A DNA stretch of 64,000 bases, from positions 1,426,001-1,490,000 of the forward strand of contig NZ_CP101323.1 in NCBI RefSeq assembly GCF_024300825.1, read 5' to 3'. The notes beneath the pieces were generated by a model that was not told where the DNA came from, did not search any database, and saw only the letters and a program-made list of their open reading frames with translations. Positions within the stretch are counted from its first letter, which is position 1, and every line of letters starts with the position of its first letter. Shown here in pieces: positions 1 through 64,000 of the stretch. A program made the translations under genes and the position numbers. The DNA is from Natronomonas gomsonensis. GTDB lineage: Archaea > Halobacteriota > Halobacteria > Halobacteriales > Haloarculaceae.

Positions 1-363
1 GCGGCGGGGACGGCCGACCTTCCGGTCGGTTCGGAGCCGATACACAACCCCGAAGGCGTCGCACCCGGCTGTGTCATCGAGAACGTCTACGTCCTGCCGG
101 GCGTTCCCACGGAGATGAAAGCGATGTTCGAGGCGATAAAAGACGACTTCGAAGGCGAGCGACGCCACGTCACCGAAGTCGTCGTCGACGAACCCGAAAG
201 CGCCCTCGTCGAGCGATTCAACGAGTTACAGGAGCGCTTCGGCGTGAAAGTCGGAAGCTATCCCGGCGAGTTCGTCCGGGTGAAAATCGAGAGTACCGAC
301 GAGGCAGCCATCGAAGCGGCCGAAGCGTGGCTCCGGGAGCGAGCCGACGCGGTCGAGGCCTGA
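1..363 (+). CDS. CinA-type molybdopterin-binding-fold protein, C-terminal part (5' truncated by window edge)
   Basis: The open frame enters from the left edge, so the start is missing and about 120 residues remain. Visible is the end of a MoaB/Mog-like domain (PF00994): a GSEPIHNPEGVAPG segment, then YVLPGVPTEMKAMFE, the 'LPGVP.EM..M' signature that CinA-family proteins carry after the molybdopterin-binding fold. A short C-terminal region follows and ends in a helix rich in Glu and Ala. The family is linked to nicotinamide-nucleotide deamidase/ADP-ribose activity in bacteria; the C-terminal amidase domain of bacterial CinA is absent here, as is usual for short archaeal homologues. The exact substrate cannot be told. 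The stop lies directly against the stop of the convergent microprotein gene. Confidence 0.8.
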   Translation, partial: AAGTADLPVGSEPIHNPEGVAPGCVIENVYVLPGVPTEMKAMFEAIKDDFEGERRHVTEVVVDEPESALVERFNELQERFGVKVGSYPGEFVRVKIESTDEAAIEAAEAWLRERADAVEA

Positions 364-480
364 TTATCGGTAGAGATACCACAGCCAGCCGACGGTGATG
401 AGCAGACAGGCAGCGAAGACGAGCCAGCCGGAGGCGTTGATAGCGAGTTCGTTGACGTTCTCCTGCAGTGGGATGTACAT
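364..480 (-). CDS. 38-aa single-pass membrane microprotein
   Basis: This is a short ATG frame of 39 codons including stop. The product starts MYIPLQENVNELAIN and continues with one hydrophobic segment (about residues 16-35, ASGWLVFAACLLITVGWLWY) ending in LYR. A TATA-like element (TTTATTAAG on the minus strand) lies about 25-35 nt before the ATG, which fits a leaderless transcript. The stop abuts the stop of the CinA-type gene without gap. Function is unknown. The coding call rests on promoter placement, the clean membrane segment and tight packing between neighbours; a comparison with related genomes would settle it. Confidence 0.6.
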   Translation of the reverse strand: MYIPLQENVNELAINASGWLVFAACLLITVGWLWYLYR

Positions 481-504
481 GCCGTTTCGTTGCCGGGGGC
501 CGCT

Positions 505-515
505 CTTAATAAATT
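505..515 (-). promoter_or_regulatory. TATA-like element for the 38-aa microprotein
   Basis: An AT-rich motif reading AATTTATTAAG on the minus strand stands in otherwise GC-rich DNA, about 25-35 nt upstream of the start codon, the usual haloarchaeal TATA distance for leaderless mRNAs. No upstream BRE was judged. Confidence 0.45.
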
Positions 516-578
516 CCCTTTCGAGCGGTGGGGTTGACGGACCGCGTCGTTTTTGGCCGGGGCGGCCCGTGCTCCGGT

Positions 579-1649
579 ATGCGACGCATCGGGCTCGTGG
601 TCAACCCAATCGCGGGGATGGGCGGCCGCGTCGGGCTGAAAGGTACCGACAACAAGGTCGAGGAGGCCCGCCGCCGCGGCGCCGAACCGCGGGCACCGAC
701 CCGCGCTCGACAGGCGCTGGAACACCTGCGCGAACAGCCCGTCGAGGTCGAGTTGTACACCTACGGCGGTGTGATGGGCGAAGACGAGGCCGTCGCCGCC
801 GGGTTCGACCCCGTCGTCGTCGGCGACTCCGAAACGGACGAGACCGCCTCGGCCGACACCCGCGAGGCCGTTCGGCGACTCGTCGAGGCCGGCGTCGACC
901 TCGTGTTGTTCGTCGGCGGCGACGGGACTGCCGTCGACGTGGCCGAGGCCCTCGAAGACATCGACGGTGAGGTTCCGGTGCTCGGCGTCCCCGGTGGCGT
1001 GAAGGTGTACTCGTCGGTGTTCGCGGTCACTCCCCGGGCCGCCGGCCGCATCGCCACCACCTTCGAGCGAACCGAAACCCGCGAGGTCAACGACATCGAC
1101 GAGGACGCCTACCGCGGCGGCGACGTGAACACCGAACTGAAAGCGCTCGTCGAAGTCCCCGTCGGCGACGAGATACAGTCCTCGAAGCAAATCGGCGGCG
1201 GTACCGTCGAAGCGCTCGCGGCCGCCGTCGCCGGCGACATCCGCGACGACGACGCGACCTACGTGCTCGGGCCCGGCTCTACGGTCGACGCCGTCAAGAC
1301 CGAACTCGGGTTCAACGGGTCGCCACTGGGCGTCGACGTGTGGCGCGGGGATAGCGTTCTCGCGGCCGACGCCAGCGAGTCCGACATCCTCGCTTCCCTC
1401 GGCGAGCGCAACGTCATCGTCGTCTCCCCCATCGGCGGACAGGGGTTCATTTTCGGCCGTGGCAACGACCAAATCTCCCCCGAAGTTATCCAGCGCTCGG
1501 ATATCGAAGTCATCGCCTCCAAACAGAAACTCGACGATATCGGCGTCCTCCGGGTCGACACGGGCGACCCCGAACTCGACGAGGCGTTGCGGGGCTGGCA
1601 GCGCGTCCGCGTCGGGAAGTTCGAACGCCGCCTGCTGAAAGTCGTCTGA
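579..1649 (+). CDS. ATP-NAD kinase family protein (AcoX-like)
   Basis: The product is 356 aa and belongs to the ATP-NAD/AcoX kinase family (PF01513), predicted cytosolic kinase. I start at the ATG giving MRRIGLVVNPIAGMGG rather than the upstream GTG at 528, because the N-terminal beta strand plus NPIAGMGGRVGLKG is the conserved beginning of this family. The GGDGTAVDV motif near residue 110 is the diagnostic GGDGT of NAD/diacylglycerol kinases. Further on, GVPGGVKVYSSVFAVTP and PIGGQGFIFGRGN match the archaeal branch, which is longer than canonical NAD kinases (about 280 aa). Whether NAD(H) or another molecule is phosphorylated is not visible. The next gene is convergent, three bases away. Confidence 0.85.
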   Translation: MRRIGLVVNPIAGMGGRVGLKGTDNKVEEARRRGAEPRAPTRARQALEHLREQPVEVELYTYGGVMGEDEAVAAGFDPVVVGDSETDETASADTREAVRRLVEAGVDLVLFVGGDGTAVDVAEALEDIDGEVPVLGVPGGVKVYSSVFAVTPRAAGRIATTFERTETREVNDIDEDAYRGGDVNTELKALVEVPVGDEIQSSKQIGGGTVEALAAAVAGDIRDDDATYVLGPGSTVDAVKTELGFNGSPLGVDVWRGDSVLAADASESDILASLGERNVIVVSPIGGQGFIFGRGNDQISPEVIQRSDIEVIASKQKLDDIGVLRVDTGDPELDEALRGWQRVRVGKFERRLLKVV

Positions 1650-1652
1650 CCG

Positions 1653-2642
1653 TCAGTCCCACTCGGGGAGATACTCGCCCTCGATTGGTGGGTCGGTGCT
1701 GACCCACTCCGCGCGGGCGGCGTCGCTCGTTATCGTCGTCGCCGGGCCGCCGTCGAGGCTGTAGGTGAGTGTCACATCCGACAGCGAGCAGTGTGCGTTG
1801 TACCGGAGGGCGTCGTCCGGCGCCATGTACGACACCGTCTGCCAGTGGTCGGTGTCGGCCTCAACGGTCGCCTGTAGTTCGATGCCTTCGCCCTCGCCGC
1901 GGAACCGCCAGTGACCCGGTTCGTCGTGGAGGGTTCGGTTCGCCGAGGGACTCCACGGGACGACGTGTTTCACGCGATTGAGTGGGTACACCTCGCCGTC
2001 GATGCGGAAACACAGCGAGAGGTTGTCGTCGAGTCGGAGCGCCTCCAGGACGGCCGTCTCGTCTTCGGCGAAATCGTTACACTGCACCCACGTCCATTGC
2101 TCGGGAGGGTCACTCGACAGCGTGTGCCCCTGATGGCCCGGCGCGTCTTCGAGTTCGATGGTCCGGTCGCCGACCGTAATCTCGCCGGACATGAACACGG
2201 ATTGGTTCCGACTCCAGTGTTTGCCCGTCCCGATGGTCTTCGACAACACGTCGGTGAGTCGCTCGCTCCGCAGTGGCGTGAACGCGTAGGTGTCTGGGTC
2301 GTATTCGAGGTCCCACGACACCTCATCGACACTGCCACTCGCCGACGAAGAGGTGAGGACGCCGTCGCCGATGGTCAACTCGAAGGGGTCGCTGTCGGGC
2401 CAGACCTCCTCGAAGGCGAACGCCTTCGAGACGAACGTCGAGTTCTCGGGCGTCTCGCGGTCGGTCAGTGCCGCCCACAGCCGACCCTCCTGTCGACCGC
2501 TTTCGGTCGACAACAGCGTGTAGCGATACCAGAAGGCGACCGAAGCGTCCCGCGAGCTCACCAGCGAGTACCACACCTCACGACCGGGGTCGCCGACGGC
2601 GAGGGGCCACTCCATCACCGGCTCGTTGGGGTCGGGGTTCAT
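1653..2642 (-). CDS. lipocalin-fold protein, AttH/CrtC/tocopherol-cyclase-like (hypothetical)
   Basis: The product is 329 aa with no signal peptide or membrane segment. The start is the ATG of MNPDPNEPVMEWPLA; the open frame runs further upstream but there covers promoter-like AT-rich DNA. Residues about 10-60 (GREVWYSLVSS...FWYRYTLLST) and the middle region with GTGKHWSRNQSVFMSG, then GHQGHTLSS and WTWVQCNDF, follow the layout of the AttH/CrtC-like lipocalin superfamily: substrate-binding beta barrel repeats with conserved H, G and W. The family includes carotenoid hydratases and tocopherol cyclases. That assignment is by pattern memory, not a search, so a plain hypothetical label is the safe alternative. 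Confidence 0.6.
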   Translation of the reverse strand: MNPDPNEPVMEWPLAVGDPGREVWYSLVSSRDASVAFWYRYTLLSTESGRQEGRLWAALTDRETPENSTFVSKAFAFEEVWPDSDPFELTIGDGVLTSSSASGSVDEVSWDLEYDPDTYAFTPLRSERLTDVLSKTIGTGKHWSRNQSVFMSGEITVGDRTIELEDAPGHQGHTLSSDPPEQWTWVQCNDFAEDETAVLEALRLDDNLSLCFRIDGEVYPLNRVKHVVPWSPSANRTLHDEPGHWRFRGEGEGIELQATVEADTDHWQTVSYMAPDDALRYNAHCSLSDVTLTYSLDGGPATTITSDAARAEWVSTDPPIEGEYLPEWD

Positions 2643-2714
2643 GTGTTGGGTTCCCGAAAGGAGAGGAGTTATAGATTGGTGGTCGGACCGTATAAAGTGT
2701 AAGATATAGTATAG

Positions 2715-2821
2715 TAGTCCCGGGCAGATTCGAACTGCCGTCATGGGCTATCTTCTAGATTCTGACATAAGTCAGAAATCTATCCAAAGGCCCATATGAT
2801 TGGCCACTACACCACGGGACT
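2715..2821 (-). tRNA. trnQ: tRNA-Gln (anticodon TTG) with canonical intron
   Basis: Exon 1 (2784-2821) and exon 2 (2715-2749) fold into a complete cloverleaf: acceptor stem AGTCCCG/CGGGACT, D arm, anticodon stem TGGGC/GCCCA with loop CTTTGGA, and T arm GGCAG-TTCGAAT-CTGCC. The loop puts TTG at positions 34-36, so it reads glutamine codon CAA. A 34-nt insert splits the loop after position 37, the classic archaeal intron site. The discriminator base is A and CCA is not encoded. Haloferax volcanii tRNA-Gln(UUG) is known to carry a similarly short intron. AT-rich DNA precedes it on the 5' side. Confidence 0.95.
2750..2783 (-). other. tRNA-Gln intron (about 34 nt, position 37/38)
   Basis: The insert between the anticodon base G37 and A38 contains the self-complementary segment TTCTGACTTATGTCAGAA, giving a hairpin, while its ends can pair beside the anticodon stem as in a bulge-helix-bulge substrate for the archaeal splicing endonuclease. 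The boundary may shift by a base or two because flanking bases repeat (ATAG at both junctions). Confidence 0.8.
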
Positions 2822-2874
2822 CCACCCGCGTCTATTCGCTGGCCGTACAATAGAGTTACTCTTTCAGTCACCAC

Positions 2875-3603
2875 TCACTTGGTGTTGTTCTCAACGATGG
2901 CGTGACACCGACGACAAAGACAAACGAGATTCAGTAGACGATGGGCATCTTGTGGGTCGTCAAACGAGCGAACGGGAATCAGGTGGTGGACATCAGGGTT
3001 TCGTCCCATCTCTTCTTTCGTTTTTCCACATCGTTGGCACTCGTAGTCGTCTCGTTTCAGCGCCTCTCGTCTAACTGACCGCCATTTTCCAGTGTAATCC
3101 GCGGTGCCACCTTCCCATTGATGATGGTTCTCCCCCCGCCAGTTTTCAGACATCCACTCGGAAAGGCACTCTTCACTACAGAATCGCTGTTGTCCGCGCT
3201 CTACGTCGGATTTCAGCACCATACGAATCTCGCCACAGTAATCGCATTCGCTCTCCACTCGCTCGCCCCGTCGCCAGAAGCGAGTGCCCTCGAACGTCCC
3301 CTCCATTTCGACACATTTCGAGCAAAAATGGCCGTTTTTGTCGGATGGGTAATACGCGAATTCTGTCCCGCATGCCTCACAGGTGGTGGTCTCCTTCGCA
3401 TCCTTCCAGTTGCCGTTGTGTTCGCCGGCGTTCGGATTACAACCATCACAAAAGACGCGCCGTGCCTTCTCGTCGTAGAACTCCGTTCCACATCCTTTGC
3501 ACTCCCGGTTCGGGAGCGGGTCTCCGTGGACTTTGGTGTGGTGCTGGCGCATTCCTCGTTTCGTGCTCAATGCTTTCCCACAAGTCGGACACGCGTGGCT
3601 CAC
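2875..3603 (-). CDS. HNH endonuclease with multiple zinc fingers
   Basis: The product is 242 aa. An N-terminal C2H2-like finger (C5, C8, H21/H26) is followed by Cys-pair modules at about 35-55, 75-97 and 120-146 (ECDYCGEIRMVL ... FCSEECLSEW), then a C-terminal HNH domain: CQRCG at 189-192, DVHHLIPV at about 204-211 and NLVCLCRRCHAIVE at the end. This is the layout of phage- and intron-type HNH nucleases, which nick or cut DNA. GC content is visibly lower than in the neighbours and the gene stands alone 53 nt from the 5' side of tRNA-Gln, so horizontal origin is likely. It may be a free-standing homing-type enzyme or part of a lost element; no transposase or integrase is nearby. Confidence 0.85.
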   Translation of the reverse strand: MSHACPTCGKALSTKRGMRQHHTKVHGDPLPNRECKGCGTEFYDEKARRVFCDGCNPNAGEHNGNWKDAKETTTCEACGTEFAYYPSDKNGHFCSKCVEMEGTFEGTRFWRRGERVESECDYCGEIRMVLKSDVERGQQRFCSEECLSEWMSENWRGENHHQWEGGTADYTGKWRSVRREALKRDDYECQRCGKTKEEMGRNPDVHHLIPVRSFDDPQDAHRLLNLVCLCRRCHAIVENNTK

Positions 3604-3660
3604 AGACAGACCGAGTAGGTGGGATAAATTAAACCGAATCCAGCCGGATTGAAAGTGAAA

Positions 3661-4098
3661 CTAATCCGCCGCCTCTGACTCCAACGCAACGTCCAGCAGT
3701 TCGCAGGCGTCGGTTTCGGCGTCGAAGCAGTCCGGACAGCAGTCCTGCCGGTCGATGATGGTGTCGAGTCGCTCTGCGACCGTCTCGTCGATGACGCTTT
3801 CGAGCTGTTTGGCTTCCGTGCGGAACTCCTCGACTTCGAGGACTTCCCAGAGGAACCGCTCGATGATGCAGTACGTCTGGAGGGCGTCCCGCGCTCGAAC
3901 GATACCCTCGTCGGTCAGCGAGACGCCCTTGTACTTCTCGTGGTCAGCGAGGCCGTGGCCTTCGAGTTTGCCGATCATTTCGTTGGCGCTGGCGGGACTG
4001 ACCTCCAGGAGGTCCGCGATTGCGCCGGTCGAGGCGGGGCCGTCCTCCTGTTCCTGTACGAGGTAGATGGCCTTCAGATACTGGTCCTGTGTGTTCAT
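3661..4098 (-). CDS. DtxR-family metal-dependent transcriptional repressor
   Basis: The product is 145 aa. An N-terminal winged helix (residues about 3-65: MNTQDQYLKAIYLVQEQE, ATGAIAD-type helix, SPASANEMIGKLEGHGLADH, Y-K-G-V-SLT) is followed by a dimerisation region with the metal-ligand pattern around ESVIDETVAERLD and a C-terminal Cys cluster (DCCPDCFDAETDAC). This is the SirR/MntR/IdeR branch, lacking the C-terminal SH3-like FeoA domain. It senses Fe(II) or Mn(II) and represses uptake or storage genes. The start codon overlaps the stop of the ferritin-like gene by ATGA, so the two are translationally coupled and the repressor probably controls this operon. Confidence 0.9.
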   Translation of the reverse strand: MNTQDQYLKAIYLVQEQEDGPASTGAIADLLEVSPASANEMIGKLEGHGLADHEKYKGVSLTDEGIVRARDALQTYCIIERFLWEVLEVEEFRTEAKQLESVIDETVAERLDTIIDRQDCCPDCFDAETDACELLDVALESEAAD

Positions 4099-4580
4099 GT
4101 TCGCGTCTCCATGAGTTCCGTCACTTCCTCGACGCCCTCTTTTTCCTCTTCACGAATACTGCGGAGGGTCTCGAGCAGCCGTTCGCGGTCGACGGTAAAC
4201 TGTACGTCCGAACTCTCGATGGCCTCGATGAGGTCGTCGTAGAACTTGTAGGCGGTTTCCTCGTTGCACAACTGGTCGTAGAGCACGCCGTCGAAGTCGG
4301 TGTCCGACTCGTAGCGGGCGGCGACCAACTGCTCAATTTCGTCGTACGCCACGGGGTCGGCGTCGAGTTCGTCGACGAGCGTTTCGAGGCGTTTGCGGTG
4401 CTCGGCGGACTCCTCTGCGGCGTGTTCCAGAAGCGAGACGATGTCGGGGTCGAGTTCCGCGTCGTCGAGCGTCTCGTAGTGTTTGTGTGCCCGGGCCTCG
4501 ACGACCTCTTCGAGGACCATCCCGATTTGCAGCAGGCGCGCGAGTTGGTGGTCCGACGCGACCGGGTAGGTGAGACTCAT
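4095..4580 (-). CDS. ferritin-like (rubrerythrin-type) diiron protein
   Basis: The product is 161 aa, all helical. Candidate diiron ligands sit in EEVVEARAHKHYE (about residues 24-36), EESAEHRKRLE (about 56-66) and NEETAYKFYDD (about 108-118), which gives the four-helix ferritin/rubrerythrin pattern with ExxH pairs; no rubredoxin domain is present. A role in iron handling or oxidant defence is inferred. I start at MSLTYPV because a strong Shine-Dalgarno GAGGTGG stands 5 nt before this ATG. The gene is flanked by a 13-aa upstream ORF (ATGA overlap) and by the downstream metal repressor (ATGA overlap), so three reading frames are chained on one transcript. Confidence 0.8.
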   Translation of the reverse strand: MSLTYPVASDHQLARLLQIGMVLEEVVEARAHKHYETLDDAELDPDIVSLLEHAAEESAEHRKRLETLVDELDADPVAYDEIEQLVAARYESDTDFDGVLYDQLCNEETAYKFYDDLIEAIESSDVQFTVDRERLLETLRSIREEEKEGVEEVTELMETRT

Positions 4581-4618
4581 CGTTCCACCTCGCGGTTTGT
4601 GAACGGTGCGCCGGTCAT
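4577..4618 (-). CDS. 13-aa upstream ORF leading into the ferritin-like gene
   Basis: An ATG frame of 14 codons including stop encodes MTGAPFTNREVER and ends in ATGA, where the ATG is the start of the ferritin-like gene. The Shine-Dalgarno of that gene lies inside the small frame. A TATA-like TTAAGTC is about 27-30 nt before the uORF ATG, so the mRNA may begin close to it and the peptide may be translated leaderless, with re-initiation on the main gene. It could equally be fortuitous; the peptide itself has no recognisable feature. Confidence 0.35.
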   Translation of the reverse strand: MTGAPFTNREVER

Positions 4619-4643
4619 ACTCACGCGTCGGCACCGCGGCGAC

Positions 4644-4660
4644 TTAAGGGGTTCCCTTGA
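4644..4660. promoter_or_regulatory. near-perfect dyad between divergent promoters (candidate metal-regulator operator)
   Basis: TTAAGGG-GTT-CCCTTGA is a 17-bp dyad with one mismatch. It sits on the TATA-like TTAA of the ferritin/DtxR transcript (minus strand) and next to the TTTTTAT element of the divergent membrane protein (plus strand). Location over the promoter of an operon that encodes its own DtxR repressor makes an autoregulatory operator plausible. Confidence 0.4.
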
Positions 4661-4697
4661 CCCCGGCTTTTTATCCCTGTTTCGAGAACGAACACCC

Positions 4698-5687
4698 ATG
4701 GGAGACGGCAACGGCGGGCCAGCCGACCGAATGCGGGAACGCTCCGGCGGCCACACTGCACTCCTGTATCTCCTCCTCGATGTCGAGCGACGACTCGTCG
4801 CCAGCGGCATCCTCGCGTTCGTTTTCCTCGGCATCGTGGCCGCCTCCCTCGTCATCCCGGACGCGAGTGTGGCACTGCGTACCGACGACCCCGTCGAGAC
4901 GGCGTTCCAAGCGTTCATCGGCGCGACGGTCACCGGCGTCACCGTCGTCCTCACGTTGAACCAACTCGTCCTCTCACAGGAACTCGGCGCCGTCGGCGAC
5001 CAGCGCGAACGGATGGACGGGGCGATGTCGTTCCGCGACGACGTGGCCGAACTCCTCGGTGAGACGCCACCCGCCGAACCGTCGGCGTTCCTCCGAGCGT
5101 TAATCGAGGAAATCGCCGACAGAGCGGAGGCCGTTCGGTCGAGTGACCCGCCCGATGACCTCGAAGCGATGCTCGACAGCACCACGCGGAATGCCGACAC
5201 CGTCGCCGACCGACTCGACGGTGCGACCTTCGGCGAGTTCGACGTCGTCCGCTCGGCACTGGATTTCAACTACTCCTGGAAACTCTACGTCGCACAGCGG
5301 ACACTGGCGGACGTGTCGTCGGAAACCCGAGACCCCCTCGAAAACCTCATCGACGCCCTGCGACTGTTCGGGCCGGCCCGCGAGCACTTCAAGACGCTGT
5401 ACTTCCAAGCCGAACTCATCGACCTCTCGCGGACGGTAACTTACACCGCCGTCCCTTCGCTCATCGTCAGCGTCGCCGTCCTGTTGTTCGTCGACCTCGA
5501 ATCGTACACGGGGACGCTGGCAGGGGTGGACGTGGGCGTGATACTCGTCAGCGGCGCCGTCGCGGTGTCGGTCGCACCGTTCGCCGTTCTCCTCGCCTAC
5601 GTGTTGCGCATCGCGACGGTGACCGGACGGACGCTCTCAATCGGCCCGTTCATCCTCCGCGAGACCGACCGCGACACCGACGGCTGA
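4698..5687 (+). CDS. membrane protein of unknown function (4 predicted helices)
   Basis: The product is 329 aa. Two N-terminal membrane helices (about residues 35-55, LVASGILAFVFLGIVAASLV; about 72-95, FQAFIGATVTGVTVVLTLNQL) precede a long soluble acidic helical segment (about 100-245) and two C-terminal helices (about 253-275 and 280-310). The start ATG is 20-25 nt after a TTTTTATCC TATA-like element, so the message is leaderless. The product resembles haloarchaeal conserved membrane proteins without assigned function. It is divergent from the ferritin/DtxR operon and shares its 80-bp promoter region, so iron-linked control is possible but not shown. Confidence 0.75.
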   Translation: MGDGNGGPADRMRERSGGHTALLYLLLDVERRLVASGILAFVFLGIVAASLVIPDASVALRTDDPVETAFQAFIGATVTGVTVVLTLNQLVLSQELGAVGDQRERMDGAMSFRDDVAELLGETPPAEPSAFLRALIEEIADRAEAVRSSDPPDDLEAMLDSTTRNADTVADRLDGATFGEFDVVRSALDFNYSWKLYVAQRTLADVSSETRDPLENLIDALRLFGPAREHFKTLYFQAELIDLSRTVTYTAVPSLIVSVAVLLFVDLESYTGTLAGVDVGVILVSGAVAVSVAPFAVLLAYVLRIATVTGRTLSIGPFILRETDRDTDG

Positions 5688-5723
5688 GCGTCGCTGGAAA
5701 ACCCGAAAACGAACGGTACCGCG

Positions 5724-6941
5724 TTACTCTCGTGCCTGCAGTCGGTCGCGGATGCGACCTTCGAAGTCCTCGCGGAGTTCCTCGACCTCGATTTCCTCGA
5801 GGACGGGGACGTAGAACCCCTCGACGAGCATGTTCTTCGCCAGCCGCTCGGGGACGCCACGGGAGGTCATGTAGAACATGTCCTCGGCACTGACCTGCCC
5901 GACCGTCGCGCTGTGGGAGGCCTCGGTGTCGTGGTTGTTGATGATGAGTTTCGGGGAGGCGTCGGCCTCGCTCTCGTCGCTCAACATCAGGGTGTTCTCC
6001 CGCTGGTAGGAGTTGGTGTCCCAGGCTTCGCGGCCGACGTTCTGGACGCCCTCGTACACCGAGCGAGCCTCGTCATCGATGACGCCGCGAGTGACGAGGT
6101 CCGCCGTCGTGTGCTCGGCGTTGTGCCACACGCGGGCGTCGATGTCGAAGTGCTGGTCGTTGTGACCGTAGAACGCACCGACGATTTTCGACTCCGAGGA
6201 GTCGCCGTCGAGGTGGCTCTCGACGGAGGACTTCGTGAGATGCGACCCGACGTTGCAGTCGATCCAGTCGACCGTCCCGTAGGTGTCGATGGTTGCCTCC
6301 TTCAGGGTGTAGGTGTAGGTCGTCTCGTCGAGGTCCTGAAGGTTGCCGAACTGGATGTAGCTGTTCTCGGCGGCGGCGACTTCGACGATGCCGCTGTAGT
6401 AGCGGTTGCCCTCCACTTCGTCACCGGTCTCCTGTCGTTCAAGAATCGTCACCGAGGACGATTCCTCGGCGACGACGAGGGTGTAGTTGAACAGCGACCG
6501 GGAGTTCATCGTCGTCCGGATGGTCACGTCCTCGGCGTCGACGCCCTCCGGGACGTAGATGACCGTACCGGTCGTGAACAGCGCCGTCGACAGCGCAGTC
6601 AGGTAGTTCGTCTGGGGGTCGACGACGCTGCCGAAGCGCTCTTCGAGGAGGTCGCCGTGTTCCTCGACTGCCTCGGCGAAGGGGAGTACCTCCACGTCGT
6701 CGGGACCGACCTGGTCTTTCTCTTCGGCCGCATCGAGGGGGTCGACGAGGCTCTCGTAGTCGAGTCCTTCGAGGTTCGTCCACTTGCGACCGGGTGTCTG
6801 GATGACATCGGGGAACGCGGTGTCGTCGAGGGCCTCGAGGGCCTCGAGGCGCGTCTCCAGCAACCATTCCGGCTCGTCGAGTTCATCGGAAATCTGCCGA
6901 ACCGTCGCTTCGTCGATGGATGCGTGTACCTGCGTGCTCAT
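5724..6941 (-). CDS. sufD: SufD, Fe-S cluster assembly scaffold subunit
   Basis: The product is 405 aa and belongs to the SufBD core family (PF01458). It is the SufD partner of the SufBC2D complex that builds and hands over Fe-S clusters in the cytosol. The N-terminal part has DEPEWLLETRLEAL; the beta-helix core runs to HDTEASHSATVGQVSAED, and the C-terminal helix pair DMFYMTSRGVPERLAKN through VEGFYVPVLEE is typical. The ATG overlaps the sufB stop as ATGA, giving translational coupling. It is the last gene of sufC-sufB-sufD. Confidence 0.95.
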   Translation of the reverse strand: MSTQVHASIDEATVRQISDELDEPEWLLETRLEALEALDDTAFPDVIQTPGRKWTNLEGLDYESLVDPLDAAEEKDQVGPDDVEVLPFAEAVEEHGDLLEERFGSVVDPQTNYLTALSTALFTTGTVIYVPEGVDAEDVTIRTTMNSRSLFNYTLVVAEESSSVTILERQETGDEVEGNRYYSGIVEVAAAENSYIQFGNLQDLDETTYTYTLKEATIDTYGTVDWIDCNVGSHLTKSSVESHLDGDSSESKIVGAFYGHNDQHFDIDARVWHNAEHTTADLVTRGVIDDEARSVYEGVQNVGREAWDTNSYQRENTLMLSDESEADASPKLIINNHDTEASHSATVGQVSAEDMFYMTSRGVPERLAKNMLVEGFYVPVLEEIEVEELREDFEGRIRDRLQARE

Positions 6942-8362
6942 CCGAGCGACCCCTCCATTTCGAGTTCGATGAGGCGGTTGAGTTCGACCGCGTACTCGAT
7001 GGGTAGTTCTTCCGTAATCGGCTCGATGAAGCCGGCGACAATCATCTGCTTTGCGTCGTCGTCGTCCAGTCCGCGCGACTGGAGGTAGAAGACGTCCTCG
7101 TCGCCGATTTTGCCGACGGTCGCCTCGTGGGCCACGTCGACTTTCGACTCCTCGATTTCCATGTACGGCATCGTGTCGCTGGTCGACTCGTTGTCGAACA
7201 TCAGCGCGTCACACTCGACGGACGTCGAGGAGTTCTCGGCGCCGTCGGCGATGTGGACGAGACCGCGGTAGTTCGTTCGGCCGCCGTCTTTGCTGATGGA
7301 TTTGGACTCGATGGTCGACTTCGTGTTCGGCGCGTTGTGATACACCTTCGCGCCGGTGTCGATGTTCTGTCCTTCGCCTGCGAAGGCGATGGTGATGTGG
7401 TTGTCCGTCGCGCCGGGGCCTTTGAGGATGGTGCTCGGATACAGCATCGTCGCCTTCGAGCCCATCGAACCGGAGACCCACTCCATCGTGGCGTCCTTCT
7501 CGGCGATGGCGCGTTTGGTGTTGAGGTTGTAGGTGTTCTTCGACCAGTTCTGGACGGTCGAGTACTGAACGTGGGCGCCTTCCTTGACGAACACTTCCAC
7601 GCCGCCGGAGTGGAGGTTGAACGCCGAGTACTTCGGCGCGGAACAGCCCTCGATGTAGTGGACTTCGGAGTTTTCCTCGGCGATGATGAGCGTGTGCTCA
7701 AACTGGCCCATCCCCTCGCTATTCATCCGGAAGTACGCCTGGACCGGCATGTTGACCGTGGTGTCCTCCGGGATGTAGACGAACGAGCCGCCGGACCAGA
7801 TGGCGCCGTGTAGCGCGGCGAACTTGTTGTCACTCGGGGGAACGCACTTCGTCATGAAGTACTCGCGGACGATTTCTTCGTGTTCCTGGACGGCCTTGTC
7901 CATGTCACAGAAGATGACGCCCTTTTCCTCCCACTGCTCCTGCATGTTCTGGTAGACGATTTCGGACTCATACTGGGCGCCGACGCCCGAGAGGGCGTTC
8001 TTTTCGGCTTCCGGGATGCCCAGTTTGTCGAAGGTGTCCTGAATCTCCTCGGGGAGGTCCTCCCAGCTCTCGGCGCCGCCGCGTGCCTCGATGTCCGGTC
8101 GGATGTATGGGACGATTTCGTCGATGTCGACCTCGCTGAGGTCCGGCTGGCCGGGCCAGTCAGTCGGCATCGGCATCTCCTGGAACTGCTCGAGGGCACG
8201 GAGCCGCCGTTCGAGCATCCACTCCGGTTCGTCTTTGTCCTCCGAGATGACCCTAACGGTCTCCTCGGTGAGACCCTTCTCGGTCTGGAAGGCGGAACTC
8301 TCCTCCTTCTTGAACTCGAATCGGGCCTCGGTGTCGGTGTCTTGTAGGTCTTCGGAACTCAT
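6938..8362 (-). CDS. sufB: SufB, Fe-S cluster assembly scaffold protein
   Basis: The product is 474 aa, the usual SufB length. Diagnostic segments are EPEWMLERRLRALEQF (N-terminal), CVPPSDNKFAALHGAIWSGG, YIEGCSAPKYSAFNLHSGGVE with the conserved Cys of the scaffold site, and VDVAHEATVGKIGDEDVFYL near the C-terminus. SufB binds the nascent cluster and pairs with SufD and the SufC ATPase. The gene lies 52 nt after sufC and overlaps sufD by 4 nt. The gap before it contains an AT-rich CATATGAAC that might act as an internal promoter. Confidence 0.97.
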   Translation of the reverse strand: MSSEDLQDTDTEARFEFKKEESSAFQTEKGLTEETVRVISEDKDEPEWMLERRLRALEQFQEMPMPTDWPGQPDLSEVDIDEIVPYIRPDIEARGGAESWEDLPEEIQDTFDKLGIPEAEKNALSGVGAQYESEIVYQNMQEQWEEKGVIFCDMDKAVQEHEEIVREYFMTKCVPPSDNKFAALHGAIWSGGSFVYIPEDTTVNMPVQAYFRMNSEGMGQFEHTLIIAEENSEVHYIEGCSAPKYSAFNLHSGGVEVFVKEGAHVQYSTVQNWSKNTYNLNTKRAIAEKDATMEWVSGSMGSKATMLYPSTILKGPGATDNHITIAFAGEGQNIDTGAKVYHNAPNTKSTIESKSISKDGGRTNYRGLVHIADGAENSSTSVECDALMFDNESTSDTMPYMEIEESKVDVAHEATVGKIGDEDVFYLQSRGLDDDDAKQMIVAGFIEPITEELPIEYAVELNRLIELEMEGSLG

Positions 8363-8414
8363 TGTGTGGTGTTTACGTCTGTGTTCATATGAGGCTATGC
8401 GTTACCGAAACCGG

Positions 8415-9326
8415 TTACGCGGTCTCGTAGACTTCCTCGCGGACCCAGTCGTAGCCCTTGTCCTCGAGTTTCTCGGCGAGGCTGGCGTCGCCGCTCTTGG
8501 CGATTTGGCCGTCGAGCATCACGTGAACGTGGTCCGGTTCGACGTAATCGAGGATGCGCTGGTAGTGGGTAATCTGGAGGATGCCGGTGCCCTGCTCGTC
8601 TCGGAGGGCGTTGATGCCGTCGGAGACGTCCTGCAGACGGTCGATGTCGAGCCCCGAGTCGATTTCGTCCAGCACCGCGATGGACGGTTCGAGGATGGCT
8701 GCTTGCAGTACCTCGTTTTGTTTCTTCTCGCCGCCGGAGAAGCCGGCGTTGAGATAACGGTGGGCGAACTTCTCGTCCATGTCGAGCAGTTCCATCTTCT
8801 CGGCGAGCAGTTCCTGGAACTCGGCGACGCCGACGGCGCCATCATCCATGTTGCCCTCCATCGGGGAGGTGTCGTAGCCGGCTTCGTCGTCGTCTTCGGC
8901 GTCTTCGTCGTCCTCGCCCTCGAACAGTTCCTCACGCTCCTCGAGTTTGGCGTTGAGTGCCGTTCGGAGGAAGTTGACCATCGTGACGCCTTCGATTTCG
9001 GCGGGGTACTGGAAGCCGAGGAAGATACCGAGCGCGGCGCGCTCGTTGGGTTCCAACTCCAGGAGGTTCCACGTCAACTGGTCGTCGTCGACGTCGATGC
9101 CCTCGAACTCGTCTTCCTCGATGTGGAGGAGTACTTCCCCGTCGGTGACCTCGTAGGCAGGGTGGCCAGCGATGATCTTCGCTGTCGTCGACTTCCCGGA
9201 GCCGTTGGGGCCCATCAGGGCGTGAATCTCACCGGATTTTACCTCGAGATCGACGCCGCGGAGGATGGTCTCCCCACCCTCTTCGGCGACCTCTGCGTGC
9301 AGATTGCTGATTTCTAACGTCGCCAT
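8415..9326 (-). CDS. sufC: SufC, Fe-S assembly ABC ATPase (with acidic insertion)
   Basis: The product is 303 aa; typical SufC is near 250. Walker A is GPNGSGKSTTAK (about residue 39), the signature is NAGFSGGEKKQNEVLQ, Walker B is IAVLDEIDSGLD, and the C-terminal switch His lies in QITHYQRILDYV. Between the helical domain segments an insertion of about 50 residues (about 125-170) is dominated by Asp and Glu (EGEDDEDAEDDDEAG) and ends with DTSPMEGNMDDGAV, a halophile feature. SufC drives the SufBCD scaffold. It is the first gene of the operon, behind an AT-rich promoter and a leader of roughly 50 nt. Confidence 0.97.
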   Translation of the reverse strand: MATLEISNLHAEVAEEGGETILRGVDLEVKSGEIHALMGPNGSGKSTTAKIIAGHPAYEVTDGEVLLHIEEDEFEGIDVDDDQLTWNLLELEPNERAALGIFLGFQYPAEIEGVTMVNFLRTALNAKLEEREELFEGEDDEDAEDDDEAGYDTSPMEGNMDDGAVGVAEFQELLAEKMELLDMDEKFAHRYLNAGFSGGEKKQNEVLQAAILEPSIAVLDEIDSGLDIDRLQDVSDGINALRDEQGTGILQITHYQRILDYVEPDHVHVMLDGQIAKSGDASLAEKLEDKGYDWVREEVYETA

Positions 9327-9400
9327 AGTAGATGCTGACTGAACATGGGGGCGTGACGCTGATAATGGTTTCGGGTTCTGGTGGTTTGGGTTGTGGATTC

Positions 9401-9415
9401 GAAAAATAATTTTTC
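9401..9415 (-). promoter_or_regulatory. promoter (TATA region) of the suf operon
   Basis: GAAAAATAATTTTTC is an AT-only near-palindrome in a 147-nt gap before sufC. On the minus strand it reads GAAAAATTATTTTTC and would serve as TATA box, placing transcription start about 45-50 nt before the sufC ATG. No known Fe-S regulator site is recognised. Confidence 0.55.
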
Positions 9416-9473
9416 TTTGAGATAAGTCACCACGCCACGAACACAGCCGGAAACGACCCAGAGACAGACCTCG

Positions 9474-12266
9474 TCAGAAGTAGTTGCCCAACCCGGTCTG
9501 GGTCTGTCCGGTCTTGACCTCGTCCCATGAGATATCGAGGGCTTCGAGGATGCGGGCGATTGGGCCTTTCAGCGTCTTATCGAGCATCTTCTCGTAATCT
9601 ACCTCGAAGGCGTCGGGAACCTGGTCGTCGAACTCGAAACAGATGACGTCCGGGTCGCGTTTGAACTCCCCGTAGAGGGGGTCCTCCGAGGGGTCGAGTC
9701 CCATCTCGGCCTCTACCTCCCGGAAGAACTCCGGGTGGACTTTCTTCAGATACAGCCGTTTCGGCTTCGACCCGCTGGCGAAGTTCGTCCCAAGGAGGAG
9801 GTTCGCGTACTTCGCGCCCCGCACCTGGGCCGTGTCGGTGTCGTAGTTGTCGAGTTTCTTCCCGATGCCGCCCGGAATCCCGATTTCGTCGAGGCTCACG
9901 TCGCCGGCCTGCACGCGCTCGATGACTTCATGGACGTACTCCTTGATGTCCTCGGGGTCGGCCCCGGTGACAATCATCTCCAAGACGCGCTTTTGGACCT
10001 CCTTCGTTATCGGCGCGATGTCCGAGCGCTTGTACTCGAAGCCCGTGATGTCGATGTCGTCGACGTCTTTGCCCTCCTTCCAGACGATGTGGCCGGCGTA
10101 GCGTTTCTTTTTGCCCGCCTGGAAGAACCGCCGGTACAGTTTCTCGAACTCGATTTGGAAGCGGTGGGAGTCGGCGTTGAGCTCCGCCGCGAACTCGTCG
10201 TAGGCGTCGTTGATGTGTTCCTCTATCTCGAAGGACTGCTCGATGGCCTCCTCTTTGGAGATGTCGTGCTCTAGTTCGAGCATGACGCTGTCAGTGTCAC
10301 CGTAGATGACCTCCTTGTCGAGGTCGGCGGCAGCGGACTCAGTGAACTCGATGACATCCCGGCCGGTGGCGGTCACGGCCGCGCCCATCTCCTTGTCGTA
10401 GAGCCTGAATCGGTCCCATCCCAAAACGCCGTACAGTGAATTCATAATAACCTTGACAGCTGCCTGCTGTCGGTCGTAGGTCTCGTAGGCGTCGGTTCCG
10501 GGGTCGTTGTCGTTGCGGAGCGATTTCTTCTCCTCGCGCTCTTCGAGGAGTTCGTCGACCATCGCCCGTATCATGCCGTCCGGCTCTTTTCGGAAGTGGG
10601 TGCCGTTGGGAGCGACGTAGGTCTCACCGTCGTAGGATTGGGGGTTGACCTTCGTCTCAGGAGACGCGTTGATGGTCACCATACACATCGGGTAGAGTGA
10701 CTTCAGGTCCAGCACGGAGACCATCTCCTTGACGCCCGAAATCGGGTCGAAGACGGCGCCACCTTCGTACTCCTCGGCGTCGACGGCGCCTTTCGAGGGG
10801 AGTGCGTACTCGCCGTGAATCTTGTGGAGGACGTACATGTCGACGGCGTCGCCGGGCGTCGTCGCGTCTTCGAGTTTACAGCCGACGAAGGAGGCGACCT
10901 CCTCCCAGAAGTCGACGATGTTCTGTTTGCGGTCCAACTCGACGCACAACTCCACGTCCCGGAGATTGTACTCCAGCAGGCGCTCGGGGTCATCCTCCCA
11001 GAGGTCGCCGATGTCGCCGGGGTAGCGCTCCTTGCCGACACCCAACTCCTCCTCGCCGACGGCGTCGAGGCGGTAGGAGTCGAGTTCGGAGAACTGCGTG
11101 CGCTGGTAGGCGTACAGGAGGTCGAAGACGACCCGTCCCTTTACGTTCGGGCCGCCCCATCCGGAGTCCCACACCTCGTTCACCCGGGAAAGACGGTTGG
11201 AGTTCAGTCGGTCATGTCGGGAGGCGAGACGGTCGATGCGGTCGATGAGGTATGGGGCGTCGAAGTCGTCGAAGTTCCACCCGGTCAGCACGTCGGGGTC
11301 GGTCTCGTCGATATAATCGAGATAGTCGACGAGCATTTCGGCCTCTTCGGAGAACGTACGGAGGTCGACGGCGATGTCGCCGTCGCCGATGGGGTCGTAC
11401 TCGTCGACTGCTTCCGGCCCGGGGACGCCTTCCGGCGATTCGTACAGCCAAACGACGTACTCGTCGTCGAAGGAGTCGTGGGCGGTGAGACAGATGATGG
11501 TCTGTTCGCCGTCCTCGGGGAAGCCGTGGCGGTCGTCGACCTCGATGTCGAGGGTGTGGACGCGGGGCGTAACGGAGTAGTCGACAGCCTCCAGTTCGGT
11601 GTGATGTACTTTCAGACTGCCGTCGTCGAGTTCCCGGACCGGAATCCGAACGCCGCTGGTGATGTCCTTGTCGATGAGCAGGCGGTTGGGAAAGAGGATG
11701 TCCGCTTCGTAGTGGTCGAATCGGTCACGGAGTTGGCCCACGTCACGGGGCGTCTGGCCGAACACCTTACACAGTTTCTCGCCGCGGATGGACTCGTAGA
11801 CGACGACCTCTTGTTCGTCGTGGGCACCGATGTCCTCGCCAGCGGCGGCACGGTCGCCGTAGGTTTCGACACCGGTCAGGCGGTCGTGGTCGAGCCTAGA
11901 ATCGACGATGTCGGGGTCGGTCAGCGGGTCGTCGGCGTCGACCGCGAGGTCGAGGTCCGTGATTGGCGTATAAAAGTACGGCCGGAATCCGTAGACTCGG
12001 ACGTGGACGGTGTCGTCGTCGGTGCGGCCGAAGACGTGGAGCACGGGATGTTCGTCGTCACCGCTTCCCTCGATGGTGTAGTCGACCTGCGTGACACAGC
12101 ACTCGACGTGACCGTCGGCATCGGGAAACCGGTGGTCGGAGATGTCGATTACGTCGGCGCCAGTCTCCGACGATTCCGCGACGGCGGCGGCCTCCTCAGC
12201 GGGGCGGGCGTCGTCGCTCCCGCCACCGAAACTTCCGAGCGTTCCCTGCTCCATGCCCTGTTCCAT
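9474..12266 (-). CDS. polB: DNA polymerase family B (replicative/repair)
   Basis: The product is 930 aa. The exonuclease motifs are LDIEVDD (about 239), NFDDFDAPYL (about 331) and EYNLRDVEL (about 432). The polymerase motifs are LDLKSLYPMCM (about 520), KVIMNSLYGVLGW (about 605) and YGDTDSVMLE (about 654), so both activities are intact. The C-terminus QTQTGLGNYF has the form of a PIP box for binding the PCNA clamp. No intein interrupts the motifs. The start is leaderless behind a GGTTTTACC element; a second in-frame Met four codons later (MEQGTLGSF) is an equally good start. The first 50 residues are a low-complexity acidic tail. Confidence 0.97.
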   Translation of the reverse strand: MEQGMEQGTLGSFGGGSDDARPAEEAAAVAESSETGADVIDISDHRFPDADGHVECCVTQVDYTIEGSGDDEHPVLHVFGRTDDDTVHVRVYGFRPYFYTPITDLDLAVDADDPLTDPDIVDSRLDHDRLTGVETYGDRAAAGEDIGAHDEQEVVVYESIRGEKLCKVFGQTPRDVGQLRDRFDHYEADILFPNRLLIDKDITSGVRIPVRELDDGSLKVHHTELEAVDYSVTPRVHTLDIEVDDRHGFPEDGEQTIICLTAHDSFDDEYVVWLYESPEGVPGPEAVDEYDPIGDGDIAVDLRTFSEEAEMLVDYLDYIDETDPDVLTGWNFDDFDAPYLIDRIDRLASRHDRLNSNRLSRVNEVWDSGWGGPNVKGRVVFDLLYAYQRTQFSELDSYRLDAVGEEELGVGKERYPGDIGDLWEDDPERLLEYNLRDVELCVELDRKQNIVDFWEEVASFVGCKLEDATTPGDAVDMYVLHKIHGEYALPSKGAVDAEEYEGGAVFDPISGVKEMVSVLDLKSLYPMCMVTINASPETKVNPQSYDGETYVAPNGTHFRKEPDGMIRAMVDELLEEREEKKSLRNDNDPGTDAYETYDRQQAAVKVIMNSLYGVLGWDRFRLYDKEMGAAVTATGRDVIEFTESAAADLDKEVIYGDTDSVMLELEHDISKEEAIEQSFEIEEHINDAYDEFAAELNADSHRFQIEFEKLYRRFFQAGKKKRYAGHIVWKEGKDVDDIDITGFEYKRSDIAPITKEVQKRVLEMIVTGADPEDIKEYVHEVIERVQAGDVSLDEIGIPGGIGKKLDNYDTDTAQVRGAKYANLLLGTNFASGSKPKRLYLKKVHPEFFREVEAEMGLDPSEDPLYGEFKRDPDVICFEFDDQVPDAFEVDYEKMLDKTLKGPIARILEALDISWDEVKTGQTQTGLGNYF

Positions 12267-12346
12267 AGGTTGACTGCTTCGCCCTCACCGGTAAAACCTC
12301 GGTGTTCTATCGGAGAAACATAAGCTATTCGCCCAACACAGCGCCC

Positions 12347-12411
12347 GTGTCACCGCATGTCACAGCCACAAGGGCTTTACAATGACACATCCTACCAAAG
12401 TTCGGTGACAC
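12347..12411 (+). promoter_or_regulatory. inverted repeat centred on the TATA box of the 63-aa gene
   Basis: GTGTCACCG (12347-12355) and CGGTGACAC (12403-12411) are perfect 9-bp arms, with the TATA-like TTTACAA (12376-12382) exactly midway. Two further GTCAC-type half sites (ATGTCAC at 12358, ATGACAC at 12382) fall inside. The layout suggests binding sites for a dimeric regulator framing the core promoter. Confidence 0.4.
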
Positions 12412-12414
12412 ACC

Positions 12415-12606
12415 ATGCCCGAACCCAATGCGACGTCTGAGCAGGACAGTGCGGGCGCTTCCGAGCGCCCCGAACCGGTGGTTGCCGACGCCGTCGAGAC
12501 GACGGAGTCGTACGAGACAGAGGAGGGCGTGGTGTTCTACGACGCGGAGAACCCCCTTGCGTGGATACAGACGGAACACGTCCTCGACCTCGACGAGGTC
12601 GCGTAG
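12415..12606 (+). CDS. small acidic haloarchaeal protein, unknown function
   Basis: The product is 63 aa with no Cys and no membrane segment. A disordered acidic N-terminal half (MPEPNATSEQDSAG...) leads to a compact C-terminal part, ETEEGVVFYDAENPLAWIQ, then TEHVLDLDEVA. It looks like one of the many small conserved haloarchaeal families with a V-x-Y-D-x-x-N-P-x-A-W-I-Q core. The function is not known to me. It is the first of three short plus-strand genes between polB and rad50, and its promoter carries a striking inverted repeat centred on the TATA box. Confidence 0.7.
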   Translation: MPEPNATSEQDSAGASERPEPVVADAVETTESYETEEGVVFYDAENPLAWIQTEHVLDLDEVA

Positions 12607-12635
12607 TTTTTGCTTTCGGGGGCCATTATCCCGCT

Positions 12636-12986
12636 GTGGACCCGTTCAGCGACGACGAACCGTGGCCCGACGAACCCGAAGAGTTCGACCCCGACAGCCT
12701 CGGCCCCGACGCACCCGACGCGACCGACATCGACGCGGAGACCTTAGAATCAGTCCCCGAGGGGTTGTTCCGGGCGTTCGTCGGCAGCGCGATTATGCTC
12801 AACGTCGCGCTGTTCGGCCTCTCGCTCGGCGCGCTGTTGATTTACTTCCGCGGCGACACTGAGGTCGGCGGCGCGGCGCTGGCCGCCGGCGGTGCCGCCG
12901 CCGTCTTCGCCGGGCGCTACTACTGGCAGTACAAACGCGGGGAGTTCACCGACGGTACGACTACCGACGGCGGTGATGAGTCGTGA
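12636..12986 (+). CDS. small membrane protein with acidic N-terminus (hypothetical)
   Basis: The product is 116 aa and starts at GTG (protein MDPFSDDEPWPDEPEEFDPD). I prefer this GTG to an upstream ATG because the upstream part would run through promoter DNA and the first gene's stop. The N-terminal 45 residues are Asp/Glu/Pro-rich. Two membrane helices follow (about 47-68, FRAFVGSAIMLNVALFGLSL; about 75-98, GGAALAAGGAAAVFAGRYYW), then a short hydrophilic end. Function is unknown. The stop overlaps the next gene's GTG by GTGA, so it is coupled to a winged-helix protein, possibly as a membrane partner. Confidence 0.7.
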   Translation: MDPFSDDEPWPDEPEEFDPDSLGPDAPDATDIDAETLESVPEGLFRAFVGSAIMLNVALFGLSLGALLIYFRGDTEVGGAALAAGGAAAVFAGRYYWQYKRGEFTDGTTTDGGDES

Positions 12987-13396
12987 AAGCCGTCGAACAC
13001 GGCGGCGACCGTTATCTGCTCGTCAAGCAATCCGGCGAGTCGAGTCTCGTTTACGACCCCGAAACCGGCGAAGAGCGGTACCTCCCGAACGAGGAACTGA
13101 CCATGACCGGCGACTCGCCGCTGGAACTCGCCGCAGGCGCCGTGCCCGAGGCGTCCCGACGAATCCTCACCGCCGTTCACTCCGAACAGGCGCTCGGGCT
13201 TCTCGTCGAGTTGGACGAGCGCGGCCCGATGTCCGTCCGGGAAGTTCTCGGCACGTACGACCTCTGTGAGTCCGACCTCCACGGCCTCTTCGGCGAACTC
13301 CGAGCGGCCGGATTGGTCGCCGAGGCCGACGTGGTCGGCGAGCGCGGCTACCAACTTACCGACCTCGCACGCGACGGACTGGCCGAACTCCGGTAG
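12983..13396 (+). CDS. winged-helix DNA-binding protein, haloarchaeal (hypothetical)
   Basis: The product is 137 aa and starts at GTG overlapping the preceding stop. Residues 1-45 form a small beta domain (MKAVEHGGDRYLLVKQSGES...DPETGEERYLPNEEL). Residues about 60-137 have a winged-helix pattern: ILTAVHSEQALGLLVELDE, REVLGTYDLCESDLHG as recognition-helix region, and the wing GYQLTDLARDGLAEL. It is likely a transcriptional regulator or an adaptor of the membrane protein encoded just before it. It is convergent with rad50, leaving a single base between the stops. Targets are unknown. Confidence 0.7.
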   Translation: MKAVEHGGDRYLLVKQSGESSLVYDPETGEERYLPNEELTMTGDSPLELAAGAVPEASRRILTAVHSEQALGLLVELDERGPMSVREVLGTYDLCESDLHGLFGELRAAGLVAEADVVGERGYQLTDLARDGLAELR

Positions 13397-13397
13397 C

Positions 13398-16061
13398 CTA
13401 CGACAGCGCCTCGACGGTCGCCGAGCGCTCGACAGAGGAGCGATTCGTCGTGGGATCTTTCCGTACCGCCACGAGGTCGTCGGCCGCACCGACCAACTCC
13501 TCGTCGTGGCTGACGACGACGATTTGGTCGACACCGTGGTCGGTCATCGATTCGACCAATTCGACGAGTTTCGAGACGTGACCCGAATCGAGGAACACCG
13601 TCGGCTCGTCGAGGATGAGCGGTGGCGTCGGTGCCTCGCCCTCGATGCCCTCCGACAGCAGCCGATAGATGGCACACCGCAGCGAGAGGTTGAACAGCGC
13701 CCGCTCGCCGCCGGAGAGTTGGTCGGGGTCAAGTGGCGTCCCGTCCTTCTGGTAGACGGTGAGTTCGTAATCGCCGTGGAGTTCGATGCGCGCATACGAG
13801 TCGTTCTGATACACCAACTCGAAGGTCTCGTTGAGCATCGCCTCCAATCTCTGAACGTTTCGCTGTCGGAGTTCCGCACGAAGGTCGGCGTAGGTCTGCT
13901 GGAGTTCGTGGGCCTCCTCGTACAGCGACTGGAGTCGGTCGACCGTTCGTTGGAGTTCCTCGCGCCGGTCCCGGAGTTCTTCGAGCTCCGACAGTTCGTT
14001 CTCGACCGCACCGATGGCGTTCTGGAGTTCGTCCCGGCGTTCGCGTTTCTCCTCCAGATACGGCTCTACGTCGTCGAGGTAACTCTCGGCTTTCTTCTTG
14101 TCCTGTTTGGCCCCTTTCATCGCCGATTCGTCGAAGGCCTCTTCGAGTTCGGCCTTCCGGTCGCGTTTGTCGGCCAACTGCTCGCGTCGGAGGTCGTTCT
14201 GTTCGGCCTTGTTGTCCCGCTCGGTCCGAAGCCGTTCGACCTCGCGTTCATTTTCGTCGATATCGTCGAGCAACTCCGCGACCCGTTGGAGCCGCTGGCG
14301 CCGTTCGTCCAGCGTCGCCTTCTCGGCGTTCAACTCTCCGATTGCTTCTCGGGCCTGCTGTGCCTTCTCCTCGGCGGTCTCGGCCGCCTCGATTGCCTCC
14401 TCGGCAGCCGTCTCGTGGTCGTCGGCCTCCGTCCTGAGTTCCTCGACGCGGTTTGTCTTCTCCTCGACCGATTCGGCCTTCTGTTCGACCAGCGTCTCGA
14501 CGCTTTCCTTCGAGTCTTCGAGTCGGGAAAGCTCGGTTTCGGTTTCGACCAACTCGACGGCCCGCGTACGCTTCCGGGTCAGTTCCTCGACACGCTCCTC
14601 GGCGGCCTCCAGTTCGGATTCGAGTTCCTCGACGCGCTCTCGGTCCTCGTCGATGGTTTCGACGTGTGGCGAACCATCGACTGGCTGGCCACATTCGGGA
14701 CATTTGCCCTCCTCCAGCAAGCGTTCGGCCTCGGCGACCGTTTCGCGGGCGTTCTTCAGGTCGGTCCGCAACTCCGCGACGCGCTCCTTGGCGGCCGTCA
14801 GTTCCTCGTCGATGTCGTCGCGGTGGGACTCGACGTTCTCGCGAGCGACCGGCGCGTCGGTCAGTTCCTCGCGTAGCGCCTCGATTTCCTCGCCGAGTTC
14901 GGCCACCTCCTCTCGTTTGGTCTCGAGTTCCTCCGTGGCCGTCTCGACTTCGGCTTCGAGTTCTTCGGCCCGTTCGCGGGCCTCGCTGGCTGCCTCGCGG
15001 TGTTCGCTGGCCCGTTCGCGGCTGGTTTCGGCGTCGCCCGCGTGGTCTTGGGCTTCGAGTCGACGCTCCTCGATAGCATCTCGGATGTCTTCGGCCTCGC
15101 CGTCGAGCGCCTCGAGGCGGTCCTCGACTGCCTCGGGGTCGGCCGCCTCGAGTTCGGTCTCGGCGAGTGTGGAGTCGAGTTCCTCGCGTAGCGTCTCCGT
15201 CGCCTCGCGAAGCGACCGGATTCGTTCGCTCAGGGCTTCGCGTTCCCCTTCCGTCTCCGAGATTGTCGAGGCGAGCGATTCGATTTCCTCGCCGAGGTCG
15301 TCTATCTCCTCGCGGCGCTGTTCGTACTCCTCGAGGACGCTCTCGGCATCTTCGAGCGTCTGGCGGGCCTCGTCGCGGTTTTCCTCCTTGTCGGCGATGT
15401 CGTCTTGGACCTCCGCCAACTCGCTTTGCAGCGCGTTGAGTCGGTCGTGGAGGTCCTTGTCCTCTTTCGCCTCGATTTGTTCTTCGATTTGGGTGAGCGC
15501 ACCCTGTTTGTCGTCGCGGACGCGGCCGACGCCGACGCGGGCGTCGCTGGCGCGCTCGCGGTACTCCTCCAGTTTCCCCAACTGGAGGAGGTCGTCTATC
15601 ATGTCCTGTCGCTCGCTCGGGGAGGCGTTGATGAGTTTGTTCACCTCGCCCTGCCGGACGTACGCGCAGTTGACGAACGCCTCGGCGTCCATCCGGAGCA
15701 ACTGCTCGATGTGGCCCTCGACGGCCGTCACCTGCTCGATGGGTCCGTCCGGGGTTTCGAGGACACACGTCGTCGTCTGTGCAGTATCGCCGCGGAGTTT
15801 CACCTCCCGCTCGACGCGGTACTCCGAGCCGTTGTGCGTAAACCACAACTCGACGAGCATCTCCTCGGCGTCGTTGGAGATGACGCCGTCGAGCGTGCCG
15901 TCGATGGCGTCGGTGCCGTACAGTGCGAAGAAACACGCCTCCAACAGCGAGGACTTCCCGCTGCCGTTGACGCCGTGGATGACTGTCACGCCGGAGCGAA
16001 GCGACAGGTCAGTGTCGGCGTAGCACTTAAAGTTCCGGAGACGGACGCGTTCGAACCTCAC
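13398..16061 (-). CDS. rad50: Rad50, SMC-like DNA double-strand-break repair ATPase
   Basis: The product is 887 aa. Walker A is [17 protein letters not shown] (about residue 30), a long coiled coil covers about 170-720, and the zinc hook CPECGQPV lies near residue 454. The signature [18 protein letters not shown] and Walker [16 protein letters not shown] come near the C-terminus with the D-loop and the switch His (VVSHDEEL). With Mre11 it detects, tethers and processes DNA ends. Start is GTG (protein begins [14 protein letters not shown]), overlapping the mre11 stop as GTGA. The coiled coil is very rich in Glu and Arg. Confidence 0.97.
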
Positions 16062-17386
16062 AGATAATCCTCCATGGACGACTGACCGTCACCGTCGGCT
16101 GTGGCCGGTCCGGTATCCGTCGCGGTCGGTTCTGTCGGCGTGGCGTCGGCATCATCGGGCATCTCCTCGACTACTTCCGGGTCGGAACTGGGACCATCGT
16201 CGGCCTCGGTGTCGTCGCTATCGCCGTCCTCGAGTCGGTCGGCAACCGTTTCGGGGTCGGAGTCGGAAGCGGCGTCGAACGCTTCGGGAGTCTCCAGCAG
16301 TTCGCCGACCCGTCGTTCGACTTCGTCGGCGACGTTTGAGTCGGCCACCTTGCTCGCACGGATGGTCTCGTCGAGGTTTCGTGCGGCGTCGCTGAGTCCG
16401 AGTTCGCGAACCCGCTCTCGGACCGCCTCGTCGGGGTCGGCGAATGACACCTCCACGTCGGGGTCGTCGCTGACCTCCCGGCGGTCGTTGACGCGGGCGA
16501 CGAGCGCCCCCCGCTCGTCGGCGAACTCCTCGATGCGAGCTGCCGAGACGTCCTCGCCGTCGCCGGCGAGGTCGACGATGACGACCGCGCCGTCGAGGTC
16601 CTGTTCGCGGAGGCGCTCGCGGACGCGCTCGAACCCCTCGCTTTCGGAGAGTTCGAGGTCGACGAAGACGAACTCCCGGGTATCGATGCCTCGCCGTGAG
16701 AGGTGGACCTCGCCGTCGAACTCGACGATGTTGTAGCCGCGCTCTTCGCGCTCACTGGCGCTGGCGCGTTCAGTGGAGCCACAGTAGGTGACCCAGACGC
16801 CGTCGACCTCCTGTCGAGTCGCGGCGTGTTCGTCGCCGAGCAACATCGCGTCGAAGTCGACGTTCGACGCCGCGAGGACTTCCGCGGCGTTCCACTCGAC
16901 GTTGCCGTAGTTGGGGACGAGCGGTTCGAACAGCCCGTGGGAGACGAGCGCCGCGTGGTCGGCGTCGTGGGAGTCGAACTCGTATTCGAGGTCCTCCCGC
17001 TGGGCGCGCGGGACGAAATCGAGACCGTAGAAGGCGGTGTCACCTATCGTCACGGGCGCCGAGCCGAGTCGCGTCGCCAGCCCCATCGCCTCGAAGAGGT
17101 CCAGCCACTGGGCTTCGCGTTTCGTCTCGTGGTTGCCCACGATTGCGAGAAACGGGATATCGGCGTCGTCGAGCGTCTCGAGTACGTCGATGGTGCCGAG
17201 CAGGTCCCCCAGTCCGGGCCGGCGGTCGTGAAAGAGGTCGCCGGCGTGGACGACGGCGTCGACGCCGAGTTCGACCGCGTCCTCGGCGACCCGGCGGAAG
17301 GCCTCGAGGAAGTCCCGTTGGCGCTCCGGTCGGTGGTACTGCCGGTAGCCGAGGTGGGTGTCGCCGGTGTGAATCACCCGTGTCAT
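16058..17386 (-). CDS. mre11: Mre11, DNA repair exonuclease
   Basis: The product is 442 aa. The phosphodiesterase motifs are in order: [12 protein letters not shown] (residue 6), [19 protein letters not shown] (about 83), SHGLFEP and GDEHAATR, so the two-metal site looks complete. The distal 60 residues (about 375-442) are a low-complexity Asp/Glu/Thr/Pro tail ending SSMEDYL. It is the nuclease subunit of the Mre11-Rad50 complex. Its stop is fused to the rad50 GTG and its ATG to the stop of the upstream 110-aa gene, a three-gene coupled unit. Confidence 0.96.
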
Positions 17387-17715
17387 TGGAACGGAGGTTC
17401 GCCGTCACGTCTTAAATCGGTTCCGCGACCGCGGTGAAAGTGGTCGGCGTCGAGGTCGCCGGCGGCCGCTCGCCGGAACCGACGGAACGCACGGAGCGCC
17501 CGCTTTCCGCGGGCTACCCGTGTGGGGTCCTCGGCGCGCTCGATGGCACACTCCAGTTCGGCCACGCCGACGGATTCGACAAACGCGAGTGCCGCATCGA
17601 GGTCGTCCGTGGCGGCGTCGGCGCGCTCGATGACCTGCTCCTCACGCGCTACGAGTCGGCGCAGCGCCGACCTGACGCGTTCGCTGTCGGTGTCTCGGGT
17701 ATCGTCGGGCGCCAC
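17383..17715 (-). CDS. small helical protein at the head of the mre11-rad50 operon
   Basis: The product is 110 aa, starts at GTG (MAPDDTRDTDSERVRSALRR) and is predicted entirely helical. It is charged, with REEQVIERADAATDDLDAAL and an Arg-rich stretch RGKRALRAFRRFRRAA near the C-terminus that could bind nucleic acid. I chose this GTG because a TTTTATTC TATA-like element lies about 27 nt upstream; the longer frame would run through that promoter. Its stop overlaps the mre11 ATG (ATGA). Conservation next to mre11/rad50 would argue for an accessory role in end processing, but no domain is recognised. Confidence 0.65.
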   Translation of the reverse strand: MAPDDTRDTDSERVRSALRRLVAREEQVIERADAATDDLDAALAFVESVGVAELECAIERAEDPTRVARGKRALRAFRRFRRAAAGDLDADHFHRGRGTDLRRDGEPPFQ

Positions 17716-17761
17716 GGGCGCTGTGGCTGCGGCTTCGAATAAAAGCCGTCGGGCCGAGGTG

Positions 17762-18019
17762 TCACTCGGCGAGGGCGTAAACGCGCTTGCGCGCGTCGGT
17801 AAAGGAGAACCGCGAGTCGACTGCATCGACTTCCTCGAGCCGCGTGAGTGCGTATCGGACGGTACGGGGCGGAAGCATCGTCTCCTCGGCGAGTTGACTC
17901 TGCGTGAGCCGGTCGTTGTACTCGAGGACCTTCGCCACCAGTTTCGCGCTCGGTGGCAGGTCAGCGACGGCCTCCCAGTCGACCGCGTCTGCCTTCGACT
18001 GCACGTCGGTTACGCTCAT
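17762..18019 (-). CDS. winged-helix transcriptional regulator (MarR/TrmB-like), 85 aa
   Basis: The product is a minimal wHTH protein. MSVTDVQSKADAVDWEAVAD precedes the domain LPPSAKLVAKVLEYNDRLTQ, SQLAEETMLPPRTVRYALTR (helix-turn-helix with recognition helix) and the wing LEEVDAVDSRFSFTDARKRV. Small haloarchaeal regulators of this form usually bind as dimers. I start at the ATG preceded by GGTGG. Two CTATC/GATAG dyads flank its TATA element, pointing to autoregulation. It is divergent from pan, so the proteasome ATPase could share the control. Confidence 0.75.
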   Translation of the reverse strand: MSVTDVQSKADAVDWEAVADLPPSAKLVAKVLEYNDRLTQSQLAEETMLPPRTVRYALTRLEEVDAVDSRFSFTDARKRVYALAE

Positions 18020-18030
18020 CGTACCACCAC

Positions 18031-18083
18031 CTATCCAATGATAGCGGATAATACTTACTATCCCAAAATATTCCCGATAGTAA
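18031..18083. promoter_or_regulatory. double CTATC/GATAG dyad flanking the wHTH promoter
   Basis: Dyad A is CTATC (18031-18035)/GATAG (18040-18044). Dyad B is TTACTATC (18055-18062)/GATAGTAA (18076-18083), perfect over 8 bp with a 13-nt spacer. The TATA-like TATTATCC of the wHTH gene (minus strand, 18047-18054) lies between them. Shared arm sequence and placement on both sides of the core promoter are typical of an autoregulated operator. Confidence 0.55.
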
Positions 18084-18188
18084 TCCTCCGTTTCGGTGGC
18101 TCGTTTTTCGTAACGAGGAGATTCGCCGGCATGCACCGGGTGTACCTACCCGAAACCTCTTATGACTACGGGCGCTACCGATGGGGTG

Positions 18189-19403
18189 ATGACCGATACT
18201 GTTGACGACGTCGACCTCCCCTACGAGGACGGCGCGTCACAGCAGGAGAAAGTGGAGGCGCTGGAGGAGCGGCTCGAAATCCTCGAACAGCAGAACGAGG
18301 AAATGCGCGACAAGCTCCTCGATGCGAACGCAGAGAACAACAAGTACCAACAGAAGCTCGAGCGGCTGACCCACGAGAACAAGAAGCTCAAGCAGTCGCC
18401 GCTGTTCGTCGCCACCGTCCAAGAGATTACCGACGAGGGCGTCATCATCAAACAGCACGGCAACAACCAGGAGGCGCTCACCGAGGTCACCGACGAGATG
18501 CGCGAAGAACTCACGCCGGACTCCCGCGTCGCCGTGAACAACTCGCTGTCCGTCGTCAAGAAACTCGACTCCGAGACGGACGTGCGCGCCCGCGTGATGC
18601 AGGTCGAACAGTCCCCCGACGTGGCCTACGAGGACATCGGCGGCATCGACGAGCAGATGGAGGAGGTCCGAGAGACCGTCGAGATGCCCATCGAGAGCCC
18701 CGAGATGTTCGACGAAGTGGGCATCGACCCGCCGTCGGGCGTCCTGTTGCACGGGCCGCCAGGCACCGGGAAGACGATGCTGGCGAAGGCCGTCGCCAAC
18801 CAGACCGACGCCACCTTCATCAAGATGGCCGGCTCCGAGTTGGTCCACAAGTTCATCGGAGAGGGTGCAAAACTCGTCCGCGACCTCTTCGAACTCGCTC
18901 GACAGGAGGAACCCGCCGTCGTCTTCATCGACGAAATCGACGCCATCGCCGCAAAGCGGACCGACTCCAAGACCTCCGGTGACGCCGAGGTCCAGCGGAC
19001 GATGATGCAACTGCTCTCCGAGATGGACGGCTTCGAGGACCGCGGCCAGATTTCGATCATCGCGGCGACGAACCGCTTCGACATGCTCGACCGCGCTATC
19101 CTCCGTCCCGGCCGCTTCGACCGCCTCATCGAGGTCCCCAAACCCGACGCCGAGGGTCGCGAACTCATCTTCCAGATTCACACCCGCGACATGAACATCG
19201 CGGACGAGGTCGACTTCGCGGAACTCGCCGAGGAGACCCAGGAGGCCTCCGGCGCCGACGTCAAGGCCATCACCACCGAGGCCGGCATGTTCGCCATCCG
19301 CGACGACCGCAAGGAAGTGTGGATGCAGGACTTCCTCGACGCATGGGATAAAATCAAACAGACCGAAGAGGAAAGCGACGAAGTCTCGAAGACTTTCGCC
19401 TGA
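18189..19403 (+). CDS. pan: proteasome-activating nucleotidase PAN (AAA+ ATPase)
   Basis: The product is 404 aa. An N-terminal coiled coil (about residues 17-70) and OB domain (VATVQEITDEGVIIKQHG) are followed by the AAA+ module: Walker A GPPGTGKTMLAKAV, Walker B VVFIDEIDAIAAKR, sensor AATNRFD and arginine fingers near RPGRFDRL. It unfolds proteins and feeds them to the 20S proteasome. I start at the ATG of MTDTVDDVDL since the CTTAT element is about 30 nt upstream; an in-frame ATG at 18162 is too near that element. The C-terminus ends in Thr-Phe-Ala, so the last three residues deviate from the HbYX docking motif by having Phe instead of Tyr. Confidence 0.96.
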   Translation: MTDTVDDVDLPYEDGASQQEKVEALEERLEILEQQNEEMRDKLLDANAENNKYQQKLERLTHENKKLKQSPLFVATVQEITDEGVIIKQHGNNQEALTEVTDEMREELTPDSRVAVNNSLSVVKKLDSETDVRARVMQVEQSPDVAYEDIGGIDEQMEEVRETVEMPIESPEMFDEVGIDPPSGVLLHGPPGTGKTMLAKAVANQTDATFIKMAGSELVHKFIGEGAKLVRDLFELARQEEPAVVFIDEIDAIAAKRTDSKTSGDAEVQRTMMQLLSEMDGFEDRGQISIIAATNRFDMLDRAILRPGRFDRLIEVPKPDAEGRELIFQIHTRDMNIADEVDFAELAEETQEASGADVKAITTEAGMFAIRDDRKEVWMQDFLDAWDKIKQTEEESDEVSKTFA

Positions 19404-19406
19404 AAC

Positions 19407-19603
19407 TTTTTGCACGGCACGCTGCGCGCGCCGGCAAAAACGTTCATGAAAAAGACACGGCGGCCCTCCCTCAGGAAGACTCCCTTCGGTCGTCTTCCAA
19501 CGCTCCCGCTCACTTCGTTCGCGGGACCTACGGTCGGGCCTTGGTCCTGTGCGTGGCGGCCTGCGGCCGCCACGACAGTTCGGTTGCGGGCCTGCCCGCA
19601 ACC
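19407..19603. repeat. train of six inverted repeats downstream of pan
   Basis: Consecutive hairpins fill a 290-nt gap (19404-19693): TTTTTGC/GCAAAAA (19407-19413/19434-19440), GGAAGAC/GTCTTCC (19474-19480/19492-19498), TCCCGC/GCGGGA (19504-19509/19521-19526), GGACC/GGTCC (19524-19528/19543-19547), CGTGGCGGCC/GGCCGCCACG (19552-19561/19565-19574) and GGTTGCGGGC/GCCCGCAACC (19582-19591/19594-19603). The third and fourth overlap and exclude each other. The first may end pan transcription. No convincing protein is encoded in any frame. Confidence 0.6.
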
Positions 19604-19693
19604 CGCGCGCTTTGCACGCAGAGAACCGCTCGCGCCTTCGTCGCTCGCGGATGCTTGCGGTGATTTTTCCGTCCTGAGCGCAGAGACGAACGC

Positions 19694-19840
19694 ATGACCG
19701 ACAGCGACGCAGTCGAGGCGTTCCTCGAACAGGCCGATTCAACCTACGAAGAGTACGAACAGGGCTACGCCGACGCGGACGCGACGCTCCGACGTCTGGA
19801 GAAACACATCGAAGAGTTGCGGGACGCTACTCGCGAATGA
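19694..19840 (+). CDS. 48-aa acidic coiled protein (hypothetical)
   Basis: The ATG frame gives MTDSDAVEAFLEQADSTYEE, YEQGYADADATLRRLEKHIE, ELRDATRE. It is a single amphipathic helical hairpin with heptad-like leucines, halophile-acidic, with no Cys. The last 14 nt overlap the end of the convergent ABC ATPase gene. Codon use is typical of the window (GAC/GAG/GCG), which supports coding. Promoter DNA directly before it is not obvious because of the hairpin tract, so co-transcription with pan is possible. Function is unknown. Confidence 0.55.
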   Translation: MTDSDAVEAFLEQADSTYEEYEQGYADADATLRRLEKHIEELRDATRE

Positions 19841-20591
19841 GTCCGAGGACGCGCTCGTAGTAGGCGCCGAAGTCGGCGTCGGACCGCGACCGGGGCCGCG
19901 GAAGGTCGACCTCGATGACATCCCGGATGCGTCCCGGTTCCTTCGCCATCACGACGACTCGGTCGGCGAGTTTCACCGCCTCTTCGACGTCGTGTGTGAC
20001 GAACAGGACCGTCTTTCCGGTCTGCTCCCAGATGTCGAGCAGTTCGTTCTGCAGCATCTCTCGGGTCTGTGCGTCGACGGCCCCGAACGGCTCGTCCATC
20101 AACAGGAGGCTGGGGTCGGTCGCGAGCGCCCGTGCGATGGCGACCCGCTGTTTCATTCCACCGGAGAGTTCCTTCGGATAGCTATCGGCGAACCCCTCCA
20201 GTCCGACGAGGTCGACGAGGGAGTCGACGCGTTCGCGCCGCTCGGCCGCCGAAACGCCCCCCTTCTCCAGGCCGAAGGCGACGTTGCCCCGGACGGTCCG
20301 CCACGGGAAGAGGTGGTACTCCTGGAAGACGACGCCCATGTCGGCGGTCGGTCCCGCGACCCGCTCGCCGCGCAACCGGACCGACCCGTCGGTCGGTTCC
20401 TCGAGTCCGGCGATGATGCGAAACAGCGTCGTCTTCCCACAGCCGGAGGGACCGACGATACAGACGAACTCGCCGTCCTCGACACCGAAGGACACCTCGG
20501 AGAGGGCGTGTACTGGGCCGCCCTTGCCGGCGTACTGTTTGGAGACGTTGTCGACACTGACCTGCGTCCCAATGGGGTCGTTCAGCGCCAC
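19827..20591 (-). CDS. ABC transporter ATP-binding protein, NitT/TauT type
   Basis: The product is 254 aa. Walker A is GPSGCGKTTLFRII, the Q-loop is VFQEYHLFPWRTVRGN, the signature is LSGGMKQRVAIARAL, Walker B is LLLMDEPFGAVD, and the H-switch is FVTHDVEEAVKLAD. The HLFPWRTVRGN and EAVKLADRVVVM stretches are typical of nitrate/sulfonate/taurine (SsuB/TauB/NrtD) importers. Start is GTG (MALNDPIGTQVSV), which overlaps the permease stop by 10 nt; the longer upstream frame is permease DNA read out of frame. It powers the importer formed with the next two genes. Confidence 0.92.
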   Translation of the reverse strand: MALNDPIGTQVSVDNVSKQYAGKGGPVHALSEVSFGVEDGEFVCIVGPSGCGKTTLFRIIAGLEEPTDGSVRLRGERVAGPTADMGVVFQEYHLFPWRTVRGNVAFGLEKGGVSAAERRERVDSLVDLVGLEGFADSYPKELSGGMKQRVAIARALATDPSLLLMDEPFGAVDAQTREMLQNELLDIWEQTGKTVLFVTHDVEEAVKLADRVVVMAKEPGRIRDVIEVDLPRPRSRSDADFGAYYERVLGLIRE

Positions 20592-21388
20592 GCCAGAACC
20601 CTCCGTTGGACCGCACGGAACGCCACGTCGACGAGTAGGAACATCAGGCTCAACACGAGAATGTAGGCGATGACTACGTCGACCTGCAGGTTCTGACCGG
20701 CACGCAGGATTCGCCGTCCGATGCCCGGAACACCGAAGATTTCGGAGGCGACGACGAGCATCCAACAGCGCCCCAGCCCAGTCCGAACGCCGGTGAGTAT
20801 CTCGGGGGAGGCCGCCGGAATCACGACCGACCGGACCAACTCGAGGTCACCTTCGACGCCGAGACTTCGGGCGACGTCCAGAAGGTCCTCCGAGACACCT
20901 TCGACGCCACCGTAGGCGGCGTAGAAGTTTATCCAGAACGCCCCGACGGCGATGATGAACGCCGCGCCCGCGTCACCGATGCCGAACCACGCGATGGCGA
21001 AGCCGACGAGTGCAAGCGGCGGGACGGGTCGGAGAAGCCGGACCACCGGTGCCGACAGGTCATCGAGGAGCCGACTCCACCCGAAGGCCACGCCTGCAGC
21101 GACGCCGAGCGTGGTTCCGACGACGGCCCCCGGCAGCCAGTGGCGGATGCTCTGTCCCAACGCGATGAGCATCTCGCCGCTTTCGGCCTCCGCGCGAAAC
21201 GTCTCGGCGACCGCAAGCGGCGAGGGCAGCACGTACGACGGCTGGAACAACGAGGCGACGTACCAGAGTGCGACGAAACCGGCGACACCAATGAAACCCA
21301 ACAGGGTACCGCGAGCGTCGATACTTGACAGTGGGAGGTCGGCGCTCTCGGTCGCATCTTCGAGTTCCCGTCGGATGTCGGTCGCCAT
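20582..21388 (-). CDS. ABC transporter permease, NitT/TauT type
   Basis: The product is 268 aa with about six membrane helices, starting at FIGVAGFVALWYVASLF. The cytoplasmic EAA loop appears in the C-terminal half as DVARSLGVEGDLELVRSVVI, then PAASPEILTGVRTGLGRCWM, the BPD_transp_1 signature of SsuC/TauC-like permeases. It forms a homodimeric channel. It sits between the binding-protein and ATPase genes, with a 19-nt gap after the former and a 10-nt overlap with the latter. Confidence 0.92.
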   Translation of the reverse strand: MATDIRRELEDATESADLPLSSIDARGTLLGFIGVAGFVALWYVASLFQPSYVLPSPLAVAETFRAEAESGEMLIALGQSIRHWLPGAVVGTTLGVAAGVAFGWSRLLDDLSAPVVRLLRPVPPLALVGFAIAWFGIGDAGAAFIIAVGAFWINFYAAYGGVEGVSEDLLDVARSLGVEGDLELVRSVVIPAASPEILTGVRTGLGRCWMLVVASEIFGVPGIGRRILRAGQNLQVDVVIAYILVLSLMFLLVDVAFRAVQRRVLAWR

Positions 21389-21407
21389 CTATCGGCCCTC
21401 CATGGCT

Positions 21408-22430
21408 TCAGAGCGAGTCGTAGACGCTGTAATCGAATATCTGCTCGCGCGACAGCTGTTGGTCTATCTGGCCGTTCTCGTTGGCGAATTGCGAGAAGAT
21501 GTCCGCCCCGTTTTCGATTTCTCGCGGGTCGGTGACGAAGTTCGAAAGCGGGCCAGCCAGTGCCTCTCGGGCGAGGTCTGCGTCCATTCCGATGCCGCTT
21601 TCGACGATGTCTGCCGTCTCGCTGGGGTTGGCTTCGATGAACTCGGTCGCGCGGACGTGCTGTTCGAGGAACTCCCCTGCGAGTGCCGAATCCCGAACCT
21701 CGTCGCTCATGAGCGTGACGGCGGCGGGCTGTCCCGGCATGATTTCGGCGGCCGTCCGGAAGGTGCCGACCGGGGCGTTCGTGCCGTCTACGCGGGTCGG
21801 AACCGGCTCCATAATCGACGTGCCGTCGATTTCGTCGTTGACGATGGCCTGGAATACGGCGTTGGCACCGCCGATTTCGATGATTTCGACCGCCGACTCG
21901 GGGTCGACACCGACCTCCTCGGCGAGCCAATAGCGGAGCAACACGTCGGGCACCGACCCCTGTGGGAACGTTCCAAAGCGGAAGGGTTCGCCGTTCTCCT
22001 CTTCCCACACCGAGAAGGCGTCGGCGCCGTGTTCGTCCCACATCGCCCGGAGGTCGTCGTGGACCATCACCGCCATCGGCTCTTTGATGTTCGCGGCGGT
22101 CACCTTCGCGGGAATGCCGCGGTCGATGACTATCATCGACGGAACGATGCCGAACATCGCGATGTCGATTTCGCCGCCGCCGTAGGCCTGGATGATGGCC
22201 GGGCCATCGGTGAACTCCTGGCCGTTGATTTCGGCGCTGATTTCGTCGAAGTACCCCTGTTCGTCCATCACGAAGTACTGCAGGTCGGGGAAGATTGGCA
22301 TGTACGCGACGGAGAGCTCCTCGGTACCGCCGGAACCGGAGCCCAGACAGCCGGCCAGTCCCGCCGTCGCGGCGGCACCGGTGCCGGCCAGATACGAACG
22401 CCTCGAGAGCGTGAAGTCGTACTCGGTCAT
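21408..22430 (-). CDS. substrate-binding lipoprotein of NitT/TauT ABC importer (Tat-exported)
   Basis: The product is 340 aa. The N-terminus MTEYDFTLSRRSYLAGTGAA has a twin-arginine motif (SRRSYL), a hydrophobic stretch and the lipobox LAGC at about 28-31, so it is folded before export and lipid-anchored outside. The NMT1/SsuA-like fold (PF09084/PF13379) shows in SVAYMPIFPDLQYFVMDEQGY, EIDIAMFGIVPSMI and NAVFQAIVNDEIDG. The ligand is probably a small anion or organic sulfur/nitrogen compound and is not decidable. ATG is leaderless behind CATAAAC; perfect GGGAGGCCC repeats frame that promoter. Confidence 0.88.
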   Translation of the reverse strand: MTEYDFTLSRRSYLAGTGAAATAGLAGCLGSGSGGTEELSVAYMPIFPDLQYFVMDEQGYFDEISAEINGQEFTDGPAIIQAYGGGEIDIAMFGIVPSMIVIDRGIPAKVTAANIKEPMAVMVHDDLRAMWDEHGADAFSVWEEENGEPFRFGTFPQGSVPDVLLRYWLAEEVGVDPESAVEIIEIGGANAVFQAIVNDEIDGTSIMEPVPTRVDGTNAPVGTFRTAAEIMPGQPAAVTLMSDEVRDSALAGEFLEQHVRATEFIEANPSETADIVESGIGMDADLAREALAGPLSNFVTDPREIENGADIFSQFANENGQIDQQLSREQIFDYSVYDSL

Positions 22431-22442
22431 TGGAGACGATAG

Positions 22443-22489
22443 GGGAGGCCCGTTTATGCCCGACAAGGTGCGGGTAATTTGGGCCTCCC
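22443..22489. promoter_or_regulatory. perfect inverted repeat framing the ABC-importer promoter
   Basis: GGGAGGCCC (22443-22451) and GGGCCTCCC (22481-22489) are complementary 9-bp arms 29 nt apart. The TATA-like GCATAAAC of the substrate-binding gene (minus strand, about 22453-22460) lies between them. One arm covers the initiation region, so binding there would block transcription. An RNA hairpin is less likely, since most of the repeat lies upstream of the inferred start of transcription. Confidence 0.5.
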
Positions 22490-22663
22490 TCGTTGACGGC
22501 GGAGCCAAGAGAAAAATCTGCCACCGTGTTGCGGTTTTCGCCATCTGTTTGGAAGTAGAGTCGTCCCATATACCAGCAACAATCTCCGATAAGTGTGTGA
22601 GAAATACCCCTGATTCCGATGGCATCCAGCAGAATTAACCCCCCAGCGGACGCCGTATCCGCC

Positions 22664-23785
22664 ATGACGGAGTTCTCATCGCGCATCGAGAAAGTGTCCA
22701 TCAGCGGTATCCGTGAGGTGTTCGAGGCGGCCGGCGAGGATGCCATCAATCTCGGCTTGGGCCAACCCGACTTCCCGACGCCCGACCACGCTCGACAGGC
22801 GGCAATCGAGGCCATCGAAACGGGAGCAGTCGACGCCTACACTTCCAACAAGGGGACTATCGAGTTGCGGGAGGCCATCGCCGCGAAGCACGACCGCGAC
22901 AACGGCTTCTCGGTCGACCAAGAGGATATCATCGCCACCGCCGGAGGGAGCGAGGCGCTCCACATCGCCCTCGAAGCACACGTCGATTCGGGCGACGAGG
23001 TCATCTACCCCGACCCGGGGTTCGTCTCCTACGAGGCGCTGACCCACATCGCCGGTGGCGAACCGCGACCCGTTTCGCTTCGCGAAGACCTCACGATGGC
23101 GCCCGAAGCCGTCGAAGACGCCATCACCGACGACACCGCGGCCTTCGTCGTCAACAGCCCCGCCAACCCGACGGGTGCAGTCCAAAGCGAGGCCGACATG
23201 CGGGCGTTCGCTCGCATCGCCGAGGAACACGACGTGTTGTGTATCTCCGATGAGGTGTACGAGCCGTTCGTCTTCGACGGCGAACACCACTCGCCGATGT
23301 CCTTTACCGACTCCGGGAACGTCGTCGTCGTCAACGCCTGCTCGAAGGCGTACTCGATGACCGGCTGGCGGTTGGGGTGGGTAACCGGCGCCTCCGACCG
23401 CATCGAGCGGATGCTCCGGGCCCACCAGTACGGACAGGCCTGTGCCGCCGCACCGAGTCAGTACGCCGCCGAGGCCGCCCTGACCGGCCCACAGGACCAC
23501 ACCGTCGAGATGCGGGAGGCCTTCGAGGAGCGCCGGGACTTGGTCGTCGAGGAACTCGAATCGATGGGGCTGGACGTGCCGACGCCGAAGGGTGCCTTCT
23601 ACGTGATGCCCCGGGTGCCCGAGGGGTGGGTCGACGAGGTCATCGACCGCGGCGTCGTCGTCGTTCCCGGCGAGGCCTTCGGCGAGGGGGGCGCCGGCCA
23701 CGCCCGCATCTCGTATGCGGCGAGTATGGAAACGCTAGAGGAGGCCCTCGACATCATGCGGGAAGCGACCGAGGCACTCCGGTAG
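22664..23785 (+). CDS. PLP-dependent aminotransferase (aspartate/aromatic type, class I/II)
   Basis: The product is 373 aa. The fold-type I motifs are NLGLGQPDFPTP (about 29), YTSNKGTIELREAIA, VVNSPANPTGAV (about 162), CISDEVYEPFVF with the Asp that contacts the pyridine nitrogen, ACSKAYSMTGWRLGW with the PLP-binding Lys (about 228), and ARISYAAS near the C-terminus with the carboxylate-binding Arg. It probably transfers amino groups between aspartate or aromatic amino acids and 2-oxoglutarate. Start MTEFSSRIEKVSISGIREVF is leaderless behind GAATTAACC; the longer frame from 22619 covers that element. Divergent from the ABC importer. Confidence 0.92.
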   Translation: MTEFSSRIEKVSISGIREVFEAAGEDAINLGLGQPDFPTPDHARQAAIEAIETGAVDAYTSNKGTIELREAIAAKHDRDNGFSVDQEDIIATAGGSEALHIALEAHVDSGDEVIYPDPGFVSYEALTHIAGGEPRPVSLREDLTMAPEAVEDAITDDTAAFVVNSPANPTGAVQSEADMRAFARIAEEHDVLCISDEVYEPFVFDGEHHSPMSFTDSGNVVVVNACSKAYSMTGWRLGWVTGASDRIERMLRAHQYGQACAAAPSQYAAEAALTGPQDHTVEMREAFEERRDLVVEELESMGLDVPTPKGAFYVMPRVPEGWVDEVIDRGVVVVPGEAFGEGGAGHARISYAASMETLEEALDIMREATEALR

Positions 23786-23865
23786 CAGCCGCCGACCCCG
23801 GAGACGAACCCCCGACAGCCTGCCGACGGGAGTAGAGTAATGAGACTCGCTACCGTACACCACGT

Positions 23866-24714
23866 ATGGAAATCGCACGGCACGGCACGGGGGTGCGGGC
23901 CGACGTTGGGGCGTTGGTCTCCCAGATTCACCCGGTGTTCATGCTGCCGCCGGTGGCCGCCTCGGCGTTCGGTGCGGTGCTGTCCGGGCGACTCGACGTG
24001 ACCCTGCTGGTCCTCCATCTCGTCGCTGCCTTCGCCGCCCTCTATACGGCACACATCAAGGACGGCTACGTCGACTTCCATGGCCGCGGCGAGGACGACG
24101 ACCACCCGCTGACGGCCTCGGGGTGTCGCCTCGCACTGGCGGGCGCCTCGGCGGTCTTCTTCTCGTGTCTCCTCGCCATCGGCCTGCTCGTCGACGTGTG
24201 GGCCGCCCTTCTGACCCTTCCGGGGTGGGTCATCGGCTACCTTCACGCGCCACAACTCGATCTGAATCCCGTCGGCGCGACTGCCGGCTATCCCGCCGGA
24301 ATCGCCTTCGCGTTGCTGGGCGGTTACTACGTGCAAGCGACTCATCTCACGCCCGCCGTCGTCGCTTTCGCCGTCGTCTTCCTCCTCGTTCTCTCGGGTA
24401 TCAAGACGGTCGACGACGCCAAAGACTACGAGTACGACCGCTCCATCGGCAAGCGAACCGTCGCAGTCGTGTTGGGACGGCAACGCGCGCGTTTGTTCGC
24501 CTACGGCTTGATGACCGTCGGGATGGTGGTCGTCGTCGCTCTCGCCGTCGCCGGGGTGTTCCCACCAGCCAGCGTCTTCGCTCCCGTCGTTTTCGCCGTC
24601 GTCGCGGCCTTCGCGTGGCGCGCCGGCGACGACGCCAGCCTCGCGACGAAACTGCTCATCCGAGGGTCGTATCTCTTCCTCGCGGTGCTGGTGGCTGCGG
24701 TGTGGCTCGGCTAG
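23866..24714 (+). CDS. UbiA-family prenyltransferase
   Basis: The product is 282 aa with about eight membrane helices. The two Asp-rich Mg/diphosphate motifs are HIKDGYVDFHGRGEDDDHP (about residues 63-81) and TVDDAKDYEYDRSIGKRTVA (about 184-203), as in UbiA enzymes (PF01040), which join prenyl diphosphates to aromatic or lipid acceptors. The usual Asn in the first motif is replaced (KDGYVD), seen in divergent archaeal members. Archaeal roles include ether-lipid, menaquinone and carotenoid-elongation steps; which applies here is not visible. It ends flush against the convergent ychF gene. Confidence 0.85.
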   Translation: MEIARHGTGVRADVGALVSQIHPVFMLPPVAASAFGAVLSGRLDVTLLVLHLVAAFAALYTAHIKDGYVDFHGRGEDDDHPLTASGCRLALAGASAVFFSCLLAIGLLVDVWAALLTLPGWVIGYLHAPQLDLNPVGATAGYPAGIAFALLGGYYVQATHLTPAVVAFAVVFLLVLSGIKTVDDAKDYEYDRSIGKRTVAVVLGRQRARLFAYGLMTVGMVVVVALAVAGVFPPASVFAPVVFAVVAAFAWRAGDDASLATKLLIRGSYLFLAVLVAAVWLG

Positions 24715-25896
24715 TTATTTCGCCGTCGAGACTATTTTGATGACGTCTCCTTCCGTCAGCTCGTGGTCTTCGCCGATGCGGCGGCTCTCGCGGGCGTCGA
24801 CGGCGTGGAGGTATCCCTCTCCGATGTCGGAGTGGACGGCGAAAGCGAGGTCCTTCGGGGTCGACCCCGACGGCAAAAGGAAGGCGTCGGGAAGGACGTT
24901 GCCCTGCCCGTCGGTCCACTTGGTGTCGTTCTGGACCGGGTAGACGGTGATGCGGTCAAGCAGGTCGTACACTGCCTCATCGAGGGCATCTTGCAGACCA
25001 GTGCCTCCGAATTCGCTCATGACGCCGCGGATTCGCTCCAGCCCCTCGGCTTGCGCATCCGAGAGGTCGCCGATACTCTCGAAGTCCTCGTCGCCGGGGT
25101 CGTAGTCGACGACGCCGGCCTCGACGGCCTGCCGGAGGGCAAGCTCACCCTCGGCGGTACAGGGTACGACGCGCTCTGCGGCCTCTTTTAGTCGCTCGAC
25201 GTTCCCCTCGGGTGCGATGTCGGCCTTGTTGGCGACGACGACGATTGGCTTGGTTCGCTCCCGAATGCGGCGGGCGAGTTCCTCGCGGTCGCCATCCTCC
25301 CAGGCGAAGGGGTCGGCGGAGTACTCCATCGCCCGCAGGACGGCCATCACGTCGTACTCGCTGGCGCCGACGCCGGTGAGCATCTCGGTGAGTGCCTCCT
25401 CGAAATCGAACTCCGGGGACCGGGACTGCCGTTCGACCGTCTCCCAGTTGCGGTCGATGATGCCGGCTATCCAGAGGTCCATCTCCTCCTCGATGAACTC
25501 CACGTCGTCGACGGGGTCGTACGACCCCACTTCGACGGGTTCGCCCTCGGCGTTGGTGCCGCCGGAGGCGTCGACGACGTTGAGGATGGCGTCGGCGTTG
25601 GTCAACTCGTCGAGGAACTGATTTCCGAGTCCCTTCCCCTCGTGGGCGCCGGGGACGAGACCAGCCACGTCGAGTAACTCGATTGGGACGTAGCGCTTGC
25701 CGTCGTGGCAGTTGTCGTTGCCACAGCGGGCCTCAAGGTCGAGACAGGGACACCGCGTCCGGACGTGGCTGACGCCACGGTTGGCGTCGATGGTGGTGAA
25801 GGGGTAGTTCCCCACGTCGACATCGGCCATGGTTGCGGCCTTGTAGAACGTCGATTTGCCGGCGTTGGGCTTGCCGGCGAGCGCGACCGAGAGCAT
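24715..25896 (-). CDS. ychF: YchF/OLA1-type translation-associated ATPase
   Basis: The product is 393 aa, of the Obg/YchF branch of TRAFAC GTPases. G1 is AGKPNAGKSTFYKAAT (residue 7), G3 is LLDVAGLVPGAHEGKGLGN and G4 is VANKADIAPEG. The C-terminal TGS domain is present (ITVYPVQNDTK ... GDVIKIVS). A Cys-rich insertion CPCLDLEARCGNDNCHDGK follows switch I and may bind zinc, a feature of archaeal members. It is thought to act on ribosomes and stress responses. Monocistronic in appearance. Confidence 0.93.
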   Translation of the reverse strand: MLSVALAGKPNAGKSTFYKAATMADVDVGNYPFTTIDANRGVSHVRTRCPCLDLEARCGNDNCHDGKRYVPIELLDVAGLVPGAHEGKGLGNQFLDELTNADAILNVVDASGGTNAEGEPVEVGSYDPVDDVEFIEEEMDLWIAGIIDRNWETVERQSRSPEFDFEEALTEMLTGVGASEYDVMAVLRAMEYSADPFAWEDGDREELARRIRERTKPIVVVANKADIAPEGNVERLKEAAERVVPCTAEGELALRQAVEAGVVDYDPGDEDFESIGDLSDAQAEGLERIRGVMSEFGGTGLQDALDEAVYDLLDRITVYPVQNDTKWTDGQGNVLPDAFLLPSGSTPKDLAFAVHSDIGEGYLHAVDARESRRIGEDHELTEGDVIKIVSTAK

Positions 25897-26013
25897 GCCT
25901 CATCTCCGGCGACCGGGCCGAATTGCCTTTCGGTTCACAGGGATTCTCGGAGGTATCCGTACATCTCAAGGAGAGAGATTCACCGTCGGGTGTCGATTTC
26001 CCGCCCGAAGCCG

Positions 26014-26034
26014 AGGATTCTCTACGAGAATCCT
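26014..26034 (-). terminator. hairpin downstream of the 83-aa membrane protein gene
   Basis: AGGATTCTC-TAC-GAGAATCCT is a perfect 9-bp stem with a 3-nt loop, starting one base after the stop of the minus-strand gene at 26036. Placement suggests transcript termination or 3'-end protection, although no oligo-T tract follows. Related GGATTCTC copies lie nearby at about 25940. Confidence 0.4.
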
Positions 26035-26035
26035 A

Positions 26036-26287
26036 TCAGTAGGCGGTCCCGAATCGGACGCCGCCGAGGACGAACGCCCACCCGACCGCCAGCGACAGGA
26101 GCATCTCGCCGAAGTATGCGACGGGTGCAGGGACGGCGGAGTGAGCCTCGCCGGCGGCATAAACCCACGCGTCGTACGCCCCGGCGACGAGAAACGCCGT
26201 CCCGACGGCTGCAACGAAGCCAGCGACGGCGAGGGCTACGATGGTCGTGAACGTGTCGTCGGGTTGGGTGGAGGAGCCCGTTGCCAT
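26036..26287 (-). CDS. small two-helix-plus membrane protein (hypothetical)
   Basis: The product is 83 aa. A hydrophilic start MATGSSTQPDDTF precedes a membrane helix (about 14-36, TIVALAVAGFVAAVGTAFLV), a loop with AGEAHSAVPAPVAY, and a second helix (about 60-78, MLLSLAVGWAFVLGGVRF). There are no catalytic motifs. It lies between the bactofilin-like gene (42 nt upstream on the same strand) and ychF, and the perfect hairpin directly after its stop suggests that this two-gene transcript ends here. Function is unknown. Confidence 0.65.
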   Translation of the reverse strand: MATGSSTQPDDTFTTIVALAVAGFVAAVGTAFLVAGAYDAWVYAAGEAHSAVPAPVAYFGEMLLSLAVGWAFVLGGVRFGTAY

Positions 26288-26329
26288 ACGCCGGCGTTCA
26301 GTATGCGTCGAAAAAGACGTTGTGACTCA

Positions 26330-27544
26330 CTAGGCGTCTTCGGCCTCGGCGATGACACCCGAGATACCATCGTCGTCGGCATCCGAATCCTGCGTCCCGT
26401 TCTTTGCGTTCCCGGGGGTCCGTCCGTCGCCGACCGACTCCCAGTCGAGGTCACTTTCCTCGGCCGGGACGATGGCCGCCGTCGGGTCGGGTTCCGGGAG
26501 CGTCCCTTCCCCGAGCGGGACGATTGCGGGCGTCGGGTCGGCGTCGTCCGCCGGTTCCGACGCCGAGTCGGCAGTTTCTGATTCCTCCGGTTGCGCCCAC
26601 TCGAAGCCGTCCCTGTCGGCCGTCTCTTCTTCGGTCGCCGCCTCCTCGGCATCACCCTCGGGGTGTTCCGCCTCCGATTCCGCCGACTGCTCGGCGTCGG
26701 CCGCCGGCGCCTTTTTGAAGCTCATTTCGCCGCGGGCGCGAATCGCGCCGTCGACATCGGCGGCCTCCGAGAGTTCACAGTCCTCACAGGAGATGTCACC
26801 GCGGACGGACGCTCCGGGTTCGATGACCACGTCACCACCCTTCGTCGTTACATCACCGTGGACGACTGTCCCCTCGCCGACCCGGATGTCACCTTTCGCC
26901 CGAAGACTACCGAACACCTCGGTGTCGGTGCCGACCTCGATGGATGTCGCGCGGATGTTGCCGTGGAGTCGGCAGCCGTCGCCGATACTCGCCGGCGTCG
27001 AGACGCGCCAGGCGTCGTCGGAGACGCGCGCACCGCGCGGAATGAGCACGGGGTCGGCCTCCCGCTCTTCGGTCAGGAACTCGTCTGCGACCTCCTCTGC
27101 TGCCTCCTCCTCGCCGATTCTGAGCAACTGCGAGAGGTAGACGAACAGGAAGACGATGGTCGGCATCGGGTTGCGGATGACAATCCAGCCGTTGGCCTCG
27201 AATCCCTCCTCAATGTCCACGTCGTCGCCGGCGTCGAGGTCCCCGGAGACGATGAGTTGACCGGTGATGTGGACCCGCTCGCCGAGATAGGCGTTGTTGC
27301 CGACGAGAACGTTGCCGTCGACCTCACACCACATGTCGAGTCGGCAGTCACCGTCGGCTTCGATGTCGCCGCCGAAGCGGACCCGCTCGCCGGCGATGAC
27401 GGTCCCGCCACGGACGCCCAACTCCACGACGCTCTGGCCGCCGACGAGCACGTCACCGTCGGTGACGAGGTCGTGCTCTTGGACGTGGGTGCCGTCGGGC
27501 ACGGCGAGTTCTTCCAGCGGGTCCGAACCAAGCACGGTGTACAT
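26330..27544 (-). CDS. bactofilin-like polymer-forming protein with acidic tail
   Basis: The product is 404 aa. The first about 260 residues are short beta repeats with a G-x-V/I rhythm (DGDVLVGGQSVVELGVRGG, DGNVLVGNNAYLGERVHI, SLRAKGDIRVGEGTVVHGDV, KGGDVVIEPGASVRGDISC), the right-handed beta-helix of bactofilins (PF04519, DUF583). A hydrophobic loop PMPTIVFLFVYLSQLL (about 128-143) interrupts the helix and might touch the membrane. The last 130 residues are a disordered Asp/Glu/Ala/Ser tail. Bactofilins polymerise into cytoskeletal scaffolds in bacteria; a role in haloarchaeal cell shape is inferred only. Confidence 0.75.
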   Translation of the reverse strand: MYTVLGSDPLEELAVPDGTHVQEHDLVTDGDVLVGGQSVVELGVRGGTVIAGERVRFGGDIEADGDCRLDMWCEVDGNVLVGNNAYLGERVHITGQLIVSGDLDAGDDVDIEEGFEANGWIVIRNPMPTIVFLFVYLSQLLRIGEEEAAEEVADEFLTEEREADPVLIPRGARVSDDAWRVSTPASIGDGCRLHGNIRATSIEVGTDTEVFGSLRAKGDIRVGEGTVVHGDVTTKGGDVVIEPGASVRGDISCEDCELSEAADVDGAIRARGEMSFKKAPAADAEQSAESEAEHPEGDAEEAATEEETADRDGFEWAQPEESETADSASEPADDADPTPAIVPLGEGTLPEPDPTAAIVPAEESDLDWESVGDGRTPGNAKNGTQDSDADDDGISGVIAEAEDA

Positions 27545-27657
27545 CTGCGTGCCACGGCTATTAAAACCTCCTCGGGCGTCAGACGGCCGGCAGACATTTG
27601 TCAGGTGAGCGCCTACTCCCGTCGGGGCCGTCGGTGCGCCACAGCGCGCGACCCCAT

Positions 27658-27683
27658 GCGACGGGGAGGGGAAACCTCGTCGC
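27658..27683. other. stable hairpin in the gap before the 65-aa gene
   Basis: GCGACG (27658-27663) pairs with CGTCGC (27678-27683), extended by GGG/CCT, in the 180-nt gap 27545-27724. It lies upstream of the CCTTAAACC TATA-like element of the next gene, so it is not in that mRNA leader. No coding or known RNA family is seen. Confidence 0.25.
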
Positions 27684-27724
27684 GTTCTCGTGGCCCTTAA
27701 ACCGTTCAGTCGCTAACCCGGTGT

Positions 27725-27922
27725 ATGACCGTTCTCTCGTTCGACGAACAGGGTGTCGAAGTCATCTACGAAGGCACCGAGTTCCGACTGGAAAAGGACC
27801 TCATCGAGGAGGCGACCCGGAAGGACTACCCCGACGTGACCGACCACGAGGTGCTTCAACTCATCGAGGACAACCCCGCACTCTCCGGGGAACCCCGTCG
27901 AATCCAGGATATTCTGAACTGA
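27725..27922 (+). CDS. small conserved haloarchaeal protein, 65 aa
   Basis: MTVLSFDEQGVEVIYEGTEF begins a compact alpha/beta product with RLEKDLIEEATRKDYPDVTD in the middle and DHEVLQLIEDNPALSGEPRR at the end. There are no Cys or membrane segments. The TATA-like CCTTAAACC about 25 nt upstream fits a leaderless mRNA. I recall this as one of the conserved small DUF families of Halobacteria, but cannot name a function. It precedes the alcohol dehydrogenase by 67 nt and may be separately transcribed. Confidence 0.75.
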   Translation: MTVLSFDEQGVEVIYEGTEFRLEKDLIEEATRKDYPDVTDHEVLQLIEDNPALSGEPRRIQDILN

Positions 27923-27989
27923 CCGACTCGGCGATTGCCCGTCCTGTCAGAACCCCAAACGCTTTGCCCGTGCCACGTCGTCTCGGCCC

Positions 27990-28985
27990 ATGCACGCGGC
28001 GCGTTTCTACCCTAACGACGGACTGCGCATCGAAGACGTTCCGAGACCCGAAGTCGGTCCCGGCGAGGTGCTCGTCGAGGTCGCCGCCTGCGGCGTCTGT
28101 CACTCCGATTTGCACGTCATGGACGGCGACTTACCGCTCGTCGAACCGCGGACGCTCGGCCACGAGGTCGCTGGAACCGTCGCCGAATCCGGCGATGGCG
28201 TGGCGCTCGATGTCGGCACCGATGTAGCGGTATTCGGCGGGTGGGGCTGTCGGGACTGTTCCGTCTGTGCCCGCGGCGACGACCAGTTGTGTAACCTGAC
28301 GAACTGGCTCGGCATCGGCAACGACGGCGGTTACGCGGAGTACCTTCGGGTGCCGACCGCGGAGTACTGCATTCCGCTGGACGGACTGGACCCAATCGAG
28401 GCCGCACCGCTGACCGACGCCGCCCTCACCGCCTATCGGTCGCTCCGGAAGGCCGACCTCGAGCTCGGCGACAGCGTGGCGATTTTCGGTATCGGCGGGT
28501 TGGGCGAATTCGGCGTTCAACTCGCCCGATTATCCGGCTATCGAACGGTCGCCGTCGACCGCGAGCCCTCGAAACTCGACCGCGCCGAGGAACTCGGTGC
28601 GGACGCGACGGTCGACACCTCGGGGTCGGTGCCCCGGGAGATACGTGAGGCTGCGGGCGGTGAGGTCGACGCAGTCGTGGATTTCGTCGGCGTCGACGAG
28701 ACCCTCCAGTGGGGCAGTAACGTCCTCGGTCCCGACGGCCGACTCGTGTTGGCCGGCATCGGCGGCGGCGCAATCGACTTCTCGTGGAACCCGCTGGTTG
28801 GCAGCGAGGTGACCTACCGAACGGTCCAGTGGGGCACTCCCGAGGAGTTGCGGTCGGTGCTGGAGTTGGCCCGACAGGGACGACTCGAAACGACCGTCGA
28901 GGAAGTCCCACTCGAGGACCTTCCCGAGACGTTCGAACGCCTCGAGTCGGGGGACATCGAGGGCCGGGCCGTGGTCGTTCCCTAA
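27990..28985 (+). CDS. zinc-dependent alcohol dehydrogenase (MDR family)
   Basis: The product is 331 aa. The catalytic zinc ligands are in ACGVCHSDLHVMDG (C38, H-type) and TLGHEVAGTV; the structural zinc loop is CRDCSVCARGDDQLC with all four Cys. The Rossmann motif is FGIGGLGEFGVQLA, with an acidic VDRE after beta-2 that suggests NAD preference. It oxidises alcohols or reduces aldehydes; the substrate is not evident. The start is the ATG of MHAARFYPNDGLRIEDVP. The aldehyde dehydrogenase at 37.5 kb is too far to imply a shared pathway. Confidence 0.93.
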   Translation: MHAARFYPNDGLRIEDVPRPEVGPGEVLVEVAACGVCHSDLHVMDGDLPLVEPRTLGHEVAGTVAESGDGVALDVGTDVAVFGGWGCRDCSVCARGDDQLCNLTNWLGIGNDGGYAEYLRVPTAEYCIPLDGLDPIEAAPLTDAALTAYRSLRKADLELGDSVAIFGIGGLGEFGVQLARLSGYRTVAVDREPSKLDRAEELGADATVDTSGSVPREIREAAGGEVDAVVDFVGVDETLQWGSNVLGPDGRLVLAGIGGGAIDFSWNPLVGSEVTYRTVQWGTPEELRSVLELARQGRLETTVEEVPLEDLPETFERLESGDIEGRAVVVP

Positions 28986-29032
28986 TCGGTCGGTAGCGGT
29001 ACACCTAAGGGAACGCGCTCGAATCGCCGGAT

Positions 29033-29176
29033 ATGGACACCGCTGGACTCAAAGAGAAGTACAGCCACGACGCGTGGCTCACGGCAGCGGGCACGTTCGC
29101 CGCCTACGGACTGATTCTGTTGGCGATGACGCTGCTGCTGTTCGGAGTGCCATACGTCATCTTCTCGGTGCTGTAG
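29033..29176 (+). CDS. 47-aa single-pass membrane microprotein
   Basis: The ATG frame of 48 codons including stop encodes MDTAGLKEKYSHDAWLTAAG, then a hydrophobic helix TFAAYGLILLAMTLLLFGVP and YVIFSVL. The A-W-L-T-A-A-G-x-F-x-A-Y-G pattern looks like conserved small haloarchaeal membrane proteins. The TATA-like CACCTAAGG is about 30 nt upstream. Another membrane microprotein follows 110 nt later. Function is unknown; small size and two such genes in tandem suggest subunits or regulators of a larger membrane complex. Confidence 0.65.
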   Translation: MDTAGLKEKYSHDAWLTAAGTFAAYGLILLAMTLLLFGVPYVIFSVL

Positions 29177-29286
29177 CGCCACCGGAACGCCGATTTTCGG
29201 ACATGCGATTTCGGTGGGGACGTGGCTCGGAGCAGGCGCCGTCTCGCACCCACTCAGTTTTATACCGAGGAGGTTAACGGAGAGCC

Positions 29287-29406
29287 ATGGCTGGTGGCAC
29301 CGAGACGACACTCAAACGCCACCTGATTGCGCTCGTGGTGTTTCTCGTCTTGCTACTCACCGCGCTTGGCTGGCTCACGTGGCTTTTTCTGCAGACGCTT
29401 CTGTAG
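29287..29406 (+). CDS. 39-aa membrane microprotein
   Basis: The ATG frame of 40 codons including stop encodes MAGGTETTLKRHLIALVVFL, then VLLLTALGWLTWLFLQTLL, a single long membrane helix after a short basic start. A clear TATA (TTTTATA) lies about 25-30 nt upstream and a GGAGG-like purine tract closer to the ATG. Its position 110 nt downstream of the 47-aa microprotein and the similar size suggest a paired function, but each has its own promoter-like element. Confidence 0.65.
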   Translation: MAGGTETTLKRHLIALVVFLVLLLTALGWLTWLFLQTLL

Positions 29407-29489
29407 CGTCGGCGAGTTCGACCACCAGCCCGCCGAGGCGTCGTAGAGAACTGTAGAAACCGGCGACGAAGCCACCGACGGGGGCCGGC

Positions 29490-30458
29490 TTACATGTAAC
29501 CGAGGTCCCGAAGCCGCTCCATCAGGTCCTCTTTGTCCTGTGCGCGGCCGGCACGCTCGGTGGTGTTGTCGAGGTCCTGCAGCCACGCGGGCTCTTCGTC
29601 GGACTTCTCCGTGGAAATCTCGCTGCCGAGCGAGCGGAAGCCTGCGAAGTACTTCGGCGAGACGGGGATGTCGGCGTGGGTGAGGTCGTTCGGCAGGTCG
29701 TCGTAGTCCTGCGGGACGTAGCCGTCGTCGGGGAACTCGGGGACCGTCTCGGGGACGACGTAGAACCAGAAGGCATCCCACACGTCGGCCTCGTCGAACT
29801 GCAGAATCGGCTGGATGCGGTCGTGCGGCGGGTAGATGTCGGGGTCGTGTCGCGGCGAGAAGAACGTCTCGTCGGCGCGAGCCTCCTGTTCGTCCCAACG
29901 GATGCCCGAGATGATGCCGTCGATGTCGTGTTCTTCGAGGGTGTTGTTGAGCGCGACCGTCTTCAGCAGGTGGTTGCCGACGTAGGTGTCCAGCAGGAAC
30001 GGGAAGGTGTCTTCCTCGTATTCGAGAATGTTGCGGATGTGGTGCTGGTTGTTCTCGTTGAGGGCGTCAACGGGAATGTCGTCGCCGGGTTCGAGGTCGT
30101 TTTCGTCGACGTACGCACCGACGTTCTCGTTGCGCGCGAAGATGACTTCGAGGTCCCACTCGTCGGCCCAGTGGTCGACGAAATCGAGCAGTTCGTCGAA
30201 GTGCTGGTAGTGGTCGATGAAGACCGTCGGCGGCATCTCGTAGTCGAACTGCTCGACGACCTCCTTGACGAAGTACAGCGTCAGCGTCGAGTCCTTCCCG
30301 CCGGTCCACATGATGGCGGGGGTATCGTACTGTTCGAGTCCCGTCTTGACGACCTCGATGGCCTTCTCGATTTTGTCCTGAATGCTCGGGTACTCCTCGG
30401 GGTCTTCGCCTTCGCCGTCCGTGTAATCAACGTCGACGTACTCCGGGAATTCGCTCAT
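29490..30458 (-). CDS. PP-loop ATPase, PAPS reductase/CysD family
   Basis: The product is 322 aa. The PP-loop is MWTGGKDSTLTLYFV (about residue 51; Thr replaces the usual first Ser of SGGKDS), followed by PPTVFIDHYQHFDELLDFVD, and IISGIRWDEQEARADE with the R-x-D/E-E motif of PAPS reductases and sulfate adenylyltransferase subunit 2 (PF01507). PRHDPDIYPPHDRIQPILQF and DVWDAFWFYV match the C-terminal half. No CysH active-site Cys (ECGLH) is present, so an adenylation or thiolation role rather than reduction is likely. A TGTAATTACA palindrome sits between the promoter and the start. Confidence 0.85.
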   Translation of the reverse strand: MSEFPEYVDVDYTDGEGEDPEEYPSIQDKIEKAIEVVKTGLEQYDTPAIMWTGGKDSTLTLYFVKEVVEQFDYEMPPTVFIDHYQHFDELLDFVDHWADEWDLEVIFARNENVGAYVDENDLEPGDDIPVDALNENNQHHIRNILEYEEDTFPFLLDTYVGNHLLKTVALNNTLEEHDIDGIISGIRWDEQEARADETFFSPRHDPDIYPPHDRIQPILQFDEADVWDAFWFYVVPETVPEFPDDGYVPQDYDDLPNDLTHADIPVSPKYFAGFRSLGSEISTEKSDEEPAWLQDLDNTTERAGRAQDKEDLMERLRDLGYM

Positions 30459-30462
30459 AGCG

Positions 30463-30472
30463 TGTAATTACA
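30463..30472. promoter_or_regulatory. 10-bp palindrome at the start of the PP-loop gene
   Basis: TGTAATTACA is a perfect palindrome just upstream of the ATG and downstream of a TTTACGC element, so it covers the expected start of transcription. Possible repressor site for the sulfur-related gene. Confidence 0.35.
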
Positions 30473-30615
30473 TCTCATTAGAAGCGTAAAGGGTCTTTTG
30501 GGTTCGGCCAGTGTGGCGTCGAGCGCCGACGCTCCGTTCCAGAAAGCGGCAAAAGTTTCTTTCGCCGGATGAAACGGCCAGAAGTCACTTCCCGGCGGTG
30601 TTCATACCCCCACCA

Positions 30616-30825
30616 ATGCCCGAGTGTCGGAACTGCGGTGACGAACTCGAAGCGAAACCGAGCGGGCTTACCGCGTTGCTGTCTCGGTCTGGCGTTGAGG
30701 GCTACGAGTGTGCTGGCTGTGGTGCGGCGCTGTGTACGGAGTGTCGCCAAGAGATGTCGATTAACGCCTTCGGTGGCGGGGAGGTAACGTGTGGGACGTG
30801 TGGCGGAACGTGGGAGCCACGATAG
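30616..30825 (+). CDS. zinc-ribbon protein, 69 aa
   Basis: The product has four CxxC pairs: CRNCGDEL (C4, C7), CAGCGAALC (about 42-51), CTECRQ and CGTCGGTW near the C-terminus, so two treble-clef or ribbon sites are likely. LTALLSRSGVEGYE separates the first knuckle from the rest. The start ATG (MPECRNCGDELE) is preceded by CATACCCCCACC; the longer in-frame reading to 30511 passes through a hairpin region. A protein- or nucleic-acid-binding adaptor is plausible; no catalytic motif is present. Convergent with the 215-aa gene. Confidence 0.75.
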   Translation: MPECRNCGDELEAKPSGLTALLSRSGVEGYECAGCGAALCTECRQEMSINAFGGGEVTCGTCGGTWEPR

Positions 30826-30883
30826 CGACCTCCTGGAGAACTATCTATCGAGTGTCGCAAGTGAACACCTAACGGAGAACTGT

Positions 30884-31531
30884 TCAGTCGTCGCTGATGA
30901 ACTTGTTGTCGCGCCAGTTGACGGTGTTTTCATCGTCTCGGTCCCGTGGGTCGTCGATAACCTCGATGCTCGCCGAGCGCTCCTCGCCGTCGACGATGCG
31001 TGTCGCCTCGAGTTCTTCGTCGACCGCCGCGATGGCGGTGAGCGTTCCCTTCTCGGCGAACTTCGCGAGGTCACACAGTACCTCGAACATCGGATACTGT
31101 AGTGCGGTGTTCTGCAGTACGGTCTCGCGGTCGCCCTTGAAGCAGGCGTACTCGACGAGTTTGGAGTTCACTTCGGGTTCCTCTTCCTGCATCTGGCCGC
31201 CGCTTCCGAAGCTTCCCCACTGGGGGCCGTCATCGTCGTCGTCATCGCTGCCACCGGCTGCCCCGTTCTGTGGGTCCGGAGGCGTCTCCTGCCATCCGTC
31301 TTCCGTCTCGTAGAGACGGTTCTCCGTCACGCTCGCCTTCAGTTGGGCGGTTGGCGTGTACTTGGAGATGTTGTCTTCGGCGGCGACGGCGCTCACGATG
31401 AGCGTATTGTTCCGTCTGGTTACTTCGACGTCCTCGATTTCGACGGGTAGGTCGTACTCGTCGAAGAACTCGTGAACGTCGTCTAGTTTCAGTTCCAGGG
31501 TCGAGTGAAGTCTGTAAACGCGGCTGGTCAT
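30884..31531 (-). CDS. conserved haloarchaeal protein of unknown function (215 aa)
   Basis: Two alpha/beta segments flank a disordered acidic linker. Residues 1-85 (MTSRVYRLHSTLELKLDDVH ... NTLIVSAVAAEDNIS) contain a strand-rich domain. The linker about 92-122 is Asp/Gly/Glu-rich (GGSDDDDDDGPQWGSFGSGG). Residues 125-215 (NSKLVEYACFKGDRETVLQN ... LAKFAEKGTLTAIAAVDEEL) look helical with a final beta part. There is no membrane segment. The mRNA probably has a 45-50-nt leader with two hairpins, unusual in this window where most transcripts are leaderless, so post-transcriptional control is possible. Confidence 0.7.
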   Translation of the reverse strand: MTSRVYRLHSTLELKLDDVHEFFDEYDLPVEIEDVEVTRRNNTLIVSAVAAEDNISKYTPTAQLKASVTENRLYETEDGWQETPPDPQNGAAGGSDDDDDDGPQWGSFGSGGQMQEEEPEVNSKLVEYACFKGDRETVLQNTALQYPMFEVLCDLAKFAEKGTLTAIAAVDEELEATRIVDGEERSASIEVIDDPRDRDDENTVNWRDNKFISDD

Positions 31532-31536
31532 AGTAT

Positions 31537-31564
31537 CCCTGTCCCACAGGGGGCAGAGCGCCCC
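31537..31564 (-). promoter_or_regulatory. two tandem hairpins in the 5' leader of the 215-aa gene
   Basis: CCCTGT-CCC-ACAGGG (31537-31551) and GGGGC-AGAGC-GCCCC (31550-31564) lie between a TATA-like TATAAGT (about 31602-31608) and the ATG at 31531, so both would be in the mRNA leader. They share bases at 31550-31551, so full pairing of both at once is not possible; a switch between folds is conceivable. No known riboswitch class is recognised. Confidence 0.4.
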
Positions 31565-31657
31565 TGACGCGAGTGGTCCGGTTGAACGTAAGGGTTCCTC
31601 ACTTATATCACCTGTCCTTCCGCATGTGCCGCATTACCACGGTTTCCGCGAACGGAA

Positions 31658-32002
31658 TCATTCGGCGTTCAGCGTCGCCGCCAACTCCCCTCGTTCGTCG
31701 AGTTCCTCCAACACGTCGCTCCCGCCGACGAACTCGCCGTCGACGTAGGCCTGCGGCGTCGTCGTCCAGCCGCTGTGTCGCTCCAAGGCGACCCGGAACT
31801 CGTCAATCGAGGTCAACACGTCGACATACTCCACGTCCTCGCGGTGTCGGCGGATGTGATTGAGCGCCTTCTCGGAGTAGCCACACTGCGGTGCCATCGC
31901 CGTCCCCTTCATGAACAGGACGACCTCGTTGTTCTCGATGACTTCGTCGACCAGTTCGTCGACCTCTGCCTGTGGAAGCCCTTCGTCTATTTCGAACGAC
32001 AT
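31658..32002 (-). CDS. monothiol glutaredoxin (Grx4/GrxD-like)
   Basis: The product is 114 aa. The active-site motif is CGYS in AMAPQCGYSEKALNHI, the same position as CGFS of monothiol glutaredoxins, preceded by NNEVVLFMKGTAM and followed by the cis-Pro/glutathione site SGWTTTPQAYVDGEFVGGSD. Such proteins bind and transfer [2Fe-2S] clusters. Haloarchaea use gamma-glutamylcysteine rather than glutathione, so the thiol ligand probably differs. ATG starts MSFEIDEGLPQAEVDELVDE. Divergent from the flavoprotein disulfide reductase, with which it shares a 119-bp promoter region; a functional redox pair is possible. Confidence 0.9.
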   Translation of the reverse strand: MSFEIDEGLPQAEVDELVDEVIENNEVVLFMKGTAMAPQCGYSEKALNHIRRHREDVEYVDVLTSIDEFRVALERHSGWTTTPQAYVDGEFVGGSDVLEELDERGELAATLNAE

Positions 32003-32121
32003 ACCCGGTGTAAGAGCCGGTCTCGGAAAGCCGTTGCGTCGCGGTTTTCCTTTCGGAGAGATGTATCGACACGACACAACCGACCCGGGAGTTAAGCCGA
32101 TGGGACGGCTATCGGACATCA

Positions 32122-33156
32122 ATGACGGACCACTACCAAGTGACGGTCGTCGGCGGCGGACCCGCCGGGTTGACTGCGGCGCTGTACACGACGCGACTCG
32201 GCCACGACACCGCAATCATCAACCGCGGTGGCGGGCGGGCGGCGATGATGCTCGACACCCACAACGTCATCGGCGTCACGGAGGACGTTTCTGGCAACGA
32301 GTTCCTCGCGACGGCGACCGAGCAGGTGCAGTCCTACGGCGCCGACTACTTCCAGGATTTCGTCTCCGACATCGAACCGACCGACGAGGGCTACCACGTC
32401 ACCGCCGGAAACGTCGAGGTGACGACCGACCACGTCGTCCTCGCGACGGGTTTCTCCGACGAGCGGCCGGACCCACCACTGCCCCGAACCGGCAAGGGAC
32501 TGCACTACTGTCTGCACTGTGACGCCTACATATTCGTCGACCAGCCGGTGTACGTGATGGGGACGGGCGATTCGGCGGCCTACGTGGCGATGATTATGCT
32601 CAACTTCACGCCCGACGTGGACCTCCTGACCCGCGGCGAGGAGCCGGAGTGGTCCGAGGAGACCGCGACGATGCTCGAAAACCATCCCGTCGAGGTCATC
32701 CACGAGGAGATTACGGGCATGGAGAAACGCGAGGACGGCTGGCTGGAGGGCTTCGAGTTCGAGGACGGAAGTTACCGGGAGTACCGCGGCGGCTTCCCGA
32801 TGTACGGTTCGAACTACAACACCGACCTCGCGGAGTCACTCGGCGTCGAGTTGAACGACGACGGCACCATCGCCGTCGACGACCACGGCCGGACGAACGT
32901 CGACGGCGTCTTCGCCGTCGGCGACGTGACGCCCGGACACAACCAGATTCCGACCGCGATGGGCGAAGGTGCCCGCTGTGGCATCGGCAACCACTACGAC
33001 CTACGGAAGTTCCCGCGGTCGCTGGAGGACATCGAAGCAGAGGGAGCGGTCACCGAAGCAGACGTTCCCGGCAGTTCCGAGCGACTCCGAGAACAGGCCC
33101 GCAACCACGAGAGTTGGCCCGGACGCGAAGAACAGGCCGCCGCCAGCGACGACTGA
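32122..33156 (+). CDS. thioredoxin-reductase-like FAD/NAD(P)-dependent oxidoreductase
   Basis: The product is 344 aa. The FAD motif is VTVVGGGPAGLTAALYT at the N-terminus, the redox-active pair is HYCLHCDAY (about residue 131), the NAD(P) site is VMGTGDSAAYVAMIML, where the usual GGGDSA is reduced to GTGDSA, and the final FAD stretch is NVDGVFAVGDVTPGHNQIP. It lacks a second substrate domain, like thioredoxin reductase and related low-molecular-weight reductases. The electron acceptor may be the glutaredoxin encoded divergently or another protein. The C-terminal 45 residues extend beyond usual TrxB and are acidic. Confidence 0.88.
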   Translation: MTDHYQVTVVGGGPAGLTAALYTTRLGHDTAIINRGGGRAAMMLDTHNVIGVTEDVSGNEFLATATEQVQSYGADYFQDFVSDIEPTDEGYHVTAGNVEVTTDHVVLATGFSDERPDPPLPRTGKGLHYCLHCDAYIFVDQPVYVMGTGDSAAYVAMIMLNFTPDVDLLTRGEEPEWSEETATMLENHPVEVIHEEITGMEKREDGWLEGFEFEDGSYREYRGGFPMYGSNYNTDLAESLGVELNDDGTIAVDDHGRTNVDGVFAVGDVTPGHNQIPTAMGEGARCGIGNHYDLRKFPRSLEDIEAEGAVTEADVPGSSERLREQARNHESWPGREEQAAASDD

Positions 33157-33230
33157 CCCCGCCGTTTCCGTGCCGAGCGTTATCTCTTCACAATATTATG
33201 TTTCGCGTTTCGATTGGTGCCCATATAGTG

Positions 33231-33242
33231 AGTATTAATACT
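33231..33242 (+). promoter_or_regulatory. palindromic TATA element of the AbrB-PhoU gene
   Basis: AGTATTAATACT is a perfect 12-bp palindrome in an AT-rich gap. TTAATA in its centre is about 27 nt before the METRKV start, so the palindrome is both the TATA box and a potential operator. Confidence 0.45.
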
Positions 33243-33262
33243 TCGCAGTGCGAGGAGATGGT

Positions 33263-34297
33263 ATGGAAACGCGTAAGGTACAGCGACTGGGGCCGTCGAC
33301 GCTGGCGATGACGCTCCCCGCGGAGTGGGCGAAGAAACAGGACGTCGAGAAAGGCGACGAGGTCTCCCTGCGGATGGGGTCGAAGGGGACGCTCACGGTG
33401 ATGCCCGAGTCCGTCCAACAGGAGGAAAGCGAGGCCGTCATCCACGCACAGAACCTCGACGCCGATGCCGTCGAGCGCGCCATCGTCGCCCAGTACGTCC
33501 TCGGGCGCCGCATCATCCACGTCGAAGTCGAGGAGGGCGGAACACTGGATTCGGCCCAAATCAACGCCGTCTACAACGCCGAAACGCAGTTGATGGGACT
33601 CGGCGTCATCGAGGAGACCCCGGAACGCATCGCCATCCGCTGTTCGGTCGACCCCGAGGACTTCACCCTCGACAACCTCCTCGAACGGTTGGAGTCGACC
33701 GGGTCGACGATGCGAAACGAGGCCATCAAGGCACTCGCCCACGGCAACCCCGACCTCGCCCAGCGGGCGCTCAATCGCGAGCGACAGGCGAACAAGATTT
33801 TCGTCCTCCTGCTTCGCCTCATCTTCACGGCGTATCAAAACCCCAATCTCGCGCGTGCGGTCGGCCTCGATTCGGGCTTTCCGCTCATCGGCTACCGCTC
33901 CATCGCGAAGAACCTCGAACTTACCGCCGACAACGCCGAGGACATCGCCGAAATCGTCCTCGAAACCGAGGGCCACACGCTCAACGTCGAGGACAGCACG
34001 ATGCGGCGCATCCGTGAGTTCACCGACCAAGTGAACGAAATCACGGAACTCGGTGTCCGTGCGGCCGTCGAGCGGGACTACGACATGGCCATCGAAACTC
34101 GAGAGAAGTTCGCCGAAGTCCGCAACCGGGAAATCGAAATCCTCAACGACCTCGACGAGATGCCCAACGAGGACCTCCTTCGTGTTCGCGAGGTGCTCGT
34201 CAGCCTCGGACAGACCGCTCAGTACGCCGTCCGGAACGCCGAAATCGCGACCAACCTCGCTCTCAACGAGGAGAGCGAACACGTCACGATTCAGTAA
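33263..34297 (+). CDS. AbrB-PhoU phosphate-uptake-type regulator
   Basis: The product is 344 aa. An N-terminal AbrB/SpoVT swapped-hairpin DNA-binding domain (METRKVQRLGPSTLAMTLPA, EWAKKQDVEKGDEVSLRMG) is followed by two PhoU three-helix repeats (about 90-200 and 220-335; e.g. LLERLESTGSTMRNEAIKAL and IREFTDQVNEITELGVRAAV) with scattered D/E positions for metal clusters. This fusion is common in haloarchaea, where it is thought to regulate phosphate or other transporters. No pst genes are adjacent. I start at METRKVQ, the conserved beginning, with a CGAGGAG purine tract and palindromic TATA upstream. Confidence 0.88.
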   Translation: METRKVQRLGPSTLAMTLPAEWAKKQDVEKGDEVSLRMGSKGTLTVMPESVQQEESEAVIHAQNLDADAVERAIVAQYVLGRRIIHVEVEEGGTLDSAQINAVYNAETQLMGLGVIEETPERIAIRCSVDPEDFTLDNLLERLESTGSTMRNEAIKALAHGNPDLAQRALNRERQANKIFVLLLRLIFTAYQNPNLARAVGLDSGFPLIGYRSIAKNLELTADNAEDIAEIVLETEGHTLNVEDSTMRRIREFTDQVNEITELGVRAAVERDYDMAIETREKFAEVRNREIEILNDLDEMPNEDLLRVREVLVSLGQTAQYAVRNAEIATNLALNEESEHVTIQ

Positions 34298-34313
34298 GAA
34301 AGCGGTCCCGCGG

Positions 34314-35465
34314 TTAGATACCGATTCCGTCGTCGGTTTCCGTCGGCGTTGCCGTCTCCGATTCCGTTGCCGTCTCCTCCGTGACCGGCGTGGGAGTCTC
34401 GAAGACTCCATCGTCGGTTTCCGTCGGGGTCGTTGCGGGCGTCGGCGTTCCGTCCGTCGGCGTCGGTGTGGGCGTCGACTGGCTCCCGTTCGGCGCCGTA
34501 CTCGCGTTCTTGTTGCCGAAGATGTCCGTCTCGATTGTCTCTTCGTAGGTTAGTTCGTCCAGCGGGACGCGAACGTCGGAGACGAGTTCCTCCCCGGAGA
34601 TGACTGCGTAGAACTCGATTCGGAGTTGCGTGCGCTGGTCGTTCTGGAGGTGCGTGACCCACCACTCGTCGAGGTTCCCGTTGATGATGGCAGCGTCGGT
34701 CCGAACCGTCTCGGTCGCCCCGGGCGGAATGGCAGCGATGTCCTCGGTTTGGCCCTCCCCGACCAACACGCCGTTCATCGTTATCTCGTAGCCGAGTTCC
34801 GAAATCGTGTACGGCAGCGTTTGGGGGTTGTACAGTTGGAACGCCATGTCGATGGGCGTCTCCTCGCGGGTGACGGTGCCCCACTCGGCGCTGGTCCGGT
34901 TGACGTACAACACCGGATTCGACATGACCGGTGGCGGGTCGTCGGCGTTGACGGGCCGCGTCTCCTCGGAGTTGAACTGCCCGATGAGGTCGGTTTCGAC
35001 CTCCCGCTTCTGTGTGATGTCGAACTGGCGTTCGCCGAGTATCGACGTTTGGACCGTTGCGTTGATGTTGACGGCCGTCCGCTCGCCGTTTTCGATGTGG
35101 GTTCGCCACCACGGCGGAATCTGCTCGTTGTCCATCGCCGTCCGGAAGGCCAGCGTGGAGTTGCCCTGCTGGAGGTCCAGGCCCGTCCGGTTGCCCGCGG
35201 CTATCGGCACGTCGTTCATCCGGACGGTGTAGTTGATGGTCGTGTTGCCGAGTTGGATGTCGATTGGGTTGGGGTTGTTCACGACGAGGTCGGTGTGAAT
35301 AATCGTCGTTTCCTCGGTCACGTCGCCGAATCGGTTGTCGACGTCCTCGACGGACGGGGCGCCGACGGCGCCGAGTGCGACAGCGCCGACGAGCGACGCG
35401 ACGACGACGCCGAGAACCACGGCGGCGATTTTCAGTTTGCCGAACGCGAGAATGCCGGACGCCAT
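34314..35465 (-). CDS. LEA14/WHy-domain surface protein with Thr/Pro-rich tail
   Basis: The product is 383 aa. An N-terminal membrane anchor (about residues 8-36, GKLKIAAVVLGVVVASLVGA) is followed by two LEA_2/WHy-like beta sandwiches: about 55-150 (HTDLVVNNPNPIDIQLGNTT) and about 180-290 (ETPIDMAFQLYNPQTLPYTI), the N-P-N/x-N-P hallmark of water-stress proteins. The last about 65 residues (TPTPTPTDGTPTPATTPTET) form a Thr/Pro/Glu linker typical of O-glycosylated haloarchaeal cell-surface proteins, but no PGF-CTERM anchor follows. The topology probably places both domains outside. It may help protect proteins or the envelope at low water activity. Confidence 0.8.
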   Translation of the reverse strand: MASGILAFGKLKIAAVVLGVVVASLVGAVALGAVGAPSVEDVDNRFGDVTEETTIIHTDLVVNNPNPIDIQLGNTTINYTVRMNDVPIAAGNRTGLDLQQGNSTLAFRTAMDNEQIPPWWRTHIENGERTAVNINATVQTSILGERQFDITQKREVETDLIGQFNSEETRPVNADDPPPVMSNPVLYVNRTSAEWGTVTREETPIDMAFQLYNPQTLPYTISELGYEITMNGVLVGEGQTEDIAAIPPGATETVRTDAAIINGNLDEWWVTHLQNDQRTQLRIEFYAVISGEELVSDVRVPLDELTYEETIETDIFGNKNASTAPNGSQSTPTPTPTDGTPTPATTPTETDDGVFETPTPVTEETATESETATPTETDDGIGI

Positions 35466-35559
35466 TTGTCGGCCCGACGCACCCGGAAATCAAATAGGCT
35501 GTGGCCCAGTCCCAGCGGAGACCGTCGGGATTTATAATCGCAGTGCCGTAGGCGTGGGT

Positions 35560-35748
35560 ATGGAGACCGCTTCAGCTACGGACAAACGCGTCGGATTCCC
35601 GCTTCTGTTCGCCGTCGTCGCCGGCCTCGGCGCCGTCGGGATGGCAGTGTTCGGCATCACGGGCGACCAGGCCGCCTCCGGCCTGGCCTTCGGAGTGGCG
35701 ATGCTGGCCGGCTCACTTGCCGTCACAGCCTACCACGTCTTCGAGTAA
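35560..35748 (+). CDS. 62-aa two-helix membrane protein
   Basis: METASATDKRVGFPLLFAVV begins with a short polar segment and then two membrane helices (about 12-32, GFPLLFAVVAGLGAVGMAVF; about 37-58, AASGLAFGVAMLAGSLAVTA) ending YHVFE. A clear TATA (GGATTTATAATCG) is about 27 nt before the ATG, so the mRNA is leaderless; the longer in-frame reading from 35335 lies over the neighbour's antisense and this promoter. A conserved small haloarchaeal membrane protein with no known role. Confidence 0.75.
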   Translation: METASATDKRVGFPLLFAVVAGLGAVGMAVFGITGDQAASGLAFGVAMLAGSLAVTAYHVFE

Positions 35749-35786
35749 AGGGAGGGCCTTAAGCCGCTCCGTACCCAATGGAGAGT

Positions 35787-36011
35787 ATGAGTGAACTGAG
35801 CGACGAAGACGAACGTATCCTCGGTTATCTCCGGGAGCGCGCCCACGGTGGTGACCGCTATTTCCGCGCGAAACACATCGCGGACGCCATCGGCCTCACC
35901 GCAAAGCAGGTCGGCGCCCGTCTCCCTCGCCTCGCGGAACACTCCGATGACGTCGACATCGAAAAGTGGTCCCGGGCACGCTCGACCACGTGGCGCGTCA
36001 CGCCGGAGTGA
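35787..36011 (+). CDS. winged-helix protein, 74 aa
   Basis: MSELSDEDERILGYLRERAH leads to GGDRYFRAKHIADAIGLTAK (helix-turn-helix with QVGARLPRLAEHSDDVDIEK) and a short wing WSRARSTTWRVTPE. The size and form are those of small haloarchaeal wHTH regulators that bind DNA as dimers. I prefer this ATG because CCTTAAG is about 27 nt upstream; an in-frame ATG three codons earlier (35778) is the alternative. It lies 57 nt before the SRPBCC gene and could regulate it. Confidence 0.75.
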   Translation: MSELSDEDERILGYLRERAHGGDRYFRAKHIADAIGLTAKQVGARLPRLAEHSDDVDIEKWSRARSTTWRVTPE

Positions 36012-36068
36012 CCCCCACACGACGGCCGCAACAGTCGCTCTTTTGGTGACCCGCCACGTCGTTTCGAT

Positions 36069-36491
36069 ATGACCGTCCGCGTCGAACGCGTCTTCGAGTT
36101 CGCCGCCCCACCGGAGGCGGTGTGGGAGTTCATTGCCGACCCCGAGCGACGCGCCCGCTCGATTAGCGTCGTCGAGGAGTACGAAGTGACCGGCGCGGAC
36201 ACCGCGACGTGGCACGTCCGCCTGCCGATTCCGCGGATGAACAAGACCATCGCCGTCGAAACGGAGGAACTCAGACACGACGAACCGCGCTATGTGAAGT
36301 TCATCGGTCGCTCGAAAGCGATGCGCGTACAGGGCGAACACACCCTCGAACCGAACAACGGCGGCACTCAGCTGACGAACCGCTTCGTCGTCGACGGAAA
36401 AATCCCAGGTGTCGAGCGATACTTCAAGAAGCAACTCGACGGCGAACTGGAGAACCTCGAAGCCGCCATCCGACGCGACCTCGACCTATGA
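36069..36491 (+). CDS. SRPBCC/polyketide-cyclase-like ligand-binding protein
   Basis: The product is 140 aa. MTVRVERVFEFAAPPEAVWE, FIADPERRARSISVVEEYEV and the end RYFKKQLDGELENLEAAIRR form the START/Bet v 1-like helix-grip fold (PF10604-type): a beta sheet wrapped on a long C-terminal helix enclosing a hydrophobic cavity. No enzymatic residues are diagnostic. The stop overlaps the nitrilase-family ATG by ATGA, so both are translated together, and a lipid or small hydrophobic ligand linked to that amidase is conceivable. Confidence 0.82.
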   Translation: MTVRVERVFEFAAPPEAVWEFIADPERRARSISVVEEYEVTGADTATWHVRLPIPRMNKTIAVETEELRHDEPRYVKFIGRSKAMRVQGEHTLEPNNGGTQLTNRFVVDGKIPGVERYFKKQLDGELENLEAAIRRDLDL

Positions 36492-37294
36492 GACTCGCAC
36501 TCGCCCAACTGGAAATCGAGGCCGCGGCGGTCGATTCGAACGTCGACCGTGCGGTCGCCGCAATCGAGCGCGCCGCCGGGAACGGAGCCGACTGCGTCGC
36601 GCTCCCGGAGATATTCGACGTGGGGTACTTCGCCTTCGACGCCTACGCCCGCAACGCCGAACCGCTGGGCGGTGAGACCCACCGACGAATCAGCGCGGCG
36701 GCGGCCGAACACGGCGTGTCGGTCCTCGCCGGAACGGTCGTCGAGGACCTCGCAGCCTCCGCCGATGCGGGGGAATCGGTCCCCGCCGAGGAAGGCTATG
36801 CGAACACCGCAGTGCTGTTCGATTCCGACGGCGAGCGGCGACTCGTCTACCGGAAGCGCCACCTTTTCGGCTACGACTCCGCGGAGGCTGAACTGCTCGT
36901 TCCGGGCGAAGACCTACAGACGGCAGAAATCGGCGGCCACACCGTCGGCGTGACGACCTGCTATGACCTTCGGTTTCCCGAACAGTACCGCCAGCTGGTC
37001 GATTCGGGCGTGACGCTGGTGTTGGTGCCGAGTGCGTGGCCCTACCCCCGCGTCGAACATTGGAAACTCCTCCCGCGTGCGCGAGCCGTCGAGAACCTCG
37101 TGTACGTCGGCGCGGTCAACGGCTCTGCGACGTTCGACGATGCCGCGCTCGTCGGCCGCTCGAGGGTCTACGACCCGTGGGGGACGACACTCGCGTCCTC
37201 CGACGACGACCCGACCATCGTCTACGCTGACTGCGACCCCGAACGCGTCGAGGCGGTCCGAGCGGAGTTTCCGGCACTGAAGGACCGGCGGTAG
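36488..37294 (+). CDS. carbon-nitrogen hydrolase (nitrilase superfamily)
   Basis: The product is 268 aa. The Glu-Lys-Cys triad is in order: Glu in DCVALPEIFDVGYF (about 42), Lys in VYRKRHLFGYD (about 122) and Cys in GVTTCYDLRFPEQYR (about 158), plus the second Glu of the tetrad in the PRVEHWKLL region. The family cleaves non-peptide C-N bonds (omega-amidase, carbamoylase, NAD-synthase-like amidase). The VTTCYDLRFPE signature is that of the Nit1/Nit2-like branch, which would suit deaminated-glutathione or omega-amidase chemistry. Coupled to the SRPBCC gene. Confidence 0.88.
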   Translation: MRLALAQLEIEAAAVDSNVDRAVAAIERAAGNGADCVALPEIFDVGYFAFDAYARNAEPLGGETHRRISAAAAEHGVSVLAGTVVEDLAASADAGESVPAEEGYANTAVLFDSDGERRLVYRKRHLFGYDSAEAELLVPGEDLQTAEIGGHTVGVTTCYDLRFPEQYRQLVDSGVTLVLVPSAWPYPRVEHWKLLPRARAVENLVYVGAVNGSATFDDAALVGRSRVYDPWGTTLASSDDDPTIVYADCDPERVEAVRAEFPALKDRR

Positions 37295-37313
37295 CGTCTG
37301 ACACGCGTCGGCC

Positions 37314-37380
37314 GGCAAACGAGGGTTTATCAGGCACCGCGGCGTATCACCGTTTGCCTGAACGACGCTTTTCTCGTCGT
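37314..37380. terminator. overlapping inverted repeats between convergent genes
   Basis: GGCAAACG/CGTTTGCC (37314-37321/37351-37358), TCAGGCA/TGCCTGA (37330-37336/37355-37361) and ACGACG/CGTCGT (about 37362-37380) fill the first part of the 205-nt gap between the nitrilase gene and the convergent aldehyde dehydrogenase gene. Placement suggests terminators for one or both. The rest of the gap (to 37499) shows nothing recognisable. Confidence 0.4.
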
Positions 37381-37499
37381 GACGGCAGAACCAACGTCCG
37401 CCGCAAACCCGTCCACCCACCTGCGCCGGATTTGCCCGGTGTCCGGCGCCACCACCCCCCTCGTTCCGTCTTCGACGAACTACACCCCGAAAGCGACGG

Positions 37500-39011
37500 T
37501 TATTCTTCGGTCTTGATGTCGGCGGAGAGGCCCTGTGCCATCTCGATGTCCGTGGAGTTGTTCAGTGTCCACGCCGTACGCTCGGTGACTGCCTCGATGA
37601 CCTCTCTGGCGGAGGGGTAGCCGTTGCCGGACTTCTTCACGCCGCCGAACGGCAACTGCACCTCCGCGCCGATACACGGGAGGTTCCCGTAGGCGAGTCC
37701 CACGTCGGCGCGGTCGCGGTAGTAATTGATTTGGCGGTAGTCCTCGCTGATGATGGCTCCAGCCAACCCGTACGGCGTGTCATTGTGAATCTCGACGGCG
37801 CGTTCGATGCCGCCGTCGTACTCGACCAACGCGACGTGAGGCCCGAACACCTCCTCGTTGAGACAGCGCAACTCGGGGTCGTAGTCGATTTCGTAGACGA
37901 ACGGGCCGACCCAGTGACCGTCCTCGTGGCCGTCGGGTATCTCGTCGCCAGCGAGTTCCTCGCGGTCGACCAACACGTTCGCGCCCTCCTCGCGGGCGAG
38001 GTCGTTGTACCGGCCGAACTTCTCGACTTGGTCCTCGTCGACGACCGGTCCCATGAAGGTTCCCTCGTCGAGGGGGTCGCCGACGGCGACCGATTCCGCG
38101 AGGTCGACGAAGCGCTCCTTGAACTCGTCGTACACGTCGGTGTGGACGATGAGTCGCTCACTCGACACACAGCGCTGGCCCGTCGTCTTGAAACTCGACA
38201 TCACCGCCGAATGGACGGCCACGTCAAGGTCGGCCCCCTCAGTGACGACGATACCGTTTTTGCCGCCCATCTCGCAGGCGGCGAGTTTGCCGGGCGTCCC
38301 GCCCACGGTGTCGGCGATGGAGTGACCCACCTCGGCGCTGCCCGTAAAGAGAACCGTGTCGACGCGCTCGTCGTCGACGATGGCGGCGCCGGCGTCGCCG
38401 AACCCCTGAACCATGTTGAACACGCCGTCCGGGATTCCGGCGTCGTCGAACATCTCCGCGACGATTTGGCCGCACCACGGCGTCTGCTCGGCCGGTTTCC
38501 AGACGACCGTGTTGCCCTCGACGAGCGTGACGGCCATGTGCCAAAACGGGATGGCGACGGGGAAGTTCCACGGCGTGATACAACCCACGACGCCGCGGGG
38601 TTTCCGGCGCATGTAGGCGTCCTTGCTCGCGATTTCGGAGGGCACTACATCGCCGTGAGGGTGGCGTGCGTTGCCCGCCGCCCACTCGACCATGTGCCAA
38701 GCCTCGGTTACGTCGGCTTTCCCCTCCGAGATTTCCTTGCCGCACTCCTTTGTGACGATTTCGCCCAACTCCTCGTGGCGGTCACGGAGTTCGTGGTAGA
38801 TTTCCCAGAGGTACTCCGCGCGGTCGACGTACGACAGCGAGCGCCACTCCTCGAAGGCGTCGTCGGCCGCCGAAAGGGCGCGGTCGACCTCCGAGTCGGT
38901 GCCCCGGGGAAAGGTCCCGAGCGTCTCGCCAGTCGCCGGATTCTCGCTCGCGAAATCGTCGCCGTCGCCGCTCACCCACTCGCCGTCGATGTAGTGTTCG
39001 TACTCGGCCAT
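37500..39011 (-). CDS. NAD(P)-dependent aldehyde dehydrogenase
   Basis: The product is 503 aa. It begins MAEYEHYIDGEWVSGDGDDF. The cofactor-binding segment is CITPWNFPVAIPFWHMA ... EGNTVVWKPAEQTP, GFGDAGAAIVDDERVDTVLF then TGSAEVGHSIA follows, the catalytic Glu is in ACEMGGKNGIVVTE (about 255) and the catalytic Cys is in KTTGQRCVSSERLIVH (about 290). The EVFGPHVALVEY motif and AYGNLPCIGAEVQLPFGGVK end the enzyme. GNLPCIGAEVQLPFGG resembles 1-pyrroline-5-carboxylate and 2-aminoadipate semialdehyde type enzymes. Monocistronic; a TGCAATAATTGCCG stretch precedes the ATG. Confidence 0.93.
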   Translation of the reverse strand: MAEYEHYIDGEWVSGDGDDFASENPATGETLGTFPRGTDSEVDRALSAADDAFEEWRSLSYVDRAEYLWEIYHELRDRHEELGEIVTKECGKEISEGKADVTEAWHMVEWAAGNARHPHGDVVPSEIASKDAYMRRKPRGVVGCITPWNFPVAIPFWHMAVTLVEGNTVVWKPAEQTPWCGQIVAEMFDDAGIPDGVFNMVQGFGDAGAAIVDDERVDTVLFTGSAEVGHSIADTVGGTPGKLAACEMGGKNGIVVTEGADLDVAVHSAVMSSFKTTGQRCVSSERLIVHTDVYDEFKERFVDLAESVAVGDPLDEGTFMGPVVDEDQVEKFGRYNDLAREEGANVLVDREELAGDEIPDGHEDGHWVGPFVYEIDYDPELRCLNEEVFGPHVALVEYDGGIERAVEIHNDTPYGLAGAIISEDYRQINYYRDRADVGLAYGNLPCIGAEVQLPFGGVKKSGNGYPSAREVIEAVTERTAWTLNNSTDIEMAQGLSADIKTEE

Positions 39012-39047
39012 GCGGCAATTATTGCACGGCAGTGGTGAAAAAGGTAG

Positions 39048-39524
39048 TCAGCCTCGGGAATCGCTTGCGCCCGAACGGTGTGCGACTGCAACGCCGAAGG
39101 TGTACGCGACTGCACAGGCGAGGACCGCGAACAACGCGGTAGCCACGGTCCAGACGATTGTGATTCCGAGTAATTCGCCGGAGAACGTCCAGACACGAGT
39201 GGCGAGGGAACCAACCATCGCGAGCAACGTCACAGCGCCCCCGAGAACGGTGGCCGCCTGCCCACCGACCGTCGCCAGATACCCGAAGGCGCTGGCGATT
39301 ATCATCGCGGGAACCGCCATCCAGAGGTCGGGGACGGGACCGAATCCGAGCAACCCGACGGTCGCGAGGGCGGCCGTCGAGACGCCAACCGCGAGCGTCT
39401 CCGACTGTGTCGTCTCCTCGAAGCGGGTGGGAGGCAGAAGGGCGTACACCGCTCCGAACCCGAGCACGAAGAGCACCGACGGCGGACCGACGAGGAGTAC
39501 GGCCTGTTTCGGCGGGAGGGACAT
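39048..39524 (-). CDS. polytopic membrane protein, unknown function (158 aa)
   Basis: MSLPPKQAVLLVGPPSVLFV starts a protein with about five membrane helices (about 9-30, 47-66, 73-95, 98-118, 122-145) and a short polar tail AHRSGASDSRG. There are no charged residues of functional note within the helices. The ATG is about 27 nt after a TATATGC element, hence leaderless; the longer open frame upstream belongs to the divergent gene's antisense. Function is unknown. Possible role with the neighbouring Cys-rich protein is not supported by anything visible. Confidence 0.75.
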   Translation of the reverse strand: MSLPPKQAVLLVGPPSVLFVLGFGAVYALLPPTRFEETTQSETLAVGVSTAALATVGLLGFGPVPDLWMAVPAMIIASAFGYLATVGGQAATVLGGAVTLLAMVGSLATRVWTFSGELLGITIVWTVATALFAVLACAVAYTFGVAVAHRSGASDSRG

Positions 39525-39599
39525 AGGGATGGCCTCGGAAGTCGACCGCATATACTTTCGGTCGAACGGCTTACATCTCCCCGGTTCCCACCGCCGAGC

Positions 39600-40628
39600 G
39601 TGAAGGAGTTCGGCTTCGAGTTGCGGGTGTGTGCGTGGGCCGAACGGAACTGGCCACCCGTGGGTGTCGCAGGCGAGGACGCCACCGCGCTCGTCGCCCG
39701 GCAACTCGGCACCAAGCGGCGCCGCTGGGACACCGTCGTCGTCGAGACGACGGAGGCGACCCTCGACGCCCGCGCACCGTTCGGTGAGGACCGACTGGAT
39801 TCGGATTTGCTCCACGTCGCCCGAAACGCTCCCGCCTCCTGGACGTACTACCGGGAGGCGCTCCCGGACCCCGGCTACCCCTGGCGCTACGTCCGGGAAG
39901 CGGTCCACAGGGCGGCCGACCGCGGGTTCGTCGAGACCCGAAAGGACGGCAACCGAATCGAGTTACGGCGGCGCTACCGGTATCCCGAATGGGTCGACCG
40001 CATCGTCGCCATCGAGAACAAACCGGACCTCGACGCCTCGGCGGCCCGCGTGCTGGCCGAACAACTCGAACACGACGTGGCGCTGGGACTGGCCGACGAG
40101 GTGTGGCTGGCGACGGAGGCGACCCGCGAGGAGTTCGAACCGGCGCTTCTGGAGGCGATGCCCGTCGAGGTGGGTATCCTCGCGGTGTCGGAAGGGCCAG
40201 AGGGCTGGCGTGCCGAACCGGTGTGGAACCCCCGCTCGCTTTCGGTGTCCGAACCGGGAACGCGAATTCTCGACCGACCTGAGGGGGACGAATACGACGC
40301 TTCAGCGGCGCGTTTCGAGTACGCCGACCCCGACTGGAAGCGCCGCAAACGGCTGGAAATCGCCGAACGGGCCTACGAGCGCGGCTGGCGCTCCTATGCC
40401 GACACGATGCGCCCCGACTGTCGGCACTTCGAGGTGGCCGAGCCGACGGGGCCGTTTCCACGGTGTGCGGCGAAGGGTCGCGAGCAGACCGCCGCGGAGT
40501 GTTCGGCCCGCTGTCGGTCGTTCGAACCCGAACCACCCGTCTGGCGAACGAAGGAGTGGCCCATCGACGGCGGACCGGGAGCGGCGATAACACGGCTGCT
40601 CGCGGAAAAGCGGCGGCGGCGCCGTTAG
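39600..40628 (+). CDS. conserved haloarchaeal protein with C-terminal Cys cluster (DUF5787-like)
   Basis: The product is 342 aa with GTG start (MKEFGFELRVCAWAERNWPP). The first about 220 residues look like a nuclease-type alpha/beta domain: VVVETTEATLDARAP, IELRRRYRYPEWVDRIVAIENKPDLDASAA contain E-x-K (IENKPD) as in restriction-endonuclease-like folds, followed by DEVWLATEATREEFE. The C-terminal part carries spaced Cys (DCRHFEV, RCAAKG, ECSARC), the arrangement of a metal or Fe-S site as in some Cas4/RecB-like nucleases. That reading is an inference; haloarchaeal annotation is a DUF. The end overlaps the stop of the convergent 161-aa gene by 4 nt. Confidence 0.75.
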   Translation: MKEFGFELRVCAWAERNWPPVGVAGEDATALVARQLGTKRRRWDTVVVETTEATLDARAPFGEDRLDSDLLHVARNAPASWTYYREALPDPGYPWRYVREAVHRAADRGFVETRKDGNRIELRRRYRYPEWVDRIVAIENKPDLDASAARVLAEQLEHDVALGLADEVWLATEATREEFEPALLEAMPVEVGILAVSEGPEGWRAEPVWNPRSLSVSEPGTRILDRPEGDEYDASAARFEYADPDWKRRKRLEIAERAYERGWRSYADTMRPDCRHFEVAEPTGPFPRCAAKGREQTAAECSARCRSFEPEPPVWRTKEWPIDGGPGAAITRLLAEKRRRRR

Positions 40629-41110
40629 CTCTCGACGGGGTCTTCCAGCACCTTGACCTCGATGGCGTCGCGCTCGACGGCCAACCGGAACGTGGGGACG
40701 GTTTTGCGAATCAGCGAGACGATGCCTTTGTCCTTGAGGCTGCGCAGTCCGGAGCGGACGGCGTCGGGGTCGCTGTCCACGCCGACATCACGGAGGTCAT
40801 GGAGGACGGAGACGACGCTTTGGGGGTCCTCGTCGGGACCGGCGAGGACGTCGATGATTCGGGCCTGCAGTTCGGGGACGCGGACGATTTCCTCGCTGTC
40901 GTCCATACCGACCAGGGCGGCGGCCTCCGGCGTCGCTCGGATGAGGCTGTCCTCGTCGCGGTAGTAGTACTCCTTCAGTTCGTTCTCGAGGTACTGGTGA
41001 ACCTCGCTGCCGCTGTCCATGCCCCACCGCTGTTGTAACTCGCCGTTCTTCGTCGGTTGGAGGGCGACGATGTCCGCCAACCGGGATTCGGCCTCCTCCG
41101 AGAGGGTCAT
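40625..41110 (-). CDS. winged-helix regulator-like protein (DUF5797-like), 161 aa
   Basis: MTLSEEAESRLADIVALQPT begins a helical domain (GELQQRWGMDSGSEVHQYLE, EYYYRDEDSLIRATPEAAAL). The second half is a winged-helix module: VPELQARIIDVLAGPDEDPQ, VVSVLHDLRDVGVDSDPDAV, RSGLRSLKDKGIVSLIRKTV and a wing TFRLAVERDAIEVKVLED. The product is probably a DNA-binding regulator. The 12-bp palindrome GTAGGCGCCTAC stands between its TATA-like TTTTTCTAG and its ATG, consistent with autorepression. The stop overlaps the convergent gene. Confidence 0.75.
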   Translation of the reverse strand: MTLSEEAESRLADIVALQPTKNGELQQRWGMDSGSEVHQYLENELKEYYYRDEDSLIRATPEAAALVGMDDSEEIVRVPELQARIIDVLAGPDEDPQSVVSVLHDLRDVGVDSDPDAVRSGLRSLKDKGIVSLIRKTVPTFRLAVERDAIEVKVLEDPVES

Positions 41111-41119
41111 GTGGAGTTG

Positions 41120-41131
41120 GTAGGCGCCTAC
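41120..41131. promoter_or_regulatory. 12-bp palindromic operator candidate before the DUF5797-like gene
   Basis: GTAGGCGCCTAC is perfectly palindromic, flanked by GGAG and CTCC that extend the symmetry outward. It ends 10 nt before the ATG, downstream of the TATA-like element, so it covers the inferred start of transcription. Confidence 0.5.
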
Positions 41132-41320
41132 TCCTAGAAAAAGGGTCGGAGTCGTCCCGGACACGTCTGGCACACGACCGAACATCACGAGAGTCGGTAC
41201 CGGACGGTACGAGAACAGCCTCCAAACCGTCTCATACCGGCCAATTAAGCGTTACACCAACCATATCAGAATTAATTCATTTAGGTAATAGTATGTTTTC
41301 CACACAATCTTTTTAACGGT

Positions 41321-41333
41321 ATGCTCGGAGCAT
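41321..41333 (+). promoter_or_regulatory. palindrome at the HMG-CoA reductase promoter
   Basis: ATGCTC-G-GAGCAT is a perfect 6-bp dyad lying just after the TATA-like CTTTTTAAC (41309-41317) and before the leaderless start at 41345. AT-rich DNA upstream also holds GAATTAATTC (41269-41278). The remainder of the 234-nt gap 41111-41344 shows no gene. Confidence 0.4.
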
Positions 41334-41344
41334 GAGGCACGCAA

Positions 41345-42964
41345 ATGGTTATACCAACGCCAGACAGTGGGATTCTGAAGCGCATCTACGCCAACATCGT
41401 GGGGTCGGGTGGATTCGTCTCCCTCGACATCCCCGAGAAGATACTCAAACGGCTGTACACCTACGGGAGTTTGAAGGATACCGACCGGGGCGTCGAGTTC
41501 GAGGTGAAAAACCGCCTCCAAGACGCGAAGTTCGCTGGCATCAACCGCCTCGTCATCAACGGCGACGAGGTCGACCCCGAGCGGGTCCGACTGGAGACCG
41601 CCGACGGCGACTCCTTCCGACTCGACGAAGTCACCAAGGAGAGTCCGATTCAGTTCCCGGTTGGCCGGACCGTCACCGTCGTCGTCGAGGAGATGAACCT
41701 TCCGACCGGCGACCACGACATCCACGTCGACTTCGTCGCCGAACCGTTCGGCGAACTCACCCTGGAAATCGGCGACACCATCCGCGGGGAGGACGCCATC
41801 CCCGGCATTCCGCGCTCGGACGACGACAACTACAGCGAAGAGGCCATCGCCGAACGCCACGAGTACCTCGAGGAGAAGACCGGCACCGAACTCGAACACG
41901 TCCCGGAGTTCTCCTTCGACGCCGCCCGCGGCGAGGGCAACATCGAGAACTTCATCGGCGTCGCCCAGATGCCGCTCGGCCTCGCCGGACCGGTCAAAAT
42001 CAACGGCGAGCACGCCGACGGCGAGTACCCGATTCCGATGGCGACCACCGAGGGGACGCTCGTTGCCTCCTACAGTCGCGGGATGAAGGCCATCAACCTC
42101 TCGGGTGGCGCGAAGACGACGGTCGTCGACGACCGGATGAACCGCGCGCCCGTGTTCGTCTTCGAGGACGCCCGCAACGCCCGCGACTTCCGCGATTGGG
42201 TGTTCGAGCACTACGACACCATCAAGGAGAAAGCCGAGGAAACCTCCAGCGTCGCCGAGTTGGTCGAAGTCGAGGACTACATGACCAACAACTTCGCCCA
42301 CCTGCGGTTCAGCTATCGGACGGGCGACGCCGCCGGACAGAACATGGTCGGGAAAGCCACCTTCGCGGCGTGTAACTGGGTGCTGCAGGAGTACCCCGGC
42401 TACGTCGAGAACTTCTATCTCGAAGGGAACTTCGCGACTGACAAGAAGGCCTCGAAGGTCAACGACATGATGACCCGCGGCAAGCGCGTCACCGCCGAGG
42501 TGACGCTGGACCGCGACACCTGCATCCACCACCTCGGCGCCGAACCGGACAGCCTCGCCCACCACAGCAAAATCGCGACACTCGGCTCGTTCTTCTCGGG
42601 GGCGAACACCAACGGCGCCCACCCGGCAAACGGGTTGGCCGCGCTGTTTATCGCCACCGGACAGGACGAGGCCAACGTCGCCGAATCCTCGGCGGCTATC
42701 CTCAACACGACGCTGCTCGACGACGACTCGCTGCACATCTCGGTGACCATCCCCTCGCTCATCGTCGCCACCTACGGCGGTGGGACGGGGATGGCGACCC
42801 AACAGGAGTGTCTCGAAATCCTCGACTGTTCCGGGCCCGGCAACGTCAACAAACTCGCCGAAATCGCCGCCGCAACCGTGCTGGCCGGCGAAATCTCGCT
42901 CGGTGCCGCCATCTCGGCCTCCGACTGGGTGACCAGCCACGAGTCACTCGGTCGGAACCGGTGA
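41345..42964 (+). CDS. hmgA: hydroxymethylglutaryl-CoA reductase with N-terminal extension domain
   Basis: The product is 539 aa; ordinary haloarchaeal HMG-CoA reductase is near 400. Residues 1 to about 145 form a separate beta-rich domain (IPEKILKRLYTYGSLKDTDR, GVEFEVKNRLQDAKFAGINR, FGELTLEIGDTI). The catalytic domain follows: ENFIGVAQMPLGLAGPVKI (about 201), catalytic Glu in MATTEGTLVASYSRG (about 236), Asp in GDAAGQNMVGK (about 328), Lys in NFATDKKASK (about 367), NADPH region TYGGGTGMATQ and C-terminal catalytic His in VTSHESLGRNR. All catalytic residues are present. It reduces HMG-CoA to mevalonate for isoprenoid lipids. Sequence details (DAAGQN instead of DAMGMN) suggest a distinct, possibly transferred, subfamily. 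Confidence 0.9.
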   Translation: MVIPTPDSGILKRIYANIVGSGGFVSLDIPEKILKRLYTYGSLKDTDRGVEFEVKNRLQDAKFAGINRLVINGDEVDPERVRLETADGDSFRLDEVTKESPIQFPVGRTVTVVVEEMNLPTGDHDIHVDFVAEPFGELTLEIGDTIRGEDAIPGIPRSDDDNYSEEAIAERHEYLEEKTGTELEHVPEFSFDAARGEGNIENFIGVAQMPLGLAGPVKINGEHADGEYPIPMATTEGTLVASYSRGMKAINLSGGAKTTVVDDRMNRAPVFVFEDARNARDFRDWVFEHYDTIKEKAEETSSVAELVEVEDYMTNNFAHLRFSYRTGDAAGQNMVGKATFAACNWVLQEYPGYVENFYLEGNFATDKKASKVNDMMTRGKRVTAEVTLDRDTCIHHLGAEPDSLAHHSKIATLGSFFSGANTNGAHPANGLAALFIATGQDEANVAESSAAILNTTLLDDDSLHISVTIPSLIVATYGGGTGMATQQECLEILDCSGPGNVNKLAEIAAATVLAGEISLGAAISASDWVTSHESLGRNR

Positions 42965-42986
42965 GCGACTCGGCGTAGCCGTCTCG

Positions 42987-44270
42987 CTAATCGCCGCCGG
43001 GGACGAAATCCGGAACGACCGCGCCTTCGAGCGTTTCTTCGACCTGTGTTGCGACCAAGACGAGCGCCGCAAGCGCCAGCGCCGCCCCGAAGACGAAGGG
43101 GACGACGAAGCCGTAGCCGAACAACACTCCCGAGGCAAGCGGCCCGATTGCGGTGCCGAACCCGAACGCCATCGTCAGCACCGACAGCGTCGTTCCGGAT
43201 TGCCCCTCCTTGGCGAGGTCGCCGGCCACCGCGAGGGCCGGCGCGAACACCATCGCCACCGAAATCCCGTGAGCGAGGCGGGCGAGGAGCATCGTCCACG
43301 GCGAGGTGACGAGCCCCTGTGCGAGTACCGACGGCGCGAGGATGACGAGGCCGCCGACGAGGAACGGCTTCCGGCCGATTCTGTCGGCGGCGCGACCGAT
43401 GGGGACCTGCAGGACGACGTTGGCGACGACGACCGCCGAAAACTGGATTCCGAACCACGTCGAGCCCTGACCCAGTCGGGCGTTGACCGGTTCCTGTAAC
43501 GTCGCGAACAGCGCAATCGAGATGGCCATGAACAGCGTGCCGACGCCGAGGACGAACACGGGGTCGAACAGTCTGTCTTCGCCCAGCACCGACACGGAGA
43601 GGTCGTCGGAGGCGTCGGCTTCCGTACTCGGCGGGTCGCTGATGAGCAGCGTCACGAGCGTGAAACTGAGCAGCGCGCCGAGGACGGCGACGCCGAAGGC
43701 GGCGTTGAACCCCGACAGCGTCACGCCGGCCGGAAGTGCGTAGGGGCCACCCTGGACGACGAGACCGGCGACGACGGGCCCAAAGCCGAAGCCGATGAGC
43801 CGGAAGGTGTTGAACACCCCGAAGTTGCCGCCGCGTTCGGCGTCGCTGCGGGCGAGGTCGTTGACCAAGGCGATGGTCGTCGGGATGACGAAGGCCCCAC
43901 CAAGCCCCTGCAGCGCGCGGACGACAAGCAGCGCCTCGTAGCTGTCGACGACGGCGTAGGCGACCGAGGTGACCGCAAGCACCGTCAGCCCGAAGAGGAT
44001 GTAGATTTTCCGGCGGCCGGTCCGGTCCGAGAGTCGCCCGGTAAAGGGCTGGGCGAAACTGTTCAGGAAGCCGAAAAGCGACAGCGCCACGCCGATGAGC
44101 AACTCGATGGTGACCGGAATCCCGAGCACCGAGACGCCCTCGAACCCCGGCAGAGCGAGTTCGCCACTCGCGATGTACAGCGGCAGGACGATGATGAGAA
44201 ACGAGTTGGCAACGGCGTCGGCCATCCGCGCTAACGCGAGCACGATGACTCGACGGTCCGTCCCGAACAT
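42987..44270 (-). CDS. MFS transporter (12-helix, DHA-type)
   Basis: The product is 427 aa with about 12 membrane helices in two halves. Motif A is FTGRLSDRTGRRKIYILFG between helices 2 and 3, with the related PIGRAADRIGRKPFLVGG between helices 8 and 9. The central loop (about 195-215) is acidic (SDPPSTEADASDDLSVSVLG). The pattern is that of drug/metabolite efflux permeases; the substrate is not decidable. Start MFGTDRRVIVLALARMADAV. It is divergent from the TFS gene with a 140-nt gap holding two promoters. Confidence 0.9.
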   Translation of the reverse strand: MFGTDRRVIVLALARMADAVANSFLIIVLPLYIASGELALPGFEGVSVLGIPVTIELLIGVALSLFGFLNSFAQPFTGRLSDRTGRRKIYILFGLTVLAVTSVAYAVVDSYEALLVVRALQGLGGAFVIPTTIALVNDLARSDAERGGNFGVFNTFRLIGFGFGPVVAGLVVQGGPYALPAGVTLSGFNAAFGVAVLGALLSFTLVTLLISDPPSTEADASDDLSVSVLGEDRLFDPVFVLGVGTLFMAISIALFATLQEPVNARLGQGSTWFGIQFSAVVVANVVLQVPIGRAADRIGRKPFLVGGLVILAPSVLAQGLVTSPWTMLLARLAHGISVAMVFAPALAVAGDLAKEGQSGTTLSVLTMAFGFGTAIGPLASGVLFGYGFVVPFVFGAALALAALVLVATQVEETLEGAVVPDFVPGGD

Positions 44271-44410
44271 CTACCGAAACGACGGGGAGGAGTCGTATCA
44301 CCTTTCCGAAGACGGAACGCCGACGGTGTTTGCCCACGGCGACCCGGCCAATCAGCGGGCGACGCTTGAACCCCGCCGCTTAAATACGGCCCGTACCGTC
44401 ACACACGGAT

Positions 44411-44737
44411 ATGGAGTTCTGCGACGAGTGCGGTTCGATGATGCACAGCGAGGACGACACGTGGGTGTGTCAGTCCTGTGGCTTCGAGAAGGCCCGCGAC
44501 ACCGAAAACGAAGCGAGCATGACGACGACGGAGGGCCAAGACACCGACAGCGGCCCGGTCGACATGTCCGAAGTCGACGATGCCGAAATCGGTCCGACGA
44601 CGAAGGTCAACTGCCCGAAATGTGGCCACGACCGTGCTCGCTACGAGATGAAACAGATTCGCGCGGCCGACGAGTCCGAGACCCGCTTTTTCACCTGCGT
44701 CGAGTGCGACCACAAGTGGCGCGAAGACGACCACTGA
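44411..44737 (+). CDS. tfs: transcription factor S (TFIIS/RPA12-like RNA-cleavage factor)
   Basis: The product is 108 aa. The N-terminal zinc ribbon MEFCDECGSMMHSEDDTWVC has two CxxC pairs (QSCG completes it), an acidic linker covers about 30-65, and the C-terminal ribbon is VNCPKCGHDRARYEMKQIRA with AADESETRFFTCVECDHKW. The Asp-Glu in RAADESETRFF is the catalytic hairpin that stimulates transcript cleavage by backtracked RNA polymerase, so the factor is active by sequence. A TTTAAATACG TATA lies about 27 nt before the ATG. Codes a universal archaeal elongation factor. Confidence 0.95.
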   Translation: MEFCDECGSMMHSEDDTWVCQSCGFEKARDTENEASMTTTEGQDTDSGPVDMSEVDDAEIGPTTKVNCPKCGHDRARYEMKQIRAADESETRFFTCVECDHKWREDDH

Positions 44738-44750
44738 GGCAGACTTTCGA

Positions 44751-46025
44751 TTACGGCCGCTCGTGGCAGACGGTCTCGATAGCCTCGCTCAGCACGTCGA
44801 CGCCGATTTCTAGGGAGTCCTCGTCTACGTCGAACGTGGCTGTGTGGTGGCCGCCGGGGTGGTCGGTTCCGATGCCGACGTAGGTGGCGAGTCCGCCGTT
44901 GTCCTGGACGTACTGCATGAGGAACGTTGCGTCCTCGCTGCCGCCGAGAGAGCCACGACGAGTCGGTTGAGTCACCTCGGGGTGGGCCGACGACACCGAG
45001 TGAACGACATCGACGAGCGCCTCGTCGCTCTCGGCCGATGGGGCCTCCCCTTCGATTTCGATGTCGACCTCGCAGTCGTGGGAGGTCGCCGCGCCCTCGA
45101 ACACCTTCTCGGCGCGTTCGAAGGTGAAATCGCGGATTTCGGTCGTCTCGCCGCGAACCTCGCCGTGAACGAACGCCTCCTCGGGAATGATGTTCGTCGC
45201 CGTACCGCCGCCGACACGGCCGGCGTTGACCCGCGAGGCACCCTCGCTGTGACGGGGAATCCCATAGAGGTTCTGGACAGCAGTTGCCATCGCCTGCACG
45301 GCGTTTCGTCCCTCCTCGGGACGGGCGCCAGCGTGGCCCGGATAGCCGGTGAACGTCGTGTAAAACTGCGTGACTGCGAGGATGTCACCGATGCCGGCGA
45401 CGACCTCGCCGGTCGGGAAGTCGAGGCCGACGTGGAGGGCAAAGAGGTACGCCACGTCGTCGAGATGACCCGATTCCGACATCGGCTTGCCGCCGCCGAT
45501 GACCTCCTCGGCGGGCTGGAAGAACACCTTCAGCGTCCCCGAGAAGTCGCTTTCCTTGATGGCCTCGATGACGCCGATGCCGATGGTGGCGTGGGCGTCG
45601 TGACCGCAGGCGTGCATCGCCCCGGTTTCCGAGCGGAACCCCTCGCGTGCGGGGTGGTGTTCGTCGTCGGTCGACTCCTCACGCGGCAGGCCGTCGATGT
45701 CGACGCGCAGTCCGACGACGGGACCCTCACCCTGCTCGATGACGGCGACACAGCCAGTCCAGCCGCCGGCCATCGCCTCCACGAGGTCGGGGTCAGCGCC
45801 GGCCTCGCGGGCGCGGTCGACCCACTCGTCGAGTTCCGCCTCGTCGGGTACCGAGAGGCGTTCCTCGCCGAGGGCGTCGCGGCCGACGTGCAGTTCGTCG
45901 ACGCCGACGGAGCGCAGTTCCTCGACGATGCGGGCCGTCGTCCAGAACTCCTTCCATGCGGGTTCGGGGTGACGGTGGAGTTCGCGGCGCAACGCGACCA
46001 GCCGGCTGCGGCGGTCAGTGCTCAT
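44751..46025 (-). CDS. M20D-family amidohydrolase (N-acyl amino acid/peptidase type)
   Basis: The product is 424 aa. Metal-site motifs are RRELHRHPEPAWKEF at the N-terminus, GLRVDIDGLP, MHACGHDAHATIGIGV (HxCGHDxH) and QPAEEVIGGGKPM; the lid/dimer domain contains YPGHAGARPEEGRNAVQA, and GTDHPGGHHTATFDVDED supplies the last ligand. It hydrolyses N-acyl or amide bonds such as IAA-amino acid or aminobenzoyl-glutamate analogues. I start at MSTDRRSRLVALRREL; 21 further codons upstream would cross promoter-like DNA. An insert after the first motif (about 40-75) is acidic. Convergent with tfs. Confidence 0.88.
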   Translation of the reverse strand: MSTDRRSRLVALRRELHRHPEPAWKEFWTTARIVEELRSVGVDELHVGRDALGEERLSVPDEAELDEWVDRAREAGADPDLVEAMAGGWTGCVAVIEQGEGPVVGLRVDIDGLPREESTDDEHHPAREGFRSETGAMHACGHDAHATIGIGVIEAIKESDFSGTLKVFFQPAEEVIGGGKPMSESGHLDDVAYLFALHVGLDFPTGEVVAGIGDILAVTQFYTTFTGYPGHAGARPEEGRNAVQAMATAVQNLYGIPRHSEGASRVNAGRVGGGTATNIIPEEAFVHGEVRGETTEIRDFTFERAEKVFEGAATSHDCEVDIEIEGEAPSAESDEALVDVVHSVSSAHPEVTQPTRRGSLGGSEDATFLMQYVQDNGGLATYVGIGTDHPGGHHTATFDVDEDSLEIGVDVLSEAIETVCHERP

Positions 46026-46118
46026 ACCCGGACGTGAGTCCCCGCGAGTATAAGCCTCCGCGATTGGGTCGCCGACGGGACGCGACACGCTCTTTGAGTC
46101 CCGGCGGCTACATCGGGT

Positions 46119-46553
46119 ATGGACGTGTCACGTCGGCGGGCGATGACCGCAGTCGGCGTCGCCGTCACCGCCGGATTGGCCGGCTGTGGCGACCCCGGGT
46201 CGCGACGAACGTCGACACCGCTTTTCGTCACCAACGAGTCCGACATGGAGCTTCGGGTGACGCTTCGCATCTACGAACTGCCCGAATCAAGCGACGGCGA
46301 AAACGGAACCGAGACCACGAACACGCCGGCGACGAGTGAACTCCAACAGGTCGTCGTCGAACGGACGACGCTCAGTGCGGAGGGTGGCGCCTTCAGCCTC
46401 GAAGCCGGGGCCGTCCCGAACGCGCCGCTGCGCGTTCGAATCGCGACCGACGATGGACCGACCGACAGCTACGACTGGTACCGACCGGACGCACAGTCGA
46501 CGCTGGACGTTCGGATACGGCAGCGGTCGATTCGGTTCACGGAGTTGGCCTAA
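46119..46553 (+). CDS. Tat-exported lipoprotein, unknown function
   Basis: The product is 144 aa. MDVSRRRAMTAVGVAVTAGL has twin arginines followed by a hydrophobic stretch and the lipobox AGC at about 21-23, so export by Tat and lipid anchoring are predicted. The mature part is beta-rich: TPLFVTNESDMELRVTLRIY, an acidic Thr/Asn loop, then VVVERTTLSAEGGAFSLEAG and LDVRIRQRSIRFTELA. No catalytic motif is seen. It might bind extracellular ligands or simply be an envelope component. The stop overlaps the convergent S10-like gene by 4 nt. Confidence 0.75.
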   Translation: MDVSRRRAMTAVGVAVTAGLAGCGDPGSRRTSTPLFVTNESDMELRVTLRIYELPESSDGENGTETTNTPATSELQQVVVERTTLSAEGGAFSLEAGAVPNAPLRVRIATDDGPTDSYDWYRPDAQSTLDVRIRQRSIRFTELA

Positions 46554-46879
46554 CGGGAGCCGGGTGCGGAAACGCGCTCGACGTCGACATCGATGTGGAC
46601 GCCGGGCGGGAACTCCTGGCCGGCGGCGTTGCGGGCGAACTCGTCGTGGCCGACGATTTCCATCGTCCGCGTGTAAATCGTGTACCGCCACGAACCGAAG
46701 GCCGCGGCGTCGGCGTCGAGACGCTTCGACTGCGGCACCGAGTGGTCGTCGGGCGACTCGGCGTGTGGCCCACGCAACTCGACGCCCTTGCGTTCCGCAC
46801 GCTCCTTGATGTCCCCGGCGACGCGTTCGAGGACGTCTCGGTCCCCGCTTTGGAGCGTCAGGGTAGTGACGAAGGGCAT
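46550..46879 (-). CDS. uS10/RpsJ-like paralogue
   Basis: The product is 109 aa. MPFVTTLTLQSGDRDVLERV, AGDIKERAERKGVELRGPHA and FGSWRYTIYTRTMEIVGHDE follow the ribosomal protein S10 fold (PF00338): beta-alpha-beta, basic PxR loop region and the conserved T-R-x-x-x-I strand; here the C-terminal half is acidic and ends HIDVDVERVSAPGSR. The gene stands alone, not in the translation cluster of EF-1A and S10, so it is a paralogue rather than the ribosomal protein itself. Start chosen at MPFV, with TTTTTGAG about 27 nt upstream; MSVERAVGY in frame is the alternative. Confidence 0.75.
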   Translation of the reverse strand: MPFVTTLTLQSGDRDVLERVAGDIKERAERKGVELRGPHAESPDDHSVPQSKRLDADAAAFGSWRYTIYTRTMEIVGHDEFARNAAGQEFPPGVHIDVDVERVSAPGSR

Positions 46880-47019
46880 GTAGCCTACTGCACGCTCGAC
46901 ACTCAAAAACGCATCTATCGGTTCGCAGTACCCCGAGGTGGGGCCAGCGGGCGCTGCCGGGACATGGCACCGTCGAGGCTCCGATATTCCTTTACGTAAT
47001 GACCGACTACCCCGAGGTA

Positions 47020-47454
47020 ATGATAGAGGCCACGAGCGCGGGAGCCATCCTCTTTCGCGATACGCGTGGCCGGCGCGAGTACCTGCTGCTCAAGTCCCGG
47101 CCCGGCGATTGGGAGTTCCCCAAAGGCGGCGTCGAGGGCGAGGAAGAACTCCAGCAGACCGCCATCCGCGAAGTGAAAGAGGAGGCCGGAATCGAGGATT
47201 TCCGGCTGTTAGACGGCTTCCGAGAAGATTACGACTACGTGTTCGAAGCGAACGGAAACACCATCCACAAGACAGTCCACCTGTTCGTCGCCAAGTCCTA
47301 CGAGGCGTCGGCGGAGTTGTCCTCGGAGCACCGCGACCTGCAGTGGCGCGACTACGAGCAGGCCATCAACACCATCACACAGGACGGACCCCGGGAGATA
47401 CTCGAAGACGCACACGACTTCATCGACGAGGCGCTCGAAGACGACGAGGAGTGA
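47020..47454 (+). CDS. NUDIX hydrolase (diadenosine tetraphosphatase-like)
   Basis: The product is 144 aa. MIEATSAGAILFRDTRGRRE leads to the Nudix box GGVEGEEELQQTAIREVKEEAGI (GX5EX7REUXEEXGU fulfilled, positions about 44-66), preceded by SRPGDWEFPKG, typical of Ap4A-type enzymes. It hydrolyses nucleoside diphosphates linked to X. I choose the inner ATG because the EATSAGAI start is the conserved beginning and the ATATTCCTTTA element is about 27-35 nt before it; the outer ATG at 46999 would be too close to that element. Confidence 0.88.
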   Translation: MIEATSAGAILFRDTRGRREYLLLKSRPGDWEFPKGGVEGEEELQQTAIREVKEEAGIEDFRLLDGFREDYDYVFEANGNTIHKTVHLFVAKSYEASAELSSEHRDLQWRDYEQAINTITQDGPREILEDAHDFIDEALEDDEE

Positions 47455-47463
47455 CCCGCCCCT

Positions 47464-48276
47464 TCATGCGGCCAACTTCTCGATTTCGCCTTTGACGAGC
47501 GCGCCGTCGAAGTCGTGGTCGGGCCGCATCTTCACGAAGTCGAGAAACTCCCGGGCGGCGAGCAGTTGCTCGTCGGAGTACCACTCGCTGGCCGCCTCGA
47601 CGGCCACCGTCGCCCCGAGATGTGGCGCCAGCGACGCCAACGCACACGCGAGGTCGTAGGCCGTCGCGTCCTCGATTGCCTCCTCCCGAACCCGGGTCGC
47701 ATCGATGAAGTACAGCGCCTCCGCGCCGTCGTCGTCGGGCGCCACGAGGACGTTCTCCTCGCGTAAATCGCCGTGGGCGAGTCCCGCCTTGTGCATCCGC
47801 GAGAGGTTCTCGAACAGCTCGGGGGTAAACGACTCCGCCTCCGCCGGTGGCAGTTCGTCGAGCGTCCGAAACGAGGGGAGATACTCCAAGACGAGGACGC
47901 CGAAGCCGTCGTGTTCGAACGCCTCGATGGGGACGGGTGCGTTGATGCCGAGTTCGTGCATCCGACTCGTCGACTCCAGTTCGTGTTCGGCCATCTCGTA
48001 GGGCGTCGAGAAACGCTCGAAGAACCCCTCGGTCCCTGAAGAGAGCGCACCGAGGTTCCGACCGGTCGTCAACAGGCCGTGAAGCAGGGTGTGTTGGTCG
48101 GCGATGACCTTCACGAACCACTGCTCGTTGACGACGAGCGGGACCGACAGCCAGTTGTCGGCCTCCAGCGACTCGTACTCCGCCGACGACTCCCCGTAGC
48201 GGGCCGCCACCTCCTCGGCGACCGCTTGCAGCGCCGAGTCCGGAACGGTCGCCTTGAGGAGTCGTCGGAATGCCAT
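47464..48276 (-). CDS. RIO-like atypical protein kinase
   Basis: The product is 270 aa. A helical N-terminal region (MAFRRLLKATVPDSALQAVA) precedes a minimal kinase fold: LVVNEQWFVKVIADQH with the ATP-binding Lys (about 55), GFGVLVLEYLPSFRTLDELP as hinge, catalytic loop LAHGDLREENVLV (about 170) and the metal-binding ALYFIDATRVRE (D of the DFG equivalent). RIO kinases act in ribosome maturation; this short variant lacks the usual RIO C-terminal motifs, so an alternative is an aminoglycoside-phosphotransferase-type kinase. Convergent with the NUDIX gene nine bases away. Confidence 0.8.
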   Translation of the reverse strand: MAFRRLLKATVPDSALQAVAEEVAARYGESSAEYESLEADNWLSVPLVVNEQWFVKVIADQHTLLHGLLTTGRNLGALSSGTEGFFERFSTPYEMAEHELESTSRMHELGINAPVPIEAFEHDGFGVLVLEYLPSFRTLDELPPAEAESFTPELFENLSRMHKAGLAHGDLREENVLVAPDDDGAEALYFIDATRVREEAIEDATAYDLACALASLAPHLGATVAVEAASEWYSDEQLLAAREFLDFVKMRPDHDFDGALVKGEIEKLAA

Positions 48277-48396
48277 TCACAGTCGGTACGGCAGCGAGCG
48301 TCATAAATGATTTCGCTCTGCAGAGTGCCGACCACATCGACGTGAGAGGGTTGCTCGTGGCGGCACGTTTATTTTTGCGCCGTCGAAGGTGTGTGT

Positions 48397-49539
48397 ATGG
48401 ACTTCACACTGCCTGACGAACACCGGATGATTCAGGAAGTCGTCCGGGACTTCTGTGAGGCGGAACTCGAACCCATCGCACAGGACATCGAGGACGAACA
48501 CCGCTTCCCCGAGGAGATATTCGAGGAACTGGCGGACCTCGATTTGATGGGCGTTCCCGTCCCCGAGGAGTACGGCGGTGCGGGCGGCGACTACCTCATG
48601 TACGCCGTCGTCGCCGAGGAACTCGGCCGCGTCTCCGGGTCGGTCGGCCTCTCGTACGTCGCCCACACCTCACTCGGGTTGATGCCCATCGTCAAGTTCG
48701 GCACCGAAGAACAGAAGGAGAAATGGGCCCGGCCGCTGGCAGAAGGCGAGGGGATGGGGTCGTGGGCACTCACCGAACCCTCCTCCGGGAGCGACGCCTC
48801 CGATATGGACACCATGGCCGAGAAGGACGGCGACGAGTACGTCATCAACGGCACCAAACAGTTCATCACGAACGCAACCGTCGCGAACAGCGTCCTCGTG
48901 AAGGCCGTCACCGAACCCGGCGCGGGCTACGACGGCATCTCGACGTTCATCGTCGACCCCGAAAACGACGACGGCTTCGAGGTGTCGACGGTGTGGGACA
49001 AGATGGGACTGAACGCCTCACCCACCTGTGAAATACAACTCGACGACGTTCGGGTTCCCGAAGAGCGCCTGCTCGGCGAGGAGGGCGAGGGGTGGAACCA
49101 GACGAAGAAGACCTTAGACGGCGGTCGCATCTCCATCGCCGCGCTGTCGACGGGCCTCGGCGTCGGCGCCTTCGAAGCCGCCCGGCAGTACGCCACCGAA
49201 CGCGAGCAGTTCGGCAGTCCCATCTCGAAGTTCGACGCCGTCCGCGACATGGTCGTCTCGATGGACCGGAAAATCGAGCGGGCGCGACTGCTCACCCACA
49301 AGGCCGCGACGATGTACGACAACGGCGAGGACGTGACGCGCATCTCCTCGCTCGCGAAACTCGACGCCTCCGAAATCTGCCGTGAAATCGCCGAAGACGC
49401 CGTGCAGGTCCACGGCGGCTACGGCTACACGACGGACTTCGCTCCCCAGCGCTTCTACCGGGACGCGAAGCTCATGGAAATCGGCGAGGGAACGAGCGAA
49501 ATCCAACACCTCGTGTTGGGTCGAGAGCTCGGATTGTAA
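48397..49539 (+). CDS. acyl-CoA dehydrogenase
   Basis: The product is 380 aa. MDFTLPDEHRMIQEVVRDFC begins the helical N-domain; WALTEPSSGSDASDMDT and YVINGTKQFITNATVAN give the FAD/substrate beta domain signature (ACADS_1), and DAVQVHGGYGYTTDFAPQRF with MEIGEGTSEIQHLVLGRELG the C-terminal domain, where the Glu of EGTSEI is the catalytic base. It oxidises acyl-CoA esters to enoyl-CoA, passing electrons to ETF. ATG is leaderless behind TTTATTTTTG. No beta-oxidation partners are adjacent. Confidence 0.95.
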   Translation: MDFTLPDEHRMIQEVVRDFCEAELEPIAQDIEDEHRFPEEIFEELADLDLMGVPVPEEYGGAGGDYLMYAVVAEELGRVSGSVGLSYVAHTSLGLMPIVKFGTEEQKEKWARPLAEGEGMGSWALTEPSSGSDASDMDTMAEKDGDEYVINGTKQFITNATVANSVLVKAVTEPGAGYDGISTFIVDPENDDGFEVSTVWDKMGLNASPTCEIQLDDVRVPEERLLGEEGEGWNQTKKTLDGGRISIAALSTGLGVGAFEAARQYATEREQFGSPISKFDAVRDMVVSMDRKIERARLLTHKAATMYDNGEDVTRISSLAKLDASEICREIAEDAVQVHGGYGYTTDFAPQRFYRDAKLMEIGEGTSEIQHLVLGRELGL

Positions 49540-49554
49540 CACCGAGCCGGCCGA

Positions 49555-50277
49555 TTACATGTAGGCGGCGTCCCAGCGAGTCGGTTTTAGCTGGTTGCCA
49601 CAGGAGTCACACTCCAGTCGCCCCATCGAGTCCATCGACGTGACGAGCGATTCACACGAGCCACAGTAGTAACCGTACTTGTTCTCCCGGTCTTCGTCGG
49701 AGTAGACGGTGTAGAAGGCGGCTTTCGAGCCGCGGTCGGAGTCGCTTCGGTCGACGTACAGTTCGCGGTCGTCGACGACGATGGGCTGGATTTCCGAGCC
49801 CTCGTGGTCGACGTAGATGTTTTCGACGAAGGCGGTACCGTCGATTTCGACGCTTCCTTCCCCGACTTTCGTGAGTCCGCGTTTCTCCCAGAACCGGTTA
49901 CCCTCGGTGTTGTCCGCGAGAACGAGTCCGCGGATGGTCTCGGCGCCGGCGGATTCGAGTCGCTCGCGGGTCTCCTCGTAGAGGGCATGCCCGATTCCCT
50001 GTCCGCGGTATATCGCGGCGACGTGGAGCCAGTGGATGTCGCCGCGGTCGTCGACGAGGGCGCTCTCGGAGAACGCCACCGGTTCGCCGTCCTCCTCGGC
50101 GATGAGGAGCTGTACCTCGTCGTCGTCGAGTTTCTCGGCGAATTTGTCGACCCCGTACCACTGTCGAATCGCTCCCTCGATGGTGCTCGGACTCAACGAG
50201 TACGACGCCTCCATCGACCGGAGCGCGATAGACCGTACCGTCGGGCCGTCGTCAGCCGTTGCTTCGCGTACCTCCAT
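49555..50277 (-). CDS. GNAT acetyltransferase fused to a zinc-ribbon tail
   Basis: The product is 240 aa. Residues 1-155 are a GNAT domain: MEVREATADDGPTVRSIALR, then WLHVAAIYRGQGIGHALYEE (acetyl-CoA loop Q/R-x-x-G-x-G/A) and GLVLADNTEGNRFWEKRGLT. The C-terminal 70 residues carry YYCGSCESLVTSMDSMGRLE and CDSCGNQLKPTRWDAAYM with two CxxC pairs forming a zinc ribbon, an unusual addition that may guide the enzyme to a protein or nucleic-acid target. Convergent with the acyl-CoA dehydrogenase gene; ATG MEVREA is preceded by TTTTATGAC. Confidence 0.85.
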   Translation of the reverse strand: MEVREATADDGPTVRSIALRSMEASYSLSPSTIEGAIRQWYGVDKFAEKLDDDEVQLLIAEEDGEPVAFSESALVDDRGDIHWLHVAAIYRGQGIGHALYEETRERLESAGAETIRGLVLADNTEGNRFWEKRGLTKVGEGSVEIDGTAFVENIYVDHEGSEIQPIVVDDRELYVDRSDSDRGSKAAFYTVYSDEDRENKYGYYCGSCESLVTSMDSMGRLECDSCGNQLKPTRWDAAYM

Positions 50278-50388
50278 ACACGTGAGGTACGACCCGCGGT
50301 GTCATAAAACCGGACGCCACCGCTAGGCGTTGCACGGATGTTCACCGGTGGTTCGAACAGCGGGGCGAAAAGACGACTCCGAACGGGG

Positions 50389-50994
50389 TCAGTTCGTCCC
50401 GTAGCGCTCGGGCACGTAGGCGGCGAACGGTTCGGGGACGTACCGGAACACCCTCGGCGCGAGGTTGGCGAGTCGGCGCCGCAGCGTGACGTACGCCGCC
50501 GCCACCGCGAGTGCGGCGACGACAGCCCACGCGAAGGCGCCGTCAAGGACGACGAAAAGCGGCACGCCGACGGCGGCCGATAGCGCGAGGTCACCGGGAG
50601 ACCCGTCGTAGGCGACTGCCCGACGGGGCGGGAGCCACTCCTTGCGAGTGTGGTCGTACACCGCCCGCTCGGAGGTGCCTTCCCACGGCCGAAGTTCGAG
50701 CCCCCCACCGTAGACGTCCATCCGACAGTGGAGGGTGGCACCTAGGAGGAACAGGGCGACGGCGACCGAAATCGGCCCCGTCCAGACGAACGCGGCGAGG
50801 ACTGCCGGGAGCGCCGCAACCGGGTACAGCGTCGGGTAGTGCAGCGTCTTCCGGTGGCCCGAGTACAAATCGAGGTCGGGGAATATTCCGCCGAGGAGCC
50901 CGCCGAGAAGCGCCGCTGGCGCCAGTTCCGGGGCGTACACCGCAAGCGGCGCCGCGAGCGCAAGCCCGACGAGCGCGTGCGTCGGCAGCATCAT
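50389..50994 (-). CDS. membrane-bound metal-dependent hydrolase (YdjM-type, DUF457)
   Basis: The product is 201 aa with about four membrane helices. MMLPTHALVGLALAAPLAVY has the T-H motif, then GGIFPDLDLYSGHRKTLHYP with D-L-D and H-R-x-x-x-H ligands, and ATLHCRMDVYGGGLELRPWE with the second H/D pair: the DUF457/YdjM metal-dependent membrane hydrolase signature. The C-terminal helix TLRRRLANLAPRVF is basic. Substrate is unknown. The TTATACG TATA element is about 27-30 nt upstream of the first ATG. Confidence 0.85.
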   Translation of the reverse strand: MMLPTHALVGLALAAPLAVYAPELAPAALLGGLLGGIFPDLDLYSGHRKTLHYPTLYPVAALPAVLAAFVWTGPISVAVALFLLGATLHCRMDVYGGGLELRPWEGTSERAVYDHTRKEWLPPRRAVAYDGSPGDLALSAAVGVPLFVVLDGAFAWAVVAALAVAAAYVTLRRRLANLAPRVFRYVPEPFAAYVPERYGTN

Positions 50995-51090
50995 ACAGTT
51001 CAACGAAGACGGTTCGGTCGTATAAGCACATCGGGAGTCTCGACACCGTTTCCCTCGCCCCTCGACACGCTATGACATTGTCGTAAGCCT

Positions 51091-51144
51091 AAAGAGTCGA
51101 ACCTGCCTTTTTTCGGGCAAGATGACCGACGCATTCGACTCTTT
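51091..51144. promoter_or_regulatory. 11-bp inverted repeat upstream of the HD-domain gene
   Basis: AAAGAGTCGAA (51091-51101) and TTCGACTCTTT (51134-51144) are perfectly complementary with a 32-nt spacer that contains the TATA-like CTTTTTTC (51107-51114). A 16-aa ATG frame (51122-51172, MTDAFDSFVRRGIHGC) starts in the spacer and overlaps the HD gene start out of frame. Confidence 0.45.
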
Positions 51145-51161
51145 CGTTCGGAGGGGGATAC

Positions 51162-51860
51162 ATGGGTGTTGAAATAAGGGAATCGCCCGTCTCCGATGAC
51201 GAGTTCGAGGAGATGAAGCAGTTCGTCCACGACTACCTCGCGGCGAGCGTCGAGGGCGAAGACGAGGGAGGACGGATGCGGTGGTACCCGTGGCACTCCG
51301 CGGAGTACCGGTACAACCACATCCTCAACGTGACCGAACTCGCCATCGAAATCGCCGAAAAGGAGGGGGCGAACGTCGACGTGACCCGCGTCGCGTCGCT
51401 GTTCCACGACATCGCGAAACTCGAAGCCGACCAAGACGTCCACGCCGAGGCGGGGGCTCGCGTCGCCTGCGAGTACCTCCGCTCGCGGACCGACTACCCC
51501 GAATCGTTCATCGAGCAGGTGTGTGACGCCGTCGAGACCCACTCCTATGAGGGCGACCTCGAAAACGTCCCACTCGAGACCCAGTGTCTCATGGAAGCCG
51601 ACCTCCTCGATAAGGTCGGCGCCAACGGAACGACGCTGATGTTGCTTCGGATGGGATACGAGGCCCGAACCCACATGGACGCGAACGAGATGGTCGGACG
51701 CGTCCTCGAACGCGGCGAGGACGCCATCTCCCGGGTCCGTTCGGACACCGCAGAGAGCATCGCCCACCAGCGAATCAAACGCGTTCGGTGGTTCAAGGAG
51801 TGGCTCGAAGGCGAAATCGCCGAGATGGAGCCACCAGACCCAAACACTGACCTCTTATAA
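51162..51860 (+). CDS. HD-domain phosphohydrolase
   Basis: The product is 232 aa. The HD motif residues are in order: EYRYNHILNVTELAIEIAEK (H), ASLFHDIAKLEADQ (HD), DVHAEAGARVACEYL and AVETHSYEG (H), LMEADLLDKVGANG (D). The set is complete, so a metal-dependent nucleotide or phosphate-ester hydrolase is predicted. The start ATG has a strong Shine-Dalgarno GGAGGGGG five bases upstream, unlike most leaderless genes here, so translation is leadered. The stop overlaps the convergent LysE gene by 6 nt. Confidence 0.88.
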   Translation: MGVEIRESPVSDDEFEEMKQFVHDYLAASVEGEDEGGRMRWYPWHSAEYRYNHILNVTELAIEIAEKEGANVDVTRVASLFHDIAKLEADQDVHAEAGARVACEYLRSRTDYPESFIEQVCDAVETHSYEGDLENVPLETQCLMEADLLDKVGANGTTLMLLRMGYEARTHMDANEMVGRVLERGEDAISRVRSDTAESIAHQRIKRVRWFKEWLEGEIAEMEPPDPNTDLL

Positions 51861-52520
51861 AAAGAGGGCGTCGGCGAGGAAGTACACGCCGAACCCAGCG
51901 AGTACGACCGCACTCCCGTAGGCGATAGCCGGCGCCAGCGACTCCATGCGCTGTCGAGCGGCCGTAAGCGTCGCGGGGAAGCCAGTTATCCAGACGCCGA
52001 TACCGCCGAACAGGCCGGCTAACAGGACCGGACTACCGGTCTCGACGACGACGAGGCCGGCAAGCGCCTCGCTGGCGTACGACAGCACGTCGACGGTTCC
52101 GGGTGTCAGAAGCGCCGTGCCCGCGGTGACCCAGAACAGTATCTGATAGGGATTCGTCAACGCGAGGATGAACGCCTTCGAGAAGCCACGGCTATCCTCG
52201 TCGCCGGGCGTCTCGGCGGCCCGAAAGCTCTCCTGTGCGCCGCGGGCGGCGCCGTAGGCGAAATACAGCATCAACAGCCCACCGACCCCGACCATGACCG
52301 ACTGCAGCGTCGGCATCTCCTCGATAGCGGCGACGACGCCGAGCAGCGCCAATCCGAGGAAGACGGCGTCGGCGGTCATCGCGCCCAGTCCGGCGCGGAA
52401 CCCGGCGGTCCACCCCCGCAGGACCGACTCCTCGGCGATGACGGCGTTCATCGGCCCCGGCGGCGCCGCCAACGCCAACCCGAACAGCACGCCCGCCGAA
52501 AGCGTCGAAAGGAGAGTCAT
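51855..52520 (-). CDS. LysE/RhtB-family amino-acid exporter
   Basis: The product is 221 aa with about six membrane helices. MTLLSTLSAGVLFGLALAAP then PGPMNAVIAEESVLRG is the conserved N-terminal LysE signature (G-P-x-N motif), and AFILALTNPYQILFWVTAGT matches the middle N-P-x-x-x-x-F/W motif. It exports amino acids or derivatives. The TATA-like TTTTGTTTAG (minus strand) is about 25 nt before the ATG and sits inside a TCACGCC/GGCGTGA inverted repeat. Convergent with the HD gene. Confidence 0.88.
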   Translation of the reverse strand: MTLLSTLSAGVLFGLALAAPPGPMNAVIAEESVLRGWTAGFRAGLGAMTADAVFLGLALLGVVAAIEEMPTLQSVMVGVGGLLMLYFAYGAARGAQESFRAAETPGDEDSRGFSKAFILALTNPYQILFWVTAGTALLTPGTVDVLSYASEALAGLVVVETGSPVLLAGLFGGIGVWITGFPATLTAARQRMESLAPAIAYGSAVVLAGFGVYFLADALFL

Positions 52521-52532
52521 CTCCCTGCAGTA

Positions 52533-52561
52533 TCACGCCGCTAAACAAAAGCGTGGCGTGA
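52533..52561. promoter_or_regulatory. inverted repeat flanking the lysE TATA box
   Basis: TCACGCC (52533-52539) and GGCGTGA (52555-52561) are perfect 7-bp arms, with GCT/AGC adding further pairing, and the TATA-like TTTTGTTTAG of the exporter lies between them. A regulator dimer on these arms would straddle the core promoter, as expected for an amino-acid-responsive control of an exporter. Confidence 0.45.
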
Positions 52562-52614
52562 TGAGAGTTCGTGACACGATTCTGGCGACGAGTACCGCGG
52601 TCGCCAGCGAGCGC

Positions 52615-53793
52615 CTACATCCCCCGACCCATGAGTCGACTGCGGACGATGTCGGCGTCTTTGTTTCCAGTTCCCGTGTTGAGGAGGACGACGGTGTCGT
52701 CGGAATCGAAGGCGCCGGTGTCAGCGAGGTCCCACGCACCCGCGGCGGCCGCTCCGCAGGCGACGCTGACCTCCAGTCCCTCGTGTTGGGCGACCGTCGC
52801 GGCGCTGTCGAGGAGGTCTTCGTCGTCGACGGCGACGCCCGACCCGCCGCTGGCGCGGACGGCCTCGACGGCGGGCAGTCCGCCGGCGGGGTCGGGCACT
52901 TCGAGACTGCCGACGACGGTGTCGGGGTACTCCCACGGTTCGGGGTCGTCGCCATTCTCTGCGGCCTCGACGATGGGCGCACAGCCGTCCGGTTGGGCGG
53001 CGTACAGACGGGGCGTACCGTCGACGAGGTCGAGTTCGTCGAACTCCCGGGCACCCTTCCAGAGCCCCGAGACGGTAGCCCCGTGGCCGACGGGCACGAC
53101 GACGGCGTCGGGAGCCGTCCAATCGAGGGATTCTGCGAGTTCGTGGTACACCGATTTCAGTCCCTCGTGGCGGAACGGCGAGTCGAAGGCGGCGGCGGGG
53201 AACCACTCCTCTTCGTCGGCCGCCGGCAGTTCCTCGCGTTCGCGCTCGTAGGTCTCGCGGGCGTCGTCGAAGCGCCCCTCGACGACGCGCATGTCGCCGC
53301 CGTGGACGTTTATCATCGCCTTGTTGATGAAGTTCGCGCGACTGGGGACGAACACCCGCGAGAGCAGGCCGGCGCGGGCGGCGTAGGCCGCAGCGGACTG
53401 TCCCCCGTTGCCCGTCGTTGGCAAGGCGAGCGTATCGGCGTCGGCCCGGTTGGCGGCCTCGGCGACGACGGCGAGACCGCGGTCGGTCACCGTTCCAGTC
53501 GGGTTGTGGGCCTCGTTTTTGATGTAGACCGAATCGACGCCCAACTCCTCGGCTAGCCGTGGGGCTTCGACCAGCGGCGTCGCTCCCTCGCCCATTCCGT
53601 CGGGAACGACCGGGAACAGTTCGCGGGCCGCCCACGCGCCGGTGCGGCCGGCGAGCGTCTCCCGACTCAACTCGGCGGCGTCGTAGTCGTAGGTCGCATC
53701 GAGCGTCCCGCCGCAGTCGGGGCATCGGGTCGGAGCCTCGTCGTCGACCGTCTCACCGCAGTCAGTACAGCGAAAGCCCTCGAAACTCGTCAT
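52615..53793 (-). CDS. threonine-synthase-like protein lacking the PLP lysine
   Basis: The product is 392 aa. An N-terminal zinc ribbon (C9xxC12, C24xxC27) and the fold-type II core (GATPLVEAPRLAEELGVDSV, LALPTTGNGGQSAAAYAARA, VVPVGHGATVSGLWKG, the end VVLLNTGTGNKD) match haloarchaeal threonine synthase paralogues. The PLP-binding motif, normally N-P-T-G-S/T-F-K-D-R-G, reads NPTGTVTDRG: the Schiff-base Lys is Thr at residue 103 (codon ACC, 53485-53487). It is therefore unlikely to do normal threonine synthesis. A pseudoenzyme, a changed chemistry or another lysine are alternatives. The frame is otherwise intact. Confidence 0.85.
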   Translation of the reverse strand: MTSFEGFRCTDCGETVDDEAPTRCPDCGGTLDATYDYDAAELSRETLAGRTGAWAARELFPVVPDGMGEGATPLVEAPRLAEELGVDSVYIKNEAHNPTGTVTDRGLAVVAEAANRADADTLALPTTGNGGQSAAAYAARAGLLSRVFVPSRANFINKAMINVHGGDMRVVEGRFDDARETYEREREELPAADEEEWFPAAAFDSPFRHEGLKSVYHELAESLDWTAPDAVVVPVGHGATVSGLWKGAREFDELDLVDGTPRLYAAQPDGCAPIVEAAENGDDPEPWEYPDTVVGSLEVPDPAGGLPAVEAVRASGGSGVAVDDEDLLDSAATVAQHEGLEVSVACGAAAAGAWDLADTGAFDSDDTVVLLNTGTGNKDADIVRSRLMGRGM

Positions 53794-53908
53794 ACGTGAA
53801 GTTTGGACGGCGGTGGCAAAGCCCTGTCCTTCCCGGTCAGACGGACCCACCCTCACTCGCGGTGTCGGGACGGAAAGGCGTTTGAGGTGGCCGGTCGAAT
53901 TCGATGGT

Positions 53909-55168
53909 ATGCACGTCGTCGTCGCCGGTGGCGGACTCGCCGGACTGGTCGCCGCCCGACGCCTCGCGGAGGCGGGCGCCGAAGTCGAACTGTTCGAGGA
54001 ACGCGAGGAAGTCGGCGGCCGCGTTCGCTCCCGAACCGTCGACGGGTTCACGCTGGACCGCGGCTTTCAGGTGCTGTTCTCCGCCTATCCCGCCGCTCGA
54101 CGCGAACTCGACCTCGACGCGCTGGACCTCCGGCGCTTCGCCCCCGGCGCGACCATCGCCCGGCCGAACCACCGCTCGACGCTGTCGGACCCGCTCGGCC
54201 AACCGACTGCGGCGGTGCCGACGCTTTTGAACCGCGACGTTCGGACGGGCGACAAACTCCGCCTGTTTCGCCTCCAGCGGGAGTTGAAGCGTCGCGAGTG
54301 GGAGACGCTGTTCGACGGCGACGACGCCTCGATACGGGAGTACCTCGCAGGGCAGGGCTTCTCGAAGGCGTTCGTCGAGAACTTCGCGGCACCTTTCTAC
54401 GGTGGCATCACGCTGGACCGCTCGCTGTCGACGTCGAGTCACGTCTTCGAGTACACGTTCAAGGCGCTCTCGGAGGGCAAGACGGTCGTTCCCGCGGCAG
54501 GGATGGGTGCGATTCCGGCGCAACTCCGGAAGCGGGTGGAGGCAGCGGGTGCGGTTATCGAAACCCAAGACGCAGTGAGCCGAATAGATGCCGACGAGGA
54601 CCGCGTGAGTGTCGAGACGAACGACGAACACCGCTCACCCGACGCCGTCATCGTCGCCACGGACCCGAAGTCGGCCGGTGACCTGACGGGAATCGAGACG
54701 CCCACGGAGGCGAAAGCCTGCGTCACCGTCCACTGTTCGGTGCCGGACCACCAGACGCTGGACACCGGGTCACGCATCCTTCTCAACGCCGCCGACGACC
54801 GTCCGAACACCGTTGCGCCGATGTCAGCCGCCGCCCCGGAGTACGCACCCGAGGGCCGTGACCTCCTCAGCGCGACGTACCTCGGCGAACAGGACGAAAG
54901 CGACCAAGAACTCATCGAGACGGTTCGGGAGTCCCTCGATTCGTGGTATCCCGAGAACCACTTCGGCGAACTCGAAGGCGTCGCCGTCGACCGAATCGAG
55001 TTCGCACAGTTCGCCCAACAGCCGGGGTTCCGCTCGTCGCTCCCCACCGCCGATGCCCCGGAGGGACCGGTGTACCTCGCCGGCGACTACACCCGGTGGT
55101 CGTCGATTCAAGGCGCCTTGGAGAGCGGAAAGCGGGCCGCAGACGCGGTTCTCGCGAACGAGGACTGA
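53909..55168 (+). CDS. FAD-dependent amine oxidase/phytoene-desaturase-like oxidoreductase
   Basis: The product is 419 aa. MHVVVAGGGLAGLVAARRLA then EVELFEEREEVGGRVRSRTV gives the FAD-binding dinucleotide fold and the GG-motif of flavin amine oxidases and carotenoid desaturases (PF01593). FTLDRGFQVLFSAYPAARRE and the C-terminal GPVYLAGDYTRWSSIQGALE (FAD-contacting G-D) complete it. A VENFAAPFYGGITLD segment is shared with protoporphyrinogen-oxidase-like proteins. Substrate is unknown; no carotenoid genes adjoin. Start at the ATG of MHVVVAGG, not the longer frame from 53813. Convergent with the phosphoesterase gene with no gap. Confidence 0.87.
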   Translation: MHVVVAGGGLAGLVAARRLAEAGAEVELFEEREEVGGRVRSRTVDGFTLDRGFQVLFSAYPAARRELDLDALDLRRFAPGATIARPNHRSTLSDPLGQPTAAVPTLLNRDVRTGDKLRLFRLQRELKRREWETLFDGDDASIREYLAGQGFSKAFVENFAAPFYGGITLDRSLSTSSHVFEYTFKALSEGKTVVPAAGMGAIPAQLRKRVEAAGAVIETQDAVSRIDADEDRVSVETNDEHRSPDAVIVATDPKSAGDLTGIETPTEAKACVTVHCSVPDHQTLDTGSRILLNAADDRPNTVAPMSAAAPEYAPEGRDLLSATYLGEQDESDQELIETVRESLDSWYPENHFGELEGVAVDRIEFAQFAQQPGFRSSLPTADAPEGPVYLAGDYTRWSSIQGALESGKRAADAVLANED

Positions 55169-55861
55169 CTACAGCAGTCGGCGGAACTCCCCGAGCGGCG
55201 GGAACTCGTGGGTTTCGTCGGCGTCCTCGTCGCGGACGACGGGACGGAGTCCGTCGGCATCGGTGACGAACGGCGATTGAAATTCGCTTGCGGTCATTCC
55301 GTTGACGGCGACGCCGGCCGGCAACCGACTGAACGACGGTAGCATCAACACGTCCGCATCGCCGTACTGTTCGGGACCGTACAGGAAACAGGGCCAGCGT
55401 TGTCCCTCGATTTCGATGGTCGGGTGGTCGTGGCCGACGACGTAGCAGTCGGCGTCCGTTTCCGGTCGTTCGTGGCCGTGAATGACGACGACGCGGCCGA
55501 GGCGGTACTCCTCGGCTATCGGGCCGTCCCACAGTTCCTCAAGCATCGTGTCGTGGTTGCCCGGCGTGGCGAGGAGTCGGGTCTCGGCCGCCTCCGCCAC
55601 GCCCTGGAGTTCCTGAACCGTCTCAGCCGTGCCTCGCGGGAGGCTATTGAAGGCGTGGAGCACGTCGCCGGCTATTACGGCTTCCGACGGGGTGAACCGC
55701 TGAAGCAGCGCCTCGAACCGCTCGACGAGGGTCGTGTGTGCGTGTTCTCCGAGCCCCCACTCGACGTTCGAGGTGGCGGCGCGGCCGACGTGGAGGTCCG
55801 CACAGACGAGCACGTCGGCGGCCGGCAAATACACCGCTCTGTCGTGCGGTTCGAACTCCAT
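55169..55861 (-). CDS. archaeal metallophosphoesterase
   Basis: The product is 230 aa. Metal-ligand motifs are CADLHVGRAATSN (D-x-H), VIAGDVLHAFNSL (GD), TPGNHDTML (GNHD), VIHGHERPE (H) and YVVGHDHPTIEIEGQRWPCF (GHxH). This is the calcineurin-like fold of the DNA ligase-associated/YfcE-type archaeal family (ICC-like). The C-terminal 40 residues are acidic. Substrate is not known; nucleic-acid or phosphodiester hydrolysis is possible. Start MEFEPHDRAVYLPAADVLVC. Divergent from the HTH gene, whose TATA (TTTATAAATAA) stands in the 80-nt gap. Confidence 0.87.
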   Translation of the reverse strand: MEFEPHDRAVYLPAADVLVCADLHVGRAATSNVEWGLGEHAHTTLVERFEALLQRFTPSEAVIAGDVLHAFNSLPRGTAETVQELQGVAEAAETRLLATPGNHDTMLEELWDGPIAEEYRLGRVVVIHGHERPETDADCYVVGHDHPTIEIEGQRWPCFLYGPEQYGDADVLMLPSFSRLPAGVAVNGMTASEFQSPFVTDADGLRPVVRDEDADETHEFPPLGEFRRLL

Positions 55862-55941
55862 GTCGGCCGTACGGTCGGCGGCGGCAAAGCGCTGGCGGGG
55901 GTGTCGCCGGGGTTTATAAATAATCGTCCCGAGAGACCGGT

Positions 55942-56715
55942 ATGGTCGATGTCCTCGACAACAAGCGCTCGGCGACGAAGTTCCGCGTTCTCGTCGAGAT
56001 AGCGGACCGCCAGCCGGCGGTCAATCAGGGGGAAATCGCAGACGCCGTCGGCGTGACGAGTCAGGCCGTCTCGGAGTACATCCGCGAACTCGTCGACGAG
56101 GGGTTCGTCGAGAAGGAGGCCCGCTCGCGGTACCGCGTCACCAAGCAGGGCGTCGACTGGCTGTTCCAGCAGGCCTCCGACGTGCGCCGCTTCGCCGACC
56201 ACGTCACCGAGGACGTACTCGGGAGCATGCAGGAAGACGCCGCCCTCGCCACCGCCGACATCGAATCCGGCGACTCGGTGTCGCTTTTCATCGAGGACGG
56301 CCTCCTCCACGCCGCCCCCGGCGAGGAGGGCCCTGCCACCGGCGTCGCCACGACGGACGCGGGCGAGAGCGAAGTGGTCGGCGTCACCGGCTTTGCCGGC
56401 ATCATCGACCTCGAACCCGGCGAAGTGACGGTGTTTCAGGTCGCACCGATTCGGTCGGGGACGCCGGCAGGGTCGGAGTCGCTTCGAGCGGCCGCCGACG
56501 CCGCCGACGTGGTCGCCGCCGCTGGCGTCGAGGCCGTCGCCGCCCTCCGGGATTCCGGCGTCGACGCCGACGTGACCTTTGCGGCCGGCGAAGTCGCCGC
56601 CGACGCCGCAGGCCGTGGCCTCGACGTGGTCGTCGTCGCCACAACCGACCTCGCCGGACGGGTCACCGACGCGCTTCGTGACGCCGGATTGGCCTACGAA
56701 GTCGACGACGTGTAG
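55942..56715 (+). CDS. winged-helix regulator with C-terminal ligand-like domain
   Basis: The product is 257 aa. Residues 1-75 are a MarR/IclR-like wHTH: MVDVLDNKRSATKFRVLVEI, DRQPAVNQGEIADAVGVTSQ, then AVSEYIRELVDEGFVEKEAR and the wing SRYRVTKQGVDWLFQQA. The rest (about 110-257) alternates beta and Ala-rich helices (DLEPGEVTVFQVAPIRSGT; VVAAAGVEAVAALRDSGVDA), a small-molecule-binding style domain. A strong TATA (TTTATAAATAA) precedes the ATG by about 25 nt. It could sense a metabolite; targets are unknown. Confidence 0.82.
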   Translation: MVDVLDNKRSATKFRVLVEIADRQPAVNQGEIADAVGVTSQAVSEYIRELVDEGFVEKEARSRYRVTKQGVDWLFQQASDVRRFADHVTEDVLGSMQEDAALATADIESGDSVSLFIEDGLLHAAPGEEGPATGVATTDAGESEVVGVTGFAGIIDLEPGEVTVFQVAPIRSGTPAGSESLRAAADAADVVAAAGVEAVAALRDSGVDADVTFAAGEVAADAAGRGLDVVVVATTDLAGRVTDALRDAGLAYEVDDV

Positions 56716-56722
56716 AACGCTA

Positions 56723-56926
56723 CTACGTGTCGCTCTGTGCCCGTTCGACGGCCTCGTAGTACGTCGCCGCGTCGGCTTCGTAGATGAACGTCGCCAGTTC
56801 CTCGTGGCCGAGGTCCTGTGCCGCGAACTGTGCGGCCATCCAGTTGTGTGGGGCGTCCAGTCGACCCGAGTCCAGTACCTCGCGGAGTTGTTCGACGACC
56901 GTCTCCGTGATGGGAACTCGGGTCAC
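56723..56926 (-). CDS. small helical protein coupled to membrane DnaJ (67 aa)
   Basis: The GTG frame encodes MTRVPITETVVEQLREVLDS, GRLDAPHNWMAAQFAAQDLG and HEELATFIYEADAATYYEAV ending ERAQSDT. It is all helical with no Cys. The start overlaps the stop of the DnaJ-domain gene by GTGA, so production is tied to it and a complex is plausible. The NWMAAQFAAQ and FIYEADAATYYEAVERAQ segments look conserved-protein-like rather than random. Function is unknown. Confidence 0.7.
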   Translation of the reverse strand: MTRVPITETVVEQLREVLDSGRLDAPHNWMAAQFAAQDLGHEELATFIYEADAATYYEAVERAQSDT

Positions 56927-57582
56927 GACGAGGCGTGTTGCTTGGCGGTGTCGTACGCCTCACGGACTCGTTTGAATTCGGCCTCGTCACCGCCTTGGTC
57001 GGGGTGGACTTCCTTGACGCGGCGGCGATAGGCCTGCTGGACCGCGTCCTCGCTGGCTCCACTCGGGAGTCCGAGGACGGCGTAGGCAGTCTCCGCCGGG
57101 TCGACGCTCCGGTTCGAGCGGTGCGAGCGGCGTCCGGAACCGCGGCCGGTGTCGCCGAACTCCACGTCGGGCGTCTCGAAGGGGAGTCGGTTGCCGAGTG
57201 CGATGCCGGGCATCTCGTGTTCCATGAGGATGGCGTACGTCGAGGTGTGTTCCAGGGCGTAGAACGTGCGTGCGTCGAACGTGACGGCCACGTCACGGTG
57301 GGGGAGATAGAAGGCGACCGGTTCACCGTGGGCACGGGTGTCTTCGGCGAAGCGCTCGCCGATAGCGTCGAGATAGCGTCGAATTTCGGCGCGACGGCGG
57401 CCCTCGCTGGAGGGCCACGTCGACCGGCTCTCGTTGCCGTCCGGGAACATCCGGGAGGCGACGACGAACGTCGCCGCGACGACGAGGCTCACGAGCGCGC
57501 CGACGGACACGCCGAGGAGGAGCCATCGCGGCAATCCGAGTAGCGATTCGACGACCACACCCACTCTAGGGGAGAATACCAT
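56923..57582 (-). CDS. membrane-anchored J-domain (DnaJ-like) protein
   Basis: The product is 219 aa. An N-terminal membrane helix (about 17-43, LPRWLLLGVSVGALVSLVVA) precedes a central domain (about 60-130) with AEIRRYLDAIGERFAEDTRA, FYLPHRDVAVTFDARTFYAL and HTSTYAILMEHEMPGIALGN. The C-terminal J domain is ETAYAVLGLPSGASEDAVQQ then AYRRRVKEVHPDQGGDEAEF with the HPD triad that stimulates Hsp70 (DnaK). So a J domain at the far C-terminus is tethered to the membrane. It may recruit DnaK to envelope or secreted clients. Coupled to the 67-aa gene. Confidence 0.85.
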   Translation of the reverse strand: MVFSPRVGVVVESLLGLPRWLLLGVSVGALVSLVVAATFVVASRMFPDGNESRSTWPSSEGRRRAEIRRYLDAIGERFAEDTRAHGEPVAFYLPHRDVAVTFDARTFYALEHTSTYAILMEHEMPGIALGNRLPFETPDVEFGDTGRGSGRRSHRSNRSVDPAETAYAVLGLPSGASEDAVQQAYRRRVKEVHPDQGGDEAEFKRVREAYDTAKQHASS

Positions 57583-57629
57583 AAGAGCGTGTTGGGATTC
57601 GGCAAACCGTGCGGTTATCGTGGCGAGAA

Positions 57630-58379
57630 TCAGCCGATGTACCGGAGGTCCTCGTCGCTCGGGGCGGCGCCCTGTTCCATCTGCCGAATGCGTTTTACGA
57701 CCTCTTCCATCTCCTCGGCGCGCTCTTCGAGGGAGTCGTAGCCGATATCGAAGCCGACGGCCTCCTGGAGAACTTCCAACACTGCACGCGCACTCTTGGG
57801 GTCGACGAGATAGCCGCTCGTCTCGCCCATCAGACAGGCGGCCTCGTAGCCGCGGCGCTCGCCCAATCCGAGGAGGAGTCCGGAAATGCCGACGATACCG
57901 CCGGCGGGTTCGTCCTCGCGGAACTCGACGCCGACGCCTTCGAGGTCCTCGATGAACTCGTCAGTCGTCGCCGCCCCGACCACATCCGGTTCGTCGACCA
58001 ACTCCCCGGTCGGGACGCCGCCCAGCGCGAAGATGCGGTCGGTCTCGAAGGACGCCGCCACGTCGAGGAAGGCGTCGGCGAGGCGGTAGTGGCCGGGACC
58101 GTCGCCGGCCTGGTGGTCGCCGGTCAACACCAGCATGTCGTGGCCGGCGTCGCGGATGGCGTGGACCTCCGCACACGCCAGCGTCGTCTTGCCGTCCTCG
58201 ACGGTTACCTGCGGCGGGAAGTGCTCGGAGTACACCCGGCGTACCAACTCGGCGTCGAACTCCTCAAGTAGGTGTTCGGCGGCGAGTTTGCCGACGTGGC
58301 CGACGCCCGGGAGCCCTTCTATCAACACCGGGTCGTCCAAATCGGGGTCGGCAGGTCGCTCGATGTCGAACTCGTCCAT
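57630..58379 (-). CDS. PAC2-family proteasome-assembly-chaperone-like protein
   Basis: The product is 249 aa. MDEFDIERPADPDLDDPVLI begins the domain, then EGLPGVGHVGKLAAEHLLEE and MLVLTGDHQAGDGPGHYRLA, FALGGVPTGELVDEPDVVGA are the conserved blocks of archaeal PAC2 (PF09754, COG2047) proteins, ATP-grasp-free relatives of proteasome assembly chaperones. The C-terminal helical pair ERAEEMEEVVKRIRQMEQGA ends it. Role in archaeal proteasome assembly is an extrapolation. Last gene of the L44e-S27e-aIF2alpha-Nop10-PAC2 operon, 50 nt after nop10. Confidence 0.9.
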   Translation of the reverse strand: MDEFDIERPADPDLDDPVLIEGLPGVGHVGKLAAEHLLEEFDAELVRRVYSEHFPPQVTVEDGKTTLACAEVHAIRDAGHDMLVLTGDHQAGDGPGHYRLADAFLDVAASFETDRIFALGGVPTGELVDEPDVVGAATTDEFIEDLEGVGVEFREDEPAGGIVGISGLLLGLGERRGYEAACLMGETSGYLVDPKSARAVLEVLQEAVGFDIGYDSLEERAEEMEEVVKRIRQMEQGAAPSDEDLRYIG

Positions 58380-58429
58380 GCGACTCACTGGCGGTCCACC
58401 GACTTAAGAACGCGGCGATAGTCGACGGT

Positions 58430-58609
58430 TCAGGAACGCCGGCGCCGTGCCCGCCGCCGGTACTCCCCGTAGGGGTCCTCCGGCGAGAACGGGGCTGGCG
58501 CGCTGTTTTCGGCGTCGGCACCACACTCCGGACACTGCTCCCCGAGCGTGTACACCGGCCGGTCGTGTTCGGTCTCCCACGCCGAACACACCCGGATGTC
58601 GGCTTTCAT
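58430..58609 (-). CDS. nop10: Nop10, H/ACA ribonucleoprotein subunit
   Basis: The product is 59 aa. MKADIRVCSAWETEHDRPVY then TLGEQCPECGADAENSAPAP and FSPEDPYGEYRRRARRRRS are the classic Nop10 order: zinc ribbon with Cys at 8, 26 and 29 (the first usual CxxC pair is reduced, VCSAWE keeping one Cys), the YTL..CP.CG..... P.F/Y motif and a basic tail that lies on L7Ae/Cbf5 and RNA. It belongs to guide-RNA pseudouridylation. Start ATG abuts the aIF2alpha stop directly, so the pair is translationally coupled. Confidence 0.95.
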   Translation of the reverse strand: MKADIRVCSAWETEHDRPVYTLGEQCPECGADAENSAPAPFSPEDPYGEYRRRARRRRS

Positions 58610-59410
58610 CTACTCCTCGTCGGTGCGGCGCTCACGGTGGAACTCGCCGGTGCCGCCGACGGCCTCGATGGCCTCGCTGGCCCGTGTCGCGCTTTCCTCC
58701 AGTTGGGTCTCGGCAGTCTTGTAGTTCGGCGCCTTCACCTTGATGCGGTACTCCGGTGCGCCGACGTAGGTCACGTCGAGTTCGACCTCGTCGGGGACTT
58801 CACCGTTGCCCTCGGCGGCTTTCAGCGCCTCGCGAACGTCCTCGACGCCGTCGGTGCCGGGGGCTTCGAGGTCGACGTAGCCCGTCACGGTGACGTAGGG
58901 GACGGAGACGTTCTCGCGGGCCGTCTCGACGATGGCCTCGAGTTCCGCATCCGAGAGGTCGGTTCCCTCGAGGGCCTCGGGGCCGTGGATGGCGGCCTGC
59001 TCGAAGCCGGCGTACAGCGAGCCGTGAACGTCGATGAGTTCGTTTGCGATGTCGCGGAACGTCTCGTCTTCGACGTCCTCGCCGAAGGCCAGCTCCATCC
59101 ACTTGTCGGCCTTCTGTTCGCTCTTCCACTCCTGGACCTTCTCGGAGCGCTGGTGGTCGTTGACGTCCTTAATCGAGAGGTCGACCTGTTGGGCGTCCTC
59201 GTCGACTTCCAGTACCTTACAGACGACGAGTTGGTCCTCGTTGACGTGGTCGCGGACGTTCTTGATCCACCCGGAGGCGACCTCGCTGACGTGGACCAGC
59301 CCCCGTTTGTCTTCGTACTCTTCGAGGTCGACGAACACGCCGAAATCCTCGATCTCGTCGACGCGTCCGACGACGAGTTCTCCCGGCGTAGGCCAGCCAC
59401 TGTATTTCAT
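58610..59410 (-). CDS. eif2a: translation initiation factor aIF2 subunit alpha
   Basis: The product is 266 aa, starting [20 protein letters not shown]. The S1 domain is [20 protein letters not shown] then [20 protein letters not shown], followed by helical domain ([20 protein letters not shown]) and the alpha/beta domain with [20 protein letters not shown] and [20 protein letters not shown]. It forms the heterotrimer that brings initiator tRNA to the ribosome. It lacks the Ser51 phosphorylation context of eukaryotes, as usual. The longer frame upstream is S27e antisense. Confidence 0.96.
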
Positions 59411-59466
59411 ACCCTTCGCTACCCGTCTGACGAGAATAAAAGCACCGTTCGCCCGCCGGTTGCCGT

Positions 59467-59640
59467 CTATCGCGCTTCGACGGTCTCGACGACCTCGCCG
59501 AGGATGTCTGCCTCGCCGCCGGTCGGCGTCGCGAGCGTCGAGCCACACACCGCACACGTGACGGTGCTTGCGGCCTTGCCGAAGACGACCTGCTCGTTCT
59601 CACAGTCCCCACATTGGACGCGGAAGAAGTTTCCTGCCAT
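59467..59640 (-). CDS. rps27e: 30S ribosomal protein eS27 (S27e)
   Basis: The product is 57 aa. [20 protein letters not shown] then [20 protein letters not shown] and [17 protein letters not shown] is the S27e sequence with two CxxC knuckles (C10/C13, C29/C32) binding zinc. The ATG follows the L44e stop by 3 nt, and aIF2alpha starts 56 nt downstream. A structural protein of the small subunit in archaea and eukaryotes. The frame is too short for most ORF cut-offs but the match is clear. Confidence 0.97.
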
Positions 59641-59643
59641 CGT

Positions 59644-59925
59644 TTACTCCTGGAAGGTGAGTCGGCCGGCACGCCATCCTTCGCGGAGGTGGGCCTTGCC
59701 ACAGTCACTGCAGCGGTACTTGAGGTCCGTCTTCTTGGTGGGCTTGTCGCCACCGGGCACCTTCGAGAACCGCCCGGCGTTGCCGATGACGGCTTTCCCG
59801 CGCCGAGTGCGGCGGGCGTCCCACTTCGTCCCCGAGGAGCGGCCCGTTCGGACCTTCTCCACCTCGTGTTCGTGGTGGGTGTTGCAGTGCGGACAGTACG
59901 TGTTGAACCGGCGTGGCATTTCCAT
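59644..59925 (-). CDS. rpl44e: 50S ribosomal protein eL42 (L44e)
   Basis: The product is 93 aa. [20 protein letters not shown] then [40 protein letters not shown] and [20 protein letters not shown] is the L44e (eL42) order with CPHC and CSDC zinc knuckles and a basic middle. It lies near the E-site of the large subunit. It heads the five-gene operon L44e-S27e-aIF2alpha-Nop10-PAC2, a common archaeal arrangement, and the TATA-like TTTTAACCC sits about 25 nt before its ATG. Confidence 0.97.
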
Positions 59926-60054
59926 AGTTATCGACGGCTAACGCGTCGTGGGTTAAAACGGGTTTGGTTTTGCGGCCGAACGGCTGCCCACAGACGGTCG
60001 GCGATGCGTGGGGGCTTCGAAGCGCTTAACCCGAACTCTCACGAAGGCCCGCCC

Positions 60055-60324
60055 ATGAAGCGGCTCATCATCCGCGGGGACCCCGGCATCCGCAAGGGCG
60101 CCGTCATCGACTACGACGGCGAGGAGTACGTCTGCTTCGGCATCTCCCGGCAGGGCGAGTGGCACGGCCCCGACCGCGTCCAGCTGTGGTGTACTATCGG
60201 CAAAGAAGCCGAACGCGAGGACTTCGCTAAGCGAAACTTCGTCCCGATGCACCTCGACGTGGACAACGTCGACGCCGATGCCGTCGAAGTCATCAAAACA
60301 AAGGCCGAACCGGCGACGTCCTGA
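60055..60324 (+). CDS. small haloarchaeal protein (HAH_0734-type), 89 aa
   Basis: MKRLIIRGDPGIRKGAVIDY, DGEEYVCFGISRQGEWHGPD and RVQLWCTIGKEAEREDFAKR, then LDVDNVDADAVEVIKTKAEP form a compact alpha/beta protein with two Cys. I recognise it as a conserved haloarchaeal family (HAH_0734 type) without known role. GCGCTTAACCC lies about 27 nt upstream, so the mRNA is leaderless. It is divergent from the ribosomal operon and may share growth-linked control. Confidence 0.75.
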   Translation: MKRLIIRGDPGIRKGAVIDYDGEEYVCFGISRQGEWHGPDRVQLWCTIGKEAEREDFAKRNFVPMHLDVDNVDADAVEVIKTKAEPATS

Positions 60325-60463
60325 GTCGGCCACGACCCTTCCTCCGACGATTTATATACGAGAACGCGGCCACGCCGCGTATGCGCTGAGTAGCCACCGA
60401 CGGCCATTCGGATACCGCGCGGCCGGCCGTCGGATACGACGCCGCCTGTTCGATACCCCCACG

Positions 60464-62722
60464 TCAGCGCCGAACTTCGTAGACGACCACGTCACCGCGC
60501 TGGAAGGCGGCTTCCAGTGCCGGATGCTCCTCGATGGTCACATCGTAGCGGGCGCGTTCGGCAGGACCGACGTAGACGTATTCGACCCCGTAGCGGTCGA
60601 GTAGTTCGGTCTGTTCGTCCGTCGACCCCTCGTAAATCGTCGTCACGTCTCCGAGTCGCTTCTCGTAGGCCGCTTCGCCGCGGTACTGCTCCTCGTGGAA
60701 CCACCCCAGTACCGTCGGATTACCGGTGAGACTCGCCGGCGCGGAGGCGCCGTCTCCCTCCTCCGGTCGCCACCAGTATCCGCCAGGCGCCGCGGTGACG
60801 ATTGTCGGTTGCCCCTCGCGGGCGTCGAGCCACTCGATCGCCTCGGCCTCCTCGGGGAAGACGGTGTGCGTGTAGGCGGTGCCGTCCAGCGTCGGGCTAT
60901 CGGTGCCGACCGGTTCGCCCTCGAAGTGGGAGGGCACGGCGAACCCCGCATACAGCCCCGTCGTCAGGAGAACGACGCAGGCGACGGCGACGCCCGCGGT
61001 TCGCCACGCCGAACTGTCGACCGAGGAGAGTGCTTCGGCCGGGTCCAAAAGCCGTGCCAGCGCGACGCCGGCCGCCGGCGCCCACAGTACCCATACCTGC
61101 ATGTACGTCTTGAACACCGTGTTGAGGCGTTCGAGGTTCGACCCCTGATACTGCGGTTCGACGACGTGAGCGAACTCGACGATGAGGACGAGCCCGAAGC
61201 CGGCGAGCATCAACAGCGTCTCGAAGCCCACATCGGTCCGGATTCGGAGCAACAGCCACGCGACCGCCAGTAGCAGCCCGAACAGCGCGAGCGCGGCGAA
61301 CCCGGCGAACCAGACGCCGAAAGCGAGGAGTGTGGTTCCGCCGACGACGGCGACGCCCCTGTCGGTTGGAATCCCCTCAAGGGGTTTCGAGAGCCGCCCA
61401 GCGAGATACGGCGCGAAGACGAGCAGGAACCCACCGTGGACGAGCAACAGCGGCCCGAGTCCGCTCCGTGGCGGGAACAGTCCGACACCGCGAGAGGAGG
61501 CGCTGCCGAGCCAGAACGGCAACACCAGAAGGCCAGCGAGCAGAAGGGCCACGACGGCGACGGCGAGTGCGAGGCCGTCCCGTCGGAACTCTTCGGCCAG
61601 TCCCGACCGGGTCGGAAGCCGAGCAGCCACCGAAGCGGGCAGCAGGGTCGCCGGGTCGGACGGTGCGAACGCGACGGTCAAAAGAACCAGCCCGCCTGCG
61701 GTGGGGAACGACCACGTGTTGACAATCGCGAGCAGCCCGGCGATGGGAACGACGGCGGCCAATCGGAGCCGACGGCGCGTCCGTTCAGTTTCGGGCGTTC
61801 GCCAGTAACTGTAACACAGCGCCGCGGCGAGAAGCAGGAACGGCGTGCTCATCATGTGGGCGTGTAAGTCGCCGTTGAGCCACGCGAACAGCGGGAACTC
61901 GTTTATTGTGCCGTCGATGACGCGGCTCGAGTCCCAGTAGGAGAAATCACTCGGTGTCCACGACAGCACCTCCGCGTCGGCGGGGATGTCGGTCGCCGCG
62001 ACGACGGCCGAATCCGGGAGGAGCCACACCAACATCCGCCCCGTCGTTTCGAGGTTGCCGGCAACGCCGACGAAGAACGCTCCCAATCCCGCCGCGAGCC
62101 GACGTGGAGCGTCGTGGTTCGCCGCGATAGCCCCGGCCAGCCCGTAGGCGCCGGTGACGAGCGACGCGTAAAACCCCGCCAACGCGAGGTTGTAGGCGAA
62201 CCGGGGCGCGGTTCCGGTGAACAGCGTCAACAGCGCGGCGAGCATGTGGCCGCCGTAGTAATATCGCACCGACTCGCCGGCGAACCACATGTCCTCCGGT
62301 GGGAGCGTCCCGGCCTGAAGGAGCGTCCGGAGCAGTCCAAAATCGAGGAACTTCTCGCCGGTCGACAGCGGCAGCGGTGCGATGGCCGGTGACACCGACC
62401 GAATCGCGACGACGAAACAGAACGCGACCGCGAACACGGCGGCGGCCTCGGCGAACGCGCGCTCGTCTATGTCGGCGTAGTCCCGAAGTGCGGCGCTTGC
62501 GAGAACGAGAACCGCGAGAGCCACAAGAAGCGCGGGCCAGCCGAAAGCGACGTGTCCGACGAGATAGCCGACGACGGCGACGGTCGCGAGACCGACCGGA
62601 ATCGCGAACGCGGCACCGCCGTCGTGAAACCGTGAAAACAACGCCCCGGACAGCGGCAGGGCGGCGAGACCGACGGCGAGATACATCACGAGCCAGAGCG
62701 CGACGAGCCCGTATTCCATCAT
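60464..62722 (-). CDS. large polytopic membrane protein, DUF2298 (Chlor_Arch_YYY) family
   Basis: The product is 752 aa with about 15 membrane helices. FLDFGLLRTLLQAGTLPPED, MWFAGESVRYYYGGHMLAAL contains the family's YYYGGH signature (about residue 150), and NEFPLFAWLNGDLHAHMMST matches the E-F-P...D-x-H-x-H segment; both are placed on the external face as in GT-C glycosyltransferases. The C-terminal about 150 residues are a soluble domain (EEAEAIEWLDAREGQPTIVT ... YGVEYVYVGPAERARYDVTI). The family is linked to cell-surface glycan transfer. A second start Met is one codon in. Divergent from a GT2 and a GtrA-like gene. Confidence 0.88.
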   Translation of the reverse strand: MMEYGLVALWLVMYLAVGLAALPLSGALFSRFHDGGAAFAIPVGLATVAVVGYLVGHVAFGWPALLVALAVLVLASAALRDYADIDERAFAEAAAVFAVAFCFVVAIRSVSPAIAPLPLSTGEKFLDFGLLRTLLQAGTLPPEDMWFAGESVRYYYGGHMLAALLTLFTGTAPRFAYNLALAGFYASLVTGAYGLAGAIAANHDAPRRLAAGLGAFFVGVAGNLETTGRMLVWLLPDSAVVAATDIPADAEVLSWTPSDFSYWDSSRVIDGTINEFPLFAWLNGDLHAHMMSTPFLLLAAALCYSYWRTPETERTRRRLRLAAVVPIAGLLAIVNTWSFPTAGGLVLLTVAFAPSDPATLLPASVAARLPTRSGLAEEFRRDGLALAVAVVALLLAGLLVLPFWLGSASSRGVGLFPPRSGLGPLLLVHGGFLLVFAPYLAGRLSKPLEGIPTDRGVAVVGGTTLLAFGVWFAGFAALALFGLLLAVAWLLLRIRTDVGFETLLMLAGFGLVLIVEFAHVVEPQYQGSNLERLNTVFKTYMQVWVLWAPAAGVALARLLDPAEALSSVDSSAWRTAGVAVACVVLLTTGLYAGFAVPSHFEGEPVGTDSPTLDGTAYTHTVFPEEAEAIEWLDAREGQPTIVTAAPGGYWWRPEEGDGASAPASLTGNPTVLGWFHEEQYRGEAAYEKRLGDVTTIYEGSTDEQTELLDRYGVEYVYVGPAERARYDVTIEEHPALEAAFQRGDVVVYEVRR

Positions 62723-62814
62723 CCGTACGGCGGACGTGAGCCCCTATACCTCTTGTGGAGTCCGGATTCGAACGAGCCGAACGGTTTTTCATCGCCCGGG
62801 CGCGAGAGAGGGGT

Positions 62815-63603
62815 ATGTCAACGCTCGGGGTCGTCGTCCCCGCCTTCCGCCCCGACCGCCGCCGCCTCGAAGCGTACCTCCGTGCGGTTGCCGAGGAACT
62901 CCAGCCGGACGTGCTGCGAGTCGAAATCGACGATCCACGACCGGCCGTGTTAGAGGACATCGCCGGGTTCGGTATTCCAATCGTCGAAACCAACGCGGTG
63001 CCGTACCGACGCGGCAAGGGCGCCGCCATCACCGCCGGGTTCGAGGCGCTCGAAACCGACCGCCTCGCATTCGCGGACGCCGACGGAAGCACCGCCGCTA
63101 CCGAACTGCGCCGCATCGTCGGCGCACTCGACGATGCGGACGTGGCTGCGGGGTCACGCCGCCACCCCGATGCGACGGTCACCAGCCACCAGACCCTCGC
63201 CCGGCGCTATCTCGGCGACGGTTTCGCGTGGCTGGCCCGCCGATTGCTCGATGCCGACCTTTATGACTACCAATGTGGCGCGAAAGCCATCACCGCAGAG
63301 GCGTGGGAGACGGTTCGCAGCCACCTGTATGAACCCGGCTTCGCGTGGGACGTAGAACTGCTCGCGATGGCCGCCGCGCTCGGATTAGACGTCGAAGAGG
63401 TCCCAATCGAGTGGGAGGATAAACCGGGGTCGACTGTCGACCCGCTCTCGACGGCCGTCGACCTCGGGGCCGCGCTGTTGACCGCACGCCACCGCTCGAA
63501 ACGGATTCAGGACAGTAGATTTCACGACGCAATCGCCGCGACACGGGACGAGACGGCGCTCGTCGACCGTCCCAACGAGGGTCGAGGAGGACACGGCCAG
63601 TGA
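62815..63603 (+). CDS. GT2-family glycosyltransferase (dolichol-phosphate sugar synthase type)
   Basis: The product is 262 aa. MSTLGVVVPAFRPDRRRLEA then PYRRGKGAAITAGFEALETD, LAFADADGSTAATELRRIVG has the D-x-D nucleotide-sugar site (FADADGS), and AGSRRHPDATVTSHQTLARR with YQCGAKAITAEAWETVRSHL matches dolichyl-phosphate glucose/mannose synthases. No membrane anchor is present. It likely charges a lipid carrier with a sugar on the cytosolic side. Start at MSTLGVVV; 20 further codons upstream run into promoter DNA. Its TGA overlaps the next gene's ATG (TGATG). Confidence 0.88.
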   Translation: MSTLGVVVPAFRPDRRRLEAYLRAVAEELQPDVLRVEIDDPRPAVLEDIAGFGIPIVETNAVPYRRGKGAAITAGFEALETDRLAFADADGSTAATELRRIVGALDDADVAAGSRRHPDATVTSHQTLARRYLGDGFAWLARRLLDADLYDYQCGAKAITAEAWETVRSHLYEPGFAWDVELLAMAAALGLDVEEVPIEWEDKPGSTVDPLSTAVDLGAALLTARHRSKRIQDSRFHDAIAATRDETALVDRPNEGRGGHGQ

Positions 63604-64000
63604 TGACGACAGCGGAGTCTGACACCCCAGACGACGAGCCGAGCACGGCAGACGAAGAGTATGGACTGCTTCAGCGCATCCAGGGCCGACTTCGCGCCCT
63701 CGTCGCCGCCGAGCGAATCGGCCAGTTCGTCTCCGTCGGCGTCGCCGGGGCAGGACTCGAAACCGTCATCGTTGCCCTGTTGACCTCCGGCATCATCGCG
63801 GGACTGACGGCCCCACCGCTGGCCGGCAAGGCGGTCGGCGCCGAGGCATCCATCACCCTGATGTTCCTCCTCAACGACCGCTGGACGTTCGCCGACGAGG
63901 GCGACAGCGGTGTTCGCTCGTTGATACGGCGTTACGCGAAATCTCACGCCGTCCGCCTCGGCGGCCTCTCGGTGGCCTTCGGCGTCCTGTATTTCCTCAC
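63603..64000 (+). CDS. GtrA-like membrane protein (3' end beyond window)
   Basis: The frame starts at MTTAESDTPDDEPSTADEEY and stays open to the window edge; about 132 residues are visible. After an acidic tail come RIGQFVSVGVAGAGLETVIV, a loop, LAGKAVGAEASITLMFLLND with the R-W-T-F motif (NDRWTFADEG) and further helices, the GtrA pattern (PF04138): four-helix proteins that move lipid-linked sugars across the membrane. Coupled to the GT2 gene by TGATG, so the pair would synthesise and flip a lipid-linked sugar, perhaps for the DUF2298 protein encoded divergently. The end is not seen. Confidence 0.85.
   Translation, partial: MTTAESDTPDDEPSTADEEYGLLQRIQGRLRALVAAERIGQFVSVGVAGAGLETVIVALLTSGIIAGLTAPPLAGKAVGAEASITLMFLLNDRWTFADEGDSGVRSLIRRYAKSHAVRLGGLSVAFGVLYFL

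Follow-up and report, generated by a model that had tools for sequence, protein, structure and literature searches.

Introduction

The usual description of a pseudoenzyme is of a paralogue that originated once, following a duplication, and within the PLP families such proteins are already a known category. In eudicot plants, TSB-like is an inactive PLP-family pseudoenzyme of fold type II, a paralogue with changes at A190 and E386 that forms a distinct plant clade and serves as a conserved non-catalytic activator of its partner enzyme TSA (PMC12727527). LCB1, a non-catalytic subunit of serine palmitoyltransferase, is a PLP-fold homologue without the PLP lysine (PMC3794620), and Rv3778c of M. 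tuberculosis is an expressed PLP-enzyme homologue that also has no PLP lysine and is presumed to be non-catalytic (PMC12910592).

The haloarchaeal protein studied here, P0001, shares with threonine synthase (EC 4.2.3.1; structures 2d1f, 2zsj, 1uim and 2c2b) the fold type II, the NPTG..DRG motif and an N-terminal zinc ribbon. It differs in that it has no Schiff-base lysine, scores under the TIGR00260 and NF006050 cut-offs, belongs to a family in which the presumed PLP-pocket residues are eroded, and is encoded in a genome with a true ThrC elsewhere. With TSB-like it has in common the fold type, the presumed loss of activity and the retention of the protein, but in the family of P0001 it is the lysine that was lost, many times, within one orthologous group. 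LCB1, unlike P0001, is a eukaryotic protein of fold type I that forms a heterodimer with its lysine-bearing paralogue LCB2, and Rv3778c is a fold type I relative of cysteine desulfurases. Repeated loss of the lysine within one orthologous family is what is new here. This lysine-free family is not described in the open-access papers that we searched on threonine synthase or pseudoenzymes in haloarchaea.

Gene, motif and fold of P0001

The window is the whole stretch of 64,000 nucleotides from Natronomonas gomsonensis that was analysed. The gene of P0001 and its features are located in it as follows.

52615..53793, minus strand: CDS of the lysine-free threonine synthase homologue P0001, 392 aa (open reading frame and translation)
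53713..53769, minus strand: N-terminal zinc ribbon, Cys 9, 12, 24 and 27 (cysteine conservation in orthologues)
53476..53505, minus strand: motif NPTGTVTDRG, residues 97–106, canonically NPTGxFKDRG (direct reading)
53485..53487, minus strand: Thr103 (ACC) where the Schiff-base lysine belongs (direct reading and phmmer alignments)
53401..53412, minus strand: GNGG loop, residues 128–131, counterpart of the GNT/GNA loop beside PLP (contact with PLP presumed, as in the family)
53296..53340, minus strand: family signature RANFINKAMINVHGG, residues 152–166 (conservation in both orthologue groups)
53074..53091, minus strand: glycine loop VGHGAT, residues 235–240, counterpart of the PLP-phosphate loop (G237 conservation)
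52675..52677, minus strand: Thr373, counterpart of the presumed PLP N1-binding residue (conservation in orthologues)
52618..52653, minus strand: C-terminal family signature DIVRSRLMGRGM, residues 381–392 (conservation in both orthologue groups)

The frame runs uninterrupted on the minus strand from the ATG at 53793 to the stop at 52615. The initial annotation had reported a PLP lysine replaced by threonine in a fold type II protein that was otherwise intact and in frame, and both parts were confirmed. The motif reads NPTGTVTDRG with residue 103 encoded by ACC at precisely 53487–53485, and Thr103 lines up with the motif lysine of 2d1f, 2zsj and 6cgq in phmmer alignments. A sequencing error at this codon was ruled out, because independent Natronomonas genomes at 95–96% identity have the same threonine and none of the Natronomonas orthologues with the motif covered has a lysine there.

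The four zinc-ribbon cysteines are present, and residues 68–374 gave a whole-domain match to the Pfam PALP profile (PF00291) of 229.4 bits (cut-off 35). The AlphaFold model has a mean pLDDT of 94.7 and a pTM of 0.93, and its top Foldseek matches were all threonine synthases (2zsj at 1e-27, 2d1f, and 2c2b with a TM-score of 0.89 over the query), in agreement with the sequence search, in which threonine synthase was the best match (2d1f, E 1e-42). P0001 nevertheless scored below the equivalog cut-offs of both NF006050 (280.8 < 303) and TIGR00260 (141.1 < 167.1), which a lysine-bearing orthologue, L038, passes (381.8 and 173.9, respectively), and it was far under the cut-off for cysteate synthase (TIGR03844, 39.9 < 324.9). 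The Schiff-base lysine of NPTGxFKDRG that marks a threonine synthase is absent from P0001 (Thr103).

A second copy with FKDRG, for which the initial annotation had advised a search, was found among the ten PALP genes of the host genome (G000, 3.65 Mb): a canonical thrC at C1:2196985-2197911 that encodes NPTGSFKDRG and scores 295 bits against TIGR00260 (cut-off 167). Since this thrC passes TIGR00260 and P0001 is under both cut-offs, the gene of P0001 is, judged by these profiles, not the housekeeping threonine synthase. In H. volcanii, cells with a disrupted thrC3 (HVO_2969) grow poorly, and glycine, serine and threonine relieve the defect (PMC4300041).

Distribution in the Halobacteria

The class was scanned with a DNA pattern that combined the motif with the KAMxNVHGG signature. 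It matched 289 of 391 Halobacteria genomes, with the lysine version in 108 of those (37%). Catalysis would thus still matter somewhere. The pattern counts are lower bounds, as Halorubrum-like genomes were missed, and lysine-free orthologues were found there by a shorter signature and protein searches. When 20 of the genomes missed by the pattern were spot-checked, 18 contained an orthologue, all 18 lysine-free. Outside the class Halobacteria the family signature occurred in none of 101 genomes sampled from the phylum. The first family sample comprised 101 aligned sequences without the lysine and 30 with it, the latter including paralogues. Across all sets, 13 residues replace the lysine at position 103 (A, T, V, G, R, L, D, S, N, E, F, Y and Q). 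Every Haloferacaceae copy in the sample is lysine-free. By these searches, the orthologous family is near-universal among the Halobacteria sampled, with most members lysine-free.

One genome, G131 (Natronomonas sp. CBA1123), has the gene divided between the ends of contigs C37 and C46 with some sequence duplicated, which is most likely an assembly break and not two copies.

Gene neighbourhood and orthology

Two neighbouring genes flank the gene of P0001 directly.

51855..52520, minus strand: LysE-type translocator gene, 94 bp downstream, possible operon (Pfam LysE, 92 bits)
53813..55168, plus strand: FAD-dependent amine oxidoreductase gene, divergent, a conserved neighbour of family F3 (Pfam Amino_oxidase, 181 bits)

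The conserved order has the amine oxidase gene divergent upstream, the LysE-type gene downstream and an HD-domain gene convergent with it. In the window, this HD-domain gene (51162–51860) overlaps the LysE-type gene by 6 bp; it is a conserved neighbour in many haloarchaea. The order F3-F0-F18-F7 is common to Halorarius and Halomarina, which have the lysine, and to Natronomonas and Halococcus, which do not; some loci lack individual genes. Because synteny is shared, the lysine-bearing and lysine-free copies are orthologues. Gene-neighbour clustering was filtered for acidic composition against spurious antisense open reading frames.

The neighbours vary by family: metallophosphoesterase, amine oxidase, LysE and HD genes occur in several, and the LysE gene family (F18) adjoins the gene in other families too. 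Many Natrialbaceae have a neighbour resembling geranylgeranylglyceryl-phosphate synthase (named by eye), and the order differs in most Natrialbaceae loci. Genes for a DtxR/MntR-like regulator and a TMEM165/GDT1-like membrane protein (both named by eye) adjoin the gene in several families, where they stand before the LysE or HD genes (loci L156, L167, L176, L198, L202, L210 and L212). The LysE-type neighbour suggests a possible link to amino-acid export. A functional reading from the gene neighbours was set aside; the synteny supports orthology, but the neighbours differ between families.

A lysine-bearing sister paralogue with NPTGTFKDRG and a KAMxEVHGA-like signature was observed at L254, L257, L267, L047, L108 and L110. 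In some genomes, such as G150, G208 and G396, it coexists with a lysine-free orthologue and may be its partner or an enzyme that replaces it.

Repeated loss of the lysine

Trees were built with the motif columns removed. The careful tree of 43 sequences required 9 changes of state (9–10 in bootstrap replicates), 8 of which well-supported branches make unavoidable. A faster tree with 196 sequences required 10, of which 9 were forced by supported branches, or 19 losses if the lysine was never regained. A single loss was ruled out: placing all lysine-free sequences of the careful tree together was 434 log units worse (p-AU 2e-84). Since the paralogue outgroups have the lysine, the direction of change was mainly loss. 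A few regains are possible on the parsimony counts, and L160 could be one.

At L160 (Natrinema salsiterrestre), which stands among lysine-free relatives, the motif has its lysine in an altered pocket with Ser102, Gly130 and Thr237. The lysine may have been regained there, or the pocket may have decayed before the lysine.

The initial annotation had held that orthologues with a lysine in the motif would speak against its reading. Such orthologues do exist, in 56 sequences of the tree set and in 108 genomes of the class scan; the finding itself stands, recast as repeated loss. It does not concern one odd paralogue, because one syntenic orthologous family has lost the lysine repeatedly.

Relaxed and invariant positions

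In the tree set, 128 lysine-free orthologues were compared with 56 lysine-bearing ones. Thr373 is present in all 56 of the latter, whereas the lysine-free sequences have Pro (64/128) or Thr (52/128). Gly237 is found in 55 of 56 (98%) lysine-bearing sequences and is replaced by His in 71 of 128 (55%) lysine-free ones; Asn129 declines from 53/56 to 72/128, and Ala130 (55/56 with the lysine) is relaxed without it. From the alignment with threonine synthases, we take these four positions to contact the ring nitrogen, phosphate and 3'-oxygen of PLP. For a list of PLP-pocket sites drawn up from the alignment and what is known of the family rather than from coordinates, relaxation was seen at 9 of 13 sites compared with 53 of 173 other conserved sites, with a modest p value (0.007). 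Among 9 independent pairs, Gly237 tracks the lysine in 5.5 and opposes it in none; Thr373, Asn129 and Ala130 track it in about 3, in the same direction and not significantly on their own. The initial annotation had also considered a binding-only paralogue. Binding of PLP is doubtful, as the residues presumed to hold PLP decay along with the lysine.

Two lysine-free sequences, L030 of the Haloglomus group and the uncultured L202, retain every other pocket residue that was checked. Loss of the lysine can therefore come first. A replacement Schiff-base lysine elsewhere in the protein was rejected, with no lysine newly conserved in the lysine-free proteins.

Of 142 sites conserved to at least 95% with the lysine, 74 remain at least 90% conserved without it. 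Conservation of at least 97% in both groups was found for C9, C27, D104, R105, R152, R174, R208, P290, D291 and E298, for the signature residues K158, A159, M160, N162, V163, H164, G165 and G166, and for D381, R384, S385, L387, M388 and G391 at the C-terminus. D104 and R105 are 100% conserved with and without the lysine in the tree set, and N162, R174, S385 and M388 differ in the lysine-bearing paralogues. Because this invariant set is common to both groups, the conserved function would be older than the losses and independent of the lysine. All four zinc-ribbon cysteines occur in 117 of 128 lysine-free and 53 of 56 lysine-bearing orthologues. In L045 and L082 (Halomarina/Halocatena group) most of these cysteines are gone (e.g. 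VCPGTDEHFD..HHPE), and the KAMxNVHGG and C-terminal signatures are kept.

The dN/dS values were 0.09–0.2 in five Natronomonas pairs and similar (0.03–0.17) in lysine-bearing pairs; two uncultured close pairs gave higher values, 0.30 and 0.53. P0001 thus combines the two marks of a PLP-family pseudoenzyme, namely a lost PLP lysine in a retained fold, and purifying selection on the presumably inactive form (dN/dS 0.09–0.2 and an invariant signature). Judged from the trees and substitution rates, one orthologous family has lost the lysine many times, with purifying selection on the remaining protein.

Proposed function and alternative explanations

We favour, with moderate confidence, the explanation that P0001 is a pseudoenzyme with the threonine synthase fold and a retained PLP-independent role that predates the losses of the lysine, most likely as a non-catalytic partner or regulator. 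The common ancestor would have been a PLP enzyme with a second, family-specific role carried by R152, the KAMxNVHGG signature and the C-terminal RS.LM..G residues. With catalysis no longer required, first the lysine and later the PLP pocket would have been free to drift. Ordinary PLP catalysis would not be expected of the lysine-free proteins because no internal aldimine should form. The role retained without it would most likely be non-catalytic, the protein binding, regulating or stabilizing another protein in the manner of LCB1 and TSB-like; by position, the nearest candidate partner is the co-encoded LysE-type exporter. Several observations weigh against this explanation: the lysine kept in 37% of the pattern-positive genomes, the modest p value for the pocket sites, the weak tracking of the lysine by Thr373, Asn129 and Ala130, the higher dN/dS of the two uncultured pairs, and the different gene order in most Natrialbaceae loci. 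The fuller account, by which a bifunctional PLP enzyme became a pseudoenzyme at least eight to nine times, in some cases within one genus (Halococcus, Halobacterium), with the retained role on a family-specific surface or pocket so far seen in Halobacteria only, seems to us evenly poised between right and wrong.

The main rival, in our estimation unlikely, is a ligand-binding sensor or carrier, in which the interdomain cleft would still bind an amino acid, a phospho-amino acid or non-covalent PLP, and closing of the domains would signal or buffer that ligand. Both domains of the fold are intact, and 125 of 128 lysine-free orthologues retain R208, which we take to be the counterpart of the threonine synthase arginine that binds the substrate phosphate; K158, N162 and H164 are likewise retained. 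However, other presumed pocket residues vary freely (positions 237, 239, 240 and 130).

Clearly less probable is that the protein is still an enzyme, with a chemistry that does not need the lysine and either non-covalent PLP or no coenzyme. Fold type I relatives without the lysine can act by other routes, K92, K158, K213 and K378 remain common, and the presumed pocket residues kept in L030 and L202 would fit such a chemistry. The initial annotation had likewise raised a shift of the chemistry to another residue. This was not borne out: position 103 is occupied by 13 different amino acids, no lysine is newly conserved, and Thr373 and Asn129 are lost in many lineages. A shifted mechanism should moreover leave a new conserved residue specific to the lysine-free proteins, and the screen listed none.

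Slow decay of a dispensable former enzyme is very improbable and already largely refuted. The lysine-free sequences do conserve fewer sites (142 falling to 74), but the orthologue was recovered in 18 of the 20 spot-checked genomes, frames are intact in the orthologue matches listed, dN/dS is mostly below 0.3, and many sites are invariant across many independent losses. The earlier argument for function rather than decay gains from the selection on the scaffold and from the lysine-bearing threonine synthase in the same genome.

Two ancient paralogous families, with and without the lysine, sorted by differential loss or horizontal transfer so that repeated loss is an illusion, are scarcely credible: lysine-bearing paralogues do exist (L047, L108, L254, L257 and L267), but the class scan gave one pattern match per genome with the split contig copy as the sole exception, synteny is shared, a single origin is rejected, and both states occur among closely related sequences within Halococcus, within Halobacterium and within the Haloglomus group.

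Implications

Whether this single syntenic, orthologous gene still has its catalytic lysine varies between genera, and a distinct set of residues is fixed throughout. The family would offer many independent replicates of the conversion of an enzyme into a pseudoenzyme, in which the order of events is testable, as recent losses (L030 and L202) retain the remaining pocket residues that were checked and older losses are eroded. Lysine-free members resemble threonine synthase closely enough for automated annotation to give them its name; metabolic models should not treat them as threonine synthases. The retained function, of which we found no description in the literature searched, would be a widespread haloarchaeal process. 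If the fuller account above is true, the family would serve as a naturally replicated experiment in the conversion of enzymes into regulators.
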